A stretch of 64,000 nucleotides of DNA from an uncultured Spirochaetaceae bacterium (GTDB lineage Bacteria; Spirochaetota; Spirochaetia; Sphaerochaetales; Sphaerochaetaceae). Below, piece after piece: positions 1 through 64,000 of this stretch (position 1 is the first letter of the stretch; each line of letters starts with the position of its first letter). The translations under genes were made by a program, and so were the position numbers. The stretch lies in NCBI GenBank assembly GCA_944389975.1, contig CALXOH010000044.1, positions 1 to 64,000 of the forward strand. The letters are read 5' to 3'. The notes under the pieces are model-generated. The model ran no database searches and was not told where the DNA came from. It saw only the letters and a list, made by a program, of their open reading frames with translations.

Positions 1-2
1 CT

Positions 3-80
3 CTTGCTCTTGAAAACAAGGCGGAGGCATATGTCTGCCAATCCTGTGGACATGTATTTGCCGATTATAAGATCAGATGA
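3..80 (+). CDS. C-terminal tail of an unidentified protein (partial)
   Basis: A reading frame is open from the left edge to a TGA at 78-80, giving 25 codons. It contains CQSCGH, half of a zinc-knuckle-like motif. It is in the same frame as the helicase remnant that follows, so a single TGA separates them. Either an upstream gene ends here, or this is part of the same broken gene. The tail does not resemble the region that normally precedes helicase motif VI. No function is assigned. Confidence 0.3.
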   Translation, partial: LALENKAEAYVCQSCGHVFADYKIR

Positions 81-83
81 TCA

Positions 84-737
84 TTGCCGCCTTCATCCGG
101 CAGGACAAGCCTTGTCGGTTTTCTGGCAGCTAACTTTATAAATGTTGCGATAACCAGGGCAAAAAAGCATTTCATACTTGTTGCCACAGACAACAAAATG
201 CCGAAAGGCAGCAACACGGAGGCCTTGATCGACTACATACGTTACCATAGCAAAGCAATTGTCCATTCACACATCAATTCCGTGTTCGACCTGCTTTACA
301 AAAACGCAGCTGAGGAAAGAAAAAGATACCTGGGAGATAAGAAGCAAATATCAGAATTCGATTCAGAAAACCTGATGTACTCACTCATCATGAAACTGTT
401 GGAAGAACATGAAGAACAGGACCTTGACGTCGTCCCCCACTATCCTCTCCGTTATATCTTCAATCCAGAGAGCAGTATTTTCTCAACCGAAGAAAGCTCA
501 TACATGCGTAAGGATGGAACGCACGTCGATTTCTTGATCTATAAAAGAATCGGGAAAGTGCCGAAACTTGCAATAGAAGTAGACGGATGGCACTACCACA
601 AGAAAGGAAGCAGGCAGAGCGAAAGAGATCAAATCAAAGACTCAATCTTCTCAAAGCTGGGTTTTCCCCTCATTCGTTTTGCGACGAACGGCAGTGGAGA
701 GAAGGAGGTCCTTGAGAATGCCTTGAAAAACATGTAA
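84..737 (+). pseudogene. 5'-truncated SF1 helicase C-terminus with DUF2726 nuclease-like domain
   Basis: The first recognisable residues (NVAITRAKKHFILVA) are motif VI of superfamily 1 (AAA_12-type) helicases. The second half holds a DUF2726 / PD-(D/E)xK-like core: VDFLIYK, then LAIEVDGWHYH, then a conserved S-x-x-D-x-x-K-D segment. Everything N-terminal of motif VI is missing, including Walker A and B, so the ATPase cannot be functional. The first about 10 residues look like unrelated sequence. Such proteins are usually large helicase-nuclease fusions linked to DNA processing or defence. This is probably the remnant of a deletion or rearrangement, but an assembly join at the contig edge is also possible. 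Confidence 0.6.
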
Positions 738-755
738 AGCATGAAGTGCATTAAG

Positions 756-785
756 AAAGGCAGGAAAGAAACACCTCCTGCCCTT
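756..785 (-). terminator. Probable intrinsic terminator after ftsH
   Basis: A 10-bp stem (AAAGGCAGGA / TCCTGCCCTT, one wobble) encloses a 10-nt loop. Read on the minus strand it follows the ftsH stop and ends in a short T-rich tract (TTTCTT). It may also stop transcription arriving from the plus strand, but there is no T run on that side. Confidence 0.55.
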
Positions 786-792
786 CCGATAC

Positions 793-2670
793 TCACTTTC
801 CTTCATTCAGAATGCGCATGAACTCATCGCCTGTGATCGTCTCTTTCTCGTACAGGTACGATGCGATCTTCTCGAGCTTCTCCCTGTTTTCTTCAAGGAT
901 TGAATATGCCCTGTCGTGTGCATTCTGCACCGTCTTGAATACCAGCGCATCAATCTCCCCCGCCGTCTTCTCAGAACACTGTAGGCTTGCATCCCCGCCG
1001 AGGTATCTGTTGCTTACAGTCTCAAGGGCGACCATGCCGAACTCGTCGCTCATGCCATAGCGCGTTATCATCATGCGGGCAAGCTTAGTAGCCTTCTCGA
1101 TATCGTTGCTCGCCCCTGTGGTCATGTTGTCCCTGCCGTATACAAGCTCCTCTGCAGCCCTTCCGCCAGTGAGCGTTTCGATCTGCGAGAGTATCTCGCT
1201 TTTACTCATCAGAAGTTTCTCTTCGCTTTCGACTTGCATCGTATACCCGAGGGCACCGCCTGTATGTGGAACGATTGTGATCTTCGTCACGGGAGCTGTT
1301 CCGCTCTCAAGGGCAGCAACCAATGCATGCCCAACTTCATGGTACGAGACGAGCCTCTTGTCTTTCTCAGAAACAACCGCGCTTTTTCTCTCCGCCCCTG
1401 CAACCACAGTCTCGATCGATACTTCCAAATCCTCCTGATTTACCTTCTCCCTATGCATGCGCACAGCTCTCAGCGCCGCTTCGTTCACCATGTTTGCAAT
1501 CTCTGCGCCCGATGCACCCGCCGTTGCACGTCCGAGAGCATTCCAATCTATTCCCTCTTCGGTCTTTACGCCCGCTGCGTGCACTTTGAAGATTGCAACG
1601 CGCCCTGCAAGATCGGGTAATTCCACGGGAACGCGCCTGTCAAACCGACCCGGGCGAAGTAGTGCAGGATCGAGGGACTCGGGCCTGTTCGTGGCAGCAA
1701 GGAGGACCACACCTTTCTTGGCGTCAAAACCATCCATCTCAGCCAAGAGCTGGTTCAGCGTCTGCTCCCTCTCGTCGTTTCCGGAAAATCCCGACGCATC
1801 CCTTTTCTTTCCGATTGCATCGATTTCGTCGATAAAGACGATGCATGGGGCCTTCTCATTCGCCTGCTTGAACAGGTCACGCACCTTTGCTGCTCCCATT
1901 CCGACGAACATCTCTACGAACTCAGAACCGGAGATCGAGAAGAAAGGCACCTCCGCCTCCCCTGCAACGGCCTTCGCAAGGAGTGTTTTTCCAGTTCCCG
2001 GAGGTCCGACCAGAAGAACGCCCTTCGGAAGCTTTGCTCCGATCTCCGAGTACTTCCCGGGATCGTGCAGAAACGAAACAACTTCCTTGAGTGATTCCTT
2101 CGCCTCATCCTGCCCGGCAACGTCGTTGAACGTCACACCAGTGTGTTCATCGGGAACGTAGACCTTGGCACCGCTCTTGCCGAACTGGAGTGCGTTTCCA
2201 AGCCCACCCGATGCGCCGAGGCGTTTCATCATCGAACGGGAGAGAAGGTTTCCTATTATGAAAAAGAGCAGGATGGGGAATATCCACGAAACGAGGAATG
2301 TCAGGAGAGGGTTCTCCTGGACAGGGATCGTTGCAAGGAATTTCACCTCCGGATTCTCCCTCAGCTGGGACAACAGCCTCTCGCCGTCCCCGGGCCATAC
2401 GCCGGTGCGATACACCCCTTCCCTTCCCGAATCGTCCTCTGCGACGAACATGTACGCTCCATCCGAATCGTCGTACGCAACTTCCCTTACCCTTCCGGAA
2501 TCTATCATCGAAAGAAAATCGTTGTAACTTACATCGATTATCTGCCGATTCGTCAACATCGGAGTGACCAAAGCGTTGAGAAGCATCAACACTATCAGGC
2601 ACACGAGGTAGTAATATATCAACGGTTTTTTGTTTCCACCGTTTCCTTGGTTGTCTTTTATCTCTTCCAT
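793..2670 (-). CDS. ftsH: ATP-dependent zinc metalloprotease FtsH
   Basis: Membrane-anchored AAA+ protease that extracts and degrades misfolded membrane proteins and short-lived cytosolic regulators. Two transmembrane helices (about residues 17-39 and 122-145) flank an extracytoplasmic segment. The AAA domain has Walker A GPPGTGKT (222-229), a pore loop FVGMGA (254-259), Walker B IVFIDEID (277-284) and the second region of homology around [20 protein letters not shown]. The M41 protease has the HEVGH zinc motif at 444-448 and a downstream Asp in the D-I-E-K-A-T-K helix. The length of 625 aa is normal. It lies 63 bp downstream of the glycerophosphodiesterase gene on the same strand and is probably cotranscribed with it. 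Confidence 0.97.
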
Positions 2671-2733
2671 ACCAGGCTCCTTTTTGGAAAATACTGTTCT
2701 GTTTGTGTTGAATATGATGGCGCTGTATGTGTT

Positions 2734-3465
2734 TTAGATGGATTTCAGGCTGTACGCCACTGCACGCTCAACGTCATTCGAGATGATCCCCTCGGGAGAG
2801 AATGAAAGTGCCTTCTTCAGCTTCTCATCCCCATCCACAGTCCAGATATTCATCTTTATTCCATTCACGTGCATATCCCGTGCAACGTCATCTGAGAGTA
2901 TATCCAGCGAAGGATGGAAGTATGAAAAACCCGACCGGGCCAGCAAATGCCCCAAATACATAGGCTTGCAGGCATCGAACAACAGTGCAGTCCGTGCATT
3001 CCCGTCCACCATCTTCAGGTACATCACGCTAAGCGCATTGAACGACGAATATATGACCTTGTCTGAGAGCGAATACCTATCCACGAGGGCAAGGACCTTT
3101 TCCTCTATATCAGGATAGCTTACCGGGGCAGTCTTCAACTCTATGTTTGTCACAATCCCCTCTTCTTTTGCGAACTCCAGATATTCATCAAGGGATGGAA
3201 TCGGGGTAAAGCCAAATCGCTCATCTTTCGTCTTTCCCGCATTGATCTTCTCGAGTTCAGTTCTGGTGTAATCCGAGACAACCCCGTCAAGGCCGCAAGT
3301 CCTTCCCAGCTTTTCGTCGTGGATTATCATCACTTCCCCGTCTTTCGAGAGGTGCACGTCGAGTTCGATCCCGTCGGCACCCGCCATGGCCGCCTTTCTG
3401 AAGGCAAGCATCGTATTCTCCGGATATAGGGCGGAGAAACCCCTATGCGCGTATATCAATGCCAT
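2734..3465 (-). CDS. ugpQ: Glycerophosphodiester phosphodiesterase (GDPD family)
   Basis: Hydrolyses deacylated phospholipids such as glycerophosphocholine to glycerol-3-phosphate and an alcohol. The 243-aa protein begins at once with the catalytic HRG motif (HRGFSALYPENT), followed by the metal-binding GIELDVHLSKDGEVMIIHD block. Later come the family's NIELK motif and the C-terminal NIWTVDG. No signal peptide is seen, so it should be cytosolic, as in UgpQ. It is the first gene of a minus-strand pair with ftsH and divergent from the zinc-ribbon gene at 3532. Its start lies only 8-9 nt from a -10-like hexamer, so its 5' UTR may be very short. Confidence 0.9.
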   Translation of the reverse strand: MALIYAHRGFSALYPENTMLAFRKAAMAGADGIELDVHLSKDGEVMIIHDEKLGRTCGLDGVVSDYTRTELEKINAGKTKDERFGFTPIPSLDEYLEFAKEEGIVTNIELKTAPVSYPDIEEKVLALVDRYSLSDKVIYSSFNALSVMYLKMVDGNARTALLFDACKPMYLGHLLARSGFSYFHPSLDILSDDVARDMHVNGIKMNIWTVDGDEKLKKALSFSPEGIISNDVERAVAYSLKSI

Positions 3466-3495
3466 ATAAGGCTAAGGTAAGGGATGAATGTACAA

Positions 3496-3524
3496 TTGAC
3501 AATATTTTTCCCAATGCCGATCAT
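3496..3524 (+). promoter_or_regulatory. Sigma-70 promoter with the -10 box 7 nt before the ATG (leaderless)
   Basis: TTGACA (3496-3501), a 17-bp spacer and GATCAT (3519-3524) lie upstream of the ATG at 3532. The seven-base gap would put transcription initiation at or next to the start codon. This supports the 3532 start rather than the upstream in-frame codon at 3484. Confidence 0.6.
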
Positions 3525-3531
3525 TTCTTGT

Positions 3532-3873
3532 ATGGACAACAGAAGGAACGGACTGGACGCACTGTCTTTCACCCTCGTGATGATCGCACTTGTGCTTGCA
3601 GTCCTCACAAGCGTAATCGACGACGATTTGATCAAACTGGTACCAGGCGCGCTCTCGATGGCCTTAATCATTCTTGCGCTATTGAGGATGCTCAGCACCA
3701 ATACTGCCCGAAGACGGTACGAGAACGATCGATTCATATCCTTTTTCAAGAAAGATCCGTACAAGCGCTTTTCGTGCCCGAGGTGCAAGACGCTATGCAG
3801 GGTTCCCCGGGGAAAAGGGAAGATCAAGATCAAATGCCCCTCATGCGGGGAGGAATTCATAAGAAGGACATGA
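3532..3873 (+). CDS. Small membrane protein with C-terminal zinc ribbon
   Basis: The 113-aa protein has two hydrophobic segments (about residues 12-30 and 38-52), a basic linker, and a C-terminal zinc ribbon (CPRCKTLCRVPRG then CPSCGEEF). The start MDNRRNGLDALSF was chosen because this type of N-terminus, ending in a G-x-D-x-L motif, is shared with related zinc-ribbon membrane proteins, and because the promoter lies directly upstream. It is followed with a 1-bp gap by the DUF5685 gene and then by a J-domain gene, forming a three-gene operon. This arrangement suggests a role in protein folding or a cell-envelope complex. The molecular function is unknown. Confidence 0.75.
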   Translation: MDNRRNGLDALSFTLVMIALVLAVLTSVIDDDLIKLVPGALSMALIILALLRMLSTNTARRRYENDRFISFFKKDPYKRFSCPRCKTLCRVPRGKGKIKIKCPSCGEEFIRRT

Positions 3874-3874
3874 G

Positions 3875-4681
3875 ATGTTCGGATATATCACACCAACAAG
3901 GAAAAACCTTTCAAAGGAGGATATCCTCAAATACAGGCGCTTCTATTGCGGAATATGCCACGACATAAGGTCGGGATACGGAAAGAAGGCATCGGTATAC
4001 CTCAGGTATGACATGGTGTTCCTGGCGTTGCTTCTCACAGACCTTTACAACGAAGATATCGTAATCTCTTCGGAGAAGTGCACGATACACCCCGTAAAGG
4101 AACACGAATACGCCGGTGCCTATTCGATCAAGTACTCGGCAGACGTAAATATCATACTTGCATACTATGCACTACTGGACCATGTGAAGGATGACGGAAA
4201 GGATAAGAAGAAACTTGAGATGATCCAACCCTTCATGGAAAGCCTGAAGGAAAAATACCCCGGGAAGATAAGGATCCTTGAAGAGAAGCTCGCCATTCTG
4301 GATGAAGGCGAGAAAAACAACTCGAGGGAAGCTGAATCGATGGCTGCGACGTTCGGGGAAGCAATTGCCCCGTTCTTCGATTACGTGGAAAACTCGTTCT
4401 TCTCCCATTCGCTTCTGGAAATCGGGAGTGCAATAGGTCGCTTTTCGTACCTCCGCGATGCATATGAGGATAGAGCGAAGGATGAGAAGAAGGGAAGCTA
4501 CAACCCGCTGATCGGGCTGGAGGATGATGAGATCGGGGGGATGTTGTTGAACGCTGCATCGGATGCATCCGTTGCATTTGAAAGCCTTCCGCTGGATGAC
4601 AACATCAACCTGTTGAGGAACATACTCTACGGAGGAATCTGGAAAAGGACCAAGTGGAAGAGCGGAGAGAGGAATTCATGA
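3875..4681 (+). CDS. DUF5685 family protein
   Basis: The 268-aa protein begins MFGYITP and carries an early Cys-rich motif ([12 protein letters not shown], about residues 22-33), which is typical of DUF5685. This family is often encoded beside a J-domain protein in Firmicutes and relatives. The body is helical, with a patterned C-terminal half ([18 protein letters not shown]) that resembles a family signature. The gene overlaps the downstream J-domain gene by ATGA, which implies translational coupling. No enzymatic motif is recognised. The Cys residues could bind metal or an FeS centre, but this is speculation. Confidence 0.75.
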
Positions 4682-5361
4682 GGGAAGATCCATACAAGAT
4701 ACTCGGAGTGAGCCGTAATGCAAGCGAAGACGAGATAAAGAAGGCATACAAGGCGCTTGCGAAGAAATACCATCCGGATTTGAACGGGAACAGCCCGGAA
4801 GCTGCCGAGATGATGAAGAAAGTGAACGAAGCATACGACGCGATCATGAGCGGAAATGCGAACTACCAGGAGGACAACGGGAATCCGTACTCTTCGACCT
4901 ACAGAAGCACATCAAACAGCGGCTACTACTACCAGCAGGGACCTTTCGGGTGGAATGGATTCGGCTTTGGGTTTGAAGACCAGTTCGACGAAGCATCATT
5001 CACCCGTCGCTATGGCGGGGGGCCGAGCCTCAGAAGGGCCGAAGCGCTTTTCCAAATGGGACAGTTCAGAAGGGTTGTTACGGAGCTTGAACGATTTCCT
5101 GAGTCCGGTAGGAATGCGGAGTGGTATTTCCTATCAGCACTGGCAAACAAGAGGATGGGGAATTCGCTCAAAGCTGAAAGCGACATGCGTAACGCGGTCA
5201 GGCTGGATCCGGGCAACCAGCGCTATCAGGAATACCTCAGGCGCTTCCAATCCCCGAGGAACAACTACCAGACGTATAGGACGGTATACTCAGGAGGAGA
5301 CACCCTCGCATCGTGCTGTCTATCGCTCTTTTTGTTCCGCTTCTGCTGCTTCTGCATCTGA
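4678..5361 (+). CDS. J-domain (DnaJ-like) protein with TPR-like C-terminal half
   Basis: The N-terminal J domain (residues about 2-65) contains [19 protein letters not shown] and the HPD tripeptide in YHPDLNG, so it should stimulate an Hsp70 ATPase. A Gly/Tyr/Gln-rich linker follows, then a region resembling TPR helices (about residues 115-190). The start ATG at 4678 overlaps the DUF5685 stop and has AGAGAGGA upstream. There is no zinc-finger or peptide-binding domain of canonical DnaJ. The C-terminus is a Cys/Phe-rich hydrophobic tail ([15 protein letters not shown]) that overlaps the convergent TetR gene by 42 bp. Related proteins also end in Cys-rich tails, so the tail may be real, though a local frameshift cannot be excluded. 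Confidence 0.85.
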
Positions 5362-5958
5362 TGCAAAGCCGCCAAGCCACTTTTCGGAGGTGAGGTTTAT
5401 CATACGCATCAGAAAGTCCGGGGCTTCATCCAGCCTCAGGAGAACGCGGCCGAGTACGATGTCTATGTAGAGGTTCAGTATTCCTGAGATCCAGAAGTCT
5501 ACTATGGCGATGAACTCATCCCTCTTACCCGCTTCCACCATCTTCCTCGCCTTCCTGGAGGAAAGGAAGTATGTGAAAAGAAAATCCTTGTGTCCAAGTA
5601 TATGGTCGTGCACTCCCGGAAGCGAGAAGAGCATCTTGTAGTACCCCGGGTCTTTCAGAAGAAACGATGATATCGTGACGAATATCGGCCTCGGATCATC
5701 AAGCAGTTCATCGCTTGAGAAAACTTCGAGGGAGGAGACGAAACCCACCAGCATCTCCTCCTCCATTTTTCTTATCACATCCTGTACGTTCGAGTAATGG
5801 GCATAGAACGTGCCTCGGTTTATGTCCGCTTCCCTCACGATGTCAGTGACGCTGATCTCTTCAAACTTCTTCTCGTGCATCAGTTTCAAAAGTGCTTTCT
5901 TGATAAGGGTCTTGCTTCTTTTGGAGCTTCTGTACTCCCCCTTCTTCCTATCTTCCAC
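5320..5958 (-). CDS. TetR/AcrR family transcriptional regulator
   Basis: The N-terminal helix-turn-helix ([42 protein letters not shown]) is typical of TetR proteins. The C-terminal domain resembles the TetR_C_7 / DhaS-like group. A GTG at 5958 was chosen as start: it lies one base after the stop of the HAD gene and is preceded by GGGGGAG. An ATG at 5976 in the same frame would overlap that gene by 17 bp. The product is about 212 aa. It is probably cotranscribed with the HAD phosphatase. Ligand and target operators are unknown. Confidence 0.85.
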
Positions 5959-5959
5959 T

Positions 5960-6760
5960 TCACTCCCCCAACGCATGCATTATCGCATCCTTCAGTCCAT
6001 CATCTTCGATGTCCTTTGCAATGTAATCGCTTACAGCCTTCAAATCATCGCTTGCATTCCCCATGGCAATCCCGCACCCCGCGTCCATGACCATCTCGAT
6101 GTCGTTGCTCCCATCCCCGATCGCGACAGCATCCGAGATATCCATTCCAAGGTGGGAAAGTACAGCTCTGATCCCGCTTGCCTTCGTAACGGACGCCATT
6201 TGCACTTCCCCTGCGAGGCTTTGCGGGAAACCAAGCGTATTGGGTACGTATTTGAACGAATCAGGCAGTTCTCTTTGGACATCATTTGCTTTGAATCCAC
6301 CTTCGGATGCAAGGTAAAGGTACTTCCTCGGAAGAAGGCTCTCCGGCATCTTTTTCCTAACTAGTCCTCCAAGTTCAATCGGGCGCCCGATGAACTTCAT
6401 CGAGTAGTACTGGAAAAGGTCGTAAGTCTCTTCTTCCATGAACGTTCCCACGTCAGTCTGGAACATCGGGTGAAGGCCCCTCTTTCCAAAGTACGAAGAG
6501 AGCTCTTCGTGATCGCTTCCCGAGACATGTAAGTCGATGATCAGTTTCCCGTCGATAGATACTGCAGCTCCCGCGGAATACACGTAACCGTCGAAAACAA
6601 TCGGGTCAAGGGAAGGGAATTCAGCTTTCGCCCTACCCGTGGCGACGAATACCTTGTTGCCATTCCTTCTGGCATATTCCACCGCTTCGATTGCACTTCC
6701 GGGTATTGGCTTTCCAAAAGGGAGTATTGTACCGTCTATATCAAGAAAAAAACATTTCAT
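5960..6760 (-). CDS. Cof-type HAD-IIB family phosphatase
   Basis: The 266-aa protein belongs to the HAD superfamily with a C2B cap. Motif I FFLDIDGTI (nucleophile and acid/base Asp) is at residues 4-12, motif II VATGR around 39-43, motif III Lys around 190-195 (VTKASGI), and motif IV IGDGSNDIEM near 217-226. These enzymes dephosphorylate sugar phosphates, nucleotides or cofactors such as pyridoxal phosphate; the substrate cannot be read from the sequence. It lies directly upstream of the TetR regulator on the same strand. Confidence 0.9.
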   Translation of the reverse strand: MKCFFLDIDGTILPFGKPIPGSAIEAVEYARRNGNKVFVATGRAKAEFPSLDPIVFDGYVYSAGAAVSIDGKLIIDLHVSGSDHEELSSYFGKRGLHPMFQTDVGTFMEEETYDLFQYYSMKFIGRPIELGGLVRKKMPESLLPRKYLYLASEGGFKANDVQRELPDSFKYVPNTLGFPQSLAGEVQMASVTKASGIRAVLSHLGMDISDAVAIGDGSNDIEMVMDAGCGIAMGNASDDLKAVSDYIAKDIEDDGLKDAIMHALGE

Positions 6761-6802
6761 CGGCCAGATCCATTCCTTCTATTCTTCCTTGGTGACCTAC
6801 TC

Positions 6803-6840
6803 TCCACCCTGCCTCACATTGCTGTGAGCCTGAGGGTGGA
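6803..6840 (-). repeat. Stem-loop at the 3' end of the TnpB remnant
   Basis: Two nested inverted repeats occur: TCCACCCT (6803-6810) with AGGGTGGA (6833-6840), and inside them CTCACA (6813-6818) with TGTGAG (6823-6828). It overlaps the last codons of the TnpB frame. IS605-type elements end in hairpins, and TnpB guide (omega) RNAs overlap the tnpB 3' end, so it may be either one. No intact element remains. Confidence 0.6.
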
Positions 6841-7019
6841 GCTTCTTCTCACTCAAGACGCCTGATGGCGCCAGTATCAGAGAGCTATCCCCGCCGGCCC
6901 GGCGGTTAAGGATGTCTTTTCCCTCATCCAGCAGGTTCTTTGAGCTGTTCTTGTCTCTGTTGTGGTGTGTGCCACATGACTGGCATGTCCACTCACGGTC
7001 AGAAAGCTTCAAGTCGTGA

Positions 7020-7047
7020 TTGAAGAAATCCGATATTCCATTATAAT
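7020..7047 (+). promoter_or_regulatory. Sigma-70 promoter of metK
   Basis: TTGAAG (7020-7025), a 16-bp spacer and a perfect TATAAT (7042-7047). Transcription would start near 7054 and leave an approximately 84-nt leader before metK. Confidence 0.65.
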
Positions 7048-7057
7048 TGACAAGGAA

Positions 7058-7132
7058 CGGGCTGGGGCAAAATCCCTGCCCAAGGGAAATGATACAGCGA
7101 CGTTCCCTTGGATTTCAACAAAGCCCGGAGGG
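7058..7132 (+). promoter_or_regulatory. Structured metK leader, candidate translational riboswitch
   Basis: The leader can fold as a closed junction. P1 is CGGGCT (7058-7063) with AGCCCG (7122-7127). P2 is GGGCA (7065-7069) with TGCCC (7077-7081) and loop AAATCCC. P3 is AAGGGAA (7082-7088) with TTCCCTT (7103-7109) and a 14-nt loop. The P2 loop CCCT can pair with AGGG (7129-7132), which is the metK Shine-Dalgarno. This is the logic of a ligand-gated pseudoknot. It lacks the consensus segments of SAM-I. The structures were drawn by eye and no ligand is proven. Confidence 0.4.
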
Positions 7133-7137
7133 TTGTT

Positions 7138-8292
7138 ATGATTAGATATTTTACGAGTGAGTCGGTTACGAAGGGGCATCCGGACAAGATCTGCGATCAG
7201 ATTGCCGATGGGATCCTTGATGAACTATTGAAGGAAGATCCGAAATCCAGATGCGCATGCGAAGTCACGTGCGAACCGGGCGCGGTACACATCATGGGCG
7301 AGATCACAAGCAAAGCGAAGGTTGACTATGTTGAGACTGCGCGACGCGTCATCAGGAACATAGGATACACCAAGCCGAGTTATGGCTTTACAGATAATGC
7401 GTACATCACGTGCACGATACATGCACAGTCCCCGGACATCTCGATGGGAGTGGACTCATCATTCGATGAGAAGGACTCGAGCGGCGCAGGTGACCAGGGA
7501 ATAATGTTCGGCTATGCAGTGAATGAAACAGAGTGCTACATGCCGCTTCCACTCCTTCTTGCAAGAAACCTCACCGACAAGCTTACCGAAGTGAGGGAGA
7601 ACGGCACGCTGCCATATCTCGGGCCGGACGGGAAAAGCCAGGTGACGATCGAATACGACGGCAGAACGCCCAAGAGGATCGAAGCTGTCGTTATCTCATC
7701 CCAGCACGATGCGGATGTCGAACTTGAAAAGCTCAGAAGCGACATCGAAAAGTACGTGATCAGGGCAACGCTGGATGAAGCGATGCTCGATGACGAGACG
7801 AAGATCTTCATCAATCCTACGGGAAGATTCGTATACGGCGGACCTGCTGCAGACACAGGCGTAACAGGAAGGAAACTCATCGTAGACACATACGGCGGAA
7901 AGGCACACCACGGAGGCGGCGCTTTCTCTGGAAAGGATCCATCGAAGGTTGACCGTTCCGCGTCCTATGCGCTCAGGAACATCGCAAAGACGATCGTTGC
8001 ATCCGGATGCGCAGACGAGTGCGAACTCCAGATTTCATATGCAATCGGGGTTGCAAAGCCGCTCTCGCTTTACATCGACACGTTCGGAACGGGAAAAGTC
8101 GAGGAAACGAAGCTTCTCGAGACTGTGGAAGAGGTGTTCGACCTCAGGCCGGATCAGATCATCAACCGCTACCACATGAGGAATCCCATTTACCTTGAGA
8201 CTGCGGAGAAAGGCCACTTCGGCAAAGAGAACTATCCGTGGGAGAAGATAGATGAGAAGGCGTTGAAGAAATTCAAGGCACTTTTGAAGTGA
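7138..8292 (+). CDS. metK: S-adenosylmethionine synthetase
   Basis: Makes SAM from methionine and ATP. The 384-aa protein shows the family blocks: ESVTKGHPDKICDQ (His14, Asp16, Lys17 at the ATP site), the GAGDQG motif (about residues 118-123), and the glycine-rich loop GGGAFSGKDPSKVDRS (about 260-275) that binds the triphosphate. The start ATG at 7138 follows GGAGGG with a 5-nt gap. The in-frame TTG at 7108 lies inside the structured leader and is rejected. Monocistronic, with its own promoter and a strong terminator. Its leader suggests control by a metabolite, probably at translation. Confidence 0.97.
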   Translation: MIRYFTSESVTKGHPDKICDQIADGILDELLKEDPKSRCACEVTCEPGAVHIMGEITSKAKVDYVETARRVIRNIGYTKPSYGFTDNAYITCTIHAQSPDISMGVDSSFDEKDSSGAGDQGIMFGYAVNETECYMPLPLLLARNLTDKLTEVRENGTLPYLGPDGKSQVTIEYDGRTPKRIEAVVISSQHDADVELEKLRSDIEKYVIRATLDEAMLDDETKIFINPTGRFVYGGPAADTGVTGRKLIVDTYGGKAHHGGGAFSGKDPSKVDRSASYALRNIAKTIVASGCADECELQISYAIGVAKPLSLYIDTFGTGKVEETKLLETVEEVFDLRPDQIINRYHMRNPIYLETAEKGHFGKENYPWEKIDEKALKKFKALLK

Positions 8293-8293
8293 A

Positions 8294-8316
8294 AAAAGGG
8301 GTGCGATGCCCCTTTT
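8294..8316 (+). terminator. Intrinsic terminator of metK
   Basis: AAAAGGGG (8294-8301), loop TGCGATG, CCCCTTTT (8309-8316), starting two bases after the metK stop codon. The T run is part of the stem and continues as CC-TTT. Confidence 0.9.
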
Positions 8317-8337
8317 CCTTTGAGTAGACAAAACAAA

Positions 8338-9174
8338 TCAGAACGTCAATCCGATGTGTAGATCCGCGCTGTGCCCGATCTCCCCGGGAAGCTCTTTTCC
8401 GAAAGAGTACTTGAACTTGTAGCTGAGTCCCAGGTGGAATACAGAGCCGAAGTAACGCTCAAGGCGCGCGCCGGCAAAGACGTAGGCATTCATATTGTAG
8501 GTGCCAATCGATACAAGTGTAATCCGCCTCTCGTTTTCAAAGAAGTGAACACCTCCGCCGACGCCCATTGCGAAGTCGAACGGGCCTACGTAGAAGTCCG
8601 CATACAGCCCGGCATCCACGAAGTACGCCATGTCGTAATACGCAGGCTTTACGATGTTTCCAGCCCACATTATGTTCCATAGGTCGTTACCTATTTCAGG
8701 ATGTGCGATCGCGCCTCCGGAAAGCGCGACGTCGAGGCCGAAGAACGAGACAGGACTATATACGTTCTTGAACGCAAGTTCTGCGCCGATGTTGTAGTTC
8801 ACCGTATCGGAGAAATCGAAGCCGAGGAATACATCGATCATCGTCTGGTATCTTCTTGCCGAGCTTGTCGGCATGAATCTCTCATCCCCGGAGCCGGCCA
8901 GGACATCGGGTGTGAAAGTCGCCATCCCCGACGGGCTCCATGTCTTTCCTCCGTCGAGTGAGAGCTGTACATATAAAGTCTCCGTCGAATCCTCATCTAC
9001 CGAGAAGCTTTCGACCGAGGAATCCACATATGTCCATCCATCCTCAGCCTCTCCCCCCAGCTGGTACCTGTAATTCGTGACGTTTGCATACGGGCTGTAC
9101 CATACCCAAGCCGATGCATATATGCCAAACGTGGCCAGAACGAACAGAGCCAGAACAACGACAATCCTCTTCAT
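8338..9174 (-). CDS. Exported beta-barrel-like outer-membrane protein
   Basis: A signal peptide (MKRIVVVLALFVLATFGIYAS) starts at the ATG at 9174, which has AAGGA 8 nt upstream; an in-frame codon at 9198 is rejected. The mature protein is rich in alternating aromatic and polar strands, and it ends in Phe (HIGLTF), the usual C-terminal signature of bacterial outer-membrane barrels. A segment around residues 75-95 reads LSLDGGKTWSPSG, resembling a short sialidase-type Asp box. The start lies one base past the stop of the upstream membrane-protein gene, so the two are cotranscribed. The protein family was not recognised. Confidence 0.7.
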   Translation of the reverse strand: MKRIVVVLALFVLATFGIYASAWVWYSPYANVTNYRYQLGGEAEDGWTYVDSSVESFSVDEDSTETLYVQLSLDGGKTWSPSGMATFTPDVLAGSGDERFMPTSSARRYQTMIDVFLGFDFSDTVNYNIGAELAFKNVYSPVSFFGLDVALSGGAIAHPEIGNDLWNIMWAGNIVKPAYYDMAYFVDAGLYADFYVGPFDFAMGVGGGVHFFENERRITLVSIGTYNMNAYVFAGARLERYFGSVFHLGLSYKFKYSFGKELPGEIGHSADLHIGLTF

Positions 9175-9175
9175 A

Positions 9176-9964
9176 TCAATTTTCCTTCTCTTCCCCACTC
9201 TTCCTGACCTTAGGGATCAGGTTGGAAATCAATTCACCTTCAGGGTGCCTTCTTTCGTAAAAGAAACCGAATACGGAAAAGGATACCGATCCCAGCAAGG
9301 TGACCGCAAGATCCTTCATCGTATCGACAAGTCCTATGTCGATGTACCCACCGACCCCGAGATCAGTTCCGTTGACTACAACTTCCCTTATATCCCTTAT
9401 GTGGACTACCGTATTCGTCTTACTTTCATCAAGCAGCACAGTATTTATTGTATGTATTATAGTATCCTTCTGCATATCGGTGGCGAAAAACCAATCCATG
9501 AAGAATTCCAAAAACTCCCACATCACCCCGATGAACATCGAAAAGCAGAGGGATACGAACGCAAGGTAGGTCGGAGTGAGGTTGAAGTGCTCCGACTCCC
9601 TGTTCAATAGCGACACGAGGGAGAACCCTATCGCTCCGGTCAAAAATCCAGTGACGGTATGGAGCGCAGTATCCCAGACAGGGATCTTCTGGTAGTACGC
9701 CCTTATCTCCCCCAATATCTCGGCTGCAAATATGAATACGAGTATTATTATCTCGAGCGTATCGGGGATGTCTATGAGCATCCTCCTCTCGATTATCGAA
9801 GGAAGCATGAAGAGGATAAGCGCGAGAATGCAATAGAATACGTTCTCGTAATTGTGATTCATCGCCTGTGCGACAAGGGTAAAAAGCACGATGAGGCGCA
9901 GCACCACATATGTCACGACAAGGCGCTTGTCACGAGGTAAATCATTCCTTCTTCTTCCCTTCAT
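9176..9964 (-). CDS. Polytopic membrane protein, YjdF/DUF2238-like
   Basis: The 262-aa protein has about six or seven transmembrane helices. Conserved-looking features include an ERR-x-L-I-D-I-P loop, the WDTALHTVTGFLTGAIGF helix and the GVMWEFLEFFMDW helix, a pattern typical of YjdF-like proteins in Firmicutes and spirochaetes. No catalytic motif is recognised. The ATG follows a TAACAT -10 box by six bases (9976-9971 on the minus strand), so its mRNA may be leaderless. It is the promoter-proximal partner of the outer-membrane-type protein at 8338. Confidence 0.65.
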   Translation of the reverse strand: MKGRRRNDLPRDKRLVVTYVVLRLIVLFTLVAQAMNHNYENVFYCILALILFMLPSIIERRMLIDIPDTLEIIILVFIFAAEILGEIRAYYQKIPVWDTALHTVTGFLTGAIGFSLVSLLNRESEHFNLTPTYLAFVSLCFSMFIGVMWEFLEFFMDWFFATDMQKDTIIHTINTVLLDESKTNTVVHIRDIREVVVNGTDLGVGGYIDIGLVDTMKDLAVTLLGSVSFSVFGFFYERRHPEGELISNLIPKVRKSGEEKEN

Positions 9965-10052
9965 ATGTCAATGTTAATCCAAATCGAAGAAAATGACACG
10001 AGGTGGGCAATGACAACCGTAAAGGCTATAATGTTTTCTCCGAGGAGATACC

Positions 10053-11363
10053 ATGGAAGAGAAATTGATAGAAAGATACATTTCATTCATCAGCGAAAAC
10101 AAAACTGAAAGGGAATGCACGAAAAGCATCGTCAGGATCGCAAAAGAGAACGGGTTTGAAGACATCAATACGCTTGATAAGCTCGAAAGCGGGGATAAGT
10201 GCTACATGAACGTGCTCGGGAAAGCCGTGGTGCTGTTCAGAATCGGGGAAAAGGACATCTCGGAGGGGATGAACATCCTGGGTGCGCACATAGACAGCCC
10301 GAGGTTGGACTTGAAGATGCGTCCGCTTTACGAGAAGAACGGGATCGTATACCTGAACACCCACTACTACGGGGGAATCAAGAAGTACCAGTGGCTTACA
10401 GGAATGCTTGCAATCCACGGAGTGGTGGTCAGAAAAGACGGAACGAAAGTCGAAGTGACTATGGGTGAAGAGAGCGATGACTACACGTTCGCAATATCCG
10501 ACATCCTTCCACACATCGCGCAGGAGCAGATGAAGAAGAGCGCAAGCGAGATCGTAAGCGGAGAAGACCTCGACCTCGTAACAGCCCTCGGAAAGGAAGG
10601 AAAGGATGACGGGGGCAAATGCGCAGTCCTGGAGTACCTTGAGAAGAAATACGGGATCAAAGAGGACGATTTCCTATCCGCAGAGCTGGAGGTAGTCCCT
10701 GCAGCCCGGGCAAAATACCTTGGAATGCTCAAAGACATGGTAATAGGCTACGGACAGGATGACAGGGTATGTGCATTCACAAGCCTGGAAGCCTTCATCG
10801 AGAGTGAAAATGAAGAGAAGACGCTCGTGACGATACTTGCAGACAAGGAGGAGATCGGATCGGACGGGGCAAGCGGAATGAACGGACTATTGCTGGAGAA
10901 TGCGCTTTGGGAGGTCCTTGAGAGGCTTGGGAAAGCCGATGGGGTGACGCTGCACCGTGCACTCAGAAACTCCTATATGCTCTCAAGCGACGTCAACAGC
11001 GCACTCGATCCATTGAACATCTCCCTATACGACGAGATGAATTCGTCGAAACTCTCCGGCGGAATCGTATTCAACAAGTACACAGGAAGCCGGGGAAAGG
11101 CGGGGGCATCGGATGCGAACGCCGAATTCATAGCGCTTGTGAGAAAAGCAATGGATGAAAACGGCGTAAAATTCCAGATGGCCGAACTTGCGAAAGTAGA
11201 CATCGGGGGCGGCGGCACGATCGCAAAGTACGCATCGCGCTACGGCATGGAAGTTCTCGATGCGGGAATTGCAGTGCTGTCGATGCATGCGCCGTACGAA
11301 ATAACCTCCACAGAGGACATCATCAGTGCAAAGAAAGCCTACAAGGCGTTCCTTTCAATCTGA
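10053..11363 (+). CDS. M18 family zinc aminopeptidase
   Basis: A 436-aa cytosolic metallo-aminopeptidase of the M18 family (aspartyl aminopeptidase, DNPEP/ApeB-like). Metal-ligand and catalytic blocks are visible in order: LGAHIDSPRLDLK (His ligand and catalytic Asp), GYGQDDRVCAF (bridging Asp), ADKEEIGSDGASG (Glu catalytic base and Glu ligand), SSDVNSALDP (Asp ligand) and SMHAPYEITSTED (His ligand). The start has GAGGAG 6 nt upstream and a TATAAT at 10027-10032. It is convergent with glnN; the two coding regions abut with no gap. Confidence 0.9.
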   Translation: MEEKLIERYISFISENKTERECTKSIVRIAKENGFEDINTLDKLESGDKCYMNVLGKAVVLFRIGEKDISEGMNILGAHIDSPRLDLKMRPLYEKNGIVYLNTHYYGGIKKYQWLTGMLAIHGVVVRKDGTKVEVTMGEESDDYTFAISDILPHIAQEQMKKSASEIVSGEDLDLVTALGKEGKDDGGKCAVLEYLEKKYGIKEDDFLSAELEVVPAARAKYLGMLKDMVIGYGQDDRVCAFTSLEAFIESENEEKTLVTILADKEEIGSDGASGMNGLLLENALWEVLERLGKADGVTLHRALRNSYMLSSDVNSALDPLNISLYDEMNSSKLSGGIVFNKYTGSRGKAGASDANAEFIALVRKAMDENGVKFQMAELAKVDIGGGGTIAKYASRYGMEVLDAGIAVLSMHAPYEITSTEDIISAKKAYKAFLSI

Positions 11364-13454
11364 TCAGACATACTGGAGCATCTGGCTGTAGGATGGATAA
11401 GGCCAAAGGGAGGATGGCATTTCAAGCTCCGCTTCATCTGCCACCTTCCTTATCCTCTCCATCAGGGGGAGAACTACATCTCGGTAGTGGTGCGCCATCT
11501 CCTTCTCTCCCATTCCATCCCCCTTTCCAGTGCTTTCGGAAAGCTCTTTTTCCATAGAGAAAAGGTTGTCAAGCTTTACCGACAGATCCTCCAACAGATC
11601 TTCCTCGTATCTGCATGAAAGCTTCGGCAAGGCCTTCTTCTTCTCCAATAGTGCGTCTGCAAGCTCCCTTGTATAGCTTTCGATTGCGGGAAGCACCTTC
11701 CCCGAAAGCATGTCGACAAGGGTAAGGGCCTCTATCCTCAAGGTCTGGGAATAGTTTTCGTATAGGATTTCCTGACGGCTCTCCATCTCTAGCGGGCTGT
11801 AGATTCCGAACCTGGAGAAGAGTTTCACGTTCTTCTCCCTTGTAAACGCATCAAAGGCCTCGGGACTTCCCGGAAGGTTCTCCAATCCCCTCTTCTTCGC
11901 CTCTTCAACCCAGCTCTCCGAATAGTTGTTGCCGTTGAATATTATCCTCTTGTGCTTCTTGTAAGTCTCCCTTACAAGCTCGATCACCTTGGATCTGAAA
12001 TCCCCTTCCCCTGCTTTCTTCAATTCCTCATAGAATTCAGAGAGGGAGGATGCGACTATCGTATTCAATACCACGTTTGGTTCCGAGACGCTGAAGGAGG
12101 AGCCAAGCATCCTGAATTCGAACTTGTTGCCTGTGAAAGCAAACGGGCTGGTCCTGTTCCTGTCGGTCGAATCACGCTGTATCTCGGGTAGCGTGTGCAC
12201 TCCGAAACGCATCTTGCTTCCAAGCTTCCCAAGAACCTGCTTTCCCTCAAGAAGGGCATCAAGCATCATCTCCAAATCCGAGCCGATGAATATCGAAACG
12301 ATCGCAGGAGGCGCCTCGTGAGAGCCTAGCCTGTGGTCGTTTCCGGCGCTTGCAATGCTTATCCTGAGGAGATCCTGATACTCGTCGACGCCTTTTATCA
12401 CGGCGGCAAGGAACAAAAGGAACCTCGCATTCTCCTTCGGAGTCTCCCCCATGTCGAAGAGGTTCACCCCTCCGTCCGTCGAGAGCGACCAGTTGTTGTG
12501 CTTTCCGGATCCGTTGACACCCTTGAAAGGTTTTTCATGCAGAAGACACACGAAGCCATGCCTGAGCGCAACTTTCTTCATGATCTCCATCGCAAGCTGG
12601 TTGTGGTCCACAGCGATGTTCGCACTGGTAAAGTACGGCGCCATCTCGTGCTGTGCCGGGGCAGCCTCGTTGTGCGTCGTCTTGCTTGCAATCCCGAGCT
12701 TCCAAAGTTCCTTGTCAAGGTCGCGCATATACTCGCCGACTTTCGTCTTCAACGCTCCAAAATAGTGGTCGTGGAGCTCCTGTCCCTTGGGACTTCTCTT
12801 TCCAAGAAGGGTTCGTCCGGTAAGGACGAGGTCCTCCCTATTATTGAAAAGCTCCTCGGGGATGAGGAAATACTCCTGCTCAGCCCCTACCATCGTACTC
12901 ACTTTCTTCACGTCATCTCCGAAGAGGTGGAGTATCTTCCTCGCTTCCTTCGAAACAGCCTCCATACTCCTCAAGAGGGGCGTCTTCTTGTCCAAAACCT
13001 CCCCTGAATAGGAGCAGAATGCAGTGGGAATGCATAGCGTGTCTTCCTTTATGAACGCATAGCTCGTCGGATCCCATGTGGTGTATCCACGGGCCTCGAA
13101 AGTAGCACGCAACCCACCGGAAGGGAATGATGATGCGTCAGGTTCCCCTTTTATGAGCTCCTTTCCGGAAAACTCGAGAAGTACCTTTCCTCCCTTTTCG
13201 GGCTTTATGAACGCCTCGTGCTTTTCTGCAGTTATCCCGGTCATGGGCTGGAACCAGTGCGTATAGTACGTACACCCCTTCTCCAATGCCCAGCTCTTCA
13301 TTGCGTGCGCAACTGCATTGGCAAGGTTTAAATCCAGCTCCTCCCCTTCGTCTATCGTACGCCTCAAAACGCTGTAGATATCCTTGGGAAGCCTTTCCCT
13401 CATGGTGTCTTCATTGAAGACAAGGGAACCAAAATAATCCTTGACCGTCTCCAT
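11364..13454 (-). CDS. glnN: Glutamine synthetase type III
   Basis: Makes glutamine from glutamate, ammonia and ATP. The size of 696 aa and the sequence blocks (PKGQELHDHYFG, NEAAPAQHEMAPYF, GVNGSGKHNNWS, RLGSHEAPPAI, DRNRTSPFAFTGNKFEFR) are those of GSIII, the dodecameric form of Bacteroidetes, cyanobacteria and some spirochaetes, rather than the 450-aa GSI. ATG at 13454 is preferred, with GAGGAG upstream; a TTG one codon earlier is rejected. A TATAAT with an extended TGG element lies at 13484-13479. It appears to be a single-gene unit. No adenylylation site or GlnB partner gene is seen nearby. Confidence 0.95.
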   Translation of the reverse strand: METVKDYFGSLVFNEDTMRERLPKDIYSVLRRTIDEGEELDLNLANAVAHAMKSWALEKGCTYYTHWFQPMTGITAEKHEAFIKPEKGGKVLLEFSGKELIKGEPDASSFPSGGLRATFEARGYTTWDPTSYAFIKEDTLCIPTAFCSYSGEVLDKKTPLLRSMEAVSKEARKILHLFGDDVKKVSTMVGAEQEYFLIPEELFNNREDLVLTGRTLLGKRSPKGQELHDHYFGALKTKVGEYMRDLDKELWKLGIASKTTHNEAAPAQHEMAPYFTSANIAVDHNQLAMEIMKKVALRHGFVCLLHEKPFKGVNGSGKHNNWSLSTDGGVNLFDMGETPKENARFLLFLAAVIKGVDEYQDLLRISIASAGNDHRLGSHEAPPAIVSIFIGSDLEMMLDALLEGKQVLGKLGSKMRFGVHTLPEIQRDSTDRNRTSPFAFTGNKFEFRMLGSSFSVSEPNVVLNTIVASSLSEFYEELKKAGEGDFRSKVIELVRETYKKHKRIIFNGNNYSESWVEEAKKRGLENLPGSPEAFDAFTREKNVKLFSRFGIYSPLEMESRQEILYENYSQTLRIEALTLVDMLSGKVLPAIESYTRELADALLEKKKALPKLSCRYEEDLLEDLSVKLDNLFSMEKELSESTGKGDGMGEKEMAHHYRDVVLPLMERIRKVADEAELEMPSSLWPYPSYSQMLQYV

Positions 13455-13505
13455 CAACTACTCCTCGAAGATGTGGAGATTATACCACGAACGGGGATGT
13501 CTTCT

Positions 13506-13952
13506 TCAACGGGGGCAGGCTATTGCATCCACCCTTCCGGAGATTGAAATGAACATCACATCGTCATCGGGAAATATGAATGTCTCATTCGAAAGCATGA
13601 AACCTTCGCTTTGAAGGGACAAAGGGAAGCTGACGACAGCCCTTCCGCTTTTCACGTGCATTACCAACTCCCCCTCGCTCCGGGATGTAAACTCGATATC
13701 CTCTATCCCGTCAAGCCCTGTAAGAGTTCCCAATATCGCCTTCCCGTCCCCTGTGACTTCCCAAACGCTCCCAGAGAGCCTGTAATACTCATCCATTCCC
13801 AAATCGGGAAGAGAAGATGTTTTTTCGAATATCACGGGAAGAGTGAGAAAAAGGATCAGAAGGAGGGCAAAGAGGGATAACGCGATTGCAAGCACAAGGC
13901 GCTTCGTGCTTTCCGATCCGAAGCTGAATGATTTCAAGAAAGTTTTCTTCAT
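13506..13952 (-). CDS. Hypothetical single-pass membrane protein
   Basis: A 148-aa protein with a basic N-terminus and one long hydrophobic helix (about residues 19-43), then a soluble, strand-rich domain (YYRLSGSVWEVTGDGKAILGTL and later IFPDDDVMFISISGRVD). The helix has no clear cleavage site, so it is probably a membrane anchor with the domain outside. The family is not recognised. It is divergent from no gene and follows the glycosidase-like gene on the same strand by 51 bp. A TATCAT box lies six bases upstream of the ATG, so it may have its own leaderless transcript. Confidence 0.55.
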   Translation of the reverse strand: MKKTFLKSFSFGSESTKRLVLAIALSLFALLLILFLTLPVIFEKTSSLPDLGMDEYYRLSGSVWEVTGDGKAILGTLTGLDGIEDIEFTSRSEGELVMHVKSGRAVVSFPLSLQSEGFMLSNETFIFPDDDVMFISISGRVDAIACPR

Positions 13953-14003
13953 CCTTTCATGATAGCTTTGGGAAGAAATACAAAAAGTAGACAGATAACG
14001 CTT

Positions 14004-14984
14004 CTACGCTTTGATGATGCGGCCGAGCAGAAGGCCCAGGTTCTCCTCTTTGAAGAACGGGAACTTCTCTCTTCTTGATAGCGCAGAATAGTAACAATAC
14101 CAAGTGTTGTCATCCTCGAGGAACTTCAGGTCAAGGGAGGTGAGCATAATCGAAGACCACCCCTCGTCGGGCGTTTCGTGTATCTTCTTCGAGAAGGCAA
14201 AACTCCGTCCGTCGGTGCTTTTCAACAACAGAAGCGCAGAGCGGCTTCTCTCCGCACTCTTGTCATAGAAGACGCTCGCTTCTATCGAAGCAACCGCATC
14301 TGAGCATGGTATCATCCTGAAAGATCCGATCGATATCGACGTGTACGGACTGTCAGGATCGGTATGCATTATCGAATTCGAATAGAGTTTGTAAGGGCCG
14401 GTAAGCGAATCGCTCTCAGCGAGTGCAAGCGCGTACGATACCTTCTCCTTGCTATCGAATACTTCGACCTCCCCTGTAGTGAAGTAAAGCCTGTACTTCC
14501 CTTCGAAGAACACCAACTGGGGATTCGAGATCTTCCCGCTCTCCCTTGCAAATGACAAAAGAGCCATCTGACTCGAGTCGAAGAGGATCTTCGGCTCAGA
14601 CCATTTGAAGAGATCCTCGGATGAGGAGATCAATACGCGGTAGCCTTTCTCCTTGTCTTTTTTTATCCTGTCCGAAAGCCCCTTTTTCTCAATGTATATC
14701 AAATGGAAAGCCTTTCCTTCCCGATAGACGAACGGATCCTTTGCATTCATGAATGGATAACCGTCGAGTATCCAGTTCAACCCGCTTGTCGATACGAAGT
14801 GCCCGATTCCTATCCAGGTGTGGGCGAACATATGCCATTTCCCATCCTTTGACTCGGATGGAATGATGATGCTCGGATGGGAAAGGCGTGGTTCCATCCT
14901 ACGCATGCGCGAGACAGGGCCGTCGTTGAACGGATACCAGCTCGTCTTCTCAAGCATGTCCCACTGGGGAAGTCTCACTCCCAC
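14004..14984 (-). CDS. Beta-propeller glycosidase-like protein (GH43/GH32 fold)
   Basis: A 326-aa protein with repeated blade patterns such as SHPSIIIPSESKDGKWHMFAH, AKDPFVYREGKAFHLIYIEK, ISNPQLVFFEGKYRLYFT and DNTWYCYYSAL. These resemble the five-bladed propeller of GH43, GH32 or GH130 glycosidases and phosphorylases, where an acidic residue in the D-P-F/S-N-P motifs takes part in catalysis. No signal peptide is present, so it should be cytosolic. The start overlaps the preceding small membrane-protein gene by 10 bp, indicating an operon with lspA. The substrate is not known. Confidence 0.7.
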   Translation of the reverse strand: MGVRLPQWDMLEKTSWYPFNDGPVSRMRRMEPRLSHPSIIIPSESKDGKWHMFAHTWIGIGHFVSTSGLNWILDGYPFMNAKDPFVYREGKAFHLIYIEKKGLSDRIKKDKEKGYRVLISSSEDLFKWSEPKILFDSSQMALLSFARESGKISNPQLVFFEGKYRLYFTTGEVEVFDSKEKVSYALALAESDSLTGPYKLYSNSIMHTDPDSPYTSISIGSFRMIPCSDAVASIEASVFYDKSAERSRSALLLLKSTDGRSFAFSKKIHETPDEGWSSIMLTSLDLKFLEDDNTWYCYYSALSRREKFPFFKEENLGLLLGRIIKA

Positions 14985-15241
14985 CTTCCTTTTCTCAAGG
15001 GCTCCAGCTTGTCAGCGAGGTTGAACCGGATTATCAGAAAGCGCGTGACTTTCTGATAGATCATGTAAGCGAAAACCGATGAGAGTATGAACAACAGAAG
15101 CGGCACGATCGAAGATGTGTGATCGACCGGCAGAAACGATGCGGCGAGCATGAGAACGAAGAATATCAGAAGCAGTACGAGAATGCTTATGATCGTCGAG
15201 ACAAAAATAAAAAGAAGAGAATTAAGTTTCTTCCTGTTCAC
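14975..15241 (-). CDS. Small two-helix membrane protein
   Basis: An 88-aa protein with two hydrophobic helices (about residues 8-37 and 45-62) and basic ends. A GTG at 15241, preceded by GGAAGGTGG, is favoured over an in-frame TTG at 15262. It overlaps the end of lspA by 20 bp and the start of the glycosidase-like gene by 10 bp. It is therefore part of a tightly coupled run with NIF3 and lspA. The family is not recognised. Confidence 0.6.
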   Translation of the reverse strand: MNRKKLNSLLFIFVSTIISILVLLLIFFVLMLAASFLPVDHTSSIVPLLLFILSSVFAYMIYQKVTRFLIIRFNLADKLEPLRKGRWE

Positions 15242-15746
15242 CTTTTTCCACCTTCCTTCCAAAGAGCAATGAGATCAAGAAAAGAACCACGGCAACGACT
15301 ACGGATGCATCGGCGATGTTGTACGTCGGGAACCTATCCATTCCAAACAGCCCGTAGTTGTTGGTGCTGATGAAATCAACGACGCTCATCGAACGGAAAA
15401 TCCTGTCGATGATGTTGCCGCACCCGCCACCTATTATCGCGGCAATAAGATAGCGTTCGAAAGTGGAGAGCTCCTTCTTATCCGCCTTTACCATGTAAAC
15501 GGCGAGGAAAAAGAGCACCAGAAGCGGTATCAGTATGAATAGCACTACCTTGAGAACGTACGGCAGGCCCGATCCGATTGAGAACGCAACTGCGTTGTTC
15601 CTGACGTGCACGATTCTCAGAAAATCGGAAAAATATGATCCGTATACCGTATTCACCGGGATGTGCTTCACCACAAGGGCTTTGGTCACTTGATCGAGAA
15701 GAATTATCAATGCTGTCAGAAAAAACGGCTTGAAGTTCCTCTTCAT
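15222..15746 (-). CDS. lspA: Lipoprotein signal peptidase
   Basis: An aspartyl protease of the inner membrane that cleaves the signal peptide of diacylglyceryl-modified prolipoproteins. The 174-aa protein has four transmembrane helices. The catalytic Asp residues lie in GGCGNIIDR and YNIADASV, and the N-terminal DQVTK motif is conserved. The ATG at 15746 overlaps the NIF3 stop (ATGA). It matches the presence of lipobox-containing proteins elsewhere in the window (19939 and 36687). Confidence 0.95.
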   Translation of the reverse strand: MKRNFKPFFLTALIILLDQVTKALVVKHIPVNTVYGSYFSDFLRIVHVRNNAVAFSIGSGLPYVLKVVLFILIPLLVLFFLAVYMVKADKKELSTFERYLIAAIIGGGCGNIIDRIFRSMSVVDFISTNNYGLFGMDRFPTYNIADASVVVAVVLFLISLLFGRKVEKGEQEET

Positions 15747-16498
15747 AACGCCCTCTCCTCGGGTATGTAGACGCACTCGAGCCCAAGCTCCTTCGAAACG
15801 AGCCTTGAGATGGCCTTCACCCCGAATTCCTCGCTCTTGTAATGCCCGCCCGCGATAACTGCGAAATCGTGTTCCTCCACGAAAGATGCAGTCTCGTAAG
15901 GCATGTCGCCTGTAATCAAGGCATCAAGCCCTTCGGAGAATGCCAACATTGCATCACTTCCACCTGAGCCTGAGACTATGCCGACGCTCTCGATCATCGA
16001 AGATCTGTTGTCGAGGATCCTCAATCCGGTGTCGTATGAAAAGCCAAGTATCTTTGCAATCTCCCCCGCTCTCATCGGAAACGGAAGCTTTCCTTTGAAA
16101 CCCACGGGAGAACCCATGAAATCGGAAAAGGGATCGTATCCCTCCATGCCCAATCTCAACGCCATCTGCGCGTTGTTCCCGTATACCGGGTGCGCATCAA
16201 GCGGGATGTGTACCGCAAACAGCGCGAGGGATGCATCAAGCGCGGTCTTGATCCTCTTGTAATGGCTTCCGACCACCTTTTCCACATCTTTCCAGAAGAT
16301 GCCGTGGTGTACGAAGAGCACATCAGCCTTCTCATCCCTTGCCTTCTCGATCGTATCAAGGCATGCATCCACTGCAAACGCAACCTTTTTGATCTCTTTG
16401 TCCGGACATTCTATCTGTATGCCGTTCTGCGATACATCGCAAAACGATGAGATGGAGAGGATCTTCTCCATGTAGTCTGCAAAACCTTTCAAATCCAT
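15743..16498 (-). CDS. NIF3-like dinuclear metal protein (YbgI/DUF34)
   Basis: A 251-aa protein of the Nif3/YbgI family, sometimes annotated as GTP cyclohydrolase I type 2 homolog. Metal-ligand motifs are visible: VDACLDTIEKA and LFVHHGIFWK (double His) near the N-terminus, PLDAHPVYGNN in the middle, and GGHYKSEEFGV near the C-terminus. The physiological function of the family is unsettled. It is the first gene of the NIF3-lspA-small membrane protein-glycosidase-like run and is divergent from the Lon-like gene. Confidence 0.88.
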   Translation of the reverse strand: MDLKGFADYMEKILSISSFCDVSQNGIQIECPDKEIKKVAFAVDACLDTIEKARDEKADVLFVHHGIFWKDVEKVVGSHYKRIKTALDASLALFAVHIPLDAHPVYGNNAQMALRLGMEGYDPFSDFMGSPVGFKGKLPFPMRAGEIAKILGFSYDTGLRILDNRSSMIESVGIVSGSGGSDAMLAFSEGLDALITGDMPYETASFVEEHDFAVIAGGHYKSEEFGVKAISRLVSKELGLECVYIPEERAL

Positions 16499-16551
16499 GT
16501 AATGAAAAATATCACATTAGTCGGCTCTTGGGAAACGAATGCATTCTTCAT

Positions 16552-16580
16552 TTGACACTCTTTGATCTTGAAATTAGATT
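16552..16580 (+). promoter_or_regulatory. Sigma-70 promoter of the Lon-like gene, leaderless arrangement
   Basis: TTGACA (16552-16557), 17-bp spacer, TAGATT (16575-16580), then six bases to the ATG at 16587. No Shine-Dalgarno sequence fits in the gap. Confidence 0.65.
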
Positions 16581-16586
16581 TTCCAT

Positions 16587-18473
16587 ATGGTCAGAGAGCT
16601 GGATTGGAACGAAATAACCATCCCTTTGGAAGAGATCGATGAGGATGGGATCGGGGAAGAAGAGAGGATCGTCGGACAGGAAAGGGGCATGAGGGCACTC
16701 AGGCTGGGCCTTTCGATCGACAAACCCGGGTACAACATATACGTAAGCGGCGAAGGCTCGAGCGCAAGGCACTTCGGAGTGATGATGGCGATCAGGGAAT
16801 TCGAAGACGACACGAGGAACCTGAAGGATGCCGTTTATGTGAAAAACGGCTTCAACCCCACGAACCCTATATCAATAACGCTTGAAAAAGGGGAAGGAAG
16901 AAAGTTCGCGCGGATGCTCAAGGCCTTGGGGGAAGGGAAGCTCGGACGGGACGATTTCCTGGAAACGTTTCCGTACGAAGAGGTTGCATTCTTCCTCTCA
17001 TACATTCCCAAAGAGGATCCGGATGGCTCGTTTTTCGAAGCAAACGTAGTCCTTGACAGAAGCCAGAGCAAGAAACGCCCTGTACTTCTGGAAACCCATC
17101 CCTCCCACGACTCGCTCTTCGGCTTCGTTGAAAGCGGGATGAGCGAACACATGGGCATCAGGCTTGGAAGCTACCAGCTTGCTTCCGGCGGCTATCTGAT
17201 AATGAGCGCAGAGGAGCTCATGCAGGAGAAATCGCTATGGCCTACACTCAAAAGGTACATAGAGACAAGCCAGATGTCGCGCTTCGGAAGGATCGTTCAA
17301 GGGGAGTTGATCAAAAACGTACGACCATCACCTCTAAGGCAGCTGACGAAAGTGATACTCATCGGAAGCGACGACCTATACGACGAACTGGCAGAGAAGG
17401 ACGATGAATTCCTGCGCCTTTTCAGGATCGCACCCGAGTTTGACTTCAACATGGAAAGAAACGAGAAGAACCTCAAGGATACGATCTGGTACCTTAGAAA
17501 GAACGGGAAGGGATTGCTGGATCTATCAAAGAGCGCCATCTCGGAACTCCTACGCTACTCGTCCTGGTTCGCTGAAGACAGGAACATGCTCACATCCCAG
17601 CTCTCGTTCTTGGGAGACTTGGAGACCGAAGCCGACAGGATTGCAAGAAAGAAAGGAAAGGAAGAGATCGAAGGGGACGACGTGAGGGATGCAATCGAAG
17701 AGCGCTCATACATCTCATCACTTACAGAAGAGCAGATAACGCGCGAGATAATGCGCGGAGACCTTTTGGTCTCCCTTTCGGGGAAGAAAGTCGGGATCGT
17801 GAACGGACTTGCGGTAATAGACCGAGGCCTCTCATCGTTCGGCACCCCGGCTGTAATCAGCGCGACGACAGCCCCCGGGAACGAAGGGATAGTGAACATA
17901 GAGCACGAAGCAGGGCTGTCGGGGGGAATCCACGACAAAGGGCTTCTGATCCTCGAAGGCTACCTCCGGCATCGCTATGCACGAACATTCCCCCTCTCGC
18001 TCTACGCAGGGATATGCTTCGAGCAAAGCTATGCCGAAGTCGATGGGGACAGCGCATCGAGCGCAGAGCTTTTCGCGCTATTGAGTGCAATCGGGAACAT
18101 ACCGCTACGCGAGGATATTGCAGTCACCGGATCCGTAAACCAGATGGGGTACATCCAACCTGTCGGAGGGATAAACGAGAAGATCGAAGGCTTTTACAAA
18201 GCGTGCCTTGCCACCGGGCTTACAGGGGAGCAAGGGGTGATGATCCCTTCAAAGAACATAGAGAGCCTCATTCTCCCGTACCAAGTTGAGAATGCGGTGA
18301 AGAACGGGAAGTTCCACATCTGGGCGATCGATACGGTCGACGACGGCATGGAGCTTCTTTCAAATCTCATCCCGGGGGAAAGGAACAGCAAGGGGCAGTT
18401 TCCCACGGGAAGCGTGAACAAACTCGTCGAAGACGGATTGAAGAAGCTTTACTCACATGCCAACAAGAGCTGA
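16587..18473 (+). CDS. Lon-like (AAA_32/S16) protease with degenerate ATPase site
   Basis: A 628-aa protein related to LonB/AAA_32 proteases. The N-terminal domain shows the family pattern I-V-G-Q-E-R then PGYNIYVSGEGSSARHFG, but the P-loop lacks the GKT lysine. The Walker B equivalent reads GGYLIMSAEEL. The C-terminal S16 protease has the catalytic Ser in VDGDSASSAEL (about residue 491) and the Lys in GGINEKIEGF (about residue 532). A helical insert lies between. Members of this branch also have weakened P-loops, so ATP-independent proteolysis is likely. The 3' end overlaps the RNA methyltransferase gene by 21 bp, convergently. Confidence 0.85.
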   Translation: MVRELDWNEITIPLEEIDEDGIGEEERIVGQERGMRALRLGLSIDKPGYNIYVSGEGSSARHFGVMMAIREFEDDTRNLKDAVYVKNGFNPTNPISITLEKGEGRKFARMLKALGEGKLGRDDFLETFPYEEVAFFLSYIPKEDPDGSFFEANVVLDRSQSKKRPVLLETHPSHDSLFGFVESGMSEHMGIRLGSYQLASGGYLIMSAEELMQEKSLWPTLKRYIETSQMSRFGRIVQGELIKNVRPSPLRQLTKVILIGSDDLYDELAEKDDEFLRLFRIAPEFDFNMERNEKNLKDTIWYLRKNGKGLLDLSKSAISELLRYSSWFAEDRNMLTSQLSFLGDLETEADRIARKKGKEEIEGDDVRDAIEERSYISSLTEEQITREIMRGDLLVSLSGKKVGIVNGLAVIDRGLSSFGTPAVISATTAPGNEGIVNIEHEAGLSGGIHDKGLLILEGYLRHRYARTFPLSLYAGICFEQSYAEVDGDSASSAELFALLSAIGNIPLREDIAVTGSVNQMGYIQPVGGINEKIEGFYKACLATGLTGEQGVMIPSKNIESLILPYQVENAVKNGKFHIWAIDTVDDGMELLSNLIPGERNSKGQFPTGSVNKLVEDGLKKLYSHANKS

Positions 18474-19184
18474 AGACCACATGTAAAGGAGTATCGAAAC
18501 GCTTTGGGAGACGTTGAGGCTCCCTTTCTTTCCGTAAAGCGGGATCGATACGATCCCAAGCGATCGTTCCGCCATCTCTCTCCCCTCTTTCGACACTCCG
18601 TCCTCCTCAGATCCCACTATGCATATGCCGCTTTTGGGGAACTTGAATGAGGAGATATCCTCACCTCCAAGCTCAAGAGCAAACACATTACCCTCTTTTA
18701 CCTCATCAAGTTCCGCGTACGAATGAGATACATCGTCAATCGTACCCATCGAAGTACGGACCGCACGCTCATGGAAAGGATCCGCCGAGCCCGGACGAAG
18801 GTATATGCGTTCCACTCCGAAGCACTCCGCCGAACGGAATATCGAACCGACGTTGTACGGGCTTCTTATACCATCGAGGTACAGCGAGATCGGGAACTTC
18901 GTCCCTTTCCTTCCTTCATCATTCAAAGAGTACTTCAAATCCCAATCTGCAACCGCCTCACCCAATAGATCGATTGATAGGTAATAAATGTCGTCAAGAC
19001 GCCCCTTCGAATATGCATACTCTGCTTCCCGCTTCCTATCCTCGGGAAGAAGTGAAAGGAAATACGCGAAGTACGAATCGAGGGAAGGGCACTCCTCCCC
19101 TTTTGACACAAGGTGGAAGACTCCGCCGAGGCGTCTCAACTGAGTGCGCCTTTCAAGGTTCTTGATCTTCCTGAGCGTTATCAT
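18453..19184 (-). CDS. SpoU/TrmH-family RNA 2'-O-ribose methyltransferase
   Basis: A 243-aa SPOUT methyltransferase. The trefoil-knot motifs are present: motif 1 YLDGIRSPYNVGSIFRSAECFG (Asn and Arg), motif 2 CIVGSEEDGVS and motif 3 SIPLYGKKGSLNVSQSVSILLY. The SAM pocket and catalytic Arg are therefore intact. The ATG at 19184 sits 8 nt after GGAGG and overlaps the rsmI 3' end by 32 bp; a GTG at 19193 would overlap the ribosome binding site. An N-terminal extension of about 90 residues may recognise the RNA. The tRNA or rRNA target is unknown. Confidence 0.88.
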   Translation of the reverse strand: MITLRKIKNLERRTQLRRLGGVFHLVSKGEECPSLDSYFAYFLSLLPEDRKREAEYAYSKGRLDDIYYLSIDLLGEAVADWDLKYSLNDEGRKGTKFPISLYLDGIRSPYNVGSIFRSAECFGVERIYLRPGSADPFHERAVRTSMGTIDDVSHSYAELDEVKEGNVFALELGGEDISSFKFPKSGICIVGSEEDGVSKEGREMAERSLGIVSIPLYGKKGSLNVSQSVSILLYMWSSALVGM

Positions 19185-19866
19185 CGCCCTCACCTCCGGG
19201 GATTACCAATATCACGAACTCCCCTTTGACTTGATCCTTCCCTTCGAGGTACGAAAGAAGGGAGGACGCGCTCTCTTTCCTTATCTCCTCGAACTCCTTC
19301 GTCAGTTCCCTCCCCATCACGCAAGTTGCATCAGGAGAGATCGAAGCTATATCGGAAAGGCATTTGACCACCCTGTATGGGGACTCATAGATGAAAAACG
19401 GCATGGATAGTGCAAAGAGTGCTTCAAGCCTCTTTCTCCTCTTCCCGCTCTTTTGAGGAAGAAAGCCTTCAAAGACATAGCTTTTCGGAATGCTGCCTGC
19501 AACTGACAATAGCGTTACGAACGCGGAAGGCCCGGGGATCGGGACGATATCATGGCCGGTGTTGTTTCTAACTTCCTCCACCAGTCGAGCTCCCGGATCG
19601 GATACCCCGGGGGTACCTGCATCGGAGCAGAATGCGACGTTCATACCTTCGTCCAATAGCTTTATTATCCCTTGGCTCGATGCCATCTCGTTCTGCTGAT
19701 GACATGAGACCAGACGCTTTTTCATCCCGAAGTGGGAAAGAAGTGCTCCTGTGTGCCTTGTATCCTCGGCTGCCACTACGTCGACCATTTCAAGTGTTGC
19801 CAGTGCCCTTTGCGATATATCCGACAGGTTTCCGATCGGAGTTGCTACGATATATAGAGTGCTCAT
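19153..19866 (-). CDS. rsmI: 16S rRNA (cytidine-1402-2'-O) methyltransferase RsmI
   Basis: Methylates the ribose of C1402 in the decoding centre. The 237-aa protein opens with LYIVATPIGNLSDISQRAL and has the AEDTRHTG block, the CSDAGTPGVSDPG glycine-rich motif and the PGPSAFVTLLSVAG motif, all typical of the tetrapyrrole-methylase fold of RsmI. The start ATG at 19866 is placed at the conserved N-terminus; codons further upstream are rejected. TAATAT lies 7 nt before it. It is cotranscribed with the SPOUT methyltransferase. Confidence 0.95.
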   Translation of the reverse strand: MSTLYIVATPIGNLSDISQRALATLEMVDVVAAEDTRHTGALLSHFGMKKRLVSCHQQNEMASSQGIIKLLDEGMNVAFCSDAGTPGVSDPGARLVEEVRNNTGHDIVPIPGPSAFVTLLSVAGSIPKSYVFEGFLPQKSGKRRKRLEALFALSMPFFIYESPYRVVKCLSDIASISPDATCVMGRELTKEFEEIRKESASSLLSYLEGKDQVKGEFVILVIPGGEGDDNAQEDQEP

Positions 19867-19938
19867 CAGACAAATATTAATCCACTTTACCCCATCATGT
19901 TGCAATGCCTTCGCTTTTCTGAAAAAATTCGACTCATC

Positions 19939-20721
19939 ATGAGATACTTCCTGAAAGCAACATTGATGCTCTTATTGTCAATTTCACTTCTTTCCTGCCA
20001 GAAAGTGGAGGAAGAGAAGAATGCGATAGTCGAAAGCAAGATCAGCACGAGCATCTCGGGAATATCATCCCTGACGCTGAAAGCGGGTGGGGATATCATC
20101 ATATCAGGGGACGGGAAGATGGACGGCGTATTTATCTCAACCCCCTCGGGTACGATATCGAAAGAAGGGGATGCACTGGTGATCTCAAGCAAAAGCGAGA
20201 ATATATCGGCAGTCATTCCCGGATACATCCAGAAGGTAAGTGCGGAGAGTAGAAGCGGAAACGTCGACGTGAGGGAAATCAAGACGGACAACCTGGGCAT
20301 ACGCCTATCAGGCCCCGGGGACCTGGTGCTCGACCAAGTCGACGGATCATACATAACCCTTTCGACCGAAAGCGGGGATATGGAGATTTCAAACGTCGAT
20401 GTGGATGACCTCTTCTTCTCCTCCTACTCGGGAAATGCGGACGTAAGATCGTCAAGTGCAAAAAACCTTGTGGTAACGAGCTATAGCACGAAGATGGATA
20501 TGGAACTCGACGGCCTTGAGAGCGTGAAAGTCGAGACGGACAGCGAGGAAGTCTCGATCAAGACAGACAAAAAGGGCGCAAGGGTATCGTTTGCCGGGGG
20601 AAGCGAGAGCTATGCCGACATATTCGGGCTGACAATAAATGAGAACGGGGAGTACGAAACGGGGGATGGAAGCATAAGGCTTTCATTCAGTACGAACTCG
20701 GGAGGGCTGAGGATCAAATAA
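19939..20721 (+). CDS. Lipoprotein with DUF4097-like beta-solenoid domain
   Basis: A 260-aa protein. The signal peptide (MRYFLKATLMLLLSISLLSC) ends in a lipobox LLSC, so it is predicted to be lipid-anchored through Cys20. The mature part consists of short repeats such as SRSGNVDVREIKTDNL, STESGDMEISNVDVDDL and SSYSGNADVRSSSAKNL. This is the pattern of DUF4097/DUF2807 beta-helices that face the envelope. The start at 19939 was chosen for the signal peptide; the earlier in-frame codon at 19897 is rejected. It is divergent from rsmI. No enzymatic motif is seen. Confidence 0.8.
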   Translation: MRYFLKATLMLLLSISLLSCQKVEEEKNAIVESKISTSISGISSLTLKAGGDIIISGDGKMDGVFISTPSGTISKEGDALVISSKSENISAVIPGYIQKVSAESRSGNVDVREIKTDNLGIRLSGPGDLVLDQVDGSYITLSTESGDMEISNVDVDDLFFSSYSGNADVRSSSAKNLVVTSYSTKMDMELDGLESVKVETDSEEVSIKTDKKGARVSFAGGSESYADIFGLTINENGEYETGDGSIRLSFSTNSGGLRIK

Positions 20722-20730
20722 TCCCAACTC

Positions 20731-20759
20731 TTCACCATCTCCTTTTTTCGTCCTAGAAT
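20731..20759 (+). promoter_or_regulatory. Sigma-70 promoter of aspS
   Basis: TTCACC (20731-20736), 17-bp spacer, TAGAAT (20754-20759). Predicted start near 20766, leaving about 28 nt of leader with GAGGG before the ATG. Confidence 0.55.
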
Positions 20760-20793
20760 ACACTAAGAAAAAACATACGAATCTGAGGGAATT

Positions 20794-22578
20794 ATGGAAG
20801 AAGCATTCATGCAGAGGACCGTCACATGCGGTCAACTAAGAAAGGGGGACGCAGGAAAGACTGTCGTTCTCAACGGCTGGGTGCATAGAAACCGCAACCA
20901 CGGTGCCCTGCACTTCATAAATCTTAGGGATAGATACGGGATCACACAGGTCGTAGTCGACGACGATGCTCAAAAAGAGCTTCAGGATGTCGCATCCGGA
21001 CTAAAGAACGAATACTGCATCGCAGTCAAAGGCTTGGTCCGTGAGCGCCCTGATGAGATGGTCAACAAGGATATGCCCACAGGGGAAGTGGAAGTAAAGG
21101 CAGAGAATATCGAGATTCTCTCGAAGTGTCAGATTCTGCCATTCCAGATCGAAGATGAGACGAATGCAAAGGAAGACCTCCGCCTCAAATACAGGTTCCT
21201 CGATCTGAGAAGCAAAGGGATGCAGGACAGGATCAGGCTCCGCCACATGGTGATCAAAGCGATAAGGGAGTATTTCTATCAGACGGACTTCTACGAGATC
21301 GAAACCCCCACCCTCGTCAAAAGCACTCCCGAAGGTGCGCGCGACTTTTTGGTTCCATCGAGGATATACCCGGGGAAATTCTTCGCACTCCCCCAGTCAC
21401 CGCAGCTTTACAAGCAGATATTGATGGTATCGGGGTTCGACAAATACTTCCAGATCGCACGATGCTACCGCGACGAAGACCCGAGGGGAGACAGACAGCT
21501 CGAATTCACCCAGCTTGACGTGGAGATGAGCTACGTAAAACGGGATGATGTACTGGGCTTGATGGAGGACCTCTTCGGCTACGTCTTCAAGAAAGTGGTT
21601 GGAGTCGAACTTGAGAAGCACTTCAAGCGTATTGCGTACAACGACGCGATGGAGAAGTACGGATCGGACAAACCCGACCTCCGCTTCGACCTCGAGATAC
21701 AGGATGCAACCGAAATTGCATCCGAATCCGATTTCCAACACTTCAAGGATATCCTTTCAAACGGAGGCTTCGTCAGATGCATAGTCGCTCCGAAGAACGA
21801 GATTAAGGAGTACACGAGGAAATACCTTGCAGAGCTTGAAGAGAGCGCGAAGATCTACGGAGCGGATGCGCTCTACTACGCGAAAGTCGAGAACGGAACG
21901 CTCCAGGGCGGGCTTGCAAAGTTCTTCAAAGGGAAAGAGGCCGACGTAATCGGAAAAACGAATGCGAAAGACGGTGATGTGATCCTTTTCGTCTCGAGCA
22001 TGAACTGGAAGAAGTGCCTCACGAGCCTCGGCTCGGTAAGAAACAAGCTCGGAGAGGACTTGAAGCTCAAGAAAGATACGTTTGCATTCTGCTGGATAAT
22101 CGACTTCCCGCTCTTCGAATACAACGAGGATGAGGGGCATTGGGAGGCTGCACACCACATGTTCAGCATGCCTCAGGCAGAGTACATAGACACCCTCGAA
22201 GAGGATCCGGGACGGGTCAAGGGCGACCTGTACGATTTGGTGCTCAACGGGTACGAGCTTGCATCGGGAAGCATAAGAATCCACGACGTGGAGCTTCAGA
22301 AGAGGGTCTTCAGGATCTGCAACTTCTCCGACGAGGAAGCTGAGAAGAGGTTCGGATTCCTGCTAGACTGCTTCCGTTACGGAGCGCCACCCCACGGGGG
22401 AATCGCACCTGGGATCGACCGCCTCTGCATGATCCTTGCAGGAAAGGATTCGATCAGGGAAGTCATTGCATTCCCGAAGAACACACAGGCGATGTCTCCG
22501 ATGGATGAATGCCCGAGCGAAGTCGAAGGGAAACAGCTCGAGGAGCTAGGCATCGAAGTAAAGAAGAAGGATGAGTAA
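20794..22578 (+). CDS. aspS: Aspartyl-tRNA synthetase
   Basis: A 594-aa class II synthetase of the bacterial type, with an N-terminal OB-fold anticodon domain (GWVHRNRNHGALHFINLRDRYG), the class II motif 2 region RCYRDEDPRGDRQLEFTQLD, a GAD insertion domain in the middle, and motif 3 GGIAPGIDRLCM. FALPQSPQLYKQ marks the aminoacylation site. ATG at 20794 with GAGGG upstream is preferred to the ATG five codons later. It overlaps the downstream flavoprotein gene by 8 bp, so the two are translated together. Whether it is discriminating or also charges tRNA-Asn cannot be told from the sequence. Confidence 0.97.
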   Translation: MEEAFMQRTVTCGQLRKGDAGKTVVLNGWVHRNRNHGALHFINLRDRYGITQVVVDDDAQKELQDVASGLKNEYCIAVKGLVRERPDEMVNKDMPTGEVEVKAENIEILSKCQILPFQIEDETNAKEDLRLKYRFLDLRSKGMQDRIRLRHMVIKAIREYFYQTDFYEIETPTLVKSTPEGARDFLVPSRIYPGKFFALPQSPQLYKQILMVSGFDKYFQIARCYRDEDPRGDRQLEFTQLDVEMSYVKRDDVLGLMEDLFGYVFKKVVGVELEKHFKRIAYNDAMEKYGSDKPDLRFDLEIQDATEIASESDFQHFKDILSNGGFVRCIVAPKNEIKEYTRKYLAELEESAKIYGADALYYAKVENGTLQGGLAKFFKGKEADVIGKTNAKDGDVILFVSSMNWKKCLTSLGSVRNKLGEDLKLKKDTFAFCWIIDFPLFEYNEDEGHWEAAHHMFSMPQAEYIDTLEEDPGRVKGDLYDLVLNGYELASGSIRIHDVELQKRVFRICNFSDEEAEKRFGFLLDCFRYGAPPHGGIAPGIDRLCMILAGKDSIREVIAFPKNTQAMSPMDECPSEVEGKQLEELGIEVKKKDE

Positions 22579-23725
22579 CGACGTCGTGATAATAGGAGGA
22601 GGGAGTTCCGGCCTTATGGCAAGGGCCCTCCTTCGTGGCAAAAGCATCACGATTGAAAGAGGCGGGGAGGTTGGAAGAAAACTCCTCCTCACCGGAGGCG
22701 GGAGGTGCAACCTCACGCATATGGGAAGTCCCGGGGAGCTTGAGAAAGCGTTCTTCGAGAAGAAGAACTTCGTCAGAAGCGCACTCTACTCATTCCCTCC
22801 TGATAAAATCCGGGATTTCTTCAGAAAAATCGGCGTTGATACGTACAGCGACGAATCGGGACGGGTATACCCGAAGACAGGGGGTGCAGTGAAAGTCCGG
22901 GATGCCCTCTTGAATGAAAAAGGGAGGATATACCTCGACTCACGGTGCACATCCCTTGAAAAGAGAGGAGATGTATTTCTGATCGGCACGGAAAAAGGCA
23001 CGATCGAATCAAAATATGTAATCGTCGCATCCGGAGGCTGTTCTTTCCCTGCTACAGGAAGTGACGGCAGTTTCTTCAAAATACTTTCAAGCATCGGGCA
23101 CGATATCATCCCCCGGCGCCCCGCGCTATCCCCTATCCACCTTTCCGACAATCGATTCGGAAAACTAAGCGGAATATCGATCAGCGCAGTACTATCGAAA
23201 GGTAAAATCAGGGAGGAAGGGGAGCTTCTTTTCACAAGAAACGGACTCTCTGGTCCGGTGGCAGAGAACTTTTCAAGAAACCTCGAGGGAAAGGATTCTT
23301 TCACACTCTCATTCACCGATGACCCTGATTCTCTCACCCTTGATGGAAACGCGCTGGTGAAGAACACGCTTTCCATTCCGGGAAGGCTTGCTGAAGTGCT
23401 TTTCCCGTCGCTATGCGGGAAAAAGACATCGGAGTTGGGGAAGAAAGAGAAGAATGCGATACGCACTACCCTGTCAGGCATGCACCTTGAAGGCTCTTCC
23501 ACTTGGAACGGCGCGATGTCGAGCCGTGGAGGGGTTGATGTGAAGGAAATCGACCCGAAGAGCATGGAATCGAAGATAGTCAAAGGGCTTTACATACTCG
23601 GAGACGCATTGGACGTCGATGCAAAGTGCGGGGGCTATTCGCTTACGTTCGCGTTTTCATCCGCATACCTTGCAGCAAAGGATATTTTTTCCAAAGAGTG
23701 GCCTGAAGACTCTTTTCTGCTATAA
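22571..23725 (+). CDS. HI0933/BaiN-family FAD-dependent oxidoreductase
   Basis: A 384-aa flavoprotein. The N-terminal Rossmann motif VVIIGGGSSGLMAR is followed by the family signature GRKLLLTGGGRCNLTH and by ASGGCSFPATGSDGSF. Near the C-terminus lie GLYILGDALDVDAKCGGYSL, which closes the FAD site. It is related to BaiN and HI0933, which are reductases of uncertain substrate. It starts inside the aspS stop region (8-bp overlap, AAGAAGG ribosome binding site). No typical disulfide motif is present. Confidence 0.9.
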   Translation: MSNDVVIIGGGSSGLMARALLRGKSITIERGGEVGRKLLLTGGGRCNLTHMGSPGELEKAFFEKKNFVRSALYSFPPDKIRDFFRKIGVDTYSDESGRVYPKTGGAVKVRDALLNEKGRIYLDSRCTSLEKRGDVFLIGTEKGTIESKYVIVASGGCSFPATGSDGSFFKILSSIGHDIIPRRPALSPIHLSDNRFGKLSGISISAVLSKGKIREEGELLFTRNGLSGPVAENFSRNLEGKDSFTLSFTDDPDSLTLDGNALVKNTLSIPGRLAEVLFPSLCGKKTSELGKKEKNAIRTTLSGMHLEGSSTWNGAMSSRGGVDVKEIDPKSMESKIVKGLYILGDALDVDAKCGGYSLTFAFSSAYLAAKDIFSKEWPEDSFLL

Positions 23726-23726
23726 T
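23721..23726 (+). promoter_or_regulatory. -10 box with TGC extension for the OsmC gene, leaderless arrangement
   Basis: CTGCTATAAT overlaps the stop codon of the flavoprotein gene. TATAAT (23721-23726) lies 7 nt before the OsmC ATG. No good -35 hexamer is seen, but the TGC extension compensates. Confidence 0.5.
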
Positions 23727-23733
23727 CTATCTC

Positions 23734-24111
23734 ATGTCCAGGGCAATCAAGGCAACTTTCAACGAAGAAGAAAGGTATTTTGAGAACAGATGCGGTGAAA
23801 AATCCGCTTTTACGGAATCAACCGGGCCGTACGAATACCTTCTAGGGTCCCTTGCAGGGTGCTTCTACAATACGTTTCGTTCACTCAAACCGGATTGGGT
23901 TTCGCTATCTGAAATGATACTCGACGTCGAAGGGGAAAAGCGTACCGACATCCCGACGACGCTTGAAAGGACGAAAGTTAAAGTAACTGTAAAAGGGGCA
24001 TCGGATGAGAATGAAATAAGAAGACTCATCGACCAAGCTGCAAAAACATCTTCGATCTGGCATACGATATCGAAGGTATCCGAAATCGAACTTGAAATGG
24101 AATTTTTATGA
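23734..24111 (+). CDS. OsmC family protein with a single redox-type cysteine
   Basis: A 125-aa protein of the OsmC/Ohr fold. The first conserved Cys is present in GSLAGCFYNTF (Cys43). The second, normally in a C-P-V-S segment, is replaced by TSSIWHTISKV near residues 104-114. Two-Cys Ohr/OsmC proteins reduce organic peroxides, so this protein probably does not do so in the standard way. It lies in the aspS cluster and has its own -10 box. Confidence 0.8.
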   Translation: MSRAIKATFNEEERYFENRCGEKSAFTESTGPYEYLLGSLAGCFYNTFRSLKPDWVSLSEMILDVEGEKRTDIPTTLERTKVKVTVKGASDENEIRRLIDQAAKTSSIWHTISKVSEIELEMEFL

Positions 24112-24112
24112 G

Positions 24113-24646
24113 ATGAAATACACGAAAGCCACAGAAGGAATAGAAGTATTCAAGCTTTTCAGATCTTCTTTGAAGAAAGTGTTCGAAGAGGATTGGTCGT
24201 TGTTCTCCACGGAACACTACAGGAAGGAGGCCGTCTCATCCCGTCTTGCCATGGCGCTTGAAAGCGAAATCGAGGAGCCTTGGCTGAAAGCGGATATATC
24301 GGTCAAGGGAAGCGACATCATCCTCTGGGACAGGAACAAGGAGGTTCTCCTCGGGCTCTTCTGGGCCAAGGACTACATAGGACGTGAGACAAAGGAGAAG
24401 GCACGGGCATTCCACATCGAAAACAATCCGGTGCTCACCCTCGCATTCAGCATCATACCCTCGAGGCCATATCTCTTGGTCTACAGGTTCGAGAAACTCT
24501 TTCTGGACTACATACACGTCTCTTACGACGAAGAGGAAGGGGAGCTGTTGAAGAGGGTATTGCTTGAAGATGATGAAGCAGTGGAGAAAAGCCTTTTTTC
24601 ACGCGAAAGGAAGAGCCGGAAGAGAGATACTTCTCCTAATTCTTGA
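24113..24646 (+). CDS. Hypothetical cytosolic protein
   Basis: A 177-aa protein that starts two bases after the OsmC stop. It is rich in charged residues, with no signal peptide or membrane helix. A central block reads DIILWDRNKEVLLGLFWAKDYIG, a strand-turn-strand pattern with acidic and Lys residues that recalls, but does not match, PD-(D/E)xK nucleases. The C-terminus is basic (SRERKSRKRDTSPNS). The function is unknown. It is most likely cotranscribed with the OsmC gene. Confidence 0.6.
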   Translation: MKYTKATEGIEVFKLFRSSLKKVFEEDWSLFSTEHYRKEAVSSRLAMALESEIEEPWLKADISVKGSDIILWDRNKEVLLGLFWAKDYIGRETKEKARAFHIENNPVLTLAFSIIPSRPYLLVYRFEKLFLDYIHVSYDEEEGELLKRVLLEDDEAVEKSLFSRERKSRKRDTSPNS

Positions 24647-24654
24647 ATTTGCAA

Positions 24655-24660
24655 TATAAT
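24655..24660 (+). promoter_or_regulatory. -10 box upstream of proS
   Basis: TATAAT occurs in the run TTTGCAATATAATC, about 27 nt before the proS ATG. The -35 hexamer is weak. GGAGAA lies between it and the start codon. Confidence 0.4.
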
Positions 24661-24686
24661 CTAGCACGTTTGGAGAAAACAGCACT

Positions 24687-26447
24687 ATGAGAATGTCACA
24701 TATGTTCCTAAGGACGCTTAGGGAAGCCCCGAGCGGTGCCGACAGCAAGGGGTACGAGTACCTCGTGAGATCGGGTTTCATAAGCCAGCTTGGCGCAGGA
24801 ATATTCTCGCTATTGCCTTTTGGCACGAGAAGCACGGAGAAGATCAAGAAAATACTTCGCGAAGAGATGGATCGAATCGGAGGGGAAGAGATCGAAATGC
24901 CGGTGGTCAACCCCGCTGATATCTGGAAGGAGACCGGAAGATACTATTCGATCGACAAGGAGATGGCCCGATTCAAAGACAGGATGAACAGGGACATGGT
25001 GCTTGCAATGACAAACGAAGAGACTGTGACTGCGCTTGCAAGGACAGTCATCGACTCATACAAGAAACTGCCACTCCTCGTTTACCAGATCCAGACCAAG
25101 TTCCGAGACGATCCCCGTCCGAGGGCCGGACTGATAAGGGTAAGGGAGTTCACGATGAAGGACGGATACTCCTTCGACCGCTCCCAGGAAGGCTTGGACA
25201 AGATCTACAGGGACAACTACAAAGCCTATTTCAGGATCTTCTCCAGAACGGGCCTGCCCGTGATAGCGGTTGCATCCGATACGGGAATGATGGGAGGAAA
25301 GGTTGCGCACGAATACATGTACCTCTCCCCTATCGGAGAGGATACGATCATCATGTGCCCCGAGTGCGGGTACACTGCGAACAAGCAGGTTGCGACATTC
25401 AAGAAAGAGATCGTGAAGGGAGAGATGAAACCTCTTGAGAAGGTGAAGACTCCGGAAGCAAAGACGATCGACGAACTTTGCGCATTTCTCTCGGTGAAGC
25501 CATCTGAGACGTGCAAGGCAGTCTTCATGGTCGGAACGTTCATAGACGAAAAGACAGAAGAGGAGAGCGAGAAGCTTATAGCTGCATTTGTCCGCGGCGA
25601 CATGGACGTCGAGGAAGCAAAACTTTCGCATGCAGTGAAGGCAAGCGAGCTTAGGCCTGCTCACGAAGAGGAGATAAGGGCGTGCGGCATGACTCCGGGC
25701 TTTGCTTCGGCAATCGGAGCCAAGGGTGACTTCATCCTCGTAGTCGACGATGGGGTCGCGTCATCCACGAACCTCGTCGCAGGGGCAAACGAAGAGGGTT
25801 ACCACTATCTCAACACGAACTACGGCAGGGACTACGAAGGGGGAATCGTAGCAGACATCGCATCTGCAAAAGCAGGGTACAAATGCCCGGTATGCGGAAA
25901 GGAACTGGCATCGTCAAAGGGAGTCGAGGTCGGAAACATCTTCCAGCTCGGCACGAGATACAGCGCGGCAATGGGCGCAACGTTCCAAGATGAGGACGGG
26001 AAGGAAAAGCCACTGATCATGGGATGCTATGGAATCGGGGTCGGAAGGCTCCTTGCATGCCTTGCTGAGGAATACAATGACGAGAATGGCCTCAAGCTTC
26101 CTATAACGGTCGCACCTTACCAGGTACACCTCGTGTCATTGGTAAAAGACCAGCAGATCGCGGAAGATATATATCAGAAGCTTCTGGATAATGGAATTGA
26201 AGTGCTTTACGACGACAGGAAGGAATCCCCGGGAGTGAAGTTCGCAGATGCAGACCTCATCGGACTTCCGATCAGGATCACGATCGGCAACAGAAGCCTC
26301 AAGGAGGGAAAAGTCGAAGTGAAGCTCAGAAGCACGGGGGAGGTAACTTCATACAAGTTGGAGGATATCGCAGAGGAAGTGCTTCAGGAGATCGAAAGGG
26401 AAGTAAAGGAAATAAATGACAAAGTAGTCGAGAAAGAGCTCGTTTGA
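24687..26447 (+). CDS. proS: Prolyl-tRNA synthetase (bacterial type)
   Basis: A 586-aa class II synthetase with the bacterial architecture. It has an N-terminal core with TNEETVTALARTVIDSYKKLPL and RPRAGLIRVREFTMKDGYSFDR (motif 2), a middle INS editing domain (YbaK-like, around residues 230-390), and a C-terminal anticodon domain. Cys pairs CPECGYTANKQ and CPVCGKE flank the INS domain. ESPGVKFADADLIGLPIRITIG marks the anticodon-binding end. It is terminated by a strong hairpin. The start is the first ATG of MRMSHMFLRT. Confidence 0.96.
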   Translation: MRMSHMFLRTLREAPSGADSKGYEYLVRSGFISQLGAGIFSLLPFGTRSTEKIKKILREEMDRIGGEEIEMPVVNPADIWKETGRYYSIDKEMARFKDRMNRDMVLAMTNEETVTALARTVIDSYKKLPLLVYQIQTKFRDDPRPRAGLIRVREFTMKDGYSFDRSQEGLDKIYRDNYKAYFRIFSRTGLPVIAVASDTGMMGGKVAHEYMYLSPIGEDTIIMCPECGYTANKQVATFKKEIVKGEMKPLEKVKTPEAKTIDELCAFLSVKPSETCKAVFMVGTFIDEKTEEESEKLIAAFVRGDMDVEEAKLSHAVKASELRPAHEEEIRACGMTPGFASAIGAKGDFILVVDDGVASSTNLVAGANEEGYHYLNTNYGRDYEGGIVADIASAKAGYKCPVCGKELASSKGVEVGNIFQLGTRYSAAMGATFQDEDGKEKPLIMGCYGIGVGRLLACLAEEYNDENGLKLPITVAPYQVHLVSLVKDQQIAEDIYQKLLDNGIEVLYDDRKESPGVKFADADLIGLPIRITIGNRSLKEGKVEVKLRSTGEVTSYKLEDIAEEVLQEIEREVKEINDKVVEKELV

Positions 26448-26462
26448 GCCCTTGGACGCTGC

Positions 26463-26490
26463 TCCTCCACCTCGGGTGGAGGATTTTTTT
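26463..26490 (+). terminator. Intrinsic terminator of proS
   Basis: TCCTCCAC (26463-26470), loop CTCGG, GTGGAGGA (26476-26483), then seven T residues (26484-26490). Confidence 0.95.
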
Positions 26491-26576
26491 GCGTTTTACC
26501 GGCAACTGATCTTGTATCAATCCTTTATTGGCATTTTTGCATATCAATTATTCCAGTTCAGATCGACTACAGATGA

Positions 26577-26582
26577 TATCAT
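26577..26582 (+). promoter_or_regulatory. Extended -10 promoter of the GltD-like gene, leaderless arrangement
   Basis: GATGATATCAT gives a TGA extension and TATCAT (26577-26582), six bases before the ATG at 26589. No Shine-Dalgarno is present. Confidence 0.5.
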
Positions 26583-26588
26583 TTTGCT

Positions 26589-27824
26589 ATGACGTTACAT
26601 GTACTGGCAGAAGCCGAAAGATGCTATTTATGCAAGAAACCGATGTGTGTTACAGGTTGTCCGATATCGACGAACATCCCACAGATGATCAGCTACGTCA
26701 GGGAAGGCAGGATGCATGAAGCGGGGAAGATGCTTTTTGAGAACAATCCCCTCTCTGCTGTATGTTCCCTGATATGCGACCACGGAAAGCAGTGCGAAGG
26801 ACATTGCATACAGGGAAAGAAAGGAAATCCGATACACATCTCCTCAATAGAGAACTACATATCCGAGACATACCTTGAACAGATCGAGATCGAAAGGGAG
26901 AAACCGAACGGGTATATGGTTGCAGTCATCGGGGCTGGACCTGCGGGAATGACGATCGCCCTTGAACTGGCGAAGAAAGGGTACAACGTCACGATATTCG
27001 ACGCGAAAGACAAGATCGGAGGGATAATGCGCTATGCAATCCCCGACTTCAGACTTCCCAAATCGCTTTTGGACAAATACGAAGTCATCTTGAAGAAAGC
27101 AGGGGTGAAGGTAAGGCCGAACACGACTATAGGCGGGGCTCTGGAGATAAAAGACCTCCTACGTGACGGCTACCAGGCGATATTCATCGGAACGGGAGTC
27201 TGGAGGCCCAAGAAACTCAGCATACCCGGGGAAAGCCTCGGGAACGTGCATTTCGCAATCGACTACCTCAAGAATCCCGAAAGCTATGACGTGGGGAACA
27301 CGGTCGCCATAATCGGCATGGGCAACACAGCAATCGACGTTGCCCGCACCCTCTTGAGAAAGGGAACGAGAAACGTTACTCTTTTTGCCCGAGGTCTGAA
27401 AGCAAGCGCAAACGAAGACGAACTGGAATACGCGAAACTCGACGGGGCGGAACTCGTATTCGGAATGCATCCGGAGATCATAACCGAGGAAGGCCCGGTG
27501 ATGGTCGAGAACACGTTCGACGAAGAGGGACACATAACAGGCGGGAAGGAGGAGCGAAGGCTCTTCAAAGCCGACAGCACTATAATCGCGATCTCCCAAG
27601 GGCCGAAATCGAAACTTGTCGATACGACCGATGGATTGAAAGCTGCCTCAAACGGCCTTTTGATAACGGACAACGAAGGTGAGACGACGCTTGAAGGCGT
27701 GTTCGCTGCAGGCGATGTCGTACTTGGGGCAAAGACTGTAGTTGATGCCGTCAGTTATGCAAAAAAGGCTGCGGAGAACATGGATAGGTACATCAGGGAG
27801 AAGAATGAACGACAAAAACCTTGA
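26589..27824 (+). CDS. GltD-like NAD(P)-dependent FeS flavoprotein
   Basis: A 411-aa protein related to the glutamate synthase small subunit, SudA and NfnB. The N-terminal Cys motif (CYLCKKPMCVTGCPISTNIP then CSLICDHGKQCEGHC) is the DPYD/Fer4_20 iron-sulfur domain. The FAD site is VAVIGAGPAGMTIALELAKKGYNVTIFDAKDKIGG and the NAD(P) site is VAIIGMGNTAIDVARTL. GVFAAGDVVLGAKTVVDAV closes the FAD pocket. No large glutamate-synthase subunit lies nearby, so the redox partner is unknown. An in-frame start for the next gene overlaps its 3' end by 20 bp. Confidence 0.85.
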   Translation: MTLHVLAEAERCYLCKKPMCVTGCPISTNIPQMISYVREGRMHEAGKMLFENNPLSAVCSLICDHGKQCEGHCIQGKKGNPIHISSIENYISETYLEQIEIEREKPNGYMVAVIGAGPAGMTIALELAKKGYNVTIFDAKDKIGGIMRYAIPDFRLPKSLLDKYEVILKKAGVKVRPNTTIGGALEIKDLLRDGYQAIFIGTGVWRPKKLSIPGESLGNVHFAIDYLKNPESYDVGNTVAIIGMGNTAIDVARTLLRKGTRNVTLFARGLKASANEDELEYAKLDGAELVFGMHPEIITEEGPVMVENTFDEEGHITGGKEERRLFKADSTIIAISQGPKSKLVDTTDGLKAASNGLLITDNEGETTLEGVFAAGDVVLGAKTVVDAVSYAKKAAENMDRYIREKNERQKP

Positions 27825-28167
27825 AAACAAAATAAAGGAAGAGATGGAGAGACAGGTCGACGAGACTGGCTCTGTCTCCCCCGTCTCCCTTCTGATCGCA
27901 TTGAAATACCTCGATGCCATGAAAGTCGAGGAGTGGAAAGAAGGGAAGATTCCAAACCTCGAACGGGGAATAACGCTCGGACGGGAAAAGGTTCTAAGGC
28001 TTCTATCCGTAATGAGCCAGCATGCGAAGAAGATGGGCTACAAGAGGAAAGTCGAAAGCTATGTGGGCAAGGACGGGAAGGCGCTTAACTTCTCAGTTAC
28101 AGCAAATCCCGTGATAGAAGAGCACTACTCCACTTTGTATTTCGACAAGTTCTGGGGCAAAAGGTGA
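27805..28167 (+). CDS. Conserved hypothetical protein
   Basis: A 120-aa cytosolic protein with an acidic N-terminal helix, a middle segment LLIALKYLDAMKVEEWKEGKIPNLERGI, and a C-terminal basic part. The ATG at 27805 is preceded by AGGGAGAAG and overlaps the GltD-like gene by 20 bp, so it should be translated from the same mRNA. Proteins of similar size next to redox genes are common in anaerobes, but no domain is recognised. Confidence 0.65.
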   Translation: MNDKNLENKIKEEMERQVDETGSVSPVSLLIALKYLDAMKVEEWKEGKIPNLERGITLGREKVLRLLSVMSQHAKKMGYKRKVESYVGKDGKALNFSVTANPVIEEHYSTLYFDKFWGKR

Positions 28168-28173
28168 AAAAAA

Positions 28174-28197
28174 GTCCCTCCGGGAAGGAGGGCTTTT
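28174..28197 (+). terminator. Intrinsic terminator of the GltD-like operon
   Basis: CCCTCC (28176-28181), loop GGGAA, GGAGGG (28187-28192), then CTTTT. It may also act from the convergent ankyrin side. Confidence 0.8.
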
Positions 28198-28214
28198 CTC
28201 CATACGTAAAAGGC

Positions 28215-28727
28215 TCAGCAAGCGCCGTGTTCCTTGAGAAGATTGATTACGTATGTCTTCTTCTGTACGCGCGCATAATCAAGGACGGAATGGCCTTGGT
28301 AATCGCATGCATTCACATCTGCACCGCTCTTGATAAGCTGGGTGGTCACTTTTGTCTCAGGATTTCCATTGACAGCCATGATAAGTGCAGTCTCTCCGAG
28401 GTAGTTCCTTGCATCGATGTTCGCACCAGCTGAAAGCAATGCTTCGATCACCTTCGGGTTCTTGCTTGAGTTTGCAGCAAGGTGAAGTGCGTTTGAACGA
28501 TACTTCGGTTCAGCCTCATGGATGTCTGCACCAGCCTGGATGAGTGCATTGAGTACTGCAACAGAGTGGTTGTACTGTGCTGCGAGCATCACGGGTGTGA
28601 GACCCCATTCGTTATGTGCGTTGACATCAGCACCCTTCTCGATAAGATCCTTGATGTCACGAGCCTTCGTGGCGCTTACAGCAGCCTGAAGAAGCTTCTT
28701 GTTGAGTGTTTCAGTATTCTTGGACAT
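28215..28727 (-). CDS. Ankyrin-repeat protein
   Basis: A 170-aa protein with about four ankyrin repeats, visible as WGLTPVMLAAQYNHSVAVLNALIQAGADIHEA, SNALHLAANSSKNPKVIEALLSAGANIDARN, LGETALIMAVNGNPETKVTTQLIKSGADVNACD and QGHSVLDYARVQKKTYVINLL. Each repeat carries the A-D-V/I-N-A motif. No signal peptide is present, so it is cytosolic unless exported by a nonclassical route. It binds another protein, but the partner is unknown. A GGAGGAA ribosome binding site is 6 nt from the ATG. Such proteins are also seen in host-associated spirochaetes, but this alone says nothing about lifestyle. Confidence 0.9.
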   Translation of the reverse strand: MSKNTETLNKKLLQAAVSATKARDIKDLIEKGADVNAHNEWGLTPVMLAAQYNHSVAVLNALIQAGADIHEAEPKYRSNALHLAANSSKNPKVIEALLSAGANIDARNYLGETALIMAVNGNPETKVTTQLIKSGADVNACDYQGHSVLDYARVQKKTYVINLLKEHGAC

Positions 28728-28753
28728 TTGGAAATTCCTCCTCTCCTAGGGTC

Positions 28754-28782
28754 AATGTATTAACTATTGGAGAAAATGTAAA
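28754..28782 (-). promoter_or_regulatory. Promoter of the ankyrin gene
   Basis: On the minus strand TTTACA (28782-28777), 17-bp spacer and TACATT (28759-28754). The ankyrin ATG lies 27 bases downstream, after GGAGGAA. Confidence 0.5.
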
Positions 28783-28904
28783 TATTGAAACAAGACAAAT
28801 GCGATTTTTCTCTTTGATATTTCTTTATTTCCAAGCTAGTTAGGGTATGCGTTCTTAAAAAGAATTTGCATTTTTCCAAATTTTCAAACCTTTCTTCGTT
28901 CGGA

Positions 28905-28938
28905 TTTTGATCAAAACCTTCATTGTCCGTGGTTTTGA
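28905..28938. repeat. Nested palindromes in the ankyrin-pullulanase intergenic region
   Basis: TTTTGATCAAAA (28905-28916) is a perfect 12-bp palindrome. Its right half (TCAAAACC, 28911-28918) also pairs with GGTTTTGA (28931-28938) across a 12-nt spacer. The arrangement suggests repeated half-sites of a regulator upstream of the pullulanase promoter. In the rest of this 308-bp gap (28728-29035) only the two promoters are seen. Confidence 0.45.
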
Positions 28939-28945
28939 ATAGTTA

Positions 28946-28975
28946 TTGCCAAAAACGATTGATGGATATTAGAAT
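28946..28975 (+). promoter_or_regulatory. Sigma-70 promoter of the pullulanase gene
   Basis: TTGCCA (28946-28951), 18-bp spacer, TAGAAT (28970-28975). Predicted leader of about 54 nt with GGGAG before the ATG at 29036. Confidence 0.5.
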
Positions 28976-29035
28976 CTATTAGATGTCAAAAGGCGGGAGA
29001 GAAACAGGTCAGGAGACTGACTGGGAGTAGTTTGG

Positions 29036-30943
29036 ATGGGTTATGATTTCAGAAAGTTTCCATACTATGCGGGGCAATTGGGCGTAAAGCTCGACGGAAA
29101 CACTACTCGATTCTATCTCTGGGCACCCAGCGCAGAACGCGTTATCCTCCGTCTCTTCTCGGAAGGGCTTTGGACCGATCCGGTCGAAGAGAGAAACATG
29201 GAGAAGCACCAGGACGGGCACTTCGAAGCTTTTTTCGACGAAAACCTCGACGGAACGTACTATGACTACATGATATATACATCCGGTACGACGTACAGGG
29301 CGGGAGATCCGTACGCGGTCGCATCGGGGGCAAACGGCGAAAGATCGATGGTGGTCGACTTGAAACGCACCGATCCAGAGGGATGGGAAGATGACAAGGC
29401 TCCCGAAAAGAGCGTAGAGAACATCATATACGAGATACACGTGAAGGATTTCACATACCAGGAGTTCTCCGGGATAAGCGAGGAAAAGCGGGGCAAATAC
29501 CTCGGGCTGGCAGAAAGCGGTACGAAGCTGAGCACCGACAAGAACTTCAAGACGGGATTGGACTACCTTGCCGACCTGGGGATCACGCACGTGCAATTGA
29601 TGCCGATCTACGACTACGGCTCTGTTGACGAACTTGGCGATGACGGAGCGTTCAACTGGGGTTACGACCCGGTCAACTACAACGTACCGGAGGGATCGTA
29701 CTCATCAGATCCGACGCACGGGGAAGTCAGAATAAGGGAACTGAAAGAGATGATCATGGCCCTACACAGGAAGGGACTTAGGGTCATCATGGACGTAGTC
29801 TACAACCACACATACCACCTTGACTCGAATCTTTTCAAAACAGAGCCTTGGTATTTCTACCGACAGAATCCGGATGGAAGCGCATCCAACGGATCGGGAT
29901 GCGGCAACGACATCGCATCAGAGCGTCCGATGGTGCATCGATACATAGTCGACTCGGTCTTACATTGGGCGAAGGAATACCACATCGATGGATTCAGATT
30001 CGATCTGATGGGGCTTCTGGACACCGATTTGATGAGCACGATAAGAGCAAAGCTCGACGACATATACGGCAAGGGAGAGAAACTGGTATATGGAGAGCCA
30101 TGGGGCGCAGGCTCCACTCCGTTCCAAGAAGGCTCATACCCTGCGGACAAAGGGGCGCTTAAATACATAAGCCCTGGGATCGGGGCATTCTGCGATGCCA
30201 CCAGGGATATGATCAAGGGCAGTTCGTTCGAATTCCACGCAAAGGGATTCGTCAGCGGAGGGAACGTCGAACCGCACCTTTGGAGGAATGCAGTATCCGG
30301 ATGGTCGATCGGGGATTGGAGATTCTCAACAAAAGCACCAAGCCAGACGATATGCTATGTATCGAGTCACGATGACTGGACCCTTTGGGACAAACTCGTG
30401 GGCGCACTTAGTGAGAATGAGAGCTTTTTGAAGCTCGATCCAGACATCATAAGGGCAAACAAGGCTGCTGCGGCATTGTACTTCACCATGATGGGCAACA
30501 TCTTCATGCTCTCCGGAGAGGAGGCTGCAAGAACGAAACTTGGGGTTAAGAACTCATACAACTCCCCTCTTTTCATAAACAAATTCGATTGGCAGCGTAC
30601 AAAGGATTTCAAAGTGCTTGTCGATTACTACAAAGGATTGATGCGCATGAGAAAGAAAATGCCCTGCCTCCTCGATAAAAGCGAGAAGGCAAAGGACAGG
30701 ATCCTCGAGTCCACGATAATATCGAACAAGACCGTCACGATAACCTTGGACAACAAGGAACACGAGCGCTTCAAGACGATCAAGTTGATATACACAGGGG
30801 AAGCGGGGTATTTCAGCCTCCCGATAGACGGCAAGTGGTACGTGCTGATGGATGGCGAGAACGCTGACATGAGTGACAACCCGATCCAAGTCGAGAACGT
30901 GATATATTCCCACGGACGGGAAGTGATAATGCTCGGCAGATGA
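29036..30943 (+). CDS. pulA: Type I pullulanase (GH13 with CBM48)
   Basis: Cleaves alpha-1,6 branch points of pullulan, starch or glycogen. The 635-aa protein has a CBM48-like N-terminal domain (about residues 15-110) and a GH13 barrel. The pullulanase motif FNWGYDPVNYNVPEGSY is present. Catalytic motifs: DVVYNHTYH (Asp253), GFRFDLMG (nucleophile Asp323), VYGEPW (acid/base Glu354) and SSHDDWTLWD (Asp446). No signal peptide is seen, so it acts in the cytosol, probably in glycogen or imported maltodextrin breakdown. It is monocistronic with respect to the small RNA region that follows. Related GlgX-type debranching enzymes are an alternative. Confidence 0.9.
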   Translation: MGYDFRKFPYYAGQLGVKLDGNTTRFYLWAPSAERVILRLFSEGLWTDPVEERNMEKHQDGHFEAFFDENLDGTYYDYMIYTSGTTYRAGDPYAVASGANGERSMVVDLKRTDPEGWEDDKAPEKSVENIIYEIHVKDFTYQEFSGISEEKRGKYLGLAESGTKLSTDKNFKTGLDYLADLGITHVQLMPIYDYGSVDELGDDGAFNWGYDPVNYNVPEGSYSSDPTHGEVRIRELKEMIMALHRKGLRVIMDVVYNHTYHLDSNLFKTEPWYFYRQNPDGSASNGSGCGNDIASERPMVHRYIVDSVLHWAKEYHIDGFRFDLMGLLDTDLMSTIRAKLDDIYGKGEKLVYGEPWGAGSTPFQEGSYPADKGALKYISPGIGAFCDATRDMIKGSSFEFHAKGFVSGGNVEPHLWRNAVSGWSIGDWRFSTKAPSQTICYVSSHDDWTLWDKLVGALSENESFLKLDPDIIRANKAAAALYFTMMGNIFMLSGEEAARTKLGVKNSYNSPLFINKFDWQRTKDFKVLVDYYKGLMRMRKKMPCLLDKSEKAKDRILESTIISNKTVTITLDNKEHERFKTIKLIYTGEAGYFSLPIDGKWYVLMDGENADMSDNPIQVENVIYSHGREVIMLGR

Positions 30944-30968
30944 CTATTCGTGGTGACATGTTTTCGCA

Positions 30969-30985
30969 GTGTGAATATATTGCAC
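30969..30985 (+). promoter_or_regulatory. Candidate upstream activator site for the first sigma-54 promoter
   Basis: GTGTGA-N5-TTGCAC (30969-30985), centred about 82 nt upstream of the predicted start of the first small RNA. A closely related GTGTGA-N3-TTGCAC lies at 31267-31281 before the second promoter. Upstream positions are typical of enhancer-binding protein sites. Confidence 0.45.
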
Positions 30986-31032
30986 ATCAAAACTGACATG
31001 AAAAACATGAAATATGGTTGTTTTTTTGAAGT

Positions 31033-31048
31033 TGGCACGACTCTTGCG
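31033..31048 (+). promoter_or_regulatory. Sigma-54 promoter 1
   Basis: TGGCACG (31033-31039), four bases, TTGC (31044-31047). The GG and GC dinucleotides are 11 bp apart centre to centre as required at -24/-12. Only the last base differs from the TGGCACG-N4-TTGCW consensus. The predicted start is near 31059. Confidence 0.8.
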
Positions 31049-31058
31049 CATTAACAAA

Positions 31059-31131
31059 TGACAGAGCAAAACAGTTTTTTCAACCTCCTTTTTTAGCTTA
31101 GGCGTCGGCATCAGATCCGGCGCCTTTTCTA
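31059..31131 (+). ncRNA. Small RNA 1 with an anti-Shine-Dalgarno segment
   Basis: A predicted transcript of about 73 nt between sigma-54 promoter 1 and an intrinsic terminator. No plausible open reading frame lies within it. It holds the block ACAGAGCAAAACAG, a T6 run, then CAACCTCCTT (31081-31090), which is near-identical to the 16S rRNA 3' end core ACCTCCTTT. The terminator is GGCGTCGG (31101-31108), an 8-nt loop and CCGGCGCC (31117-31124), then TTTT. It could base-pair with ribosome binding sites of many mRNAs. No such RNA is recognised by name. Confidence 0.65.
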
Positions 31132-31135
31132 TTTT
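31101..31135 (+). terminator. Terminator of small RNA 1
   Basis: An 8-bp stem (one U-G wobble, extendable by A-T to nine) with loop CATCAGAT, then TTTTCTATTTT. Confidence 0.85.
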
Positions 31136-31164
31136 CTGGGGCAAAACAGAAAGGGAAACGGATT

Positions 31165-31184
31165 ACGCATTCGTATTCCTGCGT
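31165..31184. promoter_or_regulatory. Dyad ACGCA-N10-TGCGT
   Basis: ACGCA (31165-31169) and TGCGT (31180-31184), flanked by GAT and ATC. It lies between the two small RNA units, about 125-145 nt upstream of the second start. It may be an activator site, but it is of unknown specificity. Confidence 0.3.
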
Positions 31185-31204
31185 TGATCAGGCATACAGA
31201 AATA

Positions 31205-31239
31205 GTGCAGAAAATATACAAAGTGAAAAAATTTCACAC
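31205..31239 (+). promoter_or_regulatory. Candidate activator sites for the second sigma-54 promoter
   Basis: The segment holds GTGCAG (31205-31210), a perfect dyad GTGAAA-N3-TTTCAC (31223-31237) and TCACAC (31234-31239). The half-sites resemble those at 30969-30985. The centre is about 87 nt upstream of the predicted second start. Confidence 0.4.
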
Positions 31240-31282
31240 CTCAATAGCGCCCCAAACCCTTGATTTGTGTGATTTTTGCACT

Positions 31283-31298
31283 TGGCACGCGTATTGCA
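31283..31298 (+). promoter_or_regulatory. Sigma-54 promoter 2
   Basis: TGGCACG (31283-31289), four bases, TTGCA (31294-31298): a full match to the -24/-12 consensus. Predicted start near 31309. Confidence 0.85.
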
Positions 31299-31308
31299 TG
31301 TTACAGGT

Positions 31309-31414
31309 ACAGAGCAACAGTTTTTTCATACCTCCTTTGAAATGTGTGAAAAAAATTGAACACAGCATCGTCGGACCTCTCTCCCACCCCTTTTCAATCC
31401 GACGATGCATTTTT
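31309..31414 (+). ncRNA. Small RNA 2 with anti-Shine-Dalgarno loop and C-rich terminator loop
   Basis: A transcript of about 106 nt. It shares with small RNA 1 the block ACAGAGC-AACAG-T6-CA followed by ACCTCCTTT. A short stem TTTCA/TGAAA (about 31323-31342) places TACCTCCTT in its loop. The terminator stem GCATCGTCGGA (31365-31375) / TCCGACGATGC (31398-31408) is 11 bp and carries a 22-nt CU-rich loop (CCTCTCTCCCACCCC). Two exposed C-rich segments are a feature of small RNAs that bind ribosome binding sites. No coding frame of note is present. Confidence 0.65.
31365..31414 (+). terminator. Terminator of small RNA 2
   Basis: A perfect 11-bp stem (31365-31375 with 31398-31408), a 22-nt pyrimidine-rich loop, then ATTTTT. 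Confidence 0.9.
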
Positions 31415-31521
31415 ATTGCCTTTTGTTTTTCTGATAAATTCCGCTAAAACAATGTACCAGGGAGATTGCACACGAAAGAGGAAAGGAAATACACTTACCT
31501 CGTTTTCCCGGGGAATAATCT

Positions 31522-32388
31522 ATGAAAGAAAAAAACGCAATTCTTCTATTACTTCTTACTGCATTCATCTGGGGCATGAGTTTCGTCGCCCAGTCCGTTT
31601 CAGCAGATTCGATCGGTCCGTTCTCGTTCAACTCGATACGTTTCTTCATCGGCGCCCTGGTACTAATACCGTTCACCTATCCGATAATCAAATCGCACAA
31701 AGGTGACGGAACTTATATGGAAAAGCTTCTGAAGGGCGGTTTCTTCGTTGGCCTGTGCCTTTCACTTGCGACAGTCACCCAGCAGGCCGGCATCTCATAC
31801 TCCGGCGCAGGGAAAGGTGGATTCATCACCAGTTTGTACATCATCATCGTTCCCTTCATCTCCCTCCTCGGCGGAAAGAAAATACAGAAAGCGATATGGA
31901 TCTCCGCACTCGGTTCGATCTTAGGGCTATACCTTCTATCAAGCGGAGGAAGCAATGAAAGTCTCAAGGGGGACCTCCTCTTGCTCCTATGCGCCCTATT
32001 CTTTGCATTTCATATACTGACTATAGACAAAGTCGGCAAGGATATCGAAGGAATCCTTCTTTCCCAATTGCAATTCCTCTTTGCAGGGCTATTGACACTC
32101 CCGGGGATGATCGTGGAAGCCCCGTCGATCGAAACACTGAAAGCGTTATGGCTTCCGATCGGGTATGCCGGCGTGTTCTCATGCGGCATTGCGTACACGT
32201 TCCAAGTAGTCGGGCAGAAATATGTAAAGCCACAGAACGCAGTCCTCGTGCTCTCCCTTGAGAGTGTGTTTGCCGCACTCGGAGGGGCTATACTTATAGC
32301 AGAACGGATGACGGGAAGGGAGATACTCGGTGCTGTATTGGTATTTGTATCAGTACTATTTGCAGAACTTTCCCCAAAGGAGGAGTAA
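31522..32388 (+). CDS. DMT superfamily (EamA) transporter
   Basis: A 288-aa inner-membrane protein with ten predicted helices in two EamA repeats. The N-terminal signature AFIWGMSFVAQ and the second-repeat VLVLSLESVFAALGGAILIAERMT (with the E-S/P-x-F motif) are characteristic. Such proteins export amino acids, nucleosides or metabolites; the substrate cannot be inferred. Its stop overlaps the rlmE ATG by one base, so the two are coupled. The start ATG follows GGGGAAT and is the first codon of MKEKNAILLL. Confidence 0.88.
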   Translation: MKEKNAILLLLLTAFIWGMSFVAQSVSADSIGPFSFNSIRFFIGALVLIPFTYPIIKSHKGDGTYMEKLLKGGFFVGLCLSLATVTQQAGISYSGAGKGGFITSLYIIIVPFISLLGGKKIQKAIWISALGSILGLYLLSSGGSNESLKGDLLLLLCALFFAFHILTIDKVGKDIEGILLSQLQFLFAGLLTLPGMIVEAPSIETLKALWLPIGYAGVFSCGIAYTFQVVGQKYVKPQNAVLVLSLESVFAALGGAILIAERMTGREILGAVLVFVSVLFAELSPKEE

Positions 32389-32987
32389 TGGCCAATTCAA
32401 GAAGAGACAAGGCGGACAGTTTTACGAAAAAAGCCCACAAGGAAGGTTATCCTGCACGCTCCGTGTACAAACTTGAAGAGATAAACAACGCTCATCGCCT
32501 GATCAAACCCGGCGACAAGGTTCTGGACGTGGGGGCGGCCCCTGGATCGTGGACGCTATTTACACACCGCGAGCTATTGAAAGGGAACGGCAAGATAGTA
32601 TCCGTTGACCTCAATCCCCTATCCCTCGATCCCGTGCCCCCGACCGTCACAGAGATCACAGGGGATGCGTTTTCAAAGGAAGTAAGGGCAAGGCTCGTGG
32701 AGCTCGGGCCGTACGACACGGTACTTTCCGACGCAGCTCCGATGACTACGGGAAACAGAACCGTCGACACCTCCCGTAGCGAACGACTTGCAGAGGAAGT
32801 CTTCCACCTTGCATCCGAACAGCTCAAGAAAGGGGGCAACCTCGTTATCAAGATATTCCAAGGCGGAGGGGAGGGAGAACTGTTGAAGAAGATGAGGGAG
32901 GAATATGCGAAGGCAAAAGCATTCAAGCCGAAAGCATCGCGCGACGACAGCTTCGAGATATTCCTCATCGGATTGGGAAAGAAATAG
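32388..32987 (+). CDS. rlmE: 23S rRNA (uridine-2552-2'-O) methyltransferase RlmE
   Basis: Methylates U2552 in the A loop of 23S rRNA. The 199-aa protein has the K-D-K-E tetrad: Lys in RSVYKLEEI, Asp in SDAAPMTTG, Lys in NLVIKIFQG and Glu in DSFEIFLIG. The SAM site is VLDVGAAPGSWT. The length is normal. It is coupled to the upstream transporter by a one-base overlap, and a bidirectional terminator follows. Confidence 0.95.
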   Translation: MANSRRDKADSFTKKAHKEGYPARSVYKLEEINNAHRLIKPGDKVLDVGAAPGSWTLFTHRELLKGNGKIVSVDLNPLSLDPVPPTVTEITGDAFSKEVRARLVELGPYDTVLSDAAPMTTGNRTVDTSRSERLAEEVFHLASEQLKKGGNLVIKIFQGGGEGELLKKMREEYAKAKAFKPKASRDDSFEIFLIGLGKK

Positions 32988-33019
32988 CAAACGGGGTCCG
33001 AAAGCCCCGTTTGTGTTTT
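32988..33019 (+). terminator. Intrinsic terminator between rlmE and htpG
   Basis: CAAACGGGG (32988-32996), 8-nt loop, CCCCGTTTG (33005-33013), then TGTTTTC. It serves rlmE and may also stop htpG transcription from the other side, where the T run is weak. Confidence 0.85.
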
Positions 33020-33020
33020 C

Positions 33021-34895
33021 TTAGAGAAGCGAAGAGAGGTCCTTTGAGAATCCCACAGGATCTTCCGGCATCAGCCCCTCTTGCAACATCGCATTGCCCA
33101 GGAGTACCCTTGAAAGCCTTCCGACAAGCTCATCTTCATCGCTTTTCTCGATTCTCTTGACCAGATCCGATTCAGCATTCACTTCGAGTATTGGCTTCGC
33201 CTCAGGGGCATCCCCGCCCATGCTCTTGAGCATCCTTTGCATCCTCACCGAAGGATCGTTCTCGTCCATTATCACGCACGCAGGGGTGTCCTGGCCAAGC
33301 CTGGTCGAGAAGACGACATCCTTGACTTTCCCGTCAAGTGCCTTCTTGATCTTTTCAAGAAGGGGTTTCTTATCCTCTTCCTTCTTCTTCTCCTCATCAC
33401 TCTTCTCTTCGTCAAGCGCTCCGGAAGTGTTTATAGCCTTGAATGGAAGCTCTTTGTATTCATAAAGCTGGGTTACCACGATCTCATCGATCTCGTCATC
33501 CATTATCAAGACTTCATACCCTTTCTCCTTGTATGAAGCCACAAGCGGTGAGGACTTCAGAGTCTCTTCCTTTCCTCCTGTGATGTAGTAGATGGCCTTC
33601 TGCCCCTCCTTCATCCTCTCCTTGTACTCAGATAGCGATACATACCCATCGACGCTGCTCGAGTGGAAACGTACGAGCTCCATCAGCGCATCCCTGTTTG
33701 CATAGTCGCTGTAAAGCCCTTCCTTCAAAGGCCTGTTGTACTGGGCTATGAACTTCGTATAGAGCTCCGGGTTCTGTTCGCTCATCTTCTTGAATTCGGA
33801 AAGAAGTTTCTTGACTGATCCGTTTCTGATCTGCGCCATGATCCTGTTTTCCTGCAAGATCTCCCTTGAGACGTTCAAAGGAAGATCTTCGCTGTCGATC
33901 ACACCGCGCACGAAGCGCAGGTACGTGGGTAGCAGCGTCTTGTCATCATCTGTGATGTAAACGCGCTTTACGTACAACTTCACTCCCGGGGTATAGTCGG
34001 CGTAATACATATCGAACGGGGCTTTCGAAGGAATGTAGAAAAGCGTCGTGTACTCGACCGCACCCTCTGCCTTGGTATGGATGTAGAACAAAGGATCCTC
34101 TGAGTCATAATAGTTGTTCTTGTAGAACTCCTTGTACTCTTCATCCTTTATCTCACTCTTTGGTCTTCTCCAAAGTGCTGATGAGGAGTTGATCTTGTCG
34201 ATCCTGTGCTCGCTTTTTTTCGTCGGCTCGCCATTCTCATCCTTGTGCTCATAATCGTAGTTGACTTTGTCATACTCGAGGTAGATCGGGTATGCCACAT
34301 GATCCGAATACTTTCTTACCAGGCGTTCGATCTCATACCTGTTTGCATACATCACACCCTCTTCATTCAGATGGAGGGTTATCGTAGTGCCATGCCCGTC
34401 GCGCTCTGATTCCTCGATCGAGTACGTGCTCTTACCGTCGCTTGTCCACTTGTATGCCTTCTCTTTTCCGGCTTTCCTACTGACTACTTCGATCTTGTCT
34501 GCAACCATGAAGGCCGAGTAAAAACCAACTCCGAACTGCCCTATGAGATTGCTGTCCTTCTTATCCCCTTCCTTCAGGGCCTCGAGGAATTTCCTCGTTC
34601 CGCTTGATGCGATCGTTCCAAGATCCTCTTCAAGCTCCTTTTCGTCCATTCCAAGTCCGTTGTCTTTGATCGTCAACGTCCTCGGTACACTCTCGGTATA
34701 AGTTATATCTATCCTTCCTTCCCCGCCTTCGTCCTTGTATTTCTCATCCGTAAGGGAAAGGTACCTCAATTTGTCGATTGCATCGGATGCGTTCGACACA
34801 AGCTCTCTGAGGAATATCTCCTTGTTCGAATAAAGGGAATGTATGATCAGCTGCAACAAATCGGCAACTTCGGTCTTGAACTTCTTTTCCGCCAT
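33021..34895 (-). CDS. htpG: Chaperone HtpG (Hsp90)
   Basis: A 624-aa molecular chaperone. The GHKL ATPase domain shows ELVSNASDAIDKLRYLS (residues about 28-44), the DNGLGMDEKEL motif and GQFGVGFYSAFMVAD (lid glycine-rich segment). The middle domain has the catalytic Arg-containing block YLRFVRGVIDSEDLPLNVSREILQ. The acidic linker DEEKSDEEKKKEEDKKP is longer than usual. The start lies after GAGGTGAAAC. It is convergent with rlmE and divergent from the ROK regulator. Confidence 0.97.
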   Translation of the reverse strand: MAEKKFKTEVADLLQLIIHSLYSNKEIFLRELVSNASDAIDKLRYLSLTDEKYKDEGGEGRIDITYTESVPRTLTIKDNGLGMDEKELEEDLGTIASSGTRKFLEALKEGDKKDSNLIGQFGVGFYSAFMVADKIEVVSRKAGKEKAYKWTSDGKSTYSIEESERDGHGTTITLHLNEEGVMYANRYEIERLVRKYSDHVAYPIYLEYDKVNYDYEHKDENGEPTKKSEHRIDKINSSSALWRRPKSEIKDEEYKEFYKNNYYDSEDPLFYIHTKAEGAVEYTTLFYIPSKAPFDMYYADYTPGVKLYVKRVYITDDDKTLLPTYLRFVRGVIDSEDLPLNVSREILQENRIMAQIRNGSVKKLLSEFKKMSEQNPELYTKFIAQYNRPLKEGLYSDYANRDALMELVRFHSSSVDGYVSLSEYKERMKEGQKAIYYITGGKEETLKSSPLVASYKEKGYEVLIMDDEIDEIVVTQLYEYKELPFKAINTSGALDEEKSDEEKKKEEDKKPLLEKIKKALDGKVKDVVFSTRLGQDTPACVIMDENDPSVRMQRMLKSMGGDAPEAKPILEVNAESDLVKRIEKSDEDELVGRLSRVLLGNAMLQEGLMPEDPVGFSKDLSSLL

Positions 34896-34983
34896 GTTTC
34901 ACCTCGCATGTAAAAAGATAGCTACAGTCTTTGAAAACGGCAAATTGGAAAAGAAAGGAATGCTTACGAACCCCTCTGTATGC

Positions 34984-34989
34984 TATCAT
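34984..34989 (+). promoter_or_regulatory. Extended -10 of the ROK regulator gene, leaderless arrangement
   Basis: TGCTATCAT gives a TGC extension and TATCAT (34984-34989), six bases (CGGGGT) before the ATG at 34996. The leaderless start is preferred over upstream in-frame codons. Confidence 0.5.
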
Positions 34990-34995
34990 CGGGGT

Positions 34996-36084
34996 ATGAA
35001 TTTCTCCCGTCCTGACAATGCAAGGTACATAAACAGATTGAAAGTGCTCTCAGCCCTCAGGAAAAACGACGGAATGGGCAGAGTCGATTTATCGAGAAAA
35101 CTCGGAATCAACAAAGTATCGATATCCGAGATCGTCGACTCACTGATCAAGGACCGGTTGGTGAAAGAGAAAGGGAAGGTGTTTCGTTCCCAAGGACGGC
35201 CGACCATCGGACTCGGCCTTGACGAGGAATGCGGGATCATAATCGTTTTCTCTTTCCAGAAAGAAAACGTGATCGGAGTGTCAGGGGACATCAGGGGAAG
35301 GATACTCAGGATGGAGATGTTCTCATCCGACGGGGATATCGAGGAGAAGATGGCTTCATCCGTATCGAGGATGGCATCGGGGAAACGGGTATTCGGGATA
35401 TACATATCGAAAGACGGGGATATGGATTTCCACTCCAGATATCCAGTCGTCATCAGAAGGCGCATATTCAGCCAGGCACGCTCTGAGAAGGAACTCATTG
35501 GAAATGGCGAATTGGGAAGAACACTCTTTTTGGAGCTTTCCGATGAAGTCTCGGGCCTTCTTACAAGGGATGGGAACGAACTTGTACTTCCGAACATCGG
35601 ACACATGAGGATCAAGAGGGGAAGGTTTTGTAAAATGGGGCACGAAGGGTGCCTTGAGGCATATTTCTCGACATACGCATTGAAAGGGAAGGCTCAGGAA
35701 CTGTCGTTGACTGTCTCAGAAAAGGAACTGATGAAGGAAAAGCATCTTCTTGCATTTCTCTACGAAAACCTAAGGGTGCTCTCATCTGCATCCCTCACCC
35801 TTTCGGAAGTGCTCGATGTGAATCACATAGTGCTCACCGGAGACATATCCTCAATGCCAGACAAATTCATCGAAGAGATAAATGGAATGCTCGACGAGAA
35901 CGGTGCGGAAGTCAGGATCAGGAAATGCGATCCGACAGGGAAGGGCGAACTCGGAGGGGCCGTGGATTCCGCGCTTGATTGGTTCTTCTTCCAAACCCGG
36001 ATAATCGATGCGCTATCCCCTCTCTCAGTGCTTTCTATGGGAACGGAAGACAAAGAAGGAAAGAAGAAGGATCAGGAAGAATAG
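34996..36084 (+). CDS. ROK-family transcriptional regulator with degenerate kinase and zinc motifs
   Basis: A 362-aa NagC/XylR-type repressor. The N-terminal winged helix (NRLKVLSALRKNDGMGRVDLSRKLGINKVSISEIVDSL) is followed by a ROK fold. The canonical phosphate-1 motif D-I-G-G-T is absent (DEECGIIIVFSFQKENVIGVSG). The zinc motif GHMRIKRGRFCKMGHEGCLEAY lacks the middle Cys of C-x-C-G-x-x-G-C-x-E. It should therefore bind sugar without kinase activity. Its 3' end overlaps the lipoprotein gene on the opposite strand by 60 bp. The target genes are unknown. Confidence 0.85.
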   Translation: MNFSRPDNARYINRLKVLSALRKNDGMGRVDLSRKLGINKVSISEIVDSLIKDRLVKEKGKVFRSQGRPTIGLGLDEECGIIIVFSFQKENVIGVSGDIRGRILRMEMFSSDGDIEEKMASSVSRMASGKRVFGIYISKDGDMDFHSRYPVVIRRRIFSQARSEKELIGNGELGRTLFLELSDEVSGLLTRDGNELVLPNIGHMRIKRGRFCKMGHEGCLEAYFSTYALKGKAQELSLTVSEKELMKEKHLLAFLYENLRVLSSASLTLSEVLDVNHIVLTGDISSMPDKFIEEINGMLDENGAEVRIRKCDPTGKGELGGAVDSALDWFFFQTRIIDALSPLSVLSMGTEDKEGKKKDQEE

Positions 36085-36687
36085 GAAATAGTTGTTCCAG
36101 CCTAGGAAATACGAGGCAATGGCAATCGGCAGTGATGTGAACAGCAGCGAAAGTACGATGCTCGATACGATCGATAGCGCACCGTACGAATGCCCGCGGA
36201 TTATTGATACGACAGTGAAAAGGATTACGATCAGGGCAAACTCGAAAAGGAGCATGTATGAAAGGTCGTCAAGCCTTTGATCCATCCAGCGCATCTCACT
36301 TGCATTCCCCGGGGCAGTTTCAGGCAGCTCACGGGGGATCTCATTTAAAACCACGCCCTCAACCGGAACTTCCCCAGCAAGATCCCGAGGTTCTGTCTCA
36401 ATCACAACCTCTTCCTCAGTCAGAGATGGAGCTTTGTTTCCGGAAGAGATGTTGTTTATCCTCTCCACAAGCTCCCTCGTGGATATGACTTCCTCCTCAC
36501 CTGTTTCCGCATGGGGTTCTTCTACGACTTTTATGCTCTCCGCAAACTCCTCCTCCACACTCTCGATCGTGCTTGGTTGCACTTCATTGAGAGTCGGTTC
36601 GATCTCAATACTTCCCATTCCGGTGCCAACGCTTTGGCATGAGAACAGGAGCGGGAAAAGCAGAATCAAAGCAAGAAGTTTCGGCAT
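36025..36687 (-). CDS. Lipoprotein with acidic linker and C-terminal membrane helices
   Basis: A 220-aa protein. The signal peptide (MPKLLALILLFPLLFSC) ends in LLFSC, so Cys17 is the predicted lipid anchor. A Glu-rich, low-complexity region (about residues 30-125) leads to three hydrophobic helices near the C-terminus (around 135-215). An anchored N-terminus together with C-terminal helices is unusual for a lipoprotein. The start at 36687 has a perfect TATAAT only 7 nt upstream, so the mRNA should be leaderless; in-frame codons further up cross a terminator. The family is not recognised. Confidence 0.7.
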   Translation of the reverse strand: MPKLLALILLFPLLFSCQSVGTGMGSIEIEPTLNEVQPSTIESVEEEFAESIKVVEEPHAETGEEEVISTRELVERINNISSGNKAPSLTEEEVVIETEPRDLAGEVPVEGVVLNEIPRELPETAPGNASEMRWMDQRLDDLSYMLLFEFALIVILFTVVSIIRGHSYGALSIVSSIVLSLLFTSLPIAIASYFLGWNNYFLFFLILLLSFFVFRSHRKH

Positions 36688-36694
36688 AGCGGAA

Positions 36695-36700
36695 ATTATA
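36695..36700 (-). promoter_or_regulatory. -10 box of the lipoprotein gene, leaderless arrangement
   Basis: On the minus strand TATAAT (36700-36695) is followed by TTCCGCT and then the ATG at 36687. The -35 region overlaps the T tail of the upstream terminator and is weak. Confidence 0.5.
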
Positions 36701-36716
36701 TCATGCCTTTTGAAAT

Positions 36717-36739
36717 AAAAAAACCGCTGGATTCCAGCG
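36717..36739 (-). terminator. Intrinsic terminator upstream of the lipoprotein gene (minus strand)
   Basis: CCGCTGG (36723-36729) and CCAGCGG (36733-36739) form a 7-bp stem with a 3-nt loop; on the minus strand the stem is followed by six T residues. It lies upstream of the lipoprotein gene, so it ends a different transcript. Confidence 0.85.
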
Positions 36740-36854
36740 GCAACCTCCTTGTCCCTGTTGGGAACATCTCCTCTGTATGCGGAAAAAAGTATCAGTACAG
36801 AATTGAACATTAATATTCTCTCACAGCTGATGCGAGAATGCAAACTTTTTTGTT
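36717..36854 (-). ncRNA. Candidate structured small RNA (or leader) with SD-like G-rich segments
   Basis: On the minus strand TTGAAG (36890-36885), a 17-bp spacer and TTAATA (36867-36862) predict a start near 36854. The transcript would end at a strong terminator (stem 36723-36739, T run 36722-36717), giving about 138 nt. It contains a hairpin with ATTCTC/GAGAAT arms near its 5' end, a small TTCCC-AACA-GGGA hairpin, and two purine-rich segments, CAGAGGAG and AAGGAGGTTG (36749-36740). The last is a perfect 10-nt complement of CAACCTCCTT in small RNA 1. No convincing protein is encoded. It could alternatively be an attenuator of the lipoprotein gene. Confidence 0.5.
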
Positions 36855-36967
36855 AAAAACTTATTAAGTCGCGTATATCATTGACTTCAAAAGGATTGAC
36901 GCAGAAAGTATCAGATGTCGGGAAAAATATTGTCTTTCGAAGTGACTTGAAAAGTTCCTATCCCCTA

Positions 36968-36985
36968 TATGTATTTAAATACATA
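36968..36985. promoter_or_regulatory. 18-bp perfect palindrome, candidate operator
   Basis: TATGTATTTAAATACATA (36968-36985) overlaps the expected -35 position (about 36970-36976) of the molybdenum-cofactor operon. Its location predicts repression. It does not match a ModE site that I can recall, but is a reasonable candidate for one in this lineage. Confidence 0.55.
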
Positions 36986-36992
36986 ATGGTGT

Positions 36993-36998
36993 TACAAT
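36993..36998 (+). promoter_or_regulatory. -10 box of the Mo-cofactor operon, leaderless arrangement
   Basis: TACAAT (36993-36998), then CCAAATC and the ATG at 37006. No Shine-Dalgarno is present. Confidence 0.5.
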
Positions 36999-37005
36999 CC
37001 AAATC

Positions 37006-38037
37006 ATGAAACTCATCAAGACTGAAGAGAGCGTCGGGTGTGTAATCCCACACGACATGACAGAGATAGTCAAAGACAAAAGGAAGGGTGTCCTTTTCAA
37101 GAAAGGGCATGTGATAACAAAAGAAGATATCCCAAGGTTGCTCGACATCGGAAAAGAGCACATATACGTATTCGAACTGGACGAAGGGATGATGCACGAG
37201 GATGACGCTGCGAAAGTGCTTGAAAGAATCACGAAAGGTGAGAATCTATCCTCAGGGGCAGTCAGCGAAGGAAAGATCGAACTGACGGCTGAAATCGACG
37301 GACTGTTGAAAGTCAACGTTGGGAAACTCGACAGGATCAACGCACTCGGGGAGATGATGATCGCAACACGTGTCAGCGGATTTCCAGTCAAAAAAGGCGA
37401 CAAGGTTGCAGGAATGCGCGCAATCCCCCTCGTGATAAGCAAAGAGAAGATGAGGGAAGCTGAAAAGATCGCAGCCGGGGAGAAGATCATATCCGTCAAA
37501 CCATTTGCAAAGATGGATTACGGACTTATTACGACAGGGAACGAAATCAAGAAGAAGAGGATCAGCGATACGTTCTCCCCTGTGATCGAGGAAAAGCTCT
37601 CTGAGTTTGGTTCCAAGATGGTGGATCATGCATACCCCGGGGATGACGAAGATGAGATAGTGAAAGAGATAAAGAGGATGGAGGAAGAGGGCCTTGGATT
37701 GATAATCCTCACCGGAGGGATGTCGGTCGACCCGGATGACAGAACGCCGGGTGCGATCAAAAAGTCGGGGGCGGAGGTTGTCTCATACGGCTCCCCTGTC
37801 CTTCCTGGGGCGATGCTTCTTGTCGCCTACTTTGGAAAAACCACGATACTGGGCCTTCCCGGGTGCGTGATGTACTCGAAGCGCACTGTATTCGACATAG
37901 TACTTCCACACGTCATGGCAGGCGAGAGGATAACGGGGGAATTCATAACTTCCCTTGGTAACGGCGGTCTATGCCTCTCATGCCCTGTATGCCATTACCC
38001 GAACTGTTCCTTCGGTAAAGGAGGAGCCGATGTATAG
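37006..38037 (+). CDS. Molybdopterin-binding (MoeA-like) protein with C-terminal Cys cluster
   Basis: A 343-aa protein with a MoCF_biosynth domain in its C-terminal half: ITTGNEIKKKRISDTFSPVI, LIILTGGMSVDPDDRTPGAI and GSPVLPGAMLLVAYFGKTTILGLPGC. These motifs bind molybdopterin or its adenylate in MoeA, MogA and CinA. The N-terminal part differs from canonical MoeA. The end has a Cys/His cluster (CLSCPVCHYPNCSFGKG), a possible metal site that is not part of standard MoeA. It overlaps the MogA gene by 8 bp and begins the molybdenum operon. Confidence 0.8.
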   Translation: MKLIKTEESVGCVIPHDMTEIVKDKRKGVLFKKGHVITKEDIPRLLDIGKEHIYVFELDEGMMHEDDAAKVLERITKGENLSSGAVSEGKIELTAEIDGLLKVNVGKLDRINALGEMMIATRVSGFPVKKGDKVAGMRAIPLVISKEKMREAEKIAAGEKIISVKPFAKMDYGLITTGNEIKKKRISDTFSPVIEEKLSEFGSKMVDHAYPGDDEDEIVKEIKRMEEEGLGLIILTGGMSVDPDDRTPGAIKKSGAEVVSYGSPVLPGAMLLVAYFGKTTILGLPGCVMYSKRTVFDIVLPHVMAGERITGEFITSLGNGGLCLSCPVCHYPNCSFGKGGADV

Positions 38038-38518
38038 GGCGTTCGTACTCACAGTCTCCGACCGGTCGTACAGGAAGGAAAGGGAGGATGGAAGCGGGCC
38101 TGAGGCGATCGATATCCTTACTCAATCCGGGTACGTAATCTCGGGATACGAGATACTTCCAGATGAGGAGAATATGCTTTCTGAAAAACTTGGAGAGATA
38201 GCGGACTCGGGTTCGACCGACGTCGTATTCACATTAGGGGGCACAGGTTTTTCAGAACGGGATGTAACTCCGGAAGCAACGCTTAAGGTAGTTACGAAGC
38301 TTGTCCCGGGGATATCCGAATACCTCAGGAAGAACGGAGGGCACGCGATCCTTTCCCGCGGAGTAAGCGGGATATATAAGAAAACCTTGATAATAAACCT
38401 TCCCGGAAGCCCAAGGGCGGTCAGGGAGAGCTTGAACTCGATAAAAGAGATAATGAAACACGGACTTGACGTTCTCTCTGGGTGCGTCATGGACTGTGGA
38501 AAGGAGACTAAAATATGA
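38030..38518 (+). CDS. Molybdenum cofactor biosynthesis protein MogA/MoaB
   Basis: A 162-aa molybdopterin adenylyltransferase-type protein. The MoCF motifs are LTVSDRSYRKEREDGSGPEAI, VVFTLGGTGFSERDVTPEAT and INLPGSPRAVRESLNSI. The start ATG at 38030 is preceded by GGAGGAG. It adenylates molybdopterin so that MoeA can insert molybdate. Overlaps at both ends indicate translational coupling in the operon. Confidence 0.9.
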   Translation: MYRAFVLTVSDRSYRKEREDGSGPEAIDILTQSGYVISGYEILPDEENMLSEKLGEIADSGSTDVVFTLGGTGFSERDVTPEATLKVVTKLVPGISEYLRKNGGHAILSRGVSGIYKKTLIINLPGSPRAVRESLNSIKEIMKHGLDVLSGCVMDCGKETKI

Positions 38519-39327
38519 AAAAAACTGTTTTGGTTCTTATTTTGACAACACTTCTTTCAACCACACTGTTTGCAAACGGAGATACCGACGCAAGTGAAAA
38601 GAATAACATCGTGGTATTTGCCGCGGCAAGCCTCACCGAGACTATGGATAAAATCATCCCGATGTACGAAGAGGCAAACCCCGGAATAACGATAACATCC
38701 ACTTACGACTCTTCAGGAACGCTTAAAACCCAGATAGAGGAAGACGCTCCATGCGACCTTTTCATCTCTGCAGGGCAAAAGCAGGTCGATCAGCTGGATG
38801 CGGAGAGTACAAATCCGACCGGACTGGATTTCGTAGTGCAAGGCACGAGATGCGACCTCTTGGAGAACAAGGTCACTCTTGCAGTTCCAGAGGGAAACCC
38901 GAAGGGAATAGAGGGCTTTGATGACCTAGCAAGGAGGCTTGGAAGCGGCGATGTCTTCATGGCCATGGGTAACAGCGACGTTCCGGTGGGGCAGTACACA
39001 AGCGAGATATTGAAGTACTACAACCTCGATGAGGAGAAGCTTGCAAACGAAGGGTTGATCACATATTGCTCGAACGTGAAGGAAGTACAGGTACAGGTTT
39101 CAGAGAGCGCAGTCGATTGCGGAGTAATCTATGCAACGGATGCATTCAGCGCGGGACTTGAAGTAGTGGATAGCGCAAGAGAGGGAATGTGCTCACCGGT
39201 GATCTATCCTGCAGCAGTCATCAACAGCGGCGAGAGCCAGGAAGAGGCCAAGGCTTTCCTCGAATATCTCAAGGGGGATGAAGCGATGGCAGTATTCGAA
39301 AGCGTAGGCTTCTCACCGGCATTCTGA
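38515..39327 (+). CDS. modA: Molybdate ABC transporter substrate-binding protein
   Basis: A 270-aa periplasmic binding protein. The signal peptide (MKKTVLVLILTTLLSTTLFA) is followed by VVFAAASLTETMDKI, which has the Ser and Ala of the oxyanion pocket, and STYDSSGTLKTQIEEDAPCDLFISAG. Later VDCGVIYATDA matches the ModA pattern. It binds molybdate or tungstate and delivers it to ModBC. It contains four Cys residues, which is unusual for ModA. Confidence 0.92.
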   Translation: MKKTVLVLILTTLLSTTLFANGDTDASEKNNIVVFAAASLTETMDKIIPMYEEANPGITITSTYDSSGTLKTQIEEDAPCDLFISAGQKQVDQLDAESTNPTGLDFVVQGTRCDLLENKVTLAVPEGNPKGIEGFDDLARRLGSGDVFMAMGNSDVPVGQYTSEILKYYNLDEEKLANEGLITYCSNVKEVQVQVSESAVDCGVIYATDAFSAGLEVVDSAREGMCSPVIYPAAVINSGESQEEAKAFLEYLKGDEAMAVFESVGFSPAF

Positions 39328-39995
39328 TGGATCTCTTCCCTCTCTATAACTCACTGAGGATAGCGCTTTTCAGCTCTGTCCTCGTATTCTTCTCAGGTAT
39401 ATTCGTCGCATGGCATATATCGAGGATGCCGAAGATCCTGAAAGGAATATTCGATGTGATACTCACGCTTCCGATGGTGCTTCCCCCTACCGTCATCGGA
39501 TACTTCCTCCTCTTGATATTCTCCACAAAGCGCCCGTTCGGTGCTTTCCTCCAGGACTACGGGATAAAGTTCGTGATGACGTGGTACGGCGGGATAATAT
39601 CGGTGTTTGTAGTCTCGTTCCCCCTGATGTACAGGACAAGCAGGGGTGCATTCGAATCGTTTGACGTGACGCTCAGGGAAGCGGGACGAACGCTCGGGCT
39701 GAAGAAGAGCTTCATCTTCTGGCACATCGAACTGGCATCGGTAAAGGACGGTATCTTGGCGGGGATCGTGCTTTCATTTGCACGTGCGCTGGGTGAGTAC
39801 GGGGCGACAAGCATGCTCGTCGGGTACACGCCCAGGCACACTGCGACGATCTCTACGACCGTATACCAGCTCTGGAGGATAGGAAACGACGAACTTGCGT
39901 ACAAATGGGTGCTCGTAAACGTCGCGATATCGGTGGTGGTTCTCTTTGCAGTGAACCTCCTTGAGAGCAGAAAGAAAAAGGAAGGGAGGAAGTGA
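39327..39995 (+). CDS. modB: Molybdate ABC transporter permease
   Basis: A 222-aa inner-membrane permease with five or six helices. The EAA motif REAGRTLGLKKSFIFWHIELASVKDGILAGIVLSFARALGEYGATSML contains the conserved Ala-Gly-x-x-x-x-Leu-Gly pattern that contacts ModC. ModA and ModB share a single base, and ModB overlaps ModC by 4 bp. Confidence 0.95.
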   Translation: MDLFPLYNSLRIALFSSVLVFFSGIFVAWHISRMPKILKGIFDVILTLPMVLPPTVIGYFLLLIFSTKRPFGAFLQDYGIKFVMTWYGGIISVFVVSFPLMYRTSRGAFESFDVTLREAGRTLGLKKSFIFWHIELASVKDGILAGIVLSFARALGEYGATSMLVGYTPRHTATISTTVYQLWRIGNDELAYKWVLVNVAISVVVLFAVNLLESRKKKEGRK

Positions 39996-40966
39996 AACTT
40001 ATAGTCGACATAACAAAACACCTACCCGCCTTCACCCTCTCAGTCTCATTCTCAACAAAAGAAGGTCTTACCTCCCTCTTCGGACCATCGGGGAGCGGTA
40101 AAAGCCTCACGCTGCGCGCGATTGCCGGGATAAGCGATCCTGACGAAGGGTACATCGAACTGGACGGGAAAGTACTTTTTGATTCAAGAAAAGGAATCTC
40201 AATCCCTCCGGAGAGGAGGAACATCGGATTTCTATTCCAAAACTATGCGCTCTTTCCGACGATGAATGTATGGAAGAACCTTTACCAAGGAACGAGCAGA
40301 ATCAAAGAAAAGAGGGAGAAGATCGGGAGAATCGAGAAGATGGGTAATATGCTCTCGATAAGCCATCTGATGGAGAAATATCCGTTTGAACTCTCCGGGG
40401 GAGAATCACAGAGGGTGGCTCTCGGGAGGATGCTCCTTACAGATCCTGATTTCCTTCTATTCGACGAACCTTTCAGCGCACTTGATGATACACTCAAGGG
40501 AAAAATAGAAGAGGAATTCAACGAAACGATCAAGAAAAGCGGAAAAAGCGGACTGATGGTCACGCACTCGAGGAAAGAGGCGCTGCACCTCACTTCATCG
40601 ATAATATTCATAAAGGATGGAAGGGTGATCGGAAAAGGCGAACTACCTGAAGTGTACAAAACCCCTCGGACCAAGGAGGAGGCCGAGCTTTTCGGATACG
40701 AGAACATATTCCGTATGGACGGCTATGACGTACCTATGCTACGTACCACGCTGAAAGAAACAGGCAGGTACGTACTCGTAAAGTCGTTTTCAGTCATTCC
40801 CGGGAATTCGTACAGGGTTGCGTTCTCAACGCCCGAGGAGAACGGGTATCATATGGTCGCATACAATTCAGAGACCAACGCAAGGGTATCGTTTTCATCC
40901 CGGAAGAAGCGGGAGGAAGGGGAAATGCTTTCGCTTTCCATCGATGAGTACACAATACTTTCATAG
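39992..40966 (+). CDS. modC: Molybdate ABC transporter ATP-binding protein
   Basis: A 324-aa protein with an ABC ATPase: Walker A GPSGSGKS, signature LSGGESQRVALGR, Walker B LLLFDEPFSALDD, and an H-loop MVTHSRKEA. It drives molybdate import through ModB. The C-terminal about 90 residues form a TOBE-like regulatory region. A GTG at 39992 is the likely start, overlapping modB. It closes the five-gene operon. Confidence 0.95.
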   Translation: MKLIVDITKHLPAFTLSVSFSTKEGLTSLFGPSGSGKSLTLRAIAGISDPDEGYIELDGKVLFDSRKGISIPPERRNIGFLFQNYALFPTMNVWKNLYQGTSRIKEKREKIGRIEKMGNMLSISHLMEKYPFELSGGESQRVALGRMLLTDPDFLLFDEPFSALDDTLKGKIEEEFNETIKKSGKSGLMVTHSRKEALHLTSSIIFIKDGRVIGKGELPEVYKTPRTKEEAELFGYENIFRMDGYDVPMLRTTLKETGRYVLVKSFSVIPGNSYRVAFSTPEENGYHMVAYNSETNARVSFSSRKKREEGEMLSLSIDEYTILS

Positions 40967-41023
40967 GAAAAAGGAGCATTCAAGCTTGTTTTGGCTTATA
41001 CTTTTCCAAAAAGGAGGCAACAA

Positions 41024-41563
41024 ATGCGCGCCAACATCATTTTTCATTCGATCTCGGGAAACCTCTACCTCATTGCGGAAGCATTCAAGGAGAGCCTTGC
41101 AAACAACGGAATAGATGCGAGGATGTACAGGATCGAGGATGAGGACCTGCACCTTCTGGCAGCGGAAAGAAACGACGTCAACGAATACTACGAAGAGATA
41201 TTCAACCTTCCGGTAGCGAGCAACGAGAAGCTACTGAACGCAGATTTGATAATGCTTGGAATCCCAAGCAGGTTCGGCATGCCCACGAACGAAGAGAAAG
41301 TGTTTTTGGACAAGACATGGCCCTTGTATGAGAAAAAAAGCCTTGAGGGGAAGTACTACTACCCGTTTGCAACCAGCTTGGTAAGCTACGAGGATGCGAT
41401 GACTGCAGTAATAAGCGTCTCCACCTGGGCCCGGATGATGGGACTCAAGACGATCGACTACCCTCCTTACGTGCATAAGGACGGAGTGATGATGCCAAAC
41501 AGGCCGGGAGAGATCATAAACAAAGTCGCGGAAGGGCTTTCCTCGTTAGTCAGAAAACTCTGA
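41024..41563 (+). CDS. Flavodoxin-like NAD(P)H-quinone oxidoreductase (WrbA-like)
   Basis: A 179-aa protein that begins NIIFHSISGNLYLIAEAFK, the flavodoxin phosphate-binding loop in degenerate form. The second motif LIMLGIPSRFGMPTNEEKVFLDKTW is close to the WrbA/flavodoxin pattern (G-x-P-x-R-x-G). It probably binds FMN and reduces quinones. The start ATG at 41024 has GGAGG upstream; the in-frame codon at 40991 is rejected. Its 3' end overlaps the purine nucleoside phosphorylase gene by 18 bp on the other strand. Confidence 0.85.
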   Translation: MRANIIFHSISGNLYLIAEAFKESLANNGIDARMYRIEDEDLHLLAAERNDVNEYYEEIFNLPVASNEKLLNADLIMLGIPSRFGMPTNEEKVFLDKTWPLYEKKSLEGKYYYPFATSLVSYEDAMTAVISVSTWARMMGLKTIDYPPYVHKDGVMMPNRPGEIINKVAEGLSSLVRKL

Positions 41564-42385
41564 CCATCGTTTGATTATTCCTTCAAGGAGGGATGAGAAG
41601 CGCTCCTTGGCCTTCTCTCCTTCCTCAAGGACCTCCTTGTGGTCCAGCTTTTTCTCAAGTATGCCTGCTGCCATGTTTGTCATCAGGCTTATGCCGAGCG
41701 TCTCCATGCCCATCTGGCTTGCAGCAATGGCCTCGGGGACTGTAGACATGCCGGCGGCGTCGGCACCGAGGATGCGCGCTGCATTTATCTCCGCGGGCGT
41801 CTCGAAGTTCGGCCCGGAAAAGAACATATACACCCCTTCCCGTAGCGCCAGTCCTTGTGCTTTTGCAATCTCTTTCACCATACTCCTTGCGCTTTTCGAG
41901 TATGCATCGGACATATCGAAGAACCTTGGCCCTATCGCATCATCATCAAGTGAGCGGGACGGGGAATCCATCACGAGCTTTATATGGTCTTTTATAAGCA
42001 TCAGATCGCCTACGTTCCAATCCTTGTTGATGCAACCTGCCGCGTTCGAAAGGAAAAGTTTCTTTATGCCGAGGCGCGCAAAAACCCTTACAGGGTATGC
42101 AACCTCATCCATCGAATAGCCCTCGTAGAAATGGAAGCGCCCTTGCATCATCAGTACGGGAACGTCCGACACCCTTCCATAGACCAGTACACCCCTATGC
42201 CCTTTGACGGTGGAAACGGGGAAGTGCGGGATATCCTTGTAAGGAATTACAATCTTTCCCTCTGCCCTCTCTGCAAAATCCCCAAGGCCAGAACCCAAAA
42301 CGATCGCAATCACAGGAGAATCGGAATTGATCGCATCAGAAATGTATCGAGCACTATCAGTAAGTGTTTCATATGTAGTTTTCAT
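41546..42385 (-). CDS. Purine-nucleoside phosphorylase (PNP-I type)
   Basis: A 279-aa phosphorolytic enzyme that splits inosine and guanosine (and their deoxy forms) to base and (deoxy)ribose-1-phosphate. Motifs: IVLGSGLGDF (phosphate-binding Ser), VKGHRGVLVYG, MQGRFHFYEGY, LSNAAGCIN, and ETPAEINAARILGADAAGMSTVPEAI with the base-binding Glu/Asn. The ATG at 42385 has GGAGGC upstream. Trimeric PNP (PunA/DeoD-2 type) is favoured over hexameric DeoD because of the sequence. It works upstream of deoC in the same catabolic pathway. Confidence 0.93.
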   Translation of the reverse strand: MKTTYETLTDSARYISDAINSDSPVIAIVLGSGLGDFAERAEGKIVIPYKDIPHFPVSTVKGHRGVLVYGRVSDVPVLMMQGRFHFYEGYSMDEVAYPVRVFARLGIKKLFLSNAAGCINKDWNVGDLMLIKDHIKLVMDSPSRSLDDDAIGPRFFDMSDAYSKSARSMVKEIAKAQGLALREGVYMFFSGPNFETPAEINAARILGADAAGMSTVPEAIAASQMGMETLGISLMTNMAAGILEKKLDHKEVLEEGEKAKERFSSLLEGIIKRWSEFSD

Positions 42386-42471
42386 CAGACGCCTCCGGAA
42401 GAATGATAGCCTATAGCCACAATTATTGCACGAATATGGCAAATTTCCTAAAATTCCCGAAGGTATAGAAT

Positions 42472-43965
42472 ATGGAACGGCTTTACAAACTTACAGAAAG
42501 CGATAACGTTGCCGTAGCAACGATGGAACTGGTGAAAGGGGATGTCGAGAAAGACGGGGAGAACACTATCACGATACTCTCGGAAATCCCGCAGGGCTTC
42601 AAAGTCGCGCTGGTCGACATACACGAAGGTGAGGATGTAATCAAATACGGAATCCCGATCGGACATGCCACGAAAGACATCCAGAAAGGGGAACTTGTCC
42701 ATACGTTCAACATGACCACGAACCTTTCGGATAAAGAGGATGCGGGGGATTTTCCATTCAAGACCCAAAACATAGAGAATGACCACGACATCCCTTTGAT
42801 AAACGCATACCTCAGGAGAGACGGGAAGATCGGAATCAGGAACTCGATATGGATCCTCCCACTTTCCCAGAACCTGAACGTCCTTTCAAAGGAGCTTGAA
42901 GCCTGGGGAAGCAGGGAACTTGGCATTGAGGATAAAGTCCACGCATTCCTTCATGCGCATGCACAAAGTCAGTTCGGAGAGGATGAGAAATTCATACTCA
43001 TGCTTACAAACATGATAACCCACCCTGACCACGGAGGGGTTCTCCTGGCAGCACTCGAAGTAGACAGGGATGTGATTTCACAAATACTTGGAAAGATTCC
43101 AGATTACCTTGGAGAGAGGGTAAGAGTACTTTACGCCGATTCGATCGCGGATGAGTTTGAAGAGGGCAAGAAGCTTTTGAGAGAGCTTGCGGAGTGCATG
43201 AAGGGCGACAAGAGAACCTCGGTTTCGATCTCAAAACTCGTCATCGGACTCAAGTGCGGGCAATCCGATGCGCTCTCATCAATCACTGCAAACAGGCTCA
43301 TCGGAAAAGCAGCAGACTACTTCTCCGCTCAAGGCTCCTCCTTGATTCTCACCGAAGTTCCCGAGATGCTCGGCTCTTCAAAAAACCTTGTGATGAGGGC
43401 AAAGGATGAAAGCGTGAGGGAGAAGGTCATCGAGCTAACGAAACGCTACAGGAAATTCCTCGACAGGGAGGGAAAGAAGAAGGGAGAAGCATCCCCGCTT
43501 TTGAAACTCGAAGGGATAAGCACGGAAGAGGAGGAATCGATGGGGGCCGTGCAAAAGGCCGGACAATCGATGATAACCGACGTATTGGAATTCGGCGAAG
43601 TCGTGAAAATGCCTGGAATAAGCCTCCTGGCATCCTCCGGGACGGATGCCGAGACATCGACTGCACTCACTATATCCGGAGTGAACATGATACTCTTCTC
43701 CACCGGAATAGGCACTCCGTACGGGGCACCGGTGCCTACGATAAAGATTGCAAGCAACAGGGAACTGAGCGAAAAGAAACCGAATTGGATAGACTTCGAC
43801 TCTTCGCGCATCACACGCGAAGACCCGGATGAAGTTCTTGCAGACCTCATCAGGCTCATAGTCAGCGTGTCAAACGGAGAGAAGAGGACGAGGAACGAAG
43901 AGAACGGGAATATGGAGATTGCGTACAACATGCACGCAAACCCGGGGAAAACCGATCAGGAATAG
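42472..43965 (+). CDS. UxaA/GarD-family hydro-lyase (altronate or galactarate dehydratase type)
   Basis: A 497-aa protein with an N-terminal SAF-like domain (residues about 1-90) and a catalytic UxaA/GarD domain. Motifs: GKIGIRNSIWILP, THPDHGGVLLAALE, LKCGQSDALSSITANRLIG and STGIGTPYGAPVPTIKIASN. Such enzymes dehydrate D-altronate or D-galactarate in hexuronate catabolism, usually with Fe2+ or Mn2+. No other hexuronate genes are adjacent. GAAGG lies 8 nt before the ATG. It overlaps the YwaF-like gene by 10 bp at its 3' end. Confidence 0.88.
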   Translation: MERLYKLTESDNVAVATMELVKGDVEKDGENTITILSEIPQGFKVALVDIHEGEDVIKYGIPIGHATKDIQKGELVHTFNMTTNLSDKEDAGDFPFKTQNIENDHDIPLINAYLRRDGKIGIRNSIWILPLSQNLNVLSKELEAWGSRELGIEDKVHAFLHAHAQSQFGEDEKFILMLTNMITHPDHGGVLLAALEVDRDVISQILGKIPDYLGERVRVLYADSIADEFEEGKKLLRELAECMKGDKRTSVSISKLVIGLKCGQSDALSSITANRLIGKAADYFSAQGSSLILTEVPEMLGSSKNLVMRAKDESVREKVIELTKRYRKFLDREGKKKGEASPLLKLEGISTEEEESMGAVQKAGQSMITDVLEFGEVVKMPGISLLASSGTDAETSTALTISGVNMILFSTGIGTPYGAPVPTIKIASNRELSEKKPNWIDFDSSRITREDPDEVLADLIRLIVSVSNGEKRTRNEENGNMEIAYNMHANPGKTDQE

Positions 43966-44705
43966 CTTTCAACGACTCCGAAGGCCCTGTTCTGCAGCAC
44001 TTTCGTGATCTTGTATTGGATCGACAAGTAAAGTGCGACCATGAAAGGTATGAAAAGTAGATATAGCGGGCCTACGATGTTCTCCACGAAACTCAGCGGA
44101 TTGCCCTCTCCTCCCCCGTTTATGAACATGAAGTTCGTGTCAAAGCGCTTGTTGAAGAAATAAATGGGGATCATGTAGACGGCAACACAAACCACCGACG
44201 GCAACAAGTTCCTCCCCCGCGGTCTGAATCCAGCCGAGAGAAGGAGAATCGGATAAAGCGCAAGAAGGAAGTGGACCGAGAAGCTATGAAGCGCCATCAC
44301 AGAGTACGGCGGAAGGGCCGTCCACGACGGAAAGAGTTCTGCCATCATCGCTGCAGGCATCGAAATTCCGAACAAGTACTCTTTGAGGTATTTGTTATCC
44401 GGGAATATCGTGGCGATCAAAGTGATGAATATGTCGACGGAGCATAAATGAAGCGGAAGGTATTGCCATTCCCATTGCCCTGTCGAAAGCAACAGCACTT
44501 GCTTCACCACCTCGTCCAACAGAAGGAGGACCGAAATTACGACGAGCATCCTCCTACGCTTTTCATCGCTTGCTCCTGCGTATATACGCCCCAAAAGGAA
44601 AAAGAGAAGGATGCATATCGAGAGAATGAGAAGATGCACCGGGGAAAAGAGTGAAAAACCGACTCCATCGGGAGCGCTCTCTGTCGTGTAGAGCAAAGAG
44701 TTCAT
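43956..44705 (-). CDS. YwaF/TIGR02206-like membrane protein
   Basis: A 249-aa polytopic inner-membrane protein with about six helices. Distinct features are FSLFSPVHLLILSICI, QWEWQYLPLHLCSVDIFI and the MALHSFSVHFLLALYPI helix, which match the TIGR02206/YwaF family of unknown function. The start overlaps the deoC stop by 4 bp, so it is coupled to nucleoside catabolism. It might bind or transport a small molecule; there is no direct evidence. Confidence 0.8.
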   Translation of the reverse strand: MNSLLYTTESAPDGVGFSLFSPVHLLILSICILLFFLLGRIYAGASDEKRRRMLVVISVLLLLDEVVKQVLLLSTGQWEWQYLPLHLCSVDIFITLIATIFPDNKYLKEYLFGISMPAAMMAELFPSWTALPPYSVMALHSFSVHFLLALYPILLLSAGFRPRGRNLLPSVVCVAVYMIPIYFFNKRFDTNFMFINGGGEGNPLSFVENIVGPLYLLFIPFMVALYLSIQYKITKVLQNRAFGVVESYS

Positions 44706-45361
44706 GACTCTTTCTTCTCTTCCTCCACGATCTTCACCCCGCTTGATACCCCGAGTCTGTCAGCTCCGCACTCGATCATCAGAAGGGCATCCTTGTAACT
44801 TCTGATGCCGCCGGATGCTTTCACTTTGACGCGCTCCGAGACGCTCTTTCTCATCAACGCAACATCCTCAGGGGTTGCACCTTTTATGGAGAAGCCCGTG
44901 CTTGTCTTTACAAAGTCAGCGCCCGCCACTTCCGCAAGTTTGCAAAGCTTGACTATCTCGTCCTTTGTCAGAAGGCATGTTTCAAGGATGACTTTCAACA
45001 CGTGACCCTCGGAAGCTTTCCTTAAAAGCGAGAGCTCCCTCTCGACGTAATCAATATCTCCGCTTTTGACTCTTCCGATGTTCACTACCATGTCTATCTC
45101 ATCCGCGCCATCCCGGATAGCCGCCTCTGTCTCTGCGATCTTGCCTTCCGTACTCATCGCGCCAAGCGGAAAACCTACTACCGATGTTATTTTCAATGTG
45201 CTCTCGCTTGGGATGAGAGAGCGCACATAGCCCACCCACGAGCTGTTGACGCAAACCGAGTGGAACGAATACGAGAGCCCCTCGTTTACGAGCGTTCTTA
45301 TGTCTTCTGCCGTTGCATCGGCTTTCAGAAGCGTATGATCGATGTATGAAGCAATGCCCAT
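44702..45361 (-). CDS. deoC: Deoxyribose-phosphate aldolase
   Basis: A class I aldolase that splits 2-deoxyribose-5-phosphate into glyceraldehyde-3-phosphate and acetaldehyde. The 219-aa protein shows IDHTLLKADATAEDI, VVGFPLGAMSTEGKIAE, EIDMVVNIGRVKSG, and the Schiff-base Lys in DFVKTSTGF, then VKASGGIRSYKDAL. GGAGG lies 7 nt before the ATG. It follows the purine phosphorylase in function. A second gene (the YwaF-like protein) is coupled to it. Confidence 0.97.
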   Translation of the reverse strand: MGIASYIDHTLLKADATAEDIRTLVNEGLSYSFHSVCVNSSWVGYVRSLIPSESTLKITSVVGFPLGAMSTEGKIAETEAAIRDGADEIDMVVNIGRVKSGDIDYVERELSLLRKASEGHVLKVILETCLLTKDEIVKLCKLAEVAGADFVKTSTGFSIKGATPEDVALMRKSVSERVKVKASGGIRSYKDALLMIECGADRLGVSSGVKIVEEEKKES

Positions 45362-45430
45362 TCAAACCTCCTATGGATGTCAATATCTTAAACCCTACTC
45401 CATCCGATTGGAAAGATTCCCTCATCCCGG

Positions 45431-45459
45431 TTGCAACCAAGCTTGTAAGACTTTAATCT
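45431..45459 (+). promoter_or_regulatory. Sigma-70 promoter of the Nudix gene, leaderless arrangement
   Basis: TTGCAA (45431-45436), 17-bp spacer, TAATCT (45454-45459), then six bases to the ATG at 45466. Confidence 0.55.
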
Positions 45460-45465
45460 TTCCTT

Positions 45466-46422
45466 ATGCATGGAGAATACAGAATACTCGCCCTCTTCGG
45501 AGAGGCATTCACATTTTTGATGATCCTCATCCTTTTGATGAACATCGAACAAAGGAAAATGAAAAGAAGCAACGACAAGAGGAGGGCGATCCTCCTTCTT
45601 GCGAGCTGGTACCTCACCGTATACATAGTGTTGATAGCAATCGAACACTTCGCCATTCCCCCGGTAGCTGAATACGTAGCACTGGCTATAGGGATATTGA
45701 TGCTATACATATTCAGAAAGTATTACTTCCCTTTCAGAAGAAAGTGCACGAAATGCGGAAAGAAACTCGATTACAAGCAGTGGATAGGATGCGATGAGAA
45801 CCTTTGCATTGATTGCTATTACGAGAAATATCCGGAAGAGAAACCAGAGGAGAAGAAGCCAGGGAAGGTCGAGAGCGAAGATGAGATGAGAAGAAATAAC
45901 GCCGGGAAAGAGAAGGTTTCGGAGATAGATTGGGACAACTGGAGCGGAGAAGAGCGTTGTACGCTTATGTACGTGATAGACAAGGAAAACGGAAAAGTTC
46001 TCCTGATCAAGAAAAAACGGGGCATGGGAAAAGGGCTTCTGAACGGTCCCGGCGGGCACATAGAACTTGAGGAGACGAAGTACGAGGCTGCGGTAAGGGA
46101 GACGAAGGAAGAGACGGGACTGGACGTGAAGAAGGAAGATATCGTGGAGCTCGGTACCCTCCGTTTCCAGTTCAAGGACGGATTGACGATGACAGGGTAT
46201 GTATTCATCACATACTCATGGTCGGGATCCCTGATGGAAGAGACTGATGAAACAATACCATTCTGGCAGGATATTTCATCACTCGATTACTCGAAGATGT
46301 GGGAGGACGACGAGATGTGGCTTCCCTATGCGCTATCTGGTAGGAAAATCGAGGGGTACTTCATATTCGACGGGGAAACCCTTATAGACGGCAAAGTCGA
46401 ATTCCCGGAAGATGATGAGTAG
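45466..46422 (+). CDS. Membrane-anchored Nudix hydrolase with zinc ribbon
   Basis: A 318-aa protein with an unusual domain order. The N-terminus carries three hydrophobic segments (about residues 10-24, 41-60 and 64-82). A zinc ribbon CTKCGKKL...CDENLCIDC follows (about 89-113), then a charged linker, then a Nudix domain. The Nudix box reads GGHIELEETKYEAAVRETKEETGLD (G-x5-E-x7-R-E-U-x-E-E-x-G-U), with the substrate region GMGKGLLNGPG resembling MutT/MTH1-type 8-oxo-dGTP hydrolases. The acidic C-terminus is hydrophilic. It overlaps the aldo/keto reductase by 11 bp. The membrane link suggests sanitising or sensing at the envelope, which is inference. Confidence 0.85.
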   Translation: MHGEYRILALFGEAFTFLMILILLMNIEQRKMKRSNDKRRAILLLASWYLTVYIVLIAIEHFAIPPVAEYVALAIGILMLYIFRKYYFPFRRKCTKCGKKLDYKQWIGCDENLCIDCYYEKYPEEKPEEKKPGKVESEDEMRRNNAGKEKVSEIDWDNWSGEERCTLMYVIDKENGKVLLIKKKRGMGKGLLNGPGGHIELEETKYEAAVRETKEETGLDVKKEDIVELGTLRFQFKDGLTMTGYVFITYSWSGSLMEETDETIPFWQDISSLDYSKMWEDDEMWLPYALSGRKIEGYFIFDGETLIDGKVEFPEDDE

Positions 46423-47251
46423 ACTTGCACTCGGGCTGTGGAATGCATCGGAAAGCCAATTCCACTCGAGAAAGAGCCCTGAAGAGATGAGGGGTATGAT
46501 AAAGTGTGCGATAAAGTGCGGAATAACCCTTTTTGACACTGCGTACTCGTACACCGATGCATCATCGATCCTCTCCTCCGCGCTGAAAGAGGACGGGAAT
46601 CTGGCTGTGATATCGAAAGTCATGCCCCTTCCCTCGTTGAGAAAAAAGGTCGAGAGCGAACTTAAAAGGCTCAAAAGGGAGTACATCGACATACTCCTGT
46701 TGCACTGGCCTTCAAACGATGAGAGGCTGTTTGATGCGCTCCGTTCGCTTTCGGAGGTGAAGGATGAAGGGAAGGCAAAGGCAATCGGGGTAAGCAACTT
46801 CCCACCCGAACTCCTTTTGAAGACAGCAAAAGATTTCGAGATATCGTACTCGGAGGAGATGCTCTCCCCGTTCTGGTACGTTCAACACGATGAAGTCAAA
46901 GTGAATGTCATTTCATACGGGACGATGGGATTCGGCGCACTGTACGGAAAAAGCGTGCCTCTTTTCTGGAATGAAGGAAAGGCCCGTTCATTGTTCGACG
47001 AAGTGATGAACAACATCTCAAAGATGGCAACCAGGCATGGTGTTGAAAAAGATGAGGTCGCACTCTCTTTTTCAAAGATGCATTCGCCGTACGCAATCGT
47101 ATTGGGAGCGCACGACAAGGCGACGATAACAAGGCTCGCAAACTCTTCAATCACGCTTGATGAGGATGAGTTCGCCCTTCTGGATGAGTTAGCCATGAAG
47201 ATGCATATGGAAAGTGGATGTGACAATGCGTTCCTGCACAACTGGAGGTAG
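46412..47251 (+). CDS. Aldo/keto reductase
   Basis: A 279-aa NAD(P)H-dependent reductase. The catalytic tetrad is Asp and Tyr in LFDTAYSYTD, Lys in VISKVMP and His in LLLHWPSND. GVSNFPPELL marks the substrate and cofactor region. Two tandem ATG codons (46412 and 46415) both overlap the Nudix gene end. The normal cofactor-binding tail is shortened around residues 215-245 (VLGAHDKATI). The substrate is unknown. Confidence 0.88.
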   Translation: MMSRLALGLWNASESQFHSRKSPEEMRGMIKCAIKCGITLFDTAYSYTDASSILSSALKEDGNLAVISKVMPLPSLRKKVESELKRLKREYIDILLLHWPSNDERLFDALRSLSEVKDEGKAKAIGVSNFPPELLLKTAKDFEISYSEEMLSPFWYVQHDEVKVNVISYGTMGFGALYGKSVPLFWNEGKARSLFDEVMNNISKMATRHGVEKDEVALSFSKMHSPYAIVLGAHDKATITRLANSSITLDEDEFALLDELAMKMHMESGCDNAFLHNWR

Positions 47252-47252
47252 C

Positions 47253-47846
47253 GTGCAAACGATAGAAAAGAGATTTGAAGCGGAGATTGAGGTAAAGAAA
47301 TCGAGGTTCATCGCAATCGCGGTCCCTGTATCCAGGCTAGAGGAAGTGAAGGAGAATGTACACGTGGTCTGGGAGGAGCACCCGGGGGCGACGCACGTCG
47401 TGCACGCTGCAGTCGTGGGAAAAGCGGGAACGATGTACTCCTCGTCCGACGACAGGGAGCCGAAGAACACGGCAGGGCGCCCTGCACTGGAAGTTCTGAA
47501 AGGCTCCGGACTGACCAACATCGCAGTATTCATAGTCCGTTACTTCGGAGGAACGCTTCTCGGCACAGGAGGATTGGTCAAAGCGTACTCGGATGCGACG
47601 AAAGAGGTGCTCGGGAAGGTTGAACGGATCGAACTGGTGACACCTGTGCATTTTCTCCTTGTATTCCCGTACACACACTTCACTCCGATCAAAAGGGTTT
47701 TGGAGAAATACGGCGTGAAAATCGAAGACGAGAAGATGGAGGACGTCGTAACGTTCACTTGCACGCTCGATGAAAGAAGGTTCGGGGAATTTGAAAAAGA
47801 GGTCATGGATATCGGGCAGGGAAAGACCCGCATTGAAAAGCTATAA
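47253..47846 (+). CDS. YigZ/IMPACT family protein
   Basis: A 197-aa protein. KKSRFIAIAVPVS, WEEHPGATHVVHAAVVG, GTMYSSSDDREPKNTAGRPALEVLKGSGLTN and VRYFGGTLLGTGGLVKAYSDAT are the hallmarks of the UPF0029 (IMPACT) domain; a C-terminal domain follows. The GTG at 47253 is preferred because GGAGG lies just upstream and the stop of the reductase is next to it. Function is uncertain; YigZ-like proteins may bind nucleic acid or regulate translation factors. Confidence 0.88.
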   Translation: MQTIEKRFEAEIEVKKSRFIAIAVPVSRLEEVKENVHVVWEEHPGATHVVHAAVVGKAGTMYSSSDDREPKNTAGRPALEVLKGSGLTNIAVFIVRYFGGTLLGTGGLVKAYSDATKEVLGKVERIELVTPVHFLLVFPYTHFTPIKRVLEKYGVKIEDEKMEDVVTFTCTLDERRFGEFEKEVMDIGQGKTRIEKL

Positions 47847-49091
47847 GTTGTCTTTTCCCTCGATGTACTTCATGATCATCACGATAACCCGTTCCAGTGC
47901 GTACTCTGATACAGCGCTTATCACGTCATCATCCGAATGCGACGGGTTATCCACGCCGGGTGCGATCGATGAGATCGTTGCAGATGGAATGCCAGCTCGG
48001 GCGGAAGCCGATGCGTCGCTTGTGGAGAACATATACCCTGGGTCTTGAAGTTTCACCTTGTAGCCCATTCCAAAAAGAAGGGATGATAGCTCAGAAGAGA
48101 GCTTCTTATCGAGTTGGACAAACCCGAAACCATCTTTTTTCATCAGATACAGGTCATCTTCGGAGTAGATCGAATCGATGTTTATAAGCGCATCGATCTT
48201 CTCTTCGTTTCCTTTGAAATACGCTTTGGCACCCAATGATCCGACCTCCTCCCCGTCAAATACAGATGCCATTACTCTCACAGATCGGAGCTTCTTCTTC
48301 GAAAAGTATTTCAGGATGGCGAGGGTGACTGCAATCCCTGAAAGGTTGTCACCCACCCCCGGGGAATACCGTTCCCCCTTCTCTTTGACTCTGAAGGAAA
48401 GAACTGTGAGAAGAATTCCGAACGCGATGAATATGGCACTGATTACGGAAGGAGCGTTGAATCTGAAAAGGCTTCCTACGAGAATCTCGTGAAGTATTTG
48501 GAAAAAGGAAAGGACGGCAAAGTATGCAATCGAGAAAATGACCAGATAGCTCGATTTCCGTAGCCCGATCCCCTCCTCGACTTTAGCGCTGTCAAGGTGG
48601 CTTGAAAGCATGACTGTAAATCCAACATCCCCTGTCGGGTTTATCTCCCCGATCACATTCTTCCCATCACCCTTTCTTGAGAAAATGAAATCCTCTCCCC
48701 TCACGATGTTCTTATAAAACGCGTAAAGAAGAAACAGAACAGACAAAAGCGAGAGATATGGCAACCCCAAAAGGAGAAATGCGGATGAGAAAGCAAGGAA
48801 CAACGGGGTTATCCTGAAAAGTCCCGCAATGCCATCCCTGTTTCCCGAAAAGCACTCGGTACGGGATTCAACGCCCAAAGACGAGAAGATGGAAGATAGC
48901 TTTTCAGCAAATTCACGCGATGAATCGGAAAGGGAGGGCCTCGGCCCGAATAGAGAGAGTTCCTTCAAGACCGAATAACACCAAGTGGCAAGGCCATGTG
49001 GACTGTAGCTTTCATCGATTACGTATACAGTCTTCTCTTTTTCCTTTTCCTTCTTCGTCTCTCCGCTCTTTCCAAAAGGCCACTTGAACAT
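47841..49091 (-). CDS. Membrane-embedded M28 family metallopeptidase
   Basis: A 416-aa protein. The M28 metal ligands are seen in LSSHLDSAK (His, Asp), GVGDNLSGIAV (Asp), FDGEEVGSLGAKAYF (Glu pair), INIDSIYSED (Asp) and NPSHSDDDVI (His). Four hydrophobic segments (about residues 90-125 and 185-245) interrupt the fold, so the enzyme is anchored in the membrane with its active site on one face. It may cleave peptides or act as an aminopeptidase of envelope peptides. No signal peptide is seen, but an acidic-basic N-terminus precedes the helices. Confidence 0.85.
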   Translation of the reverse strand: MFKWPFGKSGETKKEKEKEKTVYVIDESYSPHGLATWCYSVLKELSLFGPRPSLSDSSREFAEKLSSIFSSLGVESRTECFSGNRDGIAGLFRITPLFLAFSSAFLLLGLPYLSLLSVLFLLYAFYKNIVRGEDFIFSRKGDGKNVIGEINPTGDVGFTVMLSSHLDSAKVEEGIGLRKSSYLVIFSIAYFAVLSFFQILHEILVGSLFRFNAPSVISAIFIAFGILLTVLSFRVKEKGERYSPGVGDNLSGIAVTLAILKYFSKKKLRSVRVMASVFDGEEVGSLGAKAYFKGNEEKIDALINIDSIYSEDDLYLMKKDGFGFVQLDKKLSSELSSLLFGMGYKVKLQDPGYMFSTSDASASARAGIPSATISSIAPGVDNPSHSDDDVISAVSEYALERVIVMIMKYIEGKDNL

Positions 49092-49170
49092 GCATTCATT
49101 ATACCTTTCGAACTACTTATTCAAAAGACTGGAGGGGAACATTTTGAGTACTGGATGGATTATATTTTTC

Positions 49171-49258
49171 GGAGAGAGAGGGATTCGAACCCTCGGTAGC
49201 AAATAATCACTACAACGGATTTCGAGTCCGTCTCCTTCGACCTCTCGGACATCTCTCC
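49171..49258 (-). tRNA. tRNA-Ser(CGA)
   Basis: A type II tRNA with a long variable arm. On the minus strand the anticodon stem-loop ACGGACT-CGA-AATCCGT gives anticodon CGA for UCG codons. Acceptor GGAGAGA pairs with TCTCTCC, and the T arm is GGGTTCGAATCCC. CCA is not encoded. Confidence 0.95.
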
Positions 49259-49265
49259 AAGGTTA

Positions 49266-49339
49266 CGAGACTAAGAGGATTCGAACCTCCGACCCTCAGT
49301 TCCGCAAACTGATGCTCTATCCAGCTGAGCTATAGTCTC
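49266..49339 (-). tRNA. tRNA-Arg(GCG)
   Basis: A type I cloverleaf: acceptor GAGACTA/TAGTCTC, D loop AGCTGGATA (with A20), anticodon loop TTGCGGA so anticodon GCG, and T arm GGAGGTTCGAATCCTCT. It reads CGC and CGU. The usual bacterial tRNA for these codons has ACG (inosine) at this place, so this one is unusual. CCA is not encoded. Confidence 0.92.
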
Positions 49340-49345
49340 AACTTT

Positions 49346-49432
49346 CGGAAAGGGGGGGATTCGAACCCCCGAACCCGTTACCAGGTTAACTCCTTAGCAG
49401 GGAGCCCGATTCGGCCTCTCTCGCACCTTTCC
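49346..49432 (-). tRNA. tRNA-Ser(GCT)
   Basis: A type II tRNA with acceptor GGAAAGG/CCTTTCC and anticodon loop CTGCTAA (anticodon GCT), which reads AGC and AGU codons. A long variable arm lies between the anticodon arm and T arm. Confidence 0.95.
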
Positions 49433-49449
49433 AAAATGCTTTCTTTATC

Positions 49450-49534
49450 CGGAGAGAGAGGGATTCGAACCCCCGGTGACTTGCGCCACTCTTGTTTTCA
49501 AGACAAGCGCCTTCGACCGCTCGGCCATCTCTCC
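49450..49534 (-). tRNA. tRNA-Ser(TGA)
   Basis: A type II tRNA with acceptor GGAGAGA, anticodon stem-loop CTTGTCT-TGA-AAACAAG (anticodon TGA), and T arm GGGTTCGAATCCC. It is the first tRNA of the minus-strand cluster. It reads UCA and, by wobble, UCG. Confidence 0.95.
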
Positions 49535-49549
49535 AAAGCAAGCTTTATA

Positions 49550-49579
49550 ATAATATGTAAACATTTTCGATCTTGTCAA
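49550..49579 (-). promoter_or_regulatory. Sigma-70 promoter of the tRNA cluster
   Basis: On the minus strand TTGACA (49579-49574), 18-bp spacer and TATTAT (49555-49550), upstream of tRNA-Ser(TGA). The four tRNAs run Ser(TGA), Ser(GCT), Arg(GCG), Ser(CGA) and are probably one transcript. Confidence 0.6.
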
Positions 49580-49610
49580 GTGCCGTATTTTCCAGTAATT
49601 CCTTTCAAGA

Positions 49611-49639
49611 TTGCAATTAGTACTCAAAACAGCTAGGCT
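49611..49639 (+). promoter_or_regulatory. Sigma-70 promoter of the hydrolase gene, leaderless arrangement
   Basis: TTGCAA (49611-49616), 17-bp spacer, TAGGCT (49634-49639), then six bases to the ATG at 49646. Confidence 0.5.
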
Positions 49640-49645
49640 CGATAC

Positions 49646-50584
49646 ATGGCACTACTCATTCCAATCCTCGTAATCATACTGGTTGCAATGCCCGTCGCTT
49701 TGCTTTTCTTTGCAATCGGAAGGAAAGATACCCATAAGCCGGCAAAGAGAAAGGAAATCAGGATCGACCAGAACATGGAAAAAACCAGAAAGAGGAACAA
49801 ACTCGCACTAAGGCGAGCCCGTAGGAAAATACTTGGAAACGCACCTTACGAGGAACTTGAGATACAAGCCCGCGACAGAGTGAAACTCTATGGGGAATTC
49901 TTTCCCAACCGATCGGGGAAACTCGTGATACTCATCCACGGCTACACGGGAAGCCCGGAGGAGATGAAGGATATTGGTGCAAAGTACTACGAGAAAGGGT
50001 ATTCCCTCTTCTTCCCATACCTCAGGGGGCATGGGAAAAGCGGGGGTAGGTTCATCGGGATGGGAGTGCTGGATGCCCTGGACATTCTCGAATGGATAAA
50101 ATGGATCAAAGAGAACAAACGCGTTACTGACGTGGTACTCCATGGAGAGTCGATGGGGGCGGCAACTGCAATGATGGCATCTTACAAAAGCCCCGAAAAC
50201 GTCCGTGCGATCGTAGAAGATTCGGGATACACATCGGTATATGATATCTTTGCACTCCAGATGAAAGAGCTTTTCCACCTCCCGCCATTCCCGATTCTTG
50301 ACATCGTAAACTTATACTCGAAGCTGTTTGCGCACTACTCATTCAAACGAAAATCACCAAGGGACGCGATGAGCAAGACTACCATTCCCGTTCTTTTCAT
50401 ACACGGAAGTGCAGACACGTTCGTCCCAACGACCATGGCATACGAGTTATATGAGAATAAATCCGGTGAGAAGGAGCTATTGATAGTCAAAGGGGCAAGG
50501 CACGTGTACTCCGTACAAGTCGATCCGGAGGGTTACTTTGCATGCCTATGGAAATTTCTTGGGAAGTACGTGGAAAGTAAATAG
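49646..50584 (+). CDS. Membrane-anchored alpha/beta hydrolase
   Basis: A 312-aa protein. An N-terminal hydrophobic helix (about residues 4-24) anchors a cytosolic alpha/beta-hydrolase domain. The oxyanion block is LVILIHGYTGSPEEM, the nucleophile elbow GESMG holds the catalytic Ser, and the C-terminal HGSADTFVP and GARHVYS hold the Asp and His. Members of this group include acylglycerol lipases and cell-wall-associated esterases. The basic linker (RKRNKLALRRARRK) may contact membrane lipid. The substrate is unknown. Confidence 0.85.
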   Translation: MALLIPILVIILVAMPVALLFFAIGRKDTHKPAKRKEIRIDQNMEKTRKRNKLALRRARRKILGNAPYEELEIQARDRVKLYGEFFPNRSGKLVILIHGYTGSPEEMKDIGAKYYEKGYSLFFPYLRGHGKSGGRFIGMGVLDALDILEWIKWIKENKRVTDVVLHGESMGAATAMMASYKSPENVRAIVEDSGYTSVYDIFALQMKELFHLPPFPILDIVNLYSKLFAHYSFKRKSPRDAMSKTTIPVLFIHGSADTFVPTTMAYELYENKSGEKELLIVKGARHVYSVQVDPEGYFACLWKFLGKYVESK

Positions 50585-50601
50585 GCCACGTTTCCGTGGC
50601 C
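50584..50601 (-). terminator. Hairpin between the hydrolase and araD
   Basis: GGCCACG (50584-50590) and CGTGGCC (50595-50601) form a perfect stem that includes the last base of the hydrolase stop codon. On the minus strand a weak TATTTACTTT tract follows, so it may terminate the arabinose operon. Confidence 0.6.
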
Positions 50602-50606
50602 AAGTG

Positions 50607-51296
50607 TCAATTCTGCCCGTAGTAGGCATCCTTTCCATGCTTTCTGAAGTAGTGTTTATCCTTGATCCTGTCAGGTGCTTCCTTTGCTTTGTTATCAAGG
50701 ATGATGGTATATAGTGCCATCTTTGCGCACTCTTCAAGCACTTTTGCGTTATGAACGGCATCAAAACCATCCTTTCCCCAACTGAACGGGCCATGATGGG
50801 AACAGAGTACTGCGGGGACAGCCATCACATCTTTCCCTTCGAAAACTTCCACGATGACTTTCCCTGTATTCTTCTCGTACCCGTCTTCGATCTCTTCTTC
50901 GGTCAACAAACGTGCAAGTGGAACAGAACCGTAGAACGTATCTGCGTGCGTCGTTCCGTAACATGGAAGTTCCCTCTCGCTCTGCGCCCAGCTCGTTGCA
51001 TATGGGGAGTGGGTATGCACTATCCCCCCGATCTCTTCGAAAGCCCTGTAAAGCTCCAGATGCGTGAGCATGTCTGAAGAGGGACGGAGCTTGCCATCGA
51101 CCTTGTTTCCCTCAAGGTCGATTATGACAATGTCATCCTTCTTCATCGTATCGTACTCGACTCCGCTTGGTTTGATCGCGAAAACCCCGTTTCTCCTGTC
51201 TATCTCGGATACGTTTCCCCAAGTGAACGTAACGAGGCCCAATCGGGGAAGCATCAGGTTCTCTTCAAGTACTTTTTCCTTTAATTCGTCGTACAT
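50607..51296 (-). CDS. araD: L-ribulose-5-phosphate 4-epimerase
   Basis: A 229-aa class II aldolase-like epimerase. Zinc-binding residues are in VHTHSPYATSWAQ (two His) and later CSHHGPFSWGK; the substrate loop is PSSDMLTHLELY and the catalytic region is THADTFYGSVP. It converts L-ribulose-5-phosphate to D-xylulose-5-phosphate. It is the last gene of the arabinose operon. The start follows a GAGGTGA-like ribosome binding site. Confidence 0.96.
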   Translation of the reverse strand: MYDELKEKVLEENLMLPRLGLVTFTWGNVSEIDRRNGVFAIKPSGVEYDTMKKDDIVIIDLEGNKVDGKLRPSSDMLTHLELYRAFEEIGGIVHTHSPYATSWAQSERELPCYGTTHADTFYGSVPLARLLTEEEIEDGYEKNTGKVIVEVFEGKDVMAVPAVLCSHHGPFSWGKDGFDAVHNAKVLEECAKMALYTIILDNKAKEAPDRIKDKHYFRKHGKDAYYGQN

Positions 51297-51305
51297 TCCA
51301 TCACC

Positions 51306-52898
51306 TCAACAGAAAACCTCGACCGCCGCTTTCTCGACAGCCAGTCCCTTCTTGTAATTCTCCAAATACCTCTCGAAACCTTCCACATCCTCCTTCCTCG
51401 GGTAGACAATGCTGCTGTCTGCATGCTTGAACACTTCGTCATCCAGGAAGTCTTCAAGGGATTTTGTCGAGTGTATGTAGGATGCAAGGAGCGCGATTCC
51501 CCACGCACCTCCCTCACCCGCAGTCGAAAGAACCCTGCATGGAGTTTTTGTCACTACAGCCATTATATTCTGCCCCACGGAAGGGGTTTTGAAGAATCCA
51601 CCGTGCCCGGAGAGCATGTCAATCACGACACCTTCCTTCTCAAAGAGGATATCGAGGCCGATACGCATCGCGGAAAGGGACGAATAGAGCTCGGATCGCA
51701 TGAAGTTTCCGAGGGTGAATGACGACCCCTCGGGGGTAAGTACAAACGGACAGCCCGAAGAGAATCCGGTGATGTGCTCGCCGGAGATGTACGGACAGGA
51801 AACTATTCCGCCAGCATCAGGGGCAGCTTCAAGTGCAGATGAGAGAACCTTGTCATAAAGCTCCCCCTTCGACTTCTCAACGCCCAGTTTTTGCAACACT
51901 TCTGCAAATATGCGAAGCCATGAGTCATAGCTTCCCGTGCAGTTGTTGCTGTGAGCCATCGCAACCTGCCTGCCGTCAGGGGTTGTCACTATGTCAAGTT
52001 CGCCATAGACTGCCCTCAGCGGTTTTTCGAGTACCACAGATGCAAATACGCTCGTTCCGGCAGATACGTTTCCGCTTCTTGCCTTCACTGCGTTTGTCGC
52101 CATCATCCCGGTCTCCGCATCCCCTTCGGGAGGACAGAACGGAACGCCGCTCTCCAGATCGCCATCCTTGTCAAGAAGCAACGATCCTTCGCTTGTAAGC
52201 TTTCCCGCTTCCTTTCCTGCAACCAGGATTGAAGGAAGAACGCTCTCGATCCTCCATGAGTACTTTCCTTCAAGATAAGTCTTGTCAAAGAGGTCTGCAG
52301 CCTTCTTCTGATAACACTTTCCATCAACGTCGATGGGGAACATGCCGGATGCGTCCCCTATTCCGATCACGTGGCACCCTGTGAGCATGAAATGCACATA
52401 GGATGCGAGTGTCGTCACATGATCGAGCACCTCAAGGTACGGGCGGCATGCCTTGATGTCCTTTAAAAGATGGCTGATCGTCCAGCGCTGTGGTATCGGG
52501 TATGCAAAAAGGGAAGTAAGCTCCTCCGACTCCTCCTTGGTGATGTTATTCCTCCAGGTTCTGAAGGGCGAGAGAAGATTCCCCTGTGCATCGAAAGGCA
52601 TGTAACCATGCATCATGGCGCTGATTCCGATTGCAGAAAGCTTTCCCAACGTCACACCGTAGTTATCCCTGACATCCTTCTTAAGCGATGCATAGCACCC
52701 GCTCAGTCCGTCGAGTATATCCTCGATCGAATAGGTCCATACGCCGTCCTCAAGCCGGTTCTCCCAATCGTACGTGCCTACCGCCACCGGATCCTTGTCG
52801 CTTGAGATCAGAACAGCCTTGATCCTCGTGGATCCGAATTCGATTCCAAGCGAGCACTTCCCCTCTTTCAATTCACGTTTGATATCATCGGTGTTCAT
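51306..52898 (-). CDS. FGGY-family carbohydrate kinase, probable L-ribulokinase
   Basis: A 530-aa kinase. The N-terminal phosphate motif LGIEFGSTRIKAVLIS and the second half (SAGTSVFASVV, GGGAWGIALLASY-like block EGGAWGIALLAS, and LSGHGGFFKTPSVGQNIMA) belong to FGGY kinases. Its place between araD and araA makes L-ribulose the likely substrate. The sequence differs from E. coli AraB in length and motifs, so it is a non-orthologous or divergent ribulokinase. It overlaps araA by 14 bp. Confidence 0.85.
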   Translation of the reverse strand: MNTDDIKRELKEGKCSLGIEFGSTRIKAVLISSDKDPVAVGTYDWENRLEDGVWTYSIEDILDGLSGCYASLKKDVRDNYGVTLGKLSAIGISAMMHGYMPFDAQGNLLSPFRTWRNNITKEESEELTSLFAYPIPQRWTISHLLKDIKACRPYLEVLDHVTTLASYVHFMLTGCHVIGIGDASGMFPIDVDGKCYQKKAADLFDKTYLEGKYSWRIESVLPSILVAGKEAGKLTSEGSLLLDKDGDLESGVPFCPPEGDAETGMMATNAVKARSGNVSAGTSVFASVVLEKPLRAVYGELDIVTTPDGRQVAMAHSNNCTGSYDSWLRIFAEVLQKLGVEKSKGELYDKVLSSALEAAPDAGGIVSCPYISGEHITGFSSGCPFVLTPEGSSFTLGNFMRSELYSSLSAMRIGLDILFEKEGVVIDMLSGHGGFFKTPSVGQNIMAVVTKTPCRVLSTAGEGGAWGIALLASYIHSTKSLEDFLDDEVFKHADSSIVYPRKEDVEGFERYLENYKKGLAVEKAAVEVFC

Positions 52899-54360
52899 AG
52901 TAAGCCTCGTTCCATCTCAGCCTGTCCTTGAGACCGTCAATAGTAGTATCTTTTCCGATCCTCACCATCTCGATTCCCATCGCATCCGCCCAAGTCTGCA
53001 TCTGCTTTGAAGTGATGTCGTATGAGAATGCAGTGTGGTGTGCGCCTCCTGCAAGAATCCACGCTTTTGCACCCGTAAGCAGATCAGGTTCCGGCCTCCA
53101 ATAGCTGGATGCAACCGGTAGGTTGGGCATCTTCTCAGGGCACTTTATGCTCTCGACTTCACTTACTATCAACCTGAAGCGGGTTCCGAGGTCGATCAGG
53201 CTGGTGGCGATGCCCTTTCCTTCCTTGGATGTGAAGACAAGCCTTGCAGGATCCTCCCTGTCGCCCATTGAAAGCGGATTGACGCGGATGAAGACCTTTC
53301 CATCCGAGCACGACGGGCATACCTCGAGCATGTGTGACTCAAGCACCGCCTCTTTTCCCGGAACGAGGTTGTATGTGTAGTCTTCGAAGAATCCCGTGTT
53401 CTTTCCTTCCGCCATAACCTTCATAAGCCTTACCATGGCAGCTGTCTTCCAGTCCCCTTCCGCTCCGAAGCCATACCCTTTCTCCATCAAGCGCTGGATC
53501 GCAAGACCCGGAAGCTGTTTCATGCCCCCGAGGTCACCGAAGTGGGTTACTATCGCATTGTATCCCTTCTCAACAAGCATCTTCTCCAAGCCCAATTCGA
53601 TTCCCGCCTGTACTTCGACGTGCTTTCTGAATTCCCCTTCATCCCTTCCGTCGAGGATCAAGCCGTACTTCTGATAGTACTCATCCATCAGGGCATCCAC
53701 GTCAGCTTGCTTTACGCTCTTGATGTAATCAACAGCCTCGTTCACCGGGTATGCATCTACCTGCCATCCGAATTTGATCTCAGCTTCGACCTTGTCCCCT
53801 TCGGTTACAGCCACAGAGCGCATGTTGTCTGCAATCCTCATCACGCGGATGTTGTTGCTCTCGACAATCCCGATCGCACTATGCATCCACGATGCGATCT
53901 GGTCGGTTACATCCTTGTGCCTCCAGTAGCCTACGACCACTTCGCGAGGAATTCCCATCCTCGTCATTATGTGGCCGAATTCCCTGTCTCCATGGGCAGA
54001 CTGGTTCTCGTTCATGAAATCCATGTCTATCGTGGAGAATGGAAGAGCTTCGTTGAACTGGGTATGGAGATGCATTATAGGCTTACGTGCGATCTTCAGT
54101 CCGCTGATCCAGTTCTTCGCAGGACTGAACGTATGCATCCATAAAATCGTGCCCATGCACTCTTCATCCGAATTCGCTTCATCGAAAAACTTGTAAATCC
54201 CTTCCTTTGTCAACAAAGTCGGCTTCCACTCAAGCTTGTATGGAAGGAGGGATGATGAGTTCAAAGTCTCAACCATCTCCTGAGCGTGTTTTTTTACTTT
54301 ATCAAGGCATTCGTCCCCATACAGGTCCTGACTGCCTGCAACGAAATAGAATTTGTACAT
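52885..54360 (-). CDS. araA: L-arabinose isomerase
   Basis: A 491-aa isomerase converting L-arabinose to L-ribulose, Mn2+-dependent. Family blocks are visible: FYFVAGSQDLYG, TFSPAKNWISGLK, HLHTQFNEALPFSTIDMDFMNENQSAHGDREFG and GAKAWILAGGAHHTAFSY. Metal ligands (two Glu, two His) fall in the GAEGDWKTA...GFFEDYTYNL region and the C-terminal HHTAF block. It lies directly downstream of the importer genes. Confidence 0.97.
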   Translation of the reverse strand: MYKFYFVAGSQDLYGDECLDKVKKHAQEMVETLNSSSLLPYKLEWKPTLLTKEGIYKFFDEANSDEECMGTILWMHTFSPAKNWISGLKIARKPIMHLHTQFNEALPFSTIDMDFMNENQSAHGDREFGHIMTRMGIPREVVVGYWRHKDVTDQIASWMHSAIGIVESNNIRVMRIADNMRSVAVTEGDKVEAEIKFGWQVDAYPVNEAVDYIKSVKQADVDALMDEYYQKYGLILDGRDEGEFRKHVEVQAGIELGLEKMLVEKGYNAIVTHFGDLGGMKQLPGLAIQRLMEKGYGFGAEGDWKTAAMVRLMKVMAEGKNTGFFEDYTYNLVPGKEAVLESHMLEVCPSCSDGKVFIRVNPLSMGDREDPARLVFTSKEGKGIATSLIDLGTRFRLIVSEVESIKCPEKMPNLPVASSYWRPEPDLLTGAKAWILAGGAHHTAFSYDITSKQMQTWADAMGIEMVRIGKDTTIDGLKDRLRWNEAYYEHR

Positions 54361-54380
54361 TTTGATTCAACCTCCTGGAA

Positions 54381-55409
54381 TCAGGCCCTTGCACCCTTTT
54401 CCTTTTTCGATCCCAATACGCTCTGCAATATGATGAAGAATGCCAGAAGTGCAGCGATTGCAATTCGCACCCACCACGATGAGAGTACGCCCGGGAAGTT
54501 TATAAGCGTTTCGATCGTGCCTTTGATAAGCACTCCGAAGAAGCTTCCTATTACATTTCCAACGCCACCGGTGAGGAGAGTACCTCCGATGACCGCCGAT
54601 GCGATGGCATCCATCTCGAATCCCTTCGCCTGTTCAACGAACCCTGAGCATGTGTTGAGACAGAAGAGTATTCCACCGATTGCGCAGTAGAACCCGGAGA
54701 TCACATATGCGATGAACCTGGTCCTGCGGATGTTTATACCCATCAGAAGCGATGACTGTTCTGAGCCTCCGACTGCGTAGAAACGGCGTCCGAAACGGGA
54801 ATAACGAAGGATTATGAAAGTGATGACAAGGATTACCAATGCGATCACGACCGTAGGATAGATGTACGGATCGATGACCTTTCCTCGTCTGTTTACATAG
54901 CCTCCGAACGGGAAACGGATCCTGAACTGTGCCCAGGAAGTGAAAAGCTCGTTCTTGATCGCTATCATGTCGCGGCTTATGATCGCTGTCATACCGCGGG
55001 CGAAGAACATTCCTGCAAGTGTGACAATAAACGGCTGGATGTTCAGATACGCGACCAAAAAACCCTGTACGATTCCGAAGACAACACCCGTTACGAGTAC
55101 TATGAGCACCGCCTGTACGGCTCCGACGCCCTGGTTCTCCATCATGTTCGCAAGCATCATGCAACTTAACGCCACGAATGATCCGACGGAGATATCGATT
55201 CCCCCTGTGATCATCACTATCGTCATTCCACAGGCGATGACTATCAAGGCTGCGTTGTTGATCATCAAGTTCAGGAACACCTGGAAACGTCCGAAATTCA
55301 GATCCCTGAAGACGATGCATCCGAAAATGTACATCGCAAAGAATAGAATTATCGTCACTATCAGGAGGAACGAGTTCTGATTCAGTTTTTTCTTTCCAAG
55401 CAAATTCAT
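54381..55409 (-). CDS. Sugar ABC transporter permease (YjfF-type)
   Basis: A 342-aa permease of the branched-chain/ribose type with about eight to ten helices. The pattern GGIDISVGSFVALSCMML is the LIV-II signature, with a periplasmic loop GGTLLTGGVGNVIGSFFGVLI. It is the second of two permeases. With YtfT-, YtfR- and YtfQ-like neighbours it forms a furanose-type importer. It overlaps the first permease by 4 bp. Confidence 0.92.
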   Translation of the reverse strand: MNLLGKKKLNQNSFLLIVTIILFFAMYIFGCIVFRDLNFGRFQVFLNLMINNAALIVIACGMTIVMITGGIDISVGSFVALSCMMLANMMENQGVGAVQAVLIVLVTGVVFGIVQGFLVAYLNIQPFIVTLAGMFFARGMTAIISRDMIAIKNELFTSWAQFRIRFPFGGYVNRRGKVIDPYIYPTVVIALVILVITFIILRYSRFGRRFYAVGGSEQSSLLMGINIRRTRFIAYVISGFYCAIGGILFCLNTCSGFVEQAKGFEMDAIASAVIGGTLLTGGVGNVIGSFFGVLIKGTIETLINFPGVLSSWWVRIAIAALLAFFIILQSVLGSKKEKGARA

Positions 55410-56476
55410 GCCGTCACCTCCCCGATCGCCTTCTTAGCTTCAAGCTTCTTTCTGAATTTCCTCACGTAGCGTTGGAATTCAGGAGACTGCAACGAAACTA
55501 TGATCACGACTACTATCGCCTTGTACACAGGGATTTGGTCTGCACTTACGCCGATTGCATAGAGTGTAGTCGTCAATGCCTGTATAGTATATGCTCCAAT
55601 GATCGAGCCAAGGATGCTGAAGCGTCCTCCGCCAAGGCTGTTTCCACCGAGTGCGACTGCAAGGATGGCATCCAATTCGAGGTTCAATCCAATGTTGTTC
55701 GCATCTGCCGAATAGATTCTGGAGGATGCTACGATCCCTGCGATTCCCGAGAGAACACCGCAAAATACATACGTAGCGAAGATGATCATCACAGACTTCA
55801 ATCCGACGTGCTTCGATGCTTCCTTGTTCACACCTACGCTTTCGACGAAGAGGCCGAATGCCGTCTTCTTTACGAAAAGCTGGACGAGAATCACCACGGC
55901 AATCGAAATGAATACCGGAGTAGGTATTGGAACCCCGGGTAGGAAGTTACCGATGTACTGGTAGCTGTCGACACGGATGTATGTGATCTGACCTTTTGTT
56001 ATAAGCTGTGCGATTCCCCGCCCTGCGGTGTACAGGATCAGGGTTGCGACCATCGGCTGGATACGCATCTTCGCAACCAGAAATCCATTCCACGCACCGC
56101 ACAATGCCCCGGCTCCTATTCCAAGAAGGATCGCCGGGAAAAGCGGGAACTGGTATTCGTTTACGGATATCTCACCCCCGGAGAGGAAGAACGTCGTCAC
56201 GGCTGCAGTAACCGCCATTACGGCACCGACTGATATATCGGTTCCGGCAGAAGCTGCGACTACAAGCGTCATGCCGACAGCGAGGATCACGAGTTCACTT
56301 GCCCTGTTTATTATGTCGACGGGCCTTCCGTAGAGAACTCCGTTCCGGATTTCCACATGGAAGAAATCCGGGGTGGTTATCACATTGACCATCAAGACCA
56401 GAAAGAGGCAGAAAAGCGGGAGGAACAGCTTGTAATGTACGATCTTCCCCAGCCTCGACTTCAAATCACCGTTCAC
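55406..56476 (-). CDS. Sugar ABC transporter permease (YtfT-type)
   Basis: A 356-aa LIV-II-type permease with a longer N-terminal helix set than its partner. ASAGTDISVGAVMAVTAAVTTF and ALGGNSLGGGRFSILGSIIGAYT are the conserved blocks. It pairs with the YjfF-type permease, and both use the same two-domain ATPase. It overlaps the ATPase gene by 4 bp. Confidence 0.92.
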   Translation of the reverse strand: MNGDLKSRLGKIVHYKLFLPLFCLFLVLMVNVITTPDFFHVEIRNGVLYGRPVDIINRASELVILAVGMTLVVAASAGTDISVGAVMAVTAAVTTFFLSGGEISVNEYQFPLFPAILLGIGAGALCGAWNGFLVAKMRIQPMVATLILYTAGRGIAQLITKGQITYIRVDSYQYIGNFLPGVPIPTPVFISIAVVILVQLFVKKTAFGLFVESVGVNKEASKHVGLKSVMIIFATYVFCGVLSGIAGIVASSRIYSADANNIGLNLELDAILAVALGGNSLGGGRFSILGSIIGAYTIQALTTTLYAIGVSADQIPVYKAIVVVIIVSLQSPEFQRYVRKFRKKLEAKKAIGEVTA

Positions 56477-57981
56477 TTCTCACCTCCTGCAATAGCCTTC
56501 ATGACGGAAGAGACGTTCAGGTTCTCTTCCCCGGAGAGTTCCCCCACTTTCTTTCCATCGCGCATGATTCCCATCCTCGAACAGGTCCTGAGCATCTCCT
56601 CAATCTCGGAAGAGATGAATATCACTCCCTTCCCTTCATCTGCGAATCGGAGGATCAGTTTCTGTATCTCGGTCTTCGTTCCGATGTCAATTCCCCTCGT
56701 AGGTTCGTCAAGGATGATGAACTCGGGGTTCGTCAGAAGCCACCTTGCGAGGATAACCTTCTGCTGGTTGCCTCCCGAAAGGCTCTTGATCGGGGTTTCC
56801 CTGGATGCTGTCTTTATTTGCAATATCTTTATATATTCGTCTACAAATTCTTCCTGGTTCTTCTTGTTGATGAGCTTGAACATGCCGTTCTTCACCTGAA
56901 GTGCTATGAGCATGTTCTCCCTTACGCTCAAATCGGGGATGATTCCATCCTTCTTCCTGTCTTCGGGAAGGTAAGCCATTCCAGCCTTCATCGATTCAAG
57001 CTCGTTTCCGCTCCTGACCTTCTTGTCAGCACACGTTACGGTACCTGCGTTCGCTTTGTCCGCTCCGTAGATTGCGCGTACCAGTTCGCTTCTTCCCGAG
57101 CCCAAAAGTCCTGCAAGGCCGACTACCTCTCCCTTGTGCACGTTGATGTTGAATTCCTTGATCTTTGCACTCTTTACGCTGTCTGCATCGATAATGACCT
57201 TCTCCGACGGCTTTGTAGTCCTCATGTTCTTTATCTCGGCAAGATCGTCAAGGTCCTTTCCAAGCATCTTCGATACGAGTTCGACCCTCGGCAGGTCTTT
57301 GATGGGATACTCTCCCACGAGCTGTCCGTTCCTGAGGACAGTTATCCTGTCACATACCTGATATACCTGCTCCAAAAAGTGCGTTACGAATATGATTCCG
57401 ACCCCTTTCGACTTGAGGTTCGTCATCACTGAAAAGAGCTTCTCCACTTCCGAATCATCAAGCGAGCTCGTAGGTTCGTCAAGGATGAGCACCTTGCATT
57501 CGGTGCTGACAGCACGCGCAATTGCGATCATCTGCTGGATTGCAATCGAATAGTTCTCGACTGCGGCTGTGACATCAATATCTATATCGAGGGAGGAGAG
57601 CAACTTCCTGCTGTCCTCATGCATCTTCTTCCAATCGACAAATCCGCCCTTCCTGGGCTCCCTGCCCATGAATATGTTCTCGCTTACGCTCAAGTTCGGG
57701 CAAAGGCATACCTCTTGGTATACGGTGCTGATCCCATTATCCTGGGCATCCTGCGGGCTTTTGTTGACGATCTCCCCATGCCCTTTGAGGTATATCGATC
57801 CCCCGTCAAGTTCATAAACCCCTGTAAGTACTTTGATAAGTGTGGATTTTCCTGCCCCGTTTTCACCCATGAGGGCATGTATCTCACCTTCCCTAAGGGT
57901 GAATGCAACGTTCTGCAATGCCTTTACACCCGGGAAAGTCTTATAGATTCCCTCCATATGGAGAACGACGTTTTCTTCCAT
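56473..57981 (-). CDS. Sugar ABC transporter ATP-binding protein (YtfR/RbsA-like, double ATPase)
   Basis: A 502-aa protein with two fused ABC domains. Domain 1 has Walker A GENGAGKST (about residues 39-47) and Walker B LILDEPTSSLDD. Domain 2 has GLLGSGRSELV (P-loop Lys replaced by Arg, as in RbsA-type second domains), signature LSGGNQQKVILAR and Walker B FIILDEPTRGIDIG. It powers the two permeases. It follows the binding-protein gene, with a hairpin in the intergenic gap. Confidence 0.93.
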   Translation of the reverse strand: MEENVVLHMEGIYKTFPGVKALQNVAFTLREGEIHALMGENGAGKSTLIKVLTGVYELDGGSIYLKGHGEIVNKSPQDAQDNGISTVYQEVCLCPNLSVSENIFMGREPRKGGFVDWKKMHEDSRKLLSSLDIDIDVTAAVENYSIAIQQMIAIARAVSTECKVLILDEPTSSLDDSEVEKLFSVMTNLKSKGVGIIFVTHFLEQVYQVCDRITVLRNGQLVGEYPIKDLPRVELVSKMLGKDLDDLAEIKNMRTTKPSEKVIIDADSVKSAKIKEFNINVHKGEVVGLAGLLGSGRSELVRAIYGADKANAGTVTCADKKVRSGNELESMKAGMAYLPEDRKKDGIIPDLSVRENMLIALQVKNGMFKLINKKNQEEFVDEYIKILQIKTASRETPIKSLSGGNQQKVILARWLLTNPEFIILDEPTRGIDIGTKTEIQKLILRFADEGKGVIFISSEIEEMLRTCSRMGIMRDGKKVGELSGEENLNVSSVMKAIAGGEK

Positions 57982-58010
57982 AGGGCTCCTCCTTTTTTTC
58001 TTCCGAAAGA

Positions 58011-58034
58011 AAAATGGGCGGTATTACGCCGCCC
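58011..58034 (-). terminator. Attenuator-like hairpin between the binding protein and ATPase genes
   Basis: GGGCGG (58016-58021) and CCGCCC (58029-58034) form a stem with a 7-nt loop. On the minus strand ATTTTTC follows. Hairpins at this place are common in ABC operons, where they raise the ratio of binding-protein mRNA to the rest. Confidence 0.65.
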
Positions 58035-58062
58035 GTAATTACCACGCAACCCGGAAAATTGA

Positions 58063-59022
58063 TCAATATGCGCGGGTTGCCTTGATTGCCTCGAGATCCA
58101 TGGTTGTGTCGAAGTATGTCTCGTCTACGTACTGGATCTTGTCAACAGACTCGCCATTCTCAAGCTTCTGGATGATCTCTGCCACCCTTGGGCCATGGAG
58201 CGGGTTACACTCGAATGCTGCGTTCAAATCGCCTGCGATCATTGCATCAAATGCTGCACGAACTGCATCGAAGGAGAAGATGATGATGTCTCCATCAGGT
58301 CCGCAAGTTCTTCCAGCAGCCTTGATTGCGTCGATTGCTCCGAATGCCATGTTGTCGTTCTCACATACGACTACGTCGATATCCGGATAGCTGTGGAGGA
58401 AGGATTCCATGACTTCCTGTCCCTTGGCCTGAGTGAACTCACCGGTCTGCATAGCGAGCATGTGCCAGTTGTCATGCTGTGCGAGGATGTTTCCGAATCC
58501 CTCGGTTCTTCCAACCTGTGCGGATGCTCCGATCGTGCCCTGGAGTGTTACGATGTTGATGTCCTCATCAGCCCTGCCCTGCTTCTCAAGGTAATCCTCA
58601 AGCCAATGTCCGGCTGTCTCGCCTTCCTTTACGAAGTTGCCGCCTACCCAAGCTACATAGAGCTCATCGGACACGTCCATCATACGGTCGGAAAGGATAA
58701 CAGGGATTCCTGCGTCATATGCTTCCTGCAAAACCGTTTCCCATCCGGTCTCTACAACAGGAGCTACTACGATGTAGTCGACTTCCCTCTGGATGAAGTT
58801 TCTGATGGCCCTGATCTGGTTTTCCTGCTTCTGCTGGGCATCATCGAAAATCAGCTGATATCCGTTTTCAGGTGTGAAAGTGTCCTGGAAGGACTTCGTG
58901 TTTGCCATTCGCCAGTCAGACTCTGCGCCGACCTGTGCGTAACCGACAGTAATGAGATCTTCTGCATAAACCATTCCTGCAACCATCATGAGTGCAAGAA
59001 GTACTGCAACAACTTTTTTCAT
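58063..59022 (-). CDS. Sugar ABC transporter substrate-binding protein (YtfQ-like)
   Basis: A 319-aa periplasmic binding protein. The signal peptide (MKKVVAVLLALMMVAGMVYA) starts at 59022, after AGGAG. The mature N-terminus DLITVGYAQVGAESDWRMANTKS is the YtfQ signature. YtfQ binds galactofuranose and L-arabinofuranose, so in this operon arabinofuranose is the likely ligand. The FSFDAVRAAFDAMIAGDLNAAFECNP block matches the family. An upstream in-frame start is rejected because it would precede the signal peptide. Confidence 0.92.
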   Translation of the reverse strand: MKKVVAVLLALMMVAGMVYAEDLITVGYAQVGAESDWRMANTKSFQDTFTPENGYQLIFDDAQQKQENQIRAIRNFIQREVDYIVVAPVVETGWETVLQEAYDAGIPVILSDRMMDVSDELYVAWVGGNFVKEGETAGHWLEDYLEKQGRADEDINIVTLQGTIGASAQVGRTEGFGNILAQHDNWHMLAMQTGEFTQAKGQEVMESFLHSYPDIDVVVCENDNMAFGAIDAIKAAGRTCGPDGDIIIFSFDAVRAAFDAMIAGDLNAAFECNPLHGPRVAEIIQKLENGESVDKIQYVDETYFDTTMDLEAIKATRAY

Positions 59023-59045
59023 TTCCATCTCCTTTTGTTTTCTTT

Positions 59046-59061
59046 GCGTGTACGTTAACAC
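59046..59061. promoter_or_regulatory. Possible LacI-type operator before the arabinose operon
   Basis: GTGTTAACGTACACGC on the minus strand (59061-59046) is an imperfect dyad with a central CG, close to the general LacI-family pattern. It lies between the -10 box and the start codon of the binding protein gene. Only about five of eight half-site positions are symmetric. Confidence 0.3.
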
Positions 59062-59077
59062 ATCGCTTACAGTTAAA

Positions 59078-59107
59078 ATTATCCAGTTGGGGAAAACGAT
59101 TCGTCAA
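59078..59107 (-). promoter_or_regulatory. Sigma-70 promoter of the arabinose operon
   Basis: On the minus strand TTGACG (59107-59102), 18-bp spacer, GATAAT (59083-59078). It leads to the binding protein gene at 59022. Confidence 0.55.
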
Positions 59108-59208
59108 GAAAAATTAAATATTTTTTATCGGACCTATTATCTCTTTGTTAATAAATAAATTACTTTAGACAAAAATCAACATCGATTTGCTTTAAATATT
59201 TAATGATG

Positions 59209-60240
59209 TCATCTCCAAAGCTCTGCTCGTGGTATGTTTTCCTTCAAATAGACGTCAATGGGGACTGTAAGACACTCCGTGTACTGATCGAAATCGAGGG
59301 CGAGTTTGCGGTAAAGGAACATCACTGACTCATAGCCCTGGCTGAACGGGCGCTGACCTATTATCAAATGGATCTTGCCTCTCTCAAGCCTTTCCCTGTT
59401 CTCCGGGGAAAGGTCGAAACCTATTATCGTGAACTGGTCCAAAAGCCCCTTTTCATCCAACAGGTCTGCGATCTTCCACGCCCCGTCGTTCACCACGAAA
59501 AGACCGCATCGCTCGGAACTTTTGAAGGAGATCGCTGAAAGGTTGTGCCCTACTATATCCTCAGAACGCACGTACATGTTTTGTATCTGTGCATTCTGAT
59601 TGTACTTGACGAAGTAATCGATGAACGAGCGTGCCCTCATCTCCCCGTTGAACGCGCTTCTGTAAGTCTGTATCACGAATAGCTTGTCTATCCCGGGATC
59701 GATCAGATTCATCATCCTTGCTGCGGTCTTGCCTGCCTTGACCGGGTCTTGCGCAAAGTCCGCTACCGGATTCATGGAAGGAAGACTTGAGTCGATGAAC
59801 ACGAAAGGAATGTCAGGATACTTCTCCTTGGCTTTCGCCATCATATCCGGAAGAAGCGGCGCCGTGACGTACGAAGAGATGTTCTTATCCACCAGTTCGT
59901 CGAGTGCTTTTATAAAAGAGACCGGGGTATCCCTGTCGTAAAATACGCTCTCGATCTCTACCCCCAGGCCGCCGAGTTCATCTTCAGCCTCCTTCACTCC
60001 ATTCATCACCTGCTGCCAATAACCTAATTCGCTTCCCAATGCAGGAAGAAGTATGCCTATCTTGAGAAGCTTTCCCTCCTTCAGCCTCTTTGCAAGCTTG
60101 TTCGGGGCATACCCTGATTCCCGTACTATCCGGAGTATCTTCTCTGTAGTTTCCTTTGAGACCCTACCCCTGTTGTGGAGAACCCTGTCAACAGTTCCTA
60201 TCGATACTCCTGCCTTGGTCGCAATTTCCTTGATGTTCAT
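59209..60240 (-). CDS. LacI-family transcriptional regulator
   Basis: A 343-aa repressor. The N-terminal MNIKEIATKAGVSIGTVDRVLHNRGRVSKETTEKILRIV is a LacI helix-turn-helix with the hinge RESGYAPNKLAKRL. A periplasmic-binding-type domain follows, which binds the inducer (LDELVDKNISSYVTAPLLPDMM, TAARMMNLIDPG). It is the likely regulator of the arabinose operon on its downstream side. A TATAAT lies 12 nt before its ATG, giving a very short leader without a Shine-Dalgarno. In-frame sequence further upstream crosses the tRNA-Ser region and is rejected. Confidence 0.92.
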   Translation of the reverse strand: MNIKEIATKAGVSIGTVDRVLHNRGRVSKETTEKILRIVRESGYAPNKLAKRLKEGKLLKIGILLPALGSELGYWQQVMNGVKEAEDELGGLGVEIESVFYDRDTPVSFIKALDELVDKNISSYVTAPLLPDMMAKAKEKYPDIPFVFIDSSLPSMNPVADFAQDPVKAGKTAARMMNLIDPGIDKLFVIQTYRSAFNGEMRARSFIDYFVKYNQNAQIQNMYVRSEDIVGHNLSAISFKSSERCGLFVVNDGAWKIADLLDEKGLLDQFTIIGFDLSPENRERLERGKIHLIIGQRPFSQGYESVMFLYRKLALDFDQYTECLTVPIDVYLKENIPRAELWR

Positions 60241-60308
60241 AACAATCAGTGAATTATATTTGTCCGAAATGAGGTTCTGCAAGTACAAAAACGATTGACA
60301 GAAAGGGC

Positions 60309-60338
60309 TTGACGAAAGTAAAGTAGCAAGAGCATCAT
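60309..60338 (+). promoter_or_regulatory. Promoter of tRNA-Ser(GGA)
   Basis: TTGACG (60309-60314), 18-bp spacer, CATCAT (60333-60338), about 15 nt before the tRNA 5' end. A second TTGACA lies at 60295-60300. Confidence 0.4.
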
Positions 60339-60352
60339 GGGATGCATTCCAT

Positions 60353-60438
60353 GGAGAGGTGTCCGAGCGGTCGAAGGTGCACGATTGGAAGTCGTGTATG
60401 GTCAAAAGCCATCGGGGGTTCGAATCCCCCCCTCTCCG
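60353..60438 (+). tRNA. tRNA-Ser(GGA)
   Basis: A type II tRNA with acceptor GGAGAGG/CCTCTCC, anticodon stem-loop CACGATT-GGA-AGTCGTG (anticodon GGA), long variable arm and T arm GGGTTCGAATCCC. It reads UCC and UCU. With the cluster at 49 kb the window holds the four usual serine isoacceptors (GGA, TGA, CGA, GCT). CCA is not encoded. Confidence 0.96.
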
Positions 60439-60441
60439 TCT

Positions 60442-60544
60442 CCAGTGGCAGATACCAGGCAATATGAGCCGCCCAACCCCGCCAGGATCGGAAGATAGCA
60501 ACGGTAAGTGGATTTCATATGTGACCAGGACCATTTGCTGCTGG
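60442..60544 (+). ncRNA. ffs: Small-type signal recognition particle RNA (4.5S-like)
   Basis: The conserved apical domain GCCAGG-ATC-GGAAG-ATAGCA (60481-60500) is the Ffh-binding hairpin. The termini CCAGTGGCAGAT (60442-60453) and ATTTGCTGCTGG (60533-60544) form a 12-bp helix with a few U-G pairs. An inner ATATGA/TCATAT helix supports the stem. A T6 run at 60545-60550 ends the transcript. It is the RNA component that directs Ffh and ribosomes to the membrane, and is located between tRNA-Ser and dnaX as in many bacteria. Confidence 0.9.
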
Positions 60545-60567
60545 TTTTTTCATTTTCCACCACATGA

Positions 60568-60573
60568 TATAAT
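60568..60573 (+). promoter_or_regulatory. -10 box of dnaX
   Basis: CATGATATAAT gives a TGA extension and TATAAT (60568-60573), about 18 nt before the dnaX ATG, with GGAGAG in between. Confidence 0.45.
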
Positions 60574-60591
60574 CGCACCAAGGAGAGCGCG

Positions 60592-62274
60592 ATGGCCCAG
60601 GATGAAAACAAGACTTACCAAGTGACGGCAACCAGGAAGAGGCCCAAAAGCTTCGAAACACTCATCGGGCAGGAGTTCGTGGTGTCCACACTCGAGAATG
60701 CGCTCAAGGAAGGAAAGATCGCACATGCATACCTCTTTTCCGGGCCCAGAGGGGTTGGAAAGACCAGTTCGGCAAGGCTGCTTGCAAAAGCGCTCAATTG
60801 CGAAAAGGGGATAAGCGCCCATCCGTGCGGGGTTTGCAACAACTGCATTTCGATCGCCGAAGGTAGATCGGTGGATGTAATTGAAATAGACGGTGCATCG
60901 AACAACGGGGTTGATGCGGTGCGTGCAATCAAGGAGGAAGTCACGTTCCCTCCCCAGACGTCCCGTTACAAGATATACATAATCGACGAAGTGCACATGC
61001 TGAGTATCAGCGCGTTCAATGCCCTTTTGAAGACCATCGAAGAGCCGCCCGAGTATGTCATATTCATATTCGCAACGACAGAACTTCAGAAGGTTCCCCA
61101 GACAATACGATCACGCTGCCAGCAATTCCACTTCCAGTTGATCTCCGAAGAAAACATTGTAAAGTGCCTCAAGAGCGCTGCCGAGGATATCTATATCGAA
61201 GCGGATGAGGACGCCTTATACTGGATTGCAAAAGAAGGCAAGGGATCGATGAGGGATTCCTACACCCTCTTTGATCAGGTTGCATCGTTTTCCGAAGGGC
61301 ACATAACGCTTGAGAAGATAAGGGAGAAACTCGGAGGGGCAGAAAGCCAGAGTCTCATAGACATTCTTTCCCATTCATTCTCAGGGGATGCGAAATCATC
61401 TCTCGAGGAACTGGATGCGCTCTTTCTCAAAGGGATCGGGGAGAACCAGATCATAAAGGACCTGTCGGAATTCTGCCGTTCGCTCCTTTTCTACAAAGAG
61501 GGGATAAGAAGAAGGGAGCTTCTTTCTTTTCCAGAGGAGGATCTGAAGGATGAAAGGCTCGAGGGGTACACGAAAGAGATGCTCGAGTTGATCCTCAAAT
61601 CCCTTTTCTCCCTTTACAGGGACATAAGGTATTCGATCAGTCCGCGCTTCGAGCTTGAACTTTTCATCTCCCGCCTCTCTTCGATACGTTTCATCACGGA
61701 TCCTGCGGACATGATGAAAAAGATCGAGGAGATAAGGAAGGGGATCGAGAGCGGGAATGTAGAGATAAAAAGATCGTACGTCCCGGTGCCTGCCCCTCGG
61801 GGGAGCTACGGGAAAACAGAGGAAAAAAAAACTGAGAAATCCCCGATAGAGGATGTCACTCGTCCGTTCTCCACTGATGAACTACTCAAGAGGATACGGG
61901 AAGACAAGGAAAGTTTCCTCGCGACAACCCTTTCAAAGTGCGACATCACCGAGCGGGACGGAAAACTCGTCATCGTGGCGAAAAGCGATATGGCATTCGA
62001 TGCAGTCAGCGAGAAAAGGAATGCGATAGCAAAAGCGCTTTCGGAGATCAAAAGCCCGTTGACGGTCTCGATAGGAAAAGTGCAAGTTGAAAAGACGAGA
62101 AAGAAAGCCTACTCGGAGAACGTTGCAAGGATATTGCAAGTATTCAAACAGGCTGAAGTATACGAAATCAAGGAGAGGAAGGAAGATGAACATAAACCCG
62201 TTCGAAATGATGAAACAGCTGGGATCACTGGAGAGCCAGATGAGCAGGATGAAGGAGGAGGTAAAGACTCTTGA
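60592..62274 (+). CDS. dnaX: DNA polymerase III subunit gamma/tau
   Basis: A 560-aa clamp-loader ATPase. Walker A GPRGVGKTSSARLLAKAL (about residues 45-62) and a zinc motif CEKGISAHPCGVCNNC follow. Walker B IIDEVHML and the sensor-1 region IFIFATTELQKVPQTIRSRC are typical. Around residues 411-413 a run of nine A bases (61823-61831) offers A-AAA-AAA to the -1 frame, where TGA follows at 61833. A gamma-like 414-aa form may therefore be made. The 3' end overlaps ybaB by 89 bp, which is long for this neighbourhood. Confidence 0.95.
   Translation: MAQDENKTYQVTATRKRPKSFETLIGQEFVVSTLENALKEGKIAHAYLFSGPRGVGKTSSARLLAKALNCEKGISAHPCGVCNNCISIAEGRSVDVIEIDGASNNGVDAVRAIKEEVTFPPQTSRYKIYIIDEVHMLSISAFNALLKTIEEPPEYVIFIFATTELQKVPQTIRSRCQQFHFQLISEENIVKCLKSAAEDIYIEADEDALYWIAKEGKGSMRDSYTLFDQVASFSEGHITLEKIREKLGGAESQSLIDILSHSFSGDAKSSLEELDALFLKGIGENQIIKDLSEFCRSLLFYKEGIRRRELLSFPEEDLKDERLEGYTKEMLELILKSLFSLYRDIRYSISPRFELELFISRLSSIRFITDPADMMKKIEEIRKGIESGNVEIKRSYVPVPAPRGSYGKTEEKKTEKSPIEDVTRPFSTDELLKRIREDKESFLATTLSKCDITERDGKLVIVAKSDMAFDAVSEKRNAIAKALSEIKSPLTVSIGKVQVEKTRKKAYSENVARILQVFKQAEVYEIKERKEDEHKPVRNDETAGITGEPDEQDEGGGKDS
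61823..61835 (+). promoter_or_regulatory. A9 slippery site in dnaX with immediate -1 stop
   Basis: Nine A residues (61823-61831) span Lys412 and Lys413 in the zero frame. A -1 shift reads AAC and then TGA (61833-61835). Such sites make gamma from dnaX by ribosomal or transcriptional slippage in other bacteria. GGGAG and AGAGG lie just upstream and could act as internal Shine-Dalgarno stimulators. Confidence 0.5.
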
Positions 62275-62494
62275 AGCGACCGGATCTGCAGGTGCGGGAA
62301 TGGTGGAGGTATCGGTCAACGGGGAGTACCAGGTGTTATCGGTGAAGATCGACCCGGAGATCGTCTCGAAAGATGATGTCTCCACCCTCGAGACGTTGAT
62401 GCTCTCTGCATTCAACGATGCATCGAAGAAGATCAAAGACAGAATAGAGTCATACACCAAGGAGAAAGTCCTTTCCGGAGGCTGGAGGAATTGA
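62186..62494 (+). CDS. ybaB: YbaB/EbfC nucleoid-associated protein
   Basis: A 102-aa DNA-binding protein. It starts MNINPFEMMKQLGSLESQMSRMKEEVKTLEATGSAGAGMVEVSVNGEYQVLSVKIDPE, which is the characteristic coiled-coil and strand pattern of the YbaB family. AGGAGAGGAAGG lies before its ATG, inside the dnaX 3' end. It overlaps recR by 4 bp. The order dnaX-ybaB-recR is widespread. Confidence 0.95.
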   Translation: MNINPFEMMKQLGSLESQMSRMKEEVKTLEATGSAGAGMVEVSVNGEYQVLSVKIDPEIVSKDDVSTLETLMLSAFNDASKKIKDRIESYTKEKVLSGGWRN

Positions 62495-63108
62495 ACGCGA
62501 TTGACGAGATGGTACGCCTTTTCAAGCGCCTTCCCGGGATGGGGGAGAAGTCCGCGACAAGGCTTTGCTATTACCTATTGAAGGCTGACTCCTCGTTTGT
62601 AGAGAGCCTCGGGAACGGAATACTGTCGCTTAAAAGAAGAATCACTCTGTGCCCGGTCTGCGGAGCGTTTATAGACGAATCGGGATGCCCGTACTGCGAC
62701 GATGAAGGAAGGGACAAGGGAACGATCTGCGTCGTGGAAGAGCCTCAGGATGTGATGACGATAACGCAAGCGGGGATATACAACGGGCTATTCCACGTAC
62801 TCGGTGGATGCATCAATCCCCTCCAGGGGATGGGGCCGGGGAAACTCAGGCTGAAGGAACTCGACGAAAGGGTACGGAAAGGAACTGTCAGGGAAGTTAT
62901 AATTGCAACAAACCCCACGGAAGAGGGCGATACCACAGCTTTATACATACGCTCTATGCTAAAGGATGTTCCGGGCTTGAAGATATCAAGGCTTGCATCG
63001 GGGCTACCCATCGGAGGCGACCTCGGATACGCAGACAAGACTACCCTGATCAGATCAATGCGCGGAAGAATCGACTACTCTCCCTCCGTCCCAGACAAGG
63101 AAAACTGA
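62491..63108 (+). CDS. recR: Recombination mediator protein RecR
   Basis: A 205-aa protein of the RecFOR pathway. An N-terminal helix-hairpin-helix (RLFKRLPGMGEKSATRL), C4 zinc finger CPVCGAFIDESGCPYC, a Toprim domain (ICVVEEPQDVMTITQAG... VIIATNPTEEGDTTALYI) and a C-terminal Walker-like GLPIGGDLGYAD are present. A TTG at 62491, which is the first codon of LNAIDEMVR, is used because it gives the conserved N-terminus; GGAGG precedes it with only a 2-nt gap. It ends 54 bp inside the convergent permease gene. Confidence 0.95.
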   Translation: MNAIDEMVRLFKRLPGMGEKSATRLCYYLLKADSSFVESLGNGILSLKRRITLCPVCGAFIDESGCPYCDDEGRDKGTICVVEEPQDVMTITQAGIYNGLFHVLGGCINPLQGMGPGKLRLKELDERVRKGTVREVIIATNPTEEGDTTALYIRSMLKDVPGLKISRLASGLPIGGDLGYADKTTLIRSMRGRIDYSPSVPDKEN

Positions 63109-63831
63109 AAGAAGGAAGAGAAAAAGCACGAGGGACGGAAAAGCCATCAGATGCGGATAAGAGAGCGCATACTCCATCCCCTTTCTTATCAACAAACCCA
63201 AAGACGGGGACGATCCATATGCGGAGAATCCCAGGAAAGAAAGTGATGACTCTGCAAGTATCGTTGAGAAAAACACAAGTATCCCCTGATTCGCCATCGA
63301 AGGGGCCACATATCTTGCCATGTGCCTGAAAAAAAGCATGTGCCATGGCATTCCGATCGAACGGGAAGAGAGTACGAACTCCTCCCTCTCCAAGCTTCGG
63401 ACACCCGAAATTCCGATCTGCGAGAGCGACGGAATCCGCGACAAAGAGAGTGAAAGAATCAAAGATGGCATCCCACCGTTTGAAAGCGATATGAAAAAGA
63501 GGGCAAGAAGAAGCGGTGGAACGCTTTTCAGCGATGAAGAGAGTACATCGAAAAGAAATGCAAAATGCTTCCCATGGTGAAAATACACGATGAGAAACGA
63601 GAGAAGAAGCGAGAGCAAAGTGGAAGTGGATGCGATGAAAAACGAGATGAAAAAGCCCTTTCCCGTCATATACGCAAGGTCAAAGCCCTCCCTGTCGGTA
63701 CCGAAGATGTGCGTCATGGACGGAATGGATAACTTCCCGTAAGTGGCGTCGCCACATAGGAAGACAGCGGCCGATGAGAATGTAACGATCAAAAAAAGCA
63801 TCAGCAGTCCGATCTTCCTTTCAGCGCGCAT
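63055..63831 (-). CDS. OppC/DppC-type ABC transporter permease
   Basis: A 258-aa inner-membrane protein with about six helices. The EAA motif REEFVLSSRSIGMPWHMLFFRHMARYVAPSMANQ has the normal spacing. It belongs to the peptide/nickel permease group. The family's usual C-terminal charged tail (D-G-L-R-D-x-L-D-P) is altered to LVWDGGRVVDSSAH. The start ATG at 63831 with GGAGG is the second ATG of the reading frame. It overlaps the preceding permease gene by 11 bp. Confidence 0.88.
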   Translation of the reverse strand: MRAERKIGLLMLFLIVTFSSAAVFLCGDATYGKLSIPSMTHIFGTDREGFDLAYMTGKGFFISFFIASTSTLLSLLLSFLIVYFHHGKHFAFLFDVLSSSLKSVPPLLLALFFISLSNGGMPSLILSLSLSRIPSLSQIGISGVRSLEREEFVLSSRSIGMPWHMLFFRHMARYVAPSMANQGILVFFSTILAESSLSFLGFSAYGSSPSLGLLIRKGMEYALSYPHLMAFPSLVLFLFLLSVFLVWDGGRVVDSSAH

Positions 63832-64000
63832 CCCCCCTCCTTCTGTCCAATACCCCGGAAAGTACATCGACGAGGATATACAAAACCGAGATTGCCAAAG
63901 AGACAAGCATCAATATTGTGGAAAGAAGGGGCACGTCACGCCTTAACGCAGCGCTCACCACAAGGCTTCCTATCCCGGGAAGCGAGAACATCCCCTCCAT
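63821..64000 (-). CDS. OppB/DppB-type ABC transporter permease (C-terminal part, runs off window)
   Basis: The frame ends in ...LVDVLSGVLDRRRGDAR with TGA at 63823-63821. The visible 59 residues (GMFSLPGIGSLVVSAALRRDVPLL) are the usual C-terminal signature of the OppB permease. It is coupled by an 11-bp overlap to the OppC-type gene. The 5' part lies beyond the window. Confidence 0.85.
   Translation of the reverse strand: MEGMFSLPGIGSLVVSAALRRDVPLLSTILMLVSLAISVLYILVDVLSGVLDRRRGDAR

Follow-up and report, generated by a model that had tools for sequence, protein, structure and literature searches.

The 64 kb window analysed here (the whole stretch of DNA, from an uncultured spirochaete) has a gap between the end of an amylase-like gene (30943) and the start of an EamA gene (31522). 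What does this gap encode, and how might its product act? A preliminary description had read it as two tandem sigma-54-dependent small RNAs (sRNAs) carrying a copy of the anti-Shine-Dalgarno (anti-SD) core of 16S rRNA, which could either block ribosome binding sites (RBSs) broadly or titrate ribosomes. The observation itself proved to be real and far from chance, and its interpretation is partly supported. The units, their promoters, an upstream palindrome, the terminators, their conservation and the predicted exposure of their loops can all be read from the sequence and are presented below.

Two short non-coding units share an anti-SD block

No convincing open reading frame was found between the two flanking genes, and aligned units from relatives differ by indels of any length; we therefore took both units as non-coding. 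Sequence, fold and alignment delimit unit 1 (type A, ~75 nt) at 31059-31134 and unit 2 (type B, ~107 nt) at 31309-31415, both on the plus strand, as are their blocks, hairpin and terminators given below. The two have the blocks ACAGAGC, (A)AACAG, T6, CA and ACCTCCTTT in common. The last of these, at 31083-31091 in unit 1 and 31330-31338 in unit 2, contains a CCTCC that is invariant in the type B alignment and that we take to be the 16S rRNA anti-SD core. A search of the assembly did not recover the 3' end of this organism's 16S rRNA, so this assignment relies on the textbook 16S tail and the SD sites of the genome.

Each unit ends in an intrinsic terminator. That of unit 1 (31100-31134) consists of a stem at 31100-31125 followed by T-rich sequence. 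That of unit 2 (31365-31413) has a perfect 11-bp stem (31365-31375/31398-31408) followed by ATTTTTATT, and was missed by a simple terminator scanner because its loop is 22 nt long; this loop includes a conserved C-rich segment, CCTCTCTCCCACCCC, at 31376-31390. Against dinucleotide shuffles, the RNA folds gave z = -3.4 for unit 1 and z = -5.5 for unit 2. Sequence and folding together thus confirmed the two short non-coding units with strong terminators and shared blocks.

In the predicted fold of unit 2, a 5' hairpin (31320-31354) holds CTCCTTT in its loop, the first C closing the stem. The anti-SD block of unit 1 is predicted to be single-stranded, outside any hairpin loop. Presentation of the block in a hairpin loop, as first described, holds for type B, where a stem of at least 5 bp was found around it in 53 of 61 distinct units, but for only 17 of 61 type A units. 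Type A is the short form, and type B is distinguished by the hairpin around the anti-SD block and by the C-rich terminator loop. This C-rich segment, the upstream palindrome and a fixed place upstream of rlmE go beyond what had been noted before.

The anti-SD block and the type B terminator loop are conserved and the stems covary

Among type B units, mean pairwise identity reached 0.95 at the 5' end, 1.0 in CCTCCTT and 0.86 in the terminator loop, against 0.49 in the terminator stem and 0.52 in the spacer. All 11 pairs of the type B terminator stem showed double, compensatory changes, with the loop CTCTCCCACCCC and the 5' segment being kept, and all 7 stem pairs of the type A terminator covaried. 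The mean predicted probability of being unpaired was 0.85 (type A) and 0.74 (type B) for CCTCC, and 0.94 for the type B terminator loop. CCTCCTT is both invariant and, by prediction, mostly unpaired, and an accessible CCUCC is kept across relatives, as in sRNAs with an anti-SD seed. Judged from these alignments, conservation is patterned as in a base-pairing RNA.

Each unit has its own sigma-54 promoter

Promoters were scored against the sigma-54 consensus TGGCACG-N4-TTGC. The -24/-12 elements previously described as near-perfect are in fact exact matches: TGGCACGACTCTTGC at 31033-31047 for unit 1 and TGGCACGCGTATTGC at 31283-31297 for unit 2, both on the plus strand, without mismatch and conserved in relatives. 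No other site in the window matches without mismatch, and the genome (1.95 Mb) has seven such sites in all, these two included. Predicted transcription starts, at 31059 (to 31061) and 31309, agree with those proposed earlier, and each unit begins 12 nt beyond its -12 element. Absence of rpoN would have spoken against the proposal; the genome encodes RpoN with all three domains, and the gene was found in 194 of 197 relatives.

Two other perfect sites of the genome lie before genes of recognisable function. One, at 1501-1515 on the minus strand of locus L003 (G000:C16:2928-5942), is ~27 nt upstream of a gene for a sigma-70-family factor (602-1474, minus), with an NtrB/NtrC-like pair (L010) a few kb away. 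Another, at 1501-1515 of L002 (G000:C12:659-3673), directly precedes two genes for the small heat-shock protein HSP20.

A palindrome, GTGTGAAA-N3-TTTCACAC, was found upstream of most promoters of the RNA units. The candidate activator site of unit 1 (GTGTGAATATATTGCACAT, 30969-30987) differs from the family palindrome at 2 of 14 positions and starts 64 bp upstream of the -24 element; that of unit 2 (AAGTGAAAAAATTTCACAC, 31221-31239) starts 62 bp upstream. When up to 2 mismatches were allowed, 82 of the 140 distinct upstream regions contained the family palindrome GTGTGNAA-N3-TTNCACAC, versus 0.1% of shuffles, figures that are descriptive since the consensus was drawn from the same data. Measured from the -24 element, its centre lies at 48-181 bp, with a median of 68 bp, and this palindrome was not seen near the other perfect sigma-54 sites of the genome. 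In place and form, it looks like the site of an enhancer-binding protein (EBP).

An activator-like upstream site, RpoN and EBPs thus occur together in this genome, as would be expected for sigma-54-dependent sRNAs. Five full EBPs are encoded: two are response regulators of the NtrC type and three are larger proteins, of which the one that was scanned carries a PrpR_N domain. No EBP gene lies beside the RNAs in 130 loci. One NtrC-type protein, NtrC-a, is conserved nearly throughout the class, so that co-occurrence is uninformative and singles out no activator; two small related genomes without the RNA also lack NtrC-a, which amounts to one event at most. With no adjacent EBP gene and indecisive co-occurrence, the activator can be named only as a class.

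The family is widespread in Sphaerochaetaceae

By BLASTN, the region matched 98 of 197 relatives, chiefly across the core from the promoter to CCTCCTTT. A pattern that excluded the promoter, run against 84,980 prokaryote genomes, retrieved 100 stretches, nearly all from Spirochaetales/Sphaerochaetaceae and including the cultured Sphaerochaeta halotolerans and Bullifex porci. A -24/-12 promoter lay directly upstream, at a distance of 11-22 nt, in 139 of the 141 units located in this way (a count that leaves out three matches from other taxa), and 126 of the 139 scored had at most 1 mismatch of 11, versus 0.2% of random positions. Matches outside spirochaetes, in Lentisphaeria (L109), an archaeal sequence (L113) and Anaeroplasma (L125), lack the promoter and look like chance. 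Of 92 genomes from the window's family, 81 were found to carry the element with a profile of promoter plus core. The profile also gave weaker yet clear matches in a second family (f17), where the form has diverged: its unit reads TGCAACTAGTTTTTCATACCTCCTTTT and its terminator loop CCCCTCCCCCTC. Pattern, BLASTN and profile searches hence agree that promoter and anti-SD block are both conserved in related genomes, as the initial proposal demanded.

Copy number ranges from one to four per genome, and the usual arrangement is a type A unit followed by a type B unit, immediately before rlmE. In one complete genome, four tandem units follow one another at intervals of ~360 nt, with a sigma-54 promoter for each (L184, G093:C1:2224000-2236000, minus strand). 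A cmscan search with all Rfam 15 models returned no match at gathering cut-offs, and permissive thresholds returned only unrelated families, far below their cut-offs. No paper joining Sphaerochaeta with sRNA was found in the set of papers searched. That no described family covers such RNAs, as first suggested, is in line with the Rfam result, and relatives keep both the tandem promoters and the anti-SD block.

The recurrent gene order is proS, ank, (GH13), A, B, rlmE, htpG. At most loci, 114-167 nt separate the start of type B from the start codon of rlmE, which lies downstream on the same strand; an EamA gene intervenes here and in one close relative (seen via two records). At many loci, inspection showed no SD, and a -10-like box between the terminator and the rlmE ATG, only a few nt from the latter, which makes rlmE appear separately transcribed and leaderless. 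Such seemingly leaderless rlmE genes occur in many Sphaerochaetaceae (L018, L023, L029, L033, L049, L079 and others). The rlmE of the window (32388), coming after EamA, does have AAAGGAGG. The gene for an ankyrin-repeat protein of 170 aa (28215-28727, minus strand) has been retained close to the locus by many relatives, at high identity (up to 98%).

A proposed mechanism and its rivals

CCUCCUUU is complementary to the SD sequence AAAGGAGG, and a site of this kind, at a simple energy cut, precedes ~69% of 407 genes taken from a 400 kb sample of the genome. Over these 407 genes, the sequences flanking the anti-SD block paired with RBSs no better than shuffled flanks, and so point to no target specificity other than that of the SD. 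For an arabinose-isomerase-like gene (window position 54360) there is a match of 11 nt at the SD, a result compatible with chance. No 11-nt complement of the type B terminator loop exists in the genome outside the unit itself, and no recognisable Hfq homologue was found in the genome.

The reading that we favour, and hold to be fairly probable, is that of two paralogous, sigma-54-dependent, trans-acting sRNAs that block RBSs through an anti-SD seed without Hfq. From the above features we infer transcription, the pairing mechanism, the targets, and the identity and signal of the activator. An EBP, probably an NtrC-type response regulator, would bind the upstream palindrome and switch on RpoN polymerase at each promoter. 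The resulting RNAs of 75 and 107 nt would begin at or near ACAGAGC and stop at their own terminators. Their exposed CCUCCUUU would then pair with the SD of mRNAs having accessible RBSs, leading to Hfq-independent repression, and the terminator loop of type B may serve as a second, C-rich seed. Upon activation of the EBP, the units would probably shut off translation of many mRNAs. Titration of the ribosome, the other function initially envisaged, is less likely, as a copy of the anti-SD would pair with the SD of mRNAs and not with the ribosome's own anti-SD.

That the flanks add no specificity and the terminator loop has no complement keeps two rivals alive. The RNAs could be protein-binding decoys, the exposed C/U-rich CCUCCUUU and CUCUCCCACCCC and the invariant AGAGCAACAG sequestering an RNA-binding protein much as CrcZ does. 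Conserved motifs beside freely varying stems, present in one to four copies per genome, would suit such a role, as would a 5' end (AGAGCAACAG) conserved nearly as much as the anti-SD block and a terminator loop lacking a specific mRNA complement. However, the motif conserved best is precisely the 16S anti-SD core, which has an evident RNA partner. No cognate protein is known, the search for Hfq gave no match, and we consider decoys unlikely. Alternatively, the anti-SD mimic, if strongly induced, could act as a global brake on translation, competing with 16S rRNA at SDs broadly and so reducing translation of SD-led mRNAs but sparing leaderless mRNAs like that of rlmE. The uninformative flanks, the apparently leaderless rlmE next door in many relatives, and the presence in some type B units of UCACCUCCUU, identical to what we take to be the 16S 3' tail, all point this way. 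Yet such a brake would require the RNAs to be about as abundant as free SD sites on mRNAs, and the existence of two diverged types, with a second conserved loop, hints at a more selective task; we regard it as distinctly unlikely.

Blocking of RBSs by separate RNAs also has to be weighed against a role in cis. The usual position of type B, 114-167 nt upstream of rlmE on the same strand, would allow unit 2 to be an attenuator-bearing, sigma-54-dependent leader of rlmE (and here EamA) and not a separate RNA. This reading, too, is less likely, and in our judgement very improbable: rlmE seems to have its own promoter beyond the terminator and a leaderless mRNA, type B is retained at loci where EamA or other DNA intervenes before rlmE, type A is not directly followed by a gene of this kind, and one genome (G093) carries four tandem units. 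That the units are a product of chance, or a DNA element not transcribed as small RNA, is scarcely credible, given that promoter, transcript body, covarying terminator and seed are conserved in dozens of species. A wider conjecture, which we consider rather unlikely, is that of an as yet undescribed spirochaete RNA regulon in which an EBP and RpoN induce tandem mimics of the 16S tail, shifting translation without Hfq to weakly SD-dependent or leaderless mRNAs.

Novelty and comparison with known systems

Anti-SD sRNAs and sigma-54-dependent sRNAs are each known already; as far as these tools show, their combination, the host group and the two-seed form of type B are new. Trans-acting sRNAs of free-living and gut spirochaetes are little known, and this family offers a direct test object for Hfq-independent riboregulation, traceable through its invariant seed and promoter and available in the cultured hosts Sphaerochaeta halotolerans and Bullifex porci. 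It also bears on how far the role of sigma-54 in spirochaetes extends outside the RpoN-RpoS pathway of Borrelia, and on how an sRNA with a generic anti-SD seed acquires specificity.

The Borrelia Rrp2-RpoN-RpoS pathway is likewise a spirochaete sigma-54 cascade driven by an NtrC-type protein, and the arrangement before the sigma-70-family gene described above is similar. Its known output, however, is rpoS, and we found no sigma-54-dependent anti-SD sRNA described in the papers searched. The Qrr sRNAs of Vibrio are also paralogous, each having a sigma-54 promoter activated by the NtrC-type LuxO, but they are Hfq-dependent and gammaproteobacterial, and differ from the spirochaete units in sequence and seed. 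Helicobacter pylori, the host of RepG, is without Hfq, and we know of no tandem copies, anti-SD copy or sigma-54 promoter of RepG. The conserved type B terminator loop recalls this RNA, unrelated in sequence, whose C/U-rich terminator loop is the pairing site (PMC8295292).

Paralogous copies and SD complementarity also recall the streptococcal csRNAs, which are controlled by a response regulator and unrelated in sequence. The csRNAs depend on CiaR and have ordinary sigma-70 promoters. Several similar csRNAs of the CiaRH regulon, encoded in the same genome, act additively on comC by pairing in the region of its SD and start codon (PMC4507080). The alpha-r14 or 'cuckoo' RNAs resemble the spirochaete units in keeping an anti-SD motif in unpaired regions, with stems that vary. 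Among them, NfeR1 of Sinorhizobium has CCUCCUCCC seeds, is tied to NtrC, is reported to be Hfq-independent and was shown to block RBSs (PMC10746234); the CcsR1-4 RNAs of Rhodobacter are tandem copies under alternative sigma factors (PMC10253847). Differences are nevertheless substantial. In alpha-r14 RNAs CCUCCUCCC occurs three times per RNA, whereas the spirochaete units have a single ACCUCCUUU and the second loop of type B is differently C-rich. Promoters of alpha-r14 and CcsR are of the sigma-70 or RpoH type, not sigma-54; NfeR1 is repressed by NtrC, and CcsR shares a transcript with a DUF1127 gene and is cleaved by RNase E. The hosts of alpha-r14 are alphaproteobacteria, and the spirochaete units have no sequence match in Rfam. 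The best explanation is that the spirochaete units would work like alpha-r14 RNAs and csRNAs but form a new family that belongs to neither.
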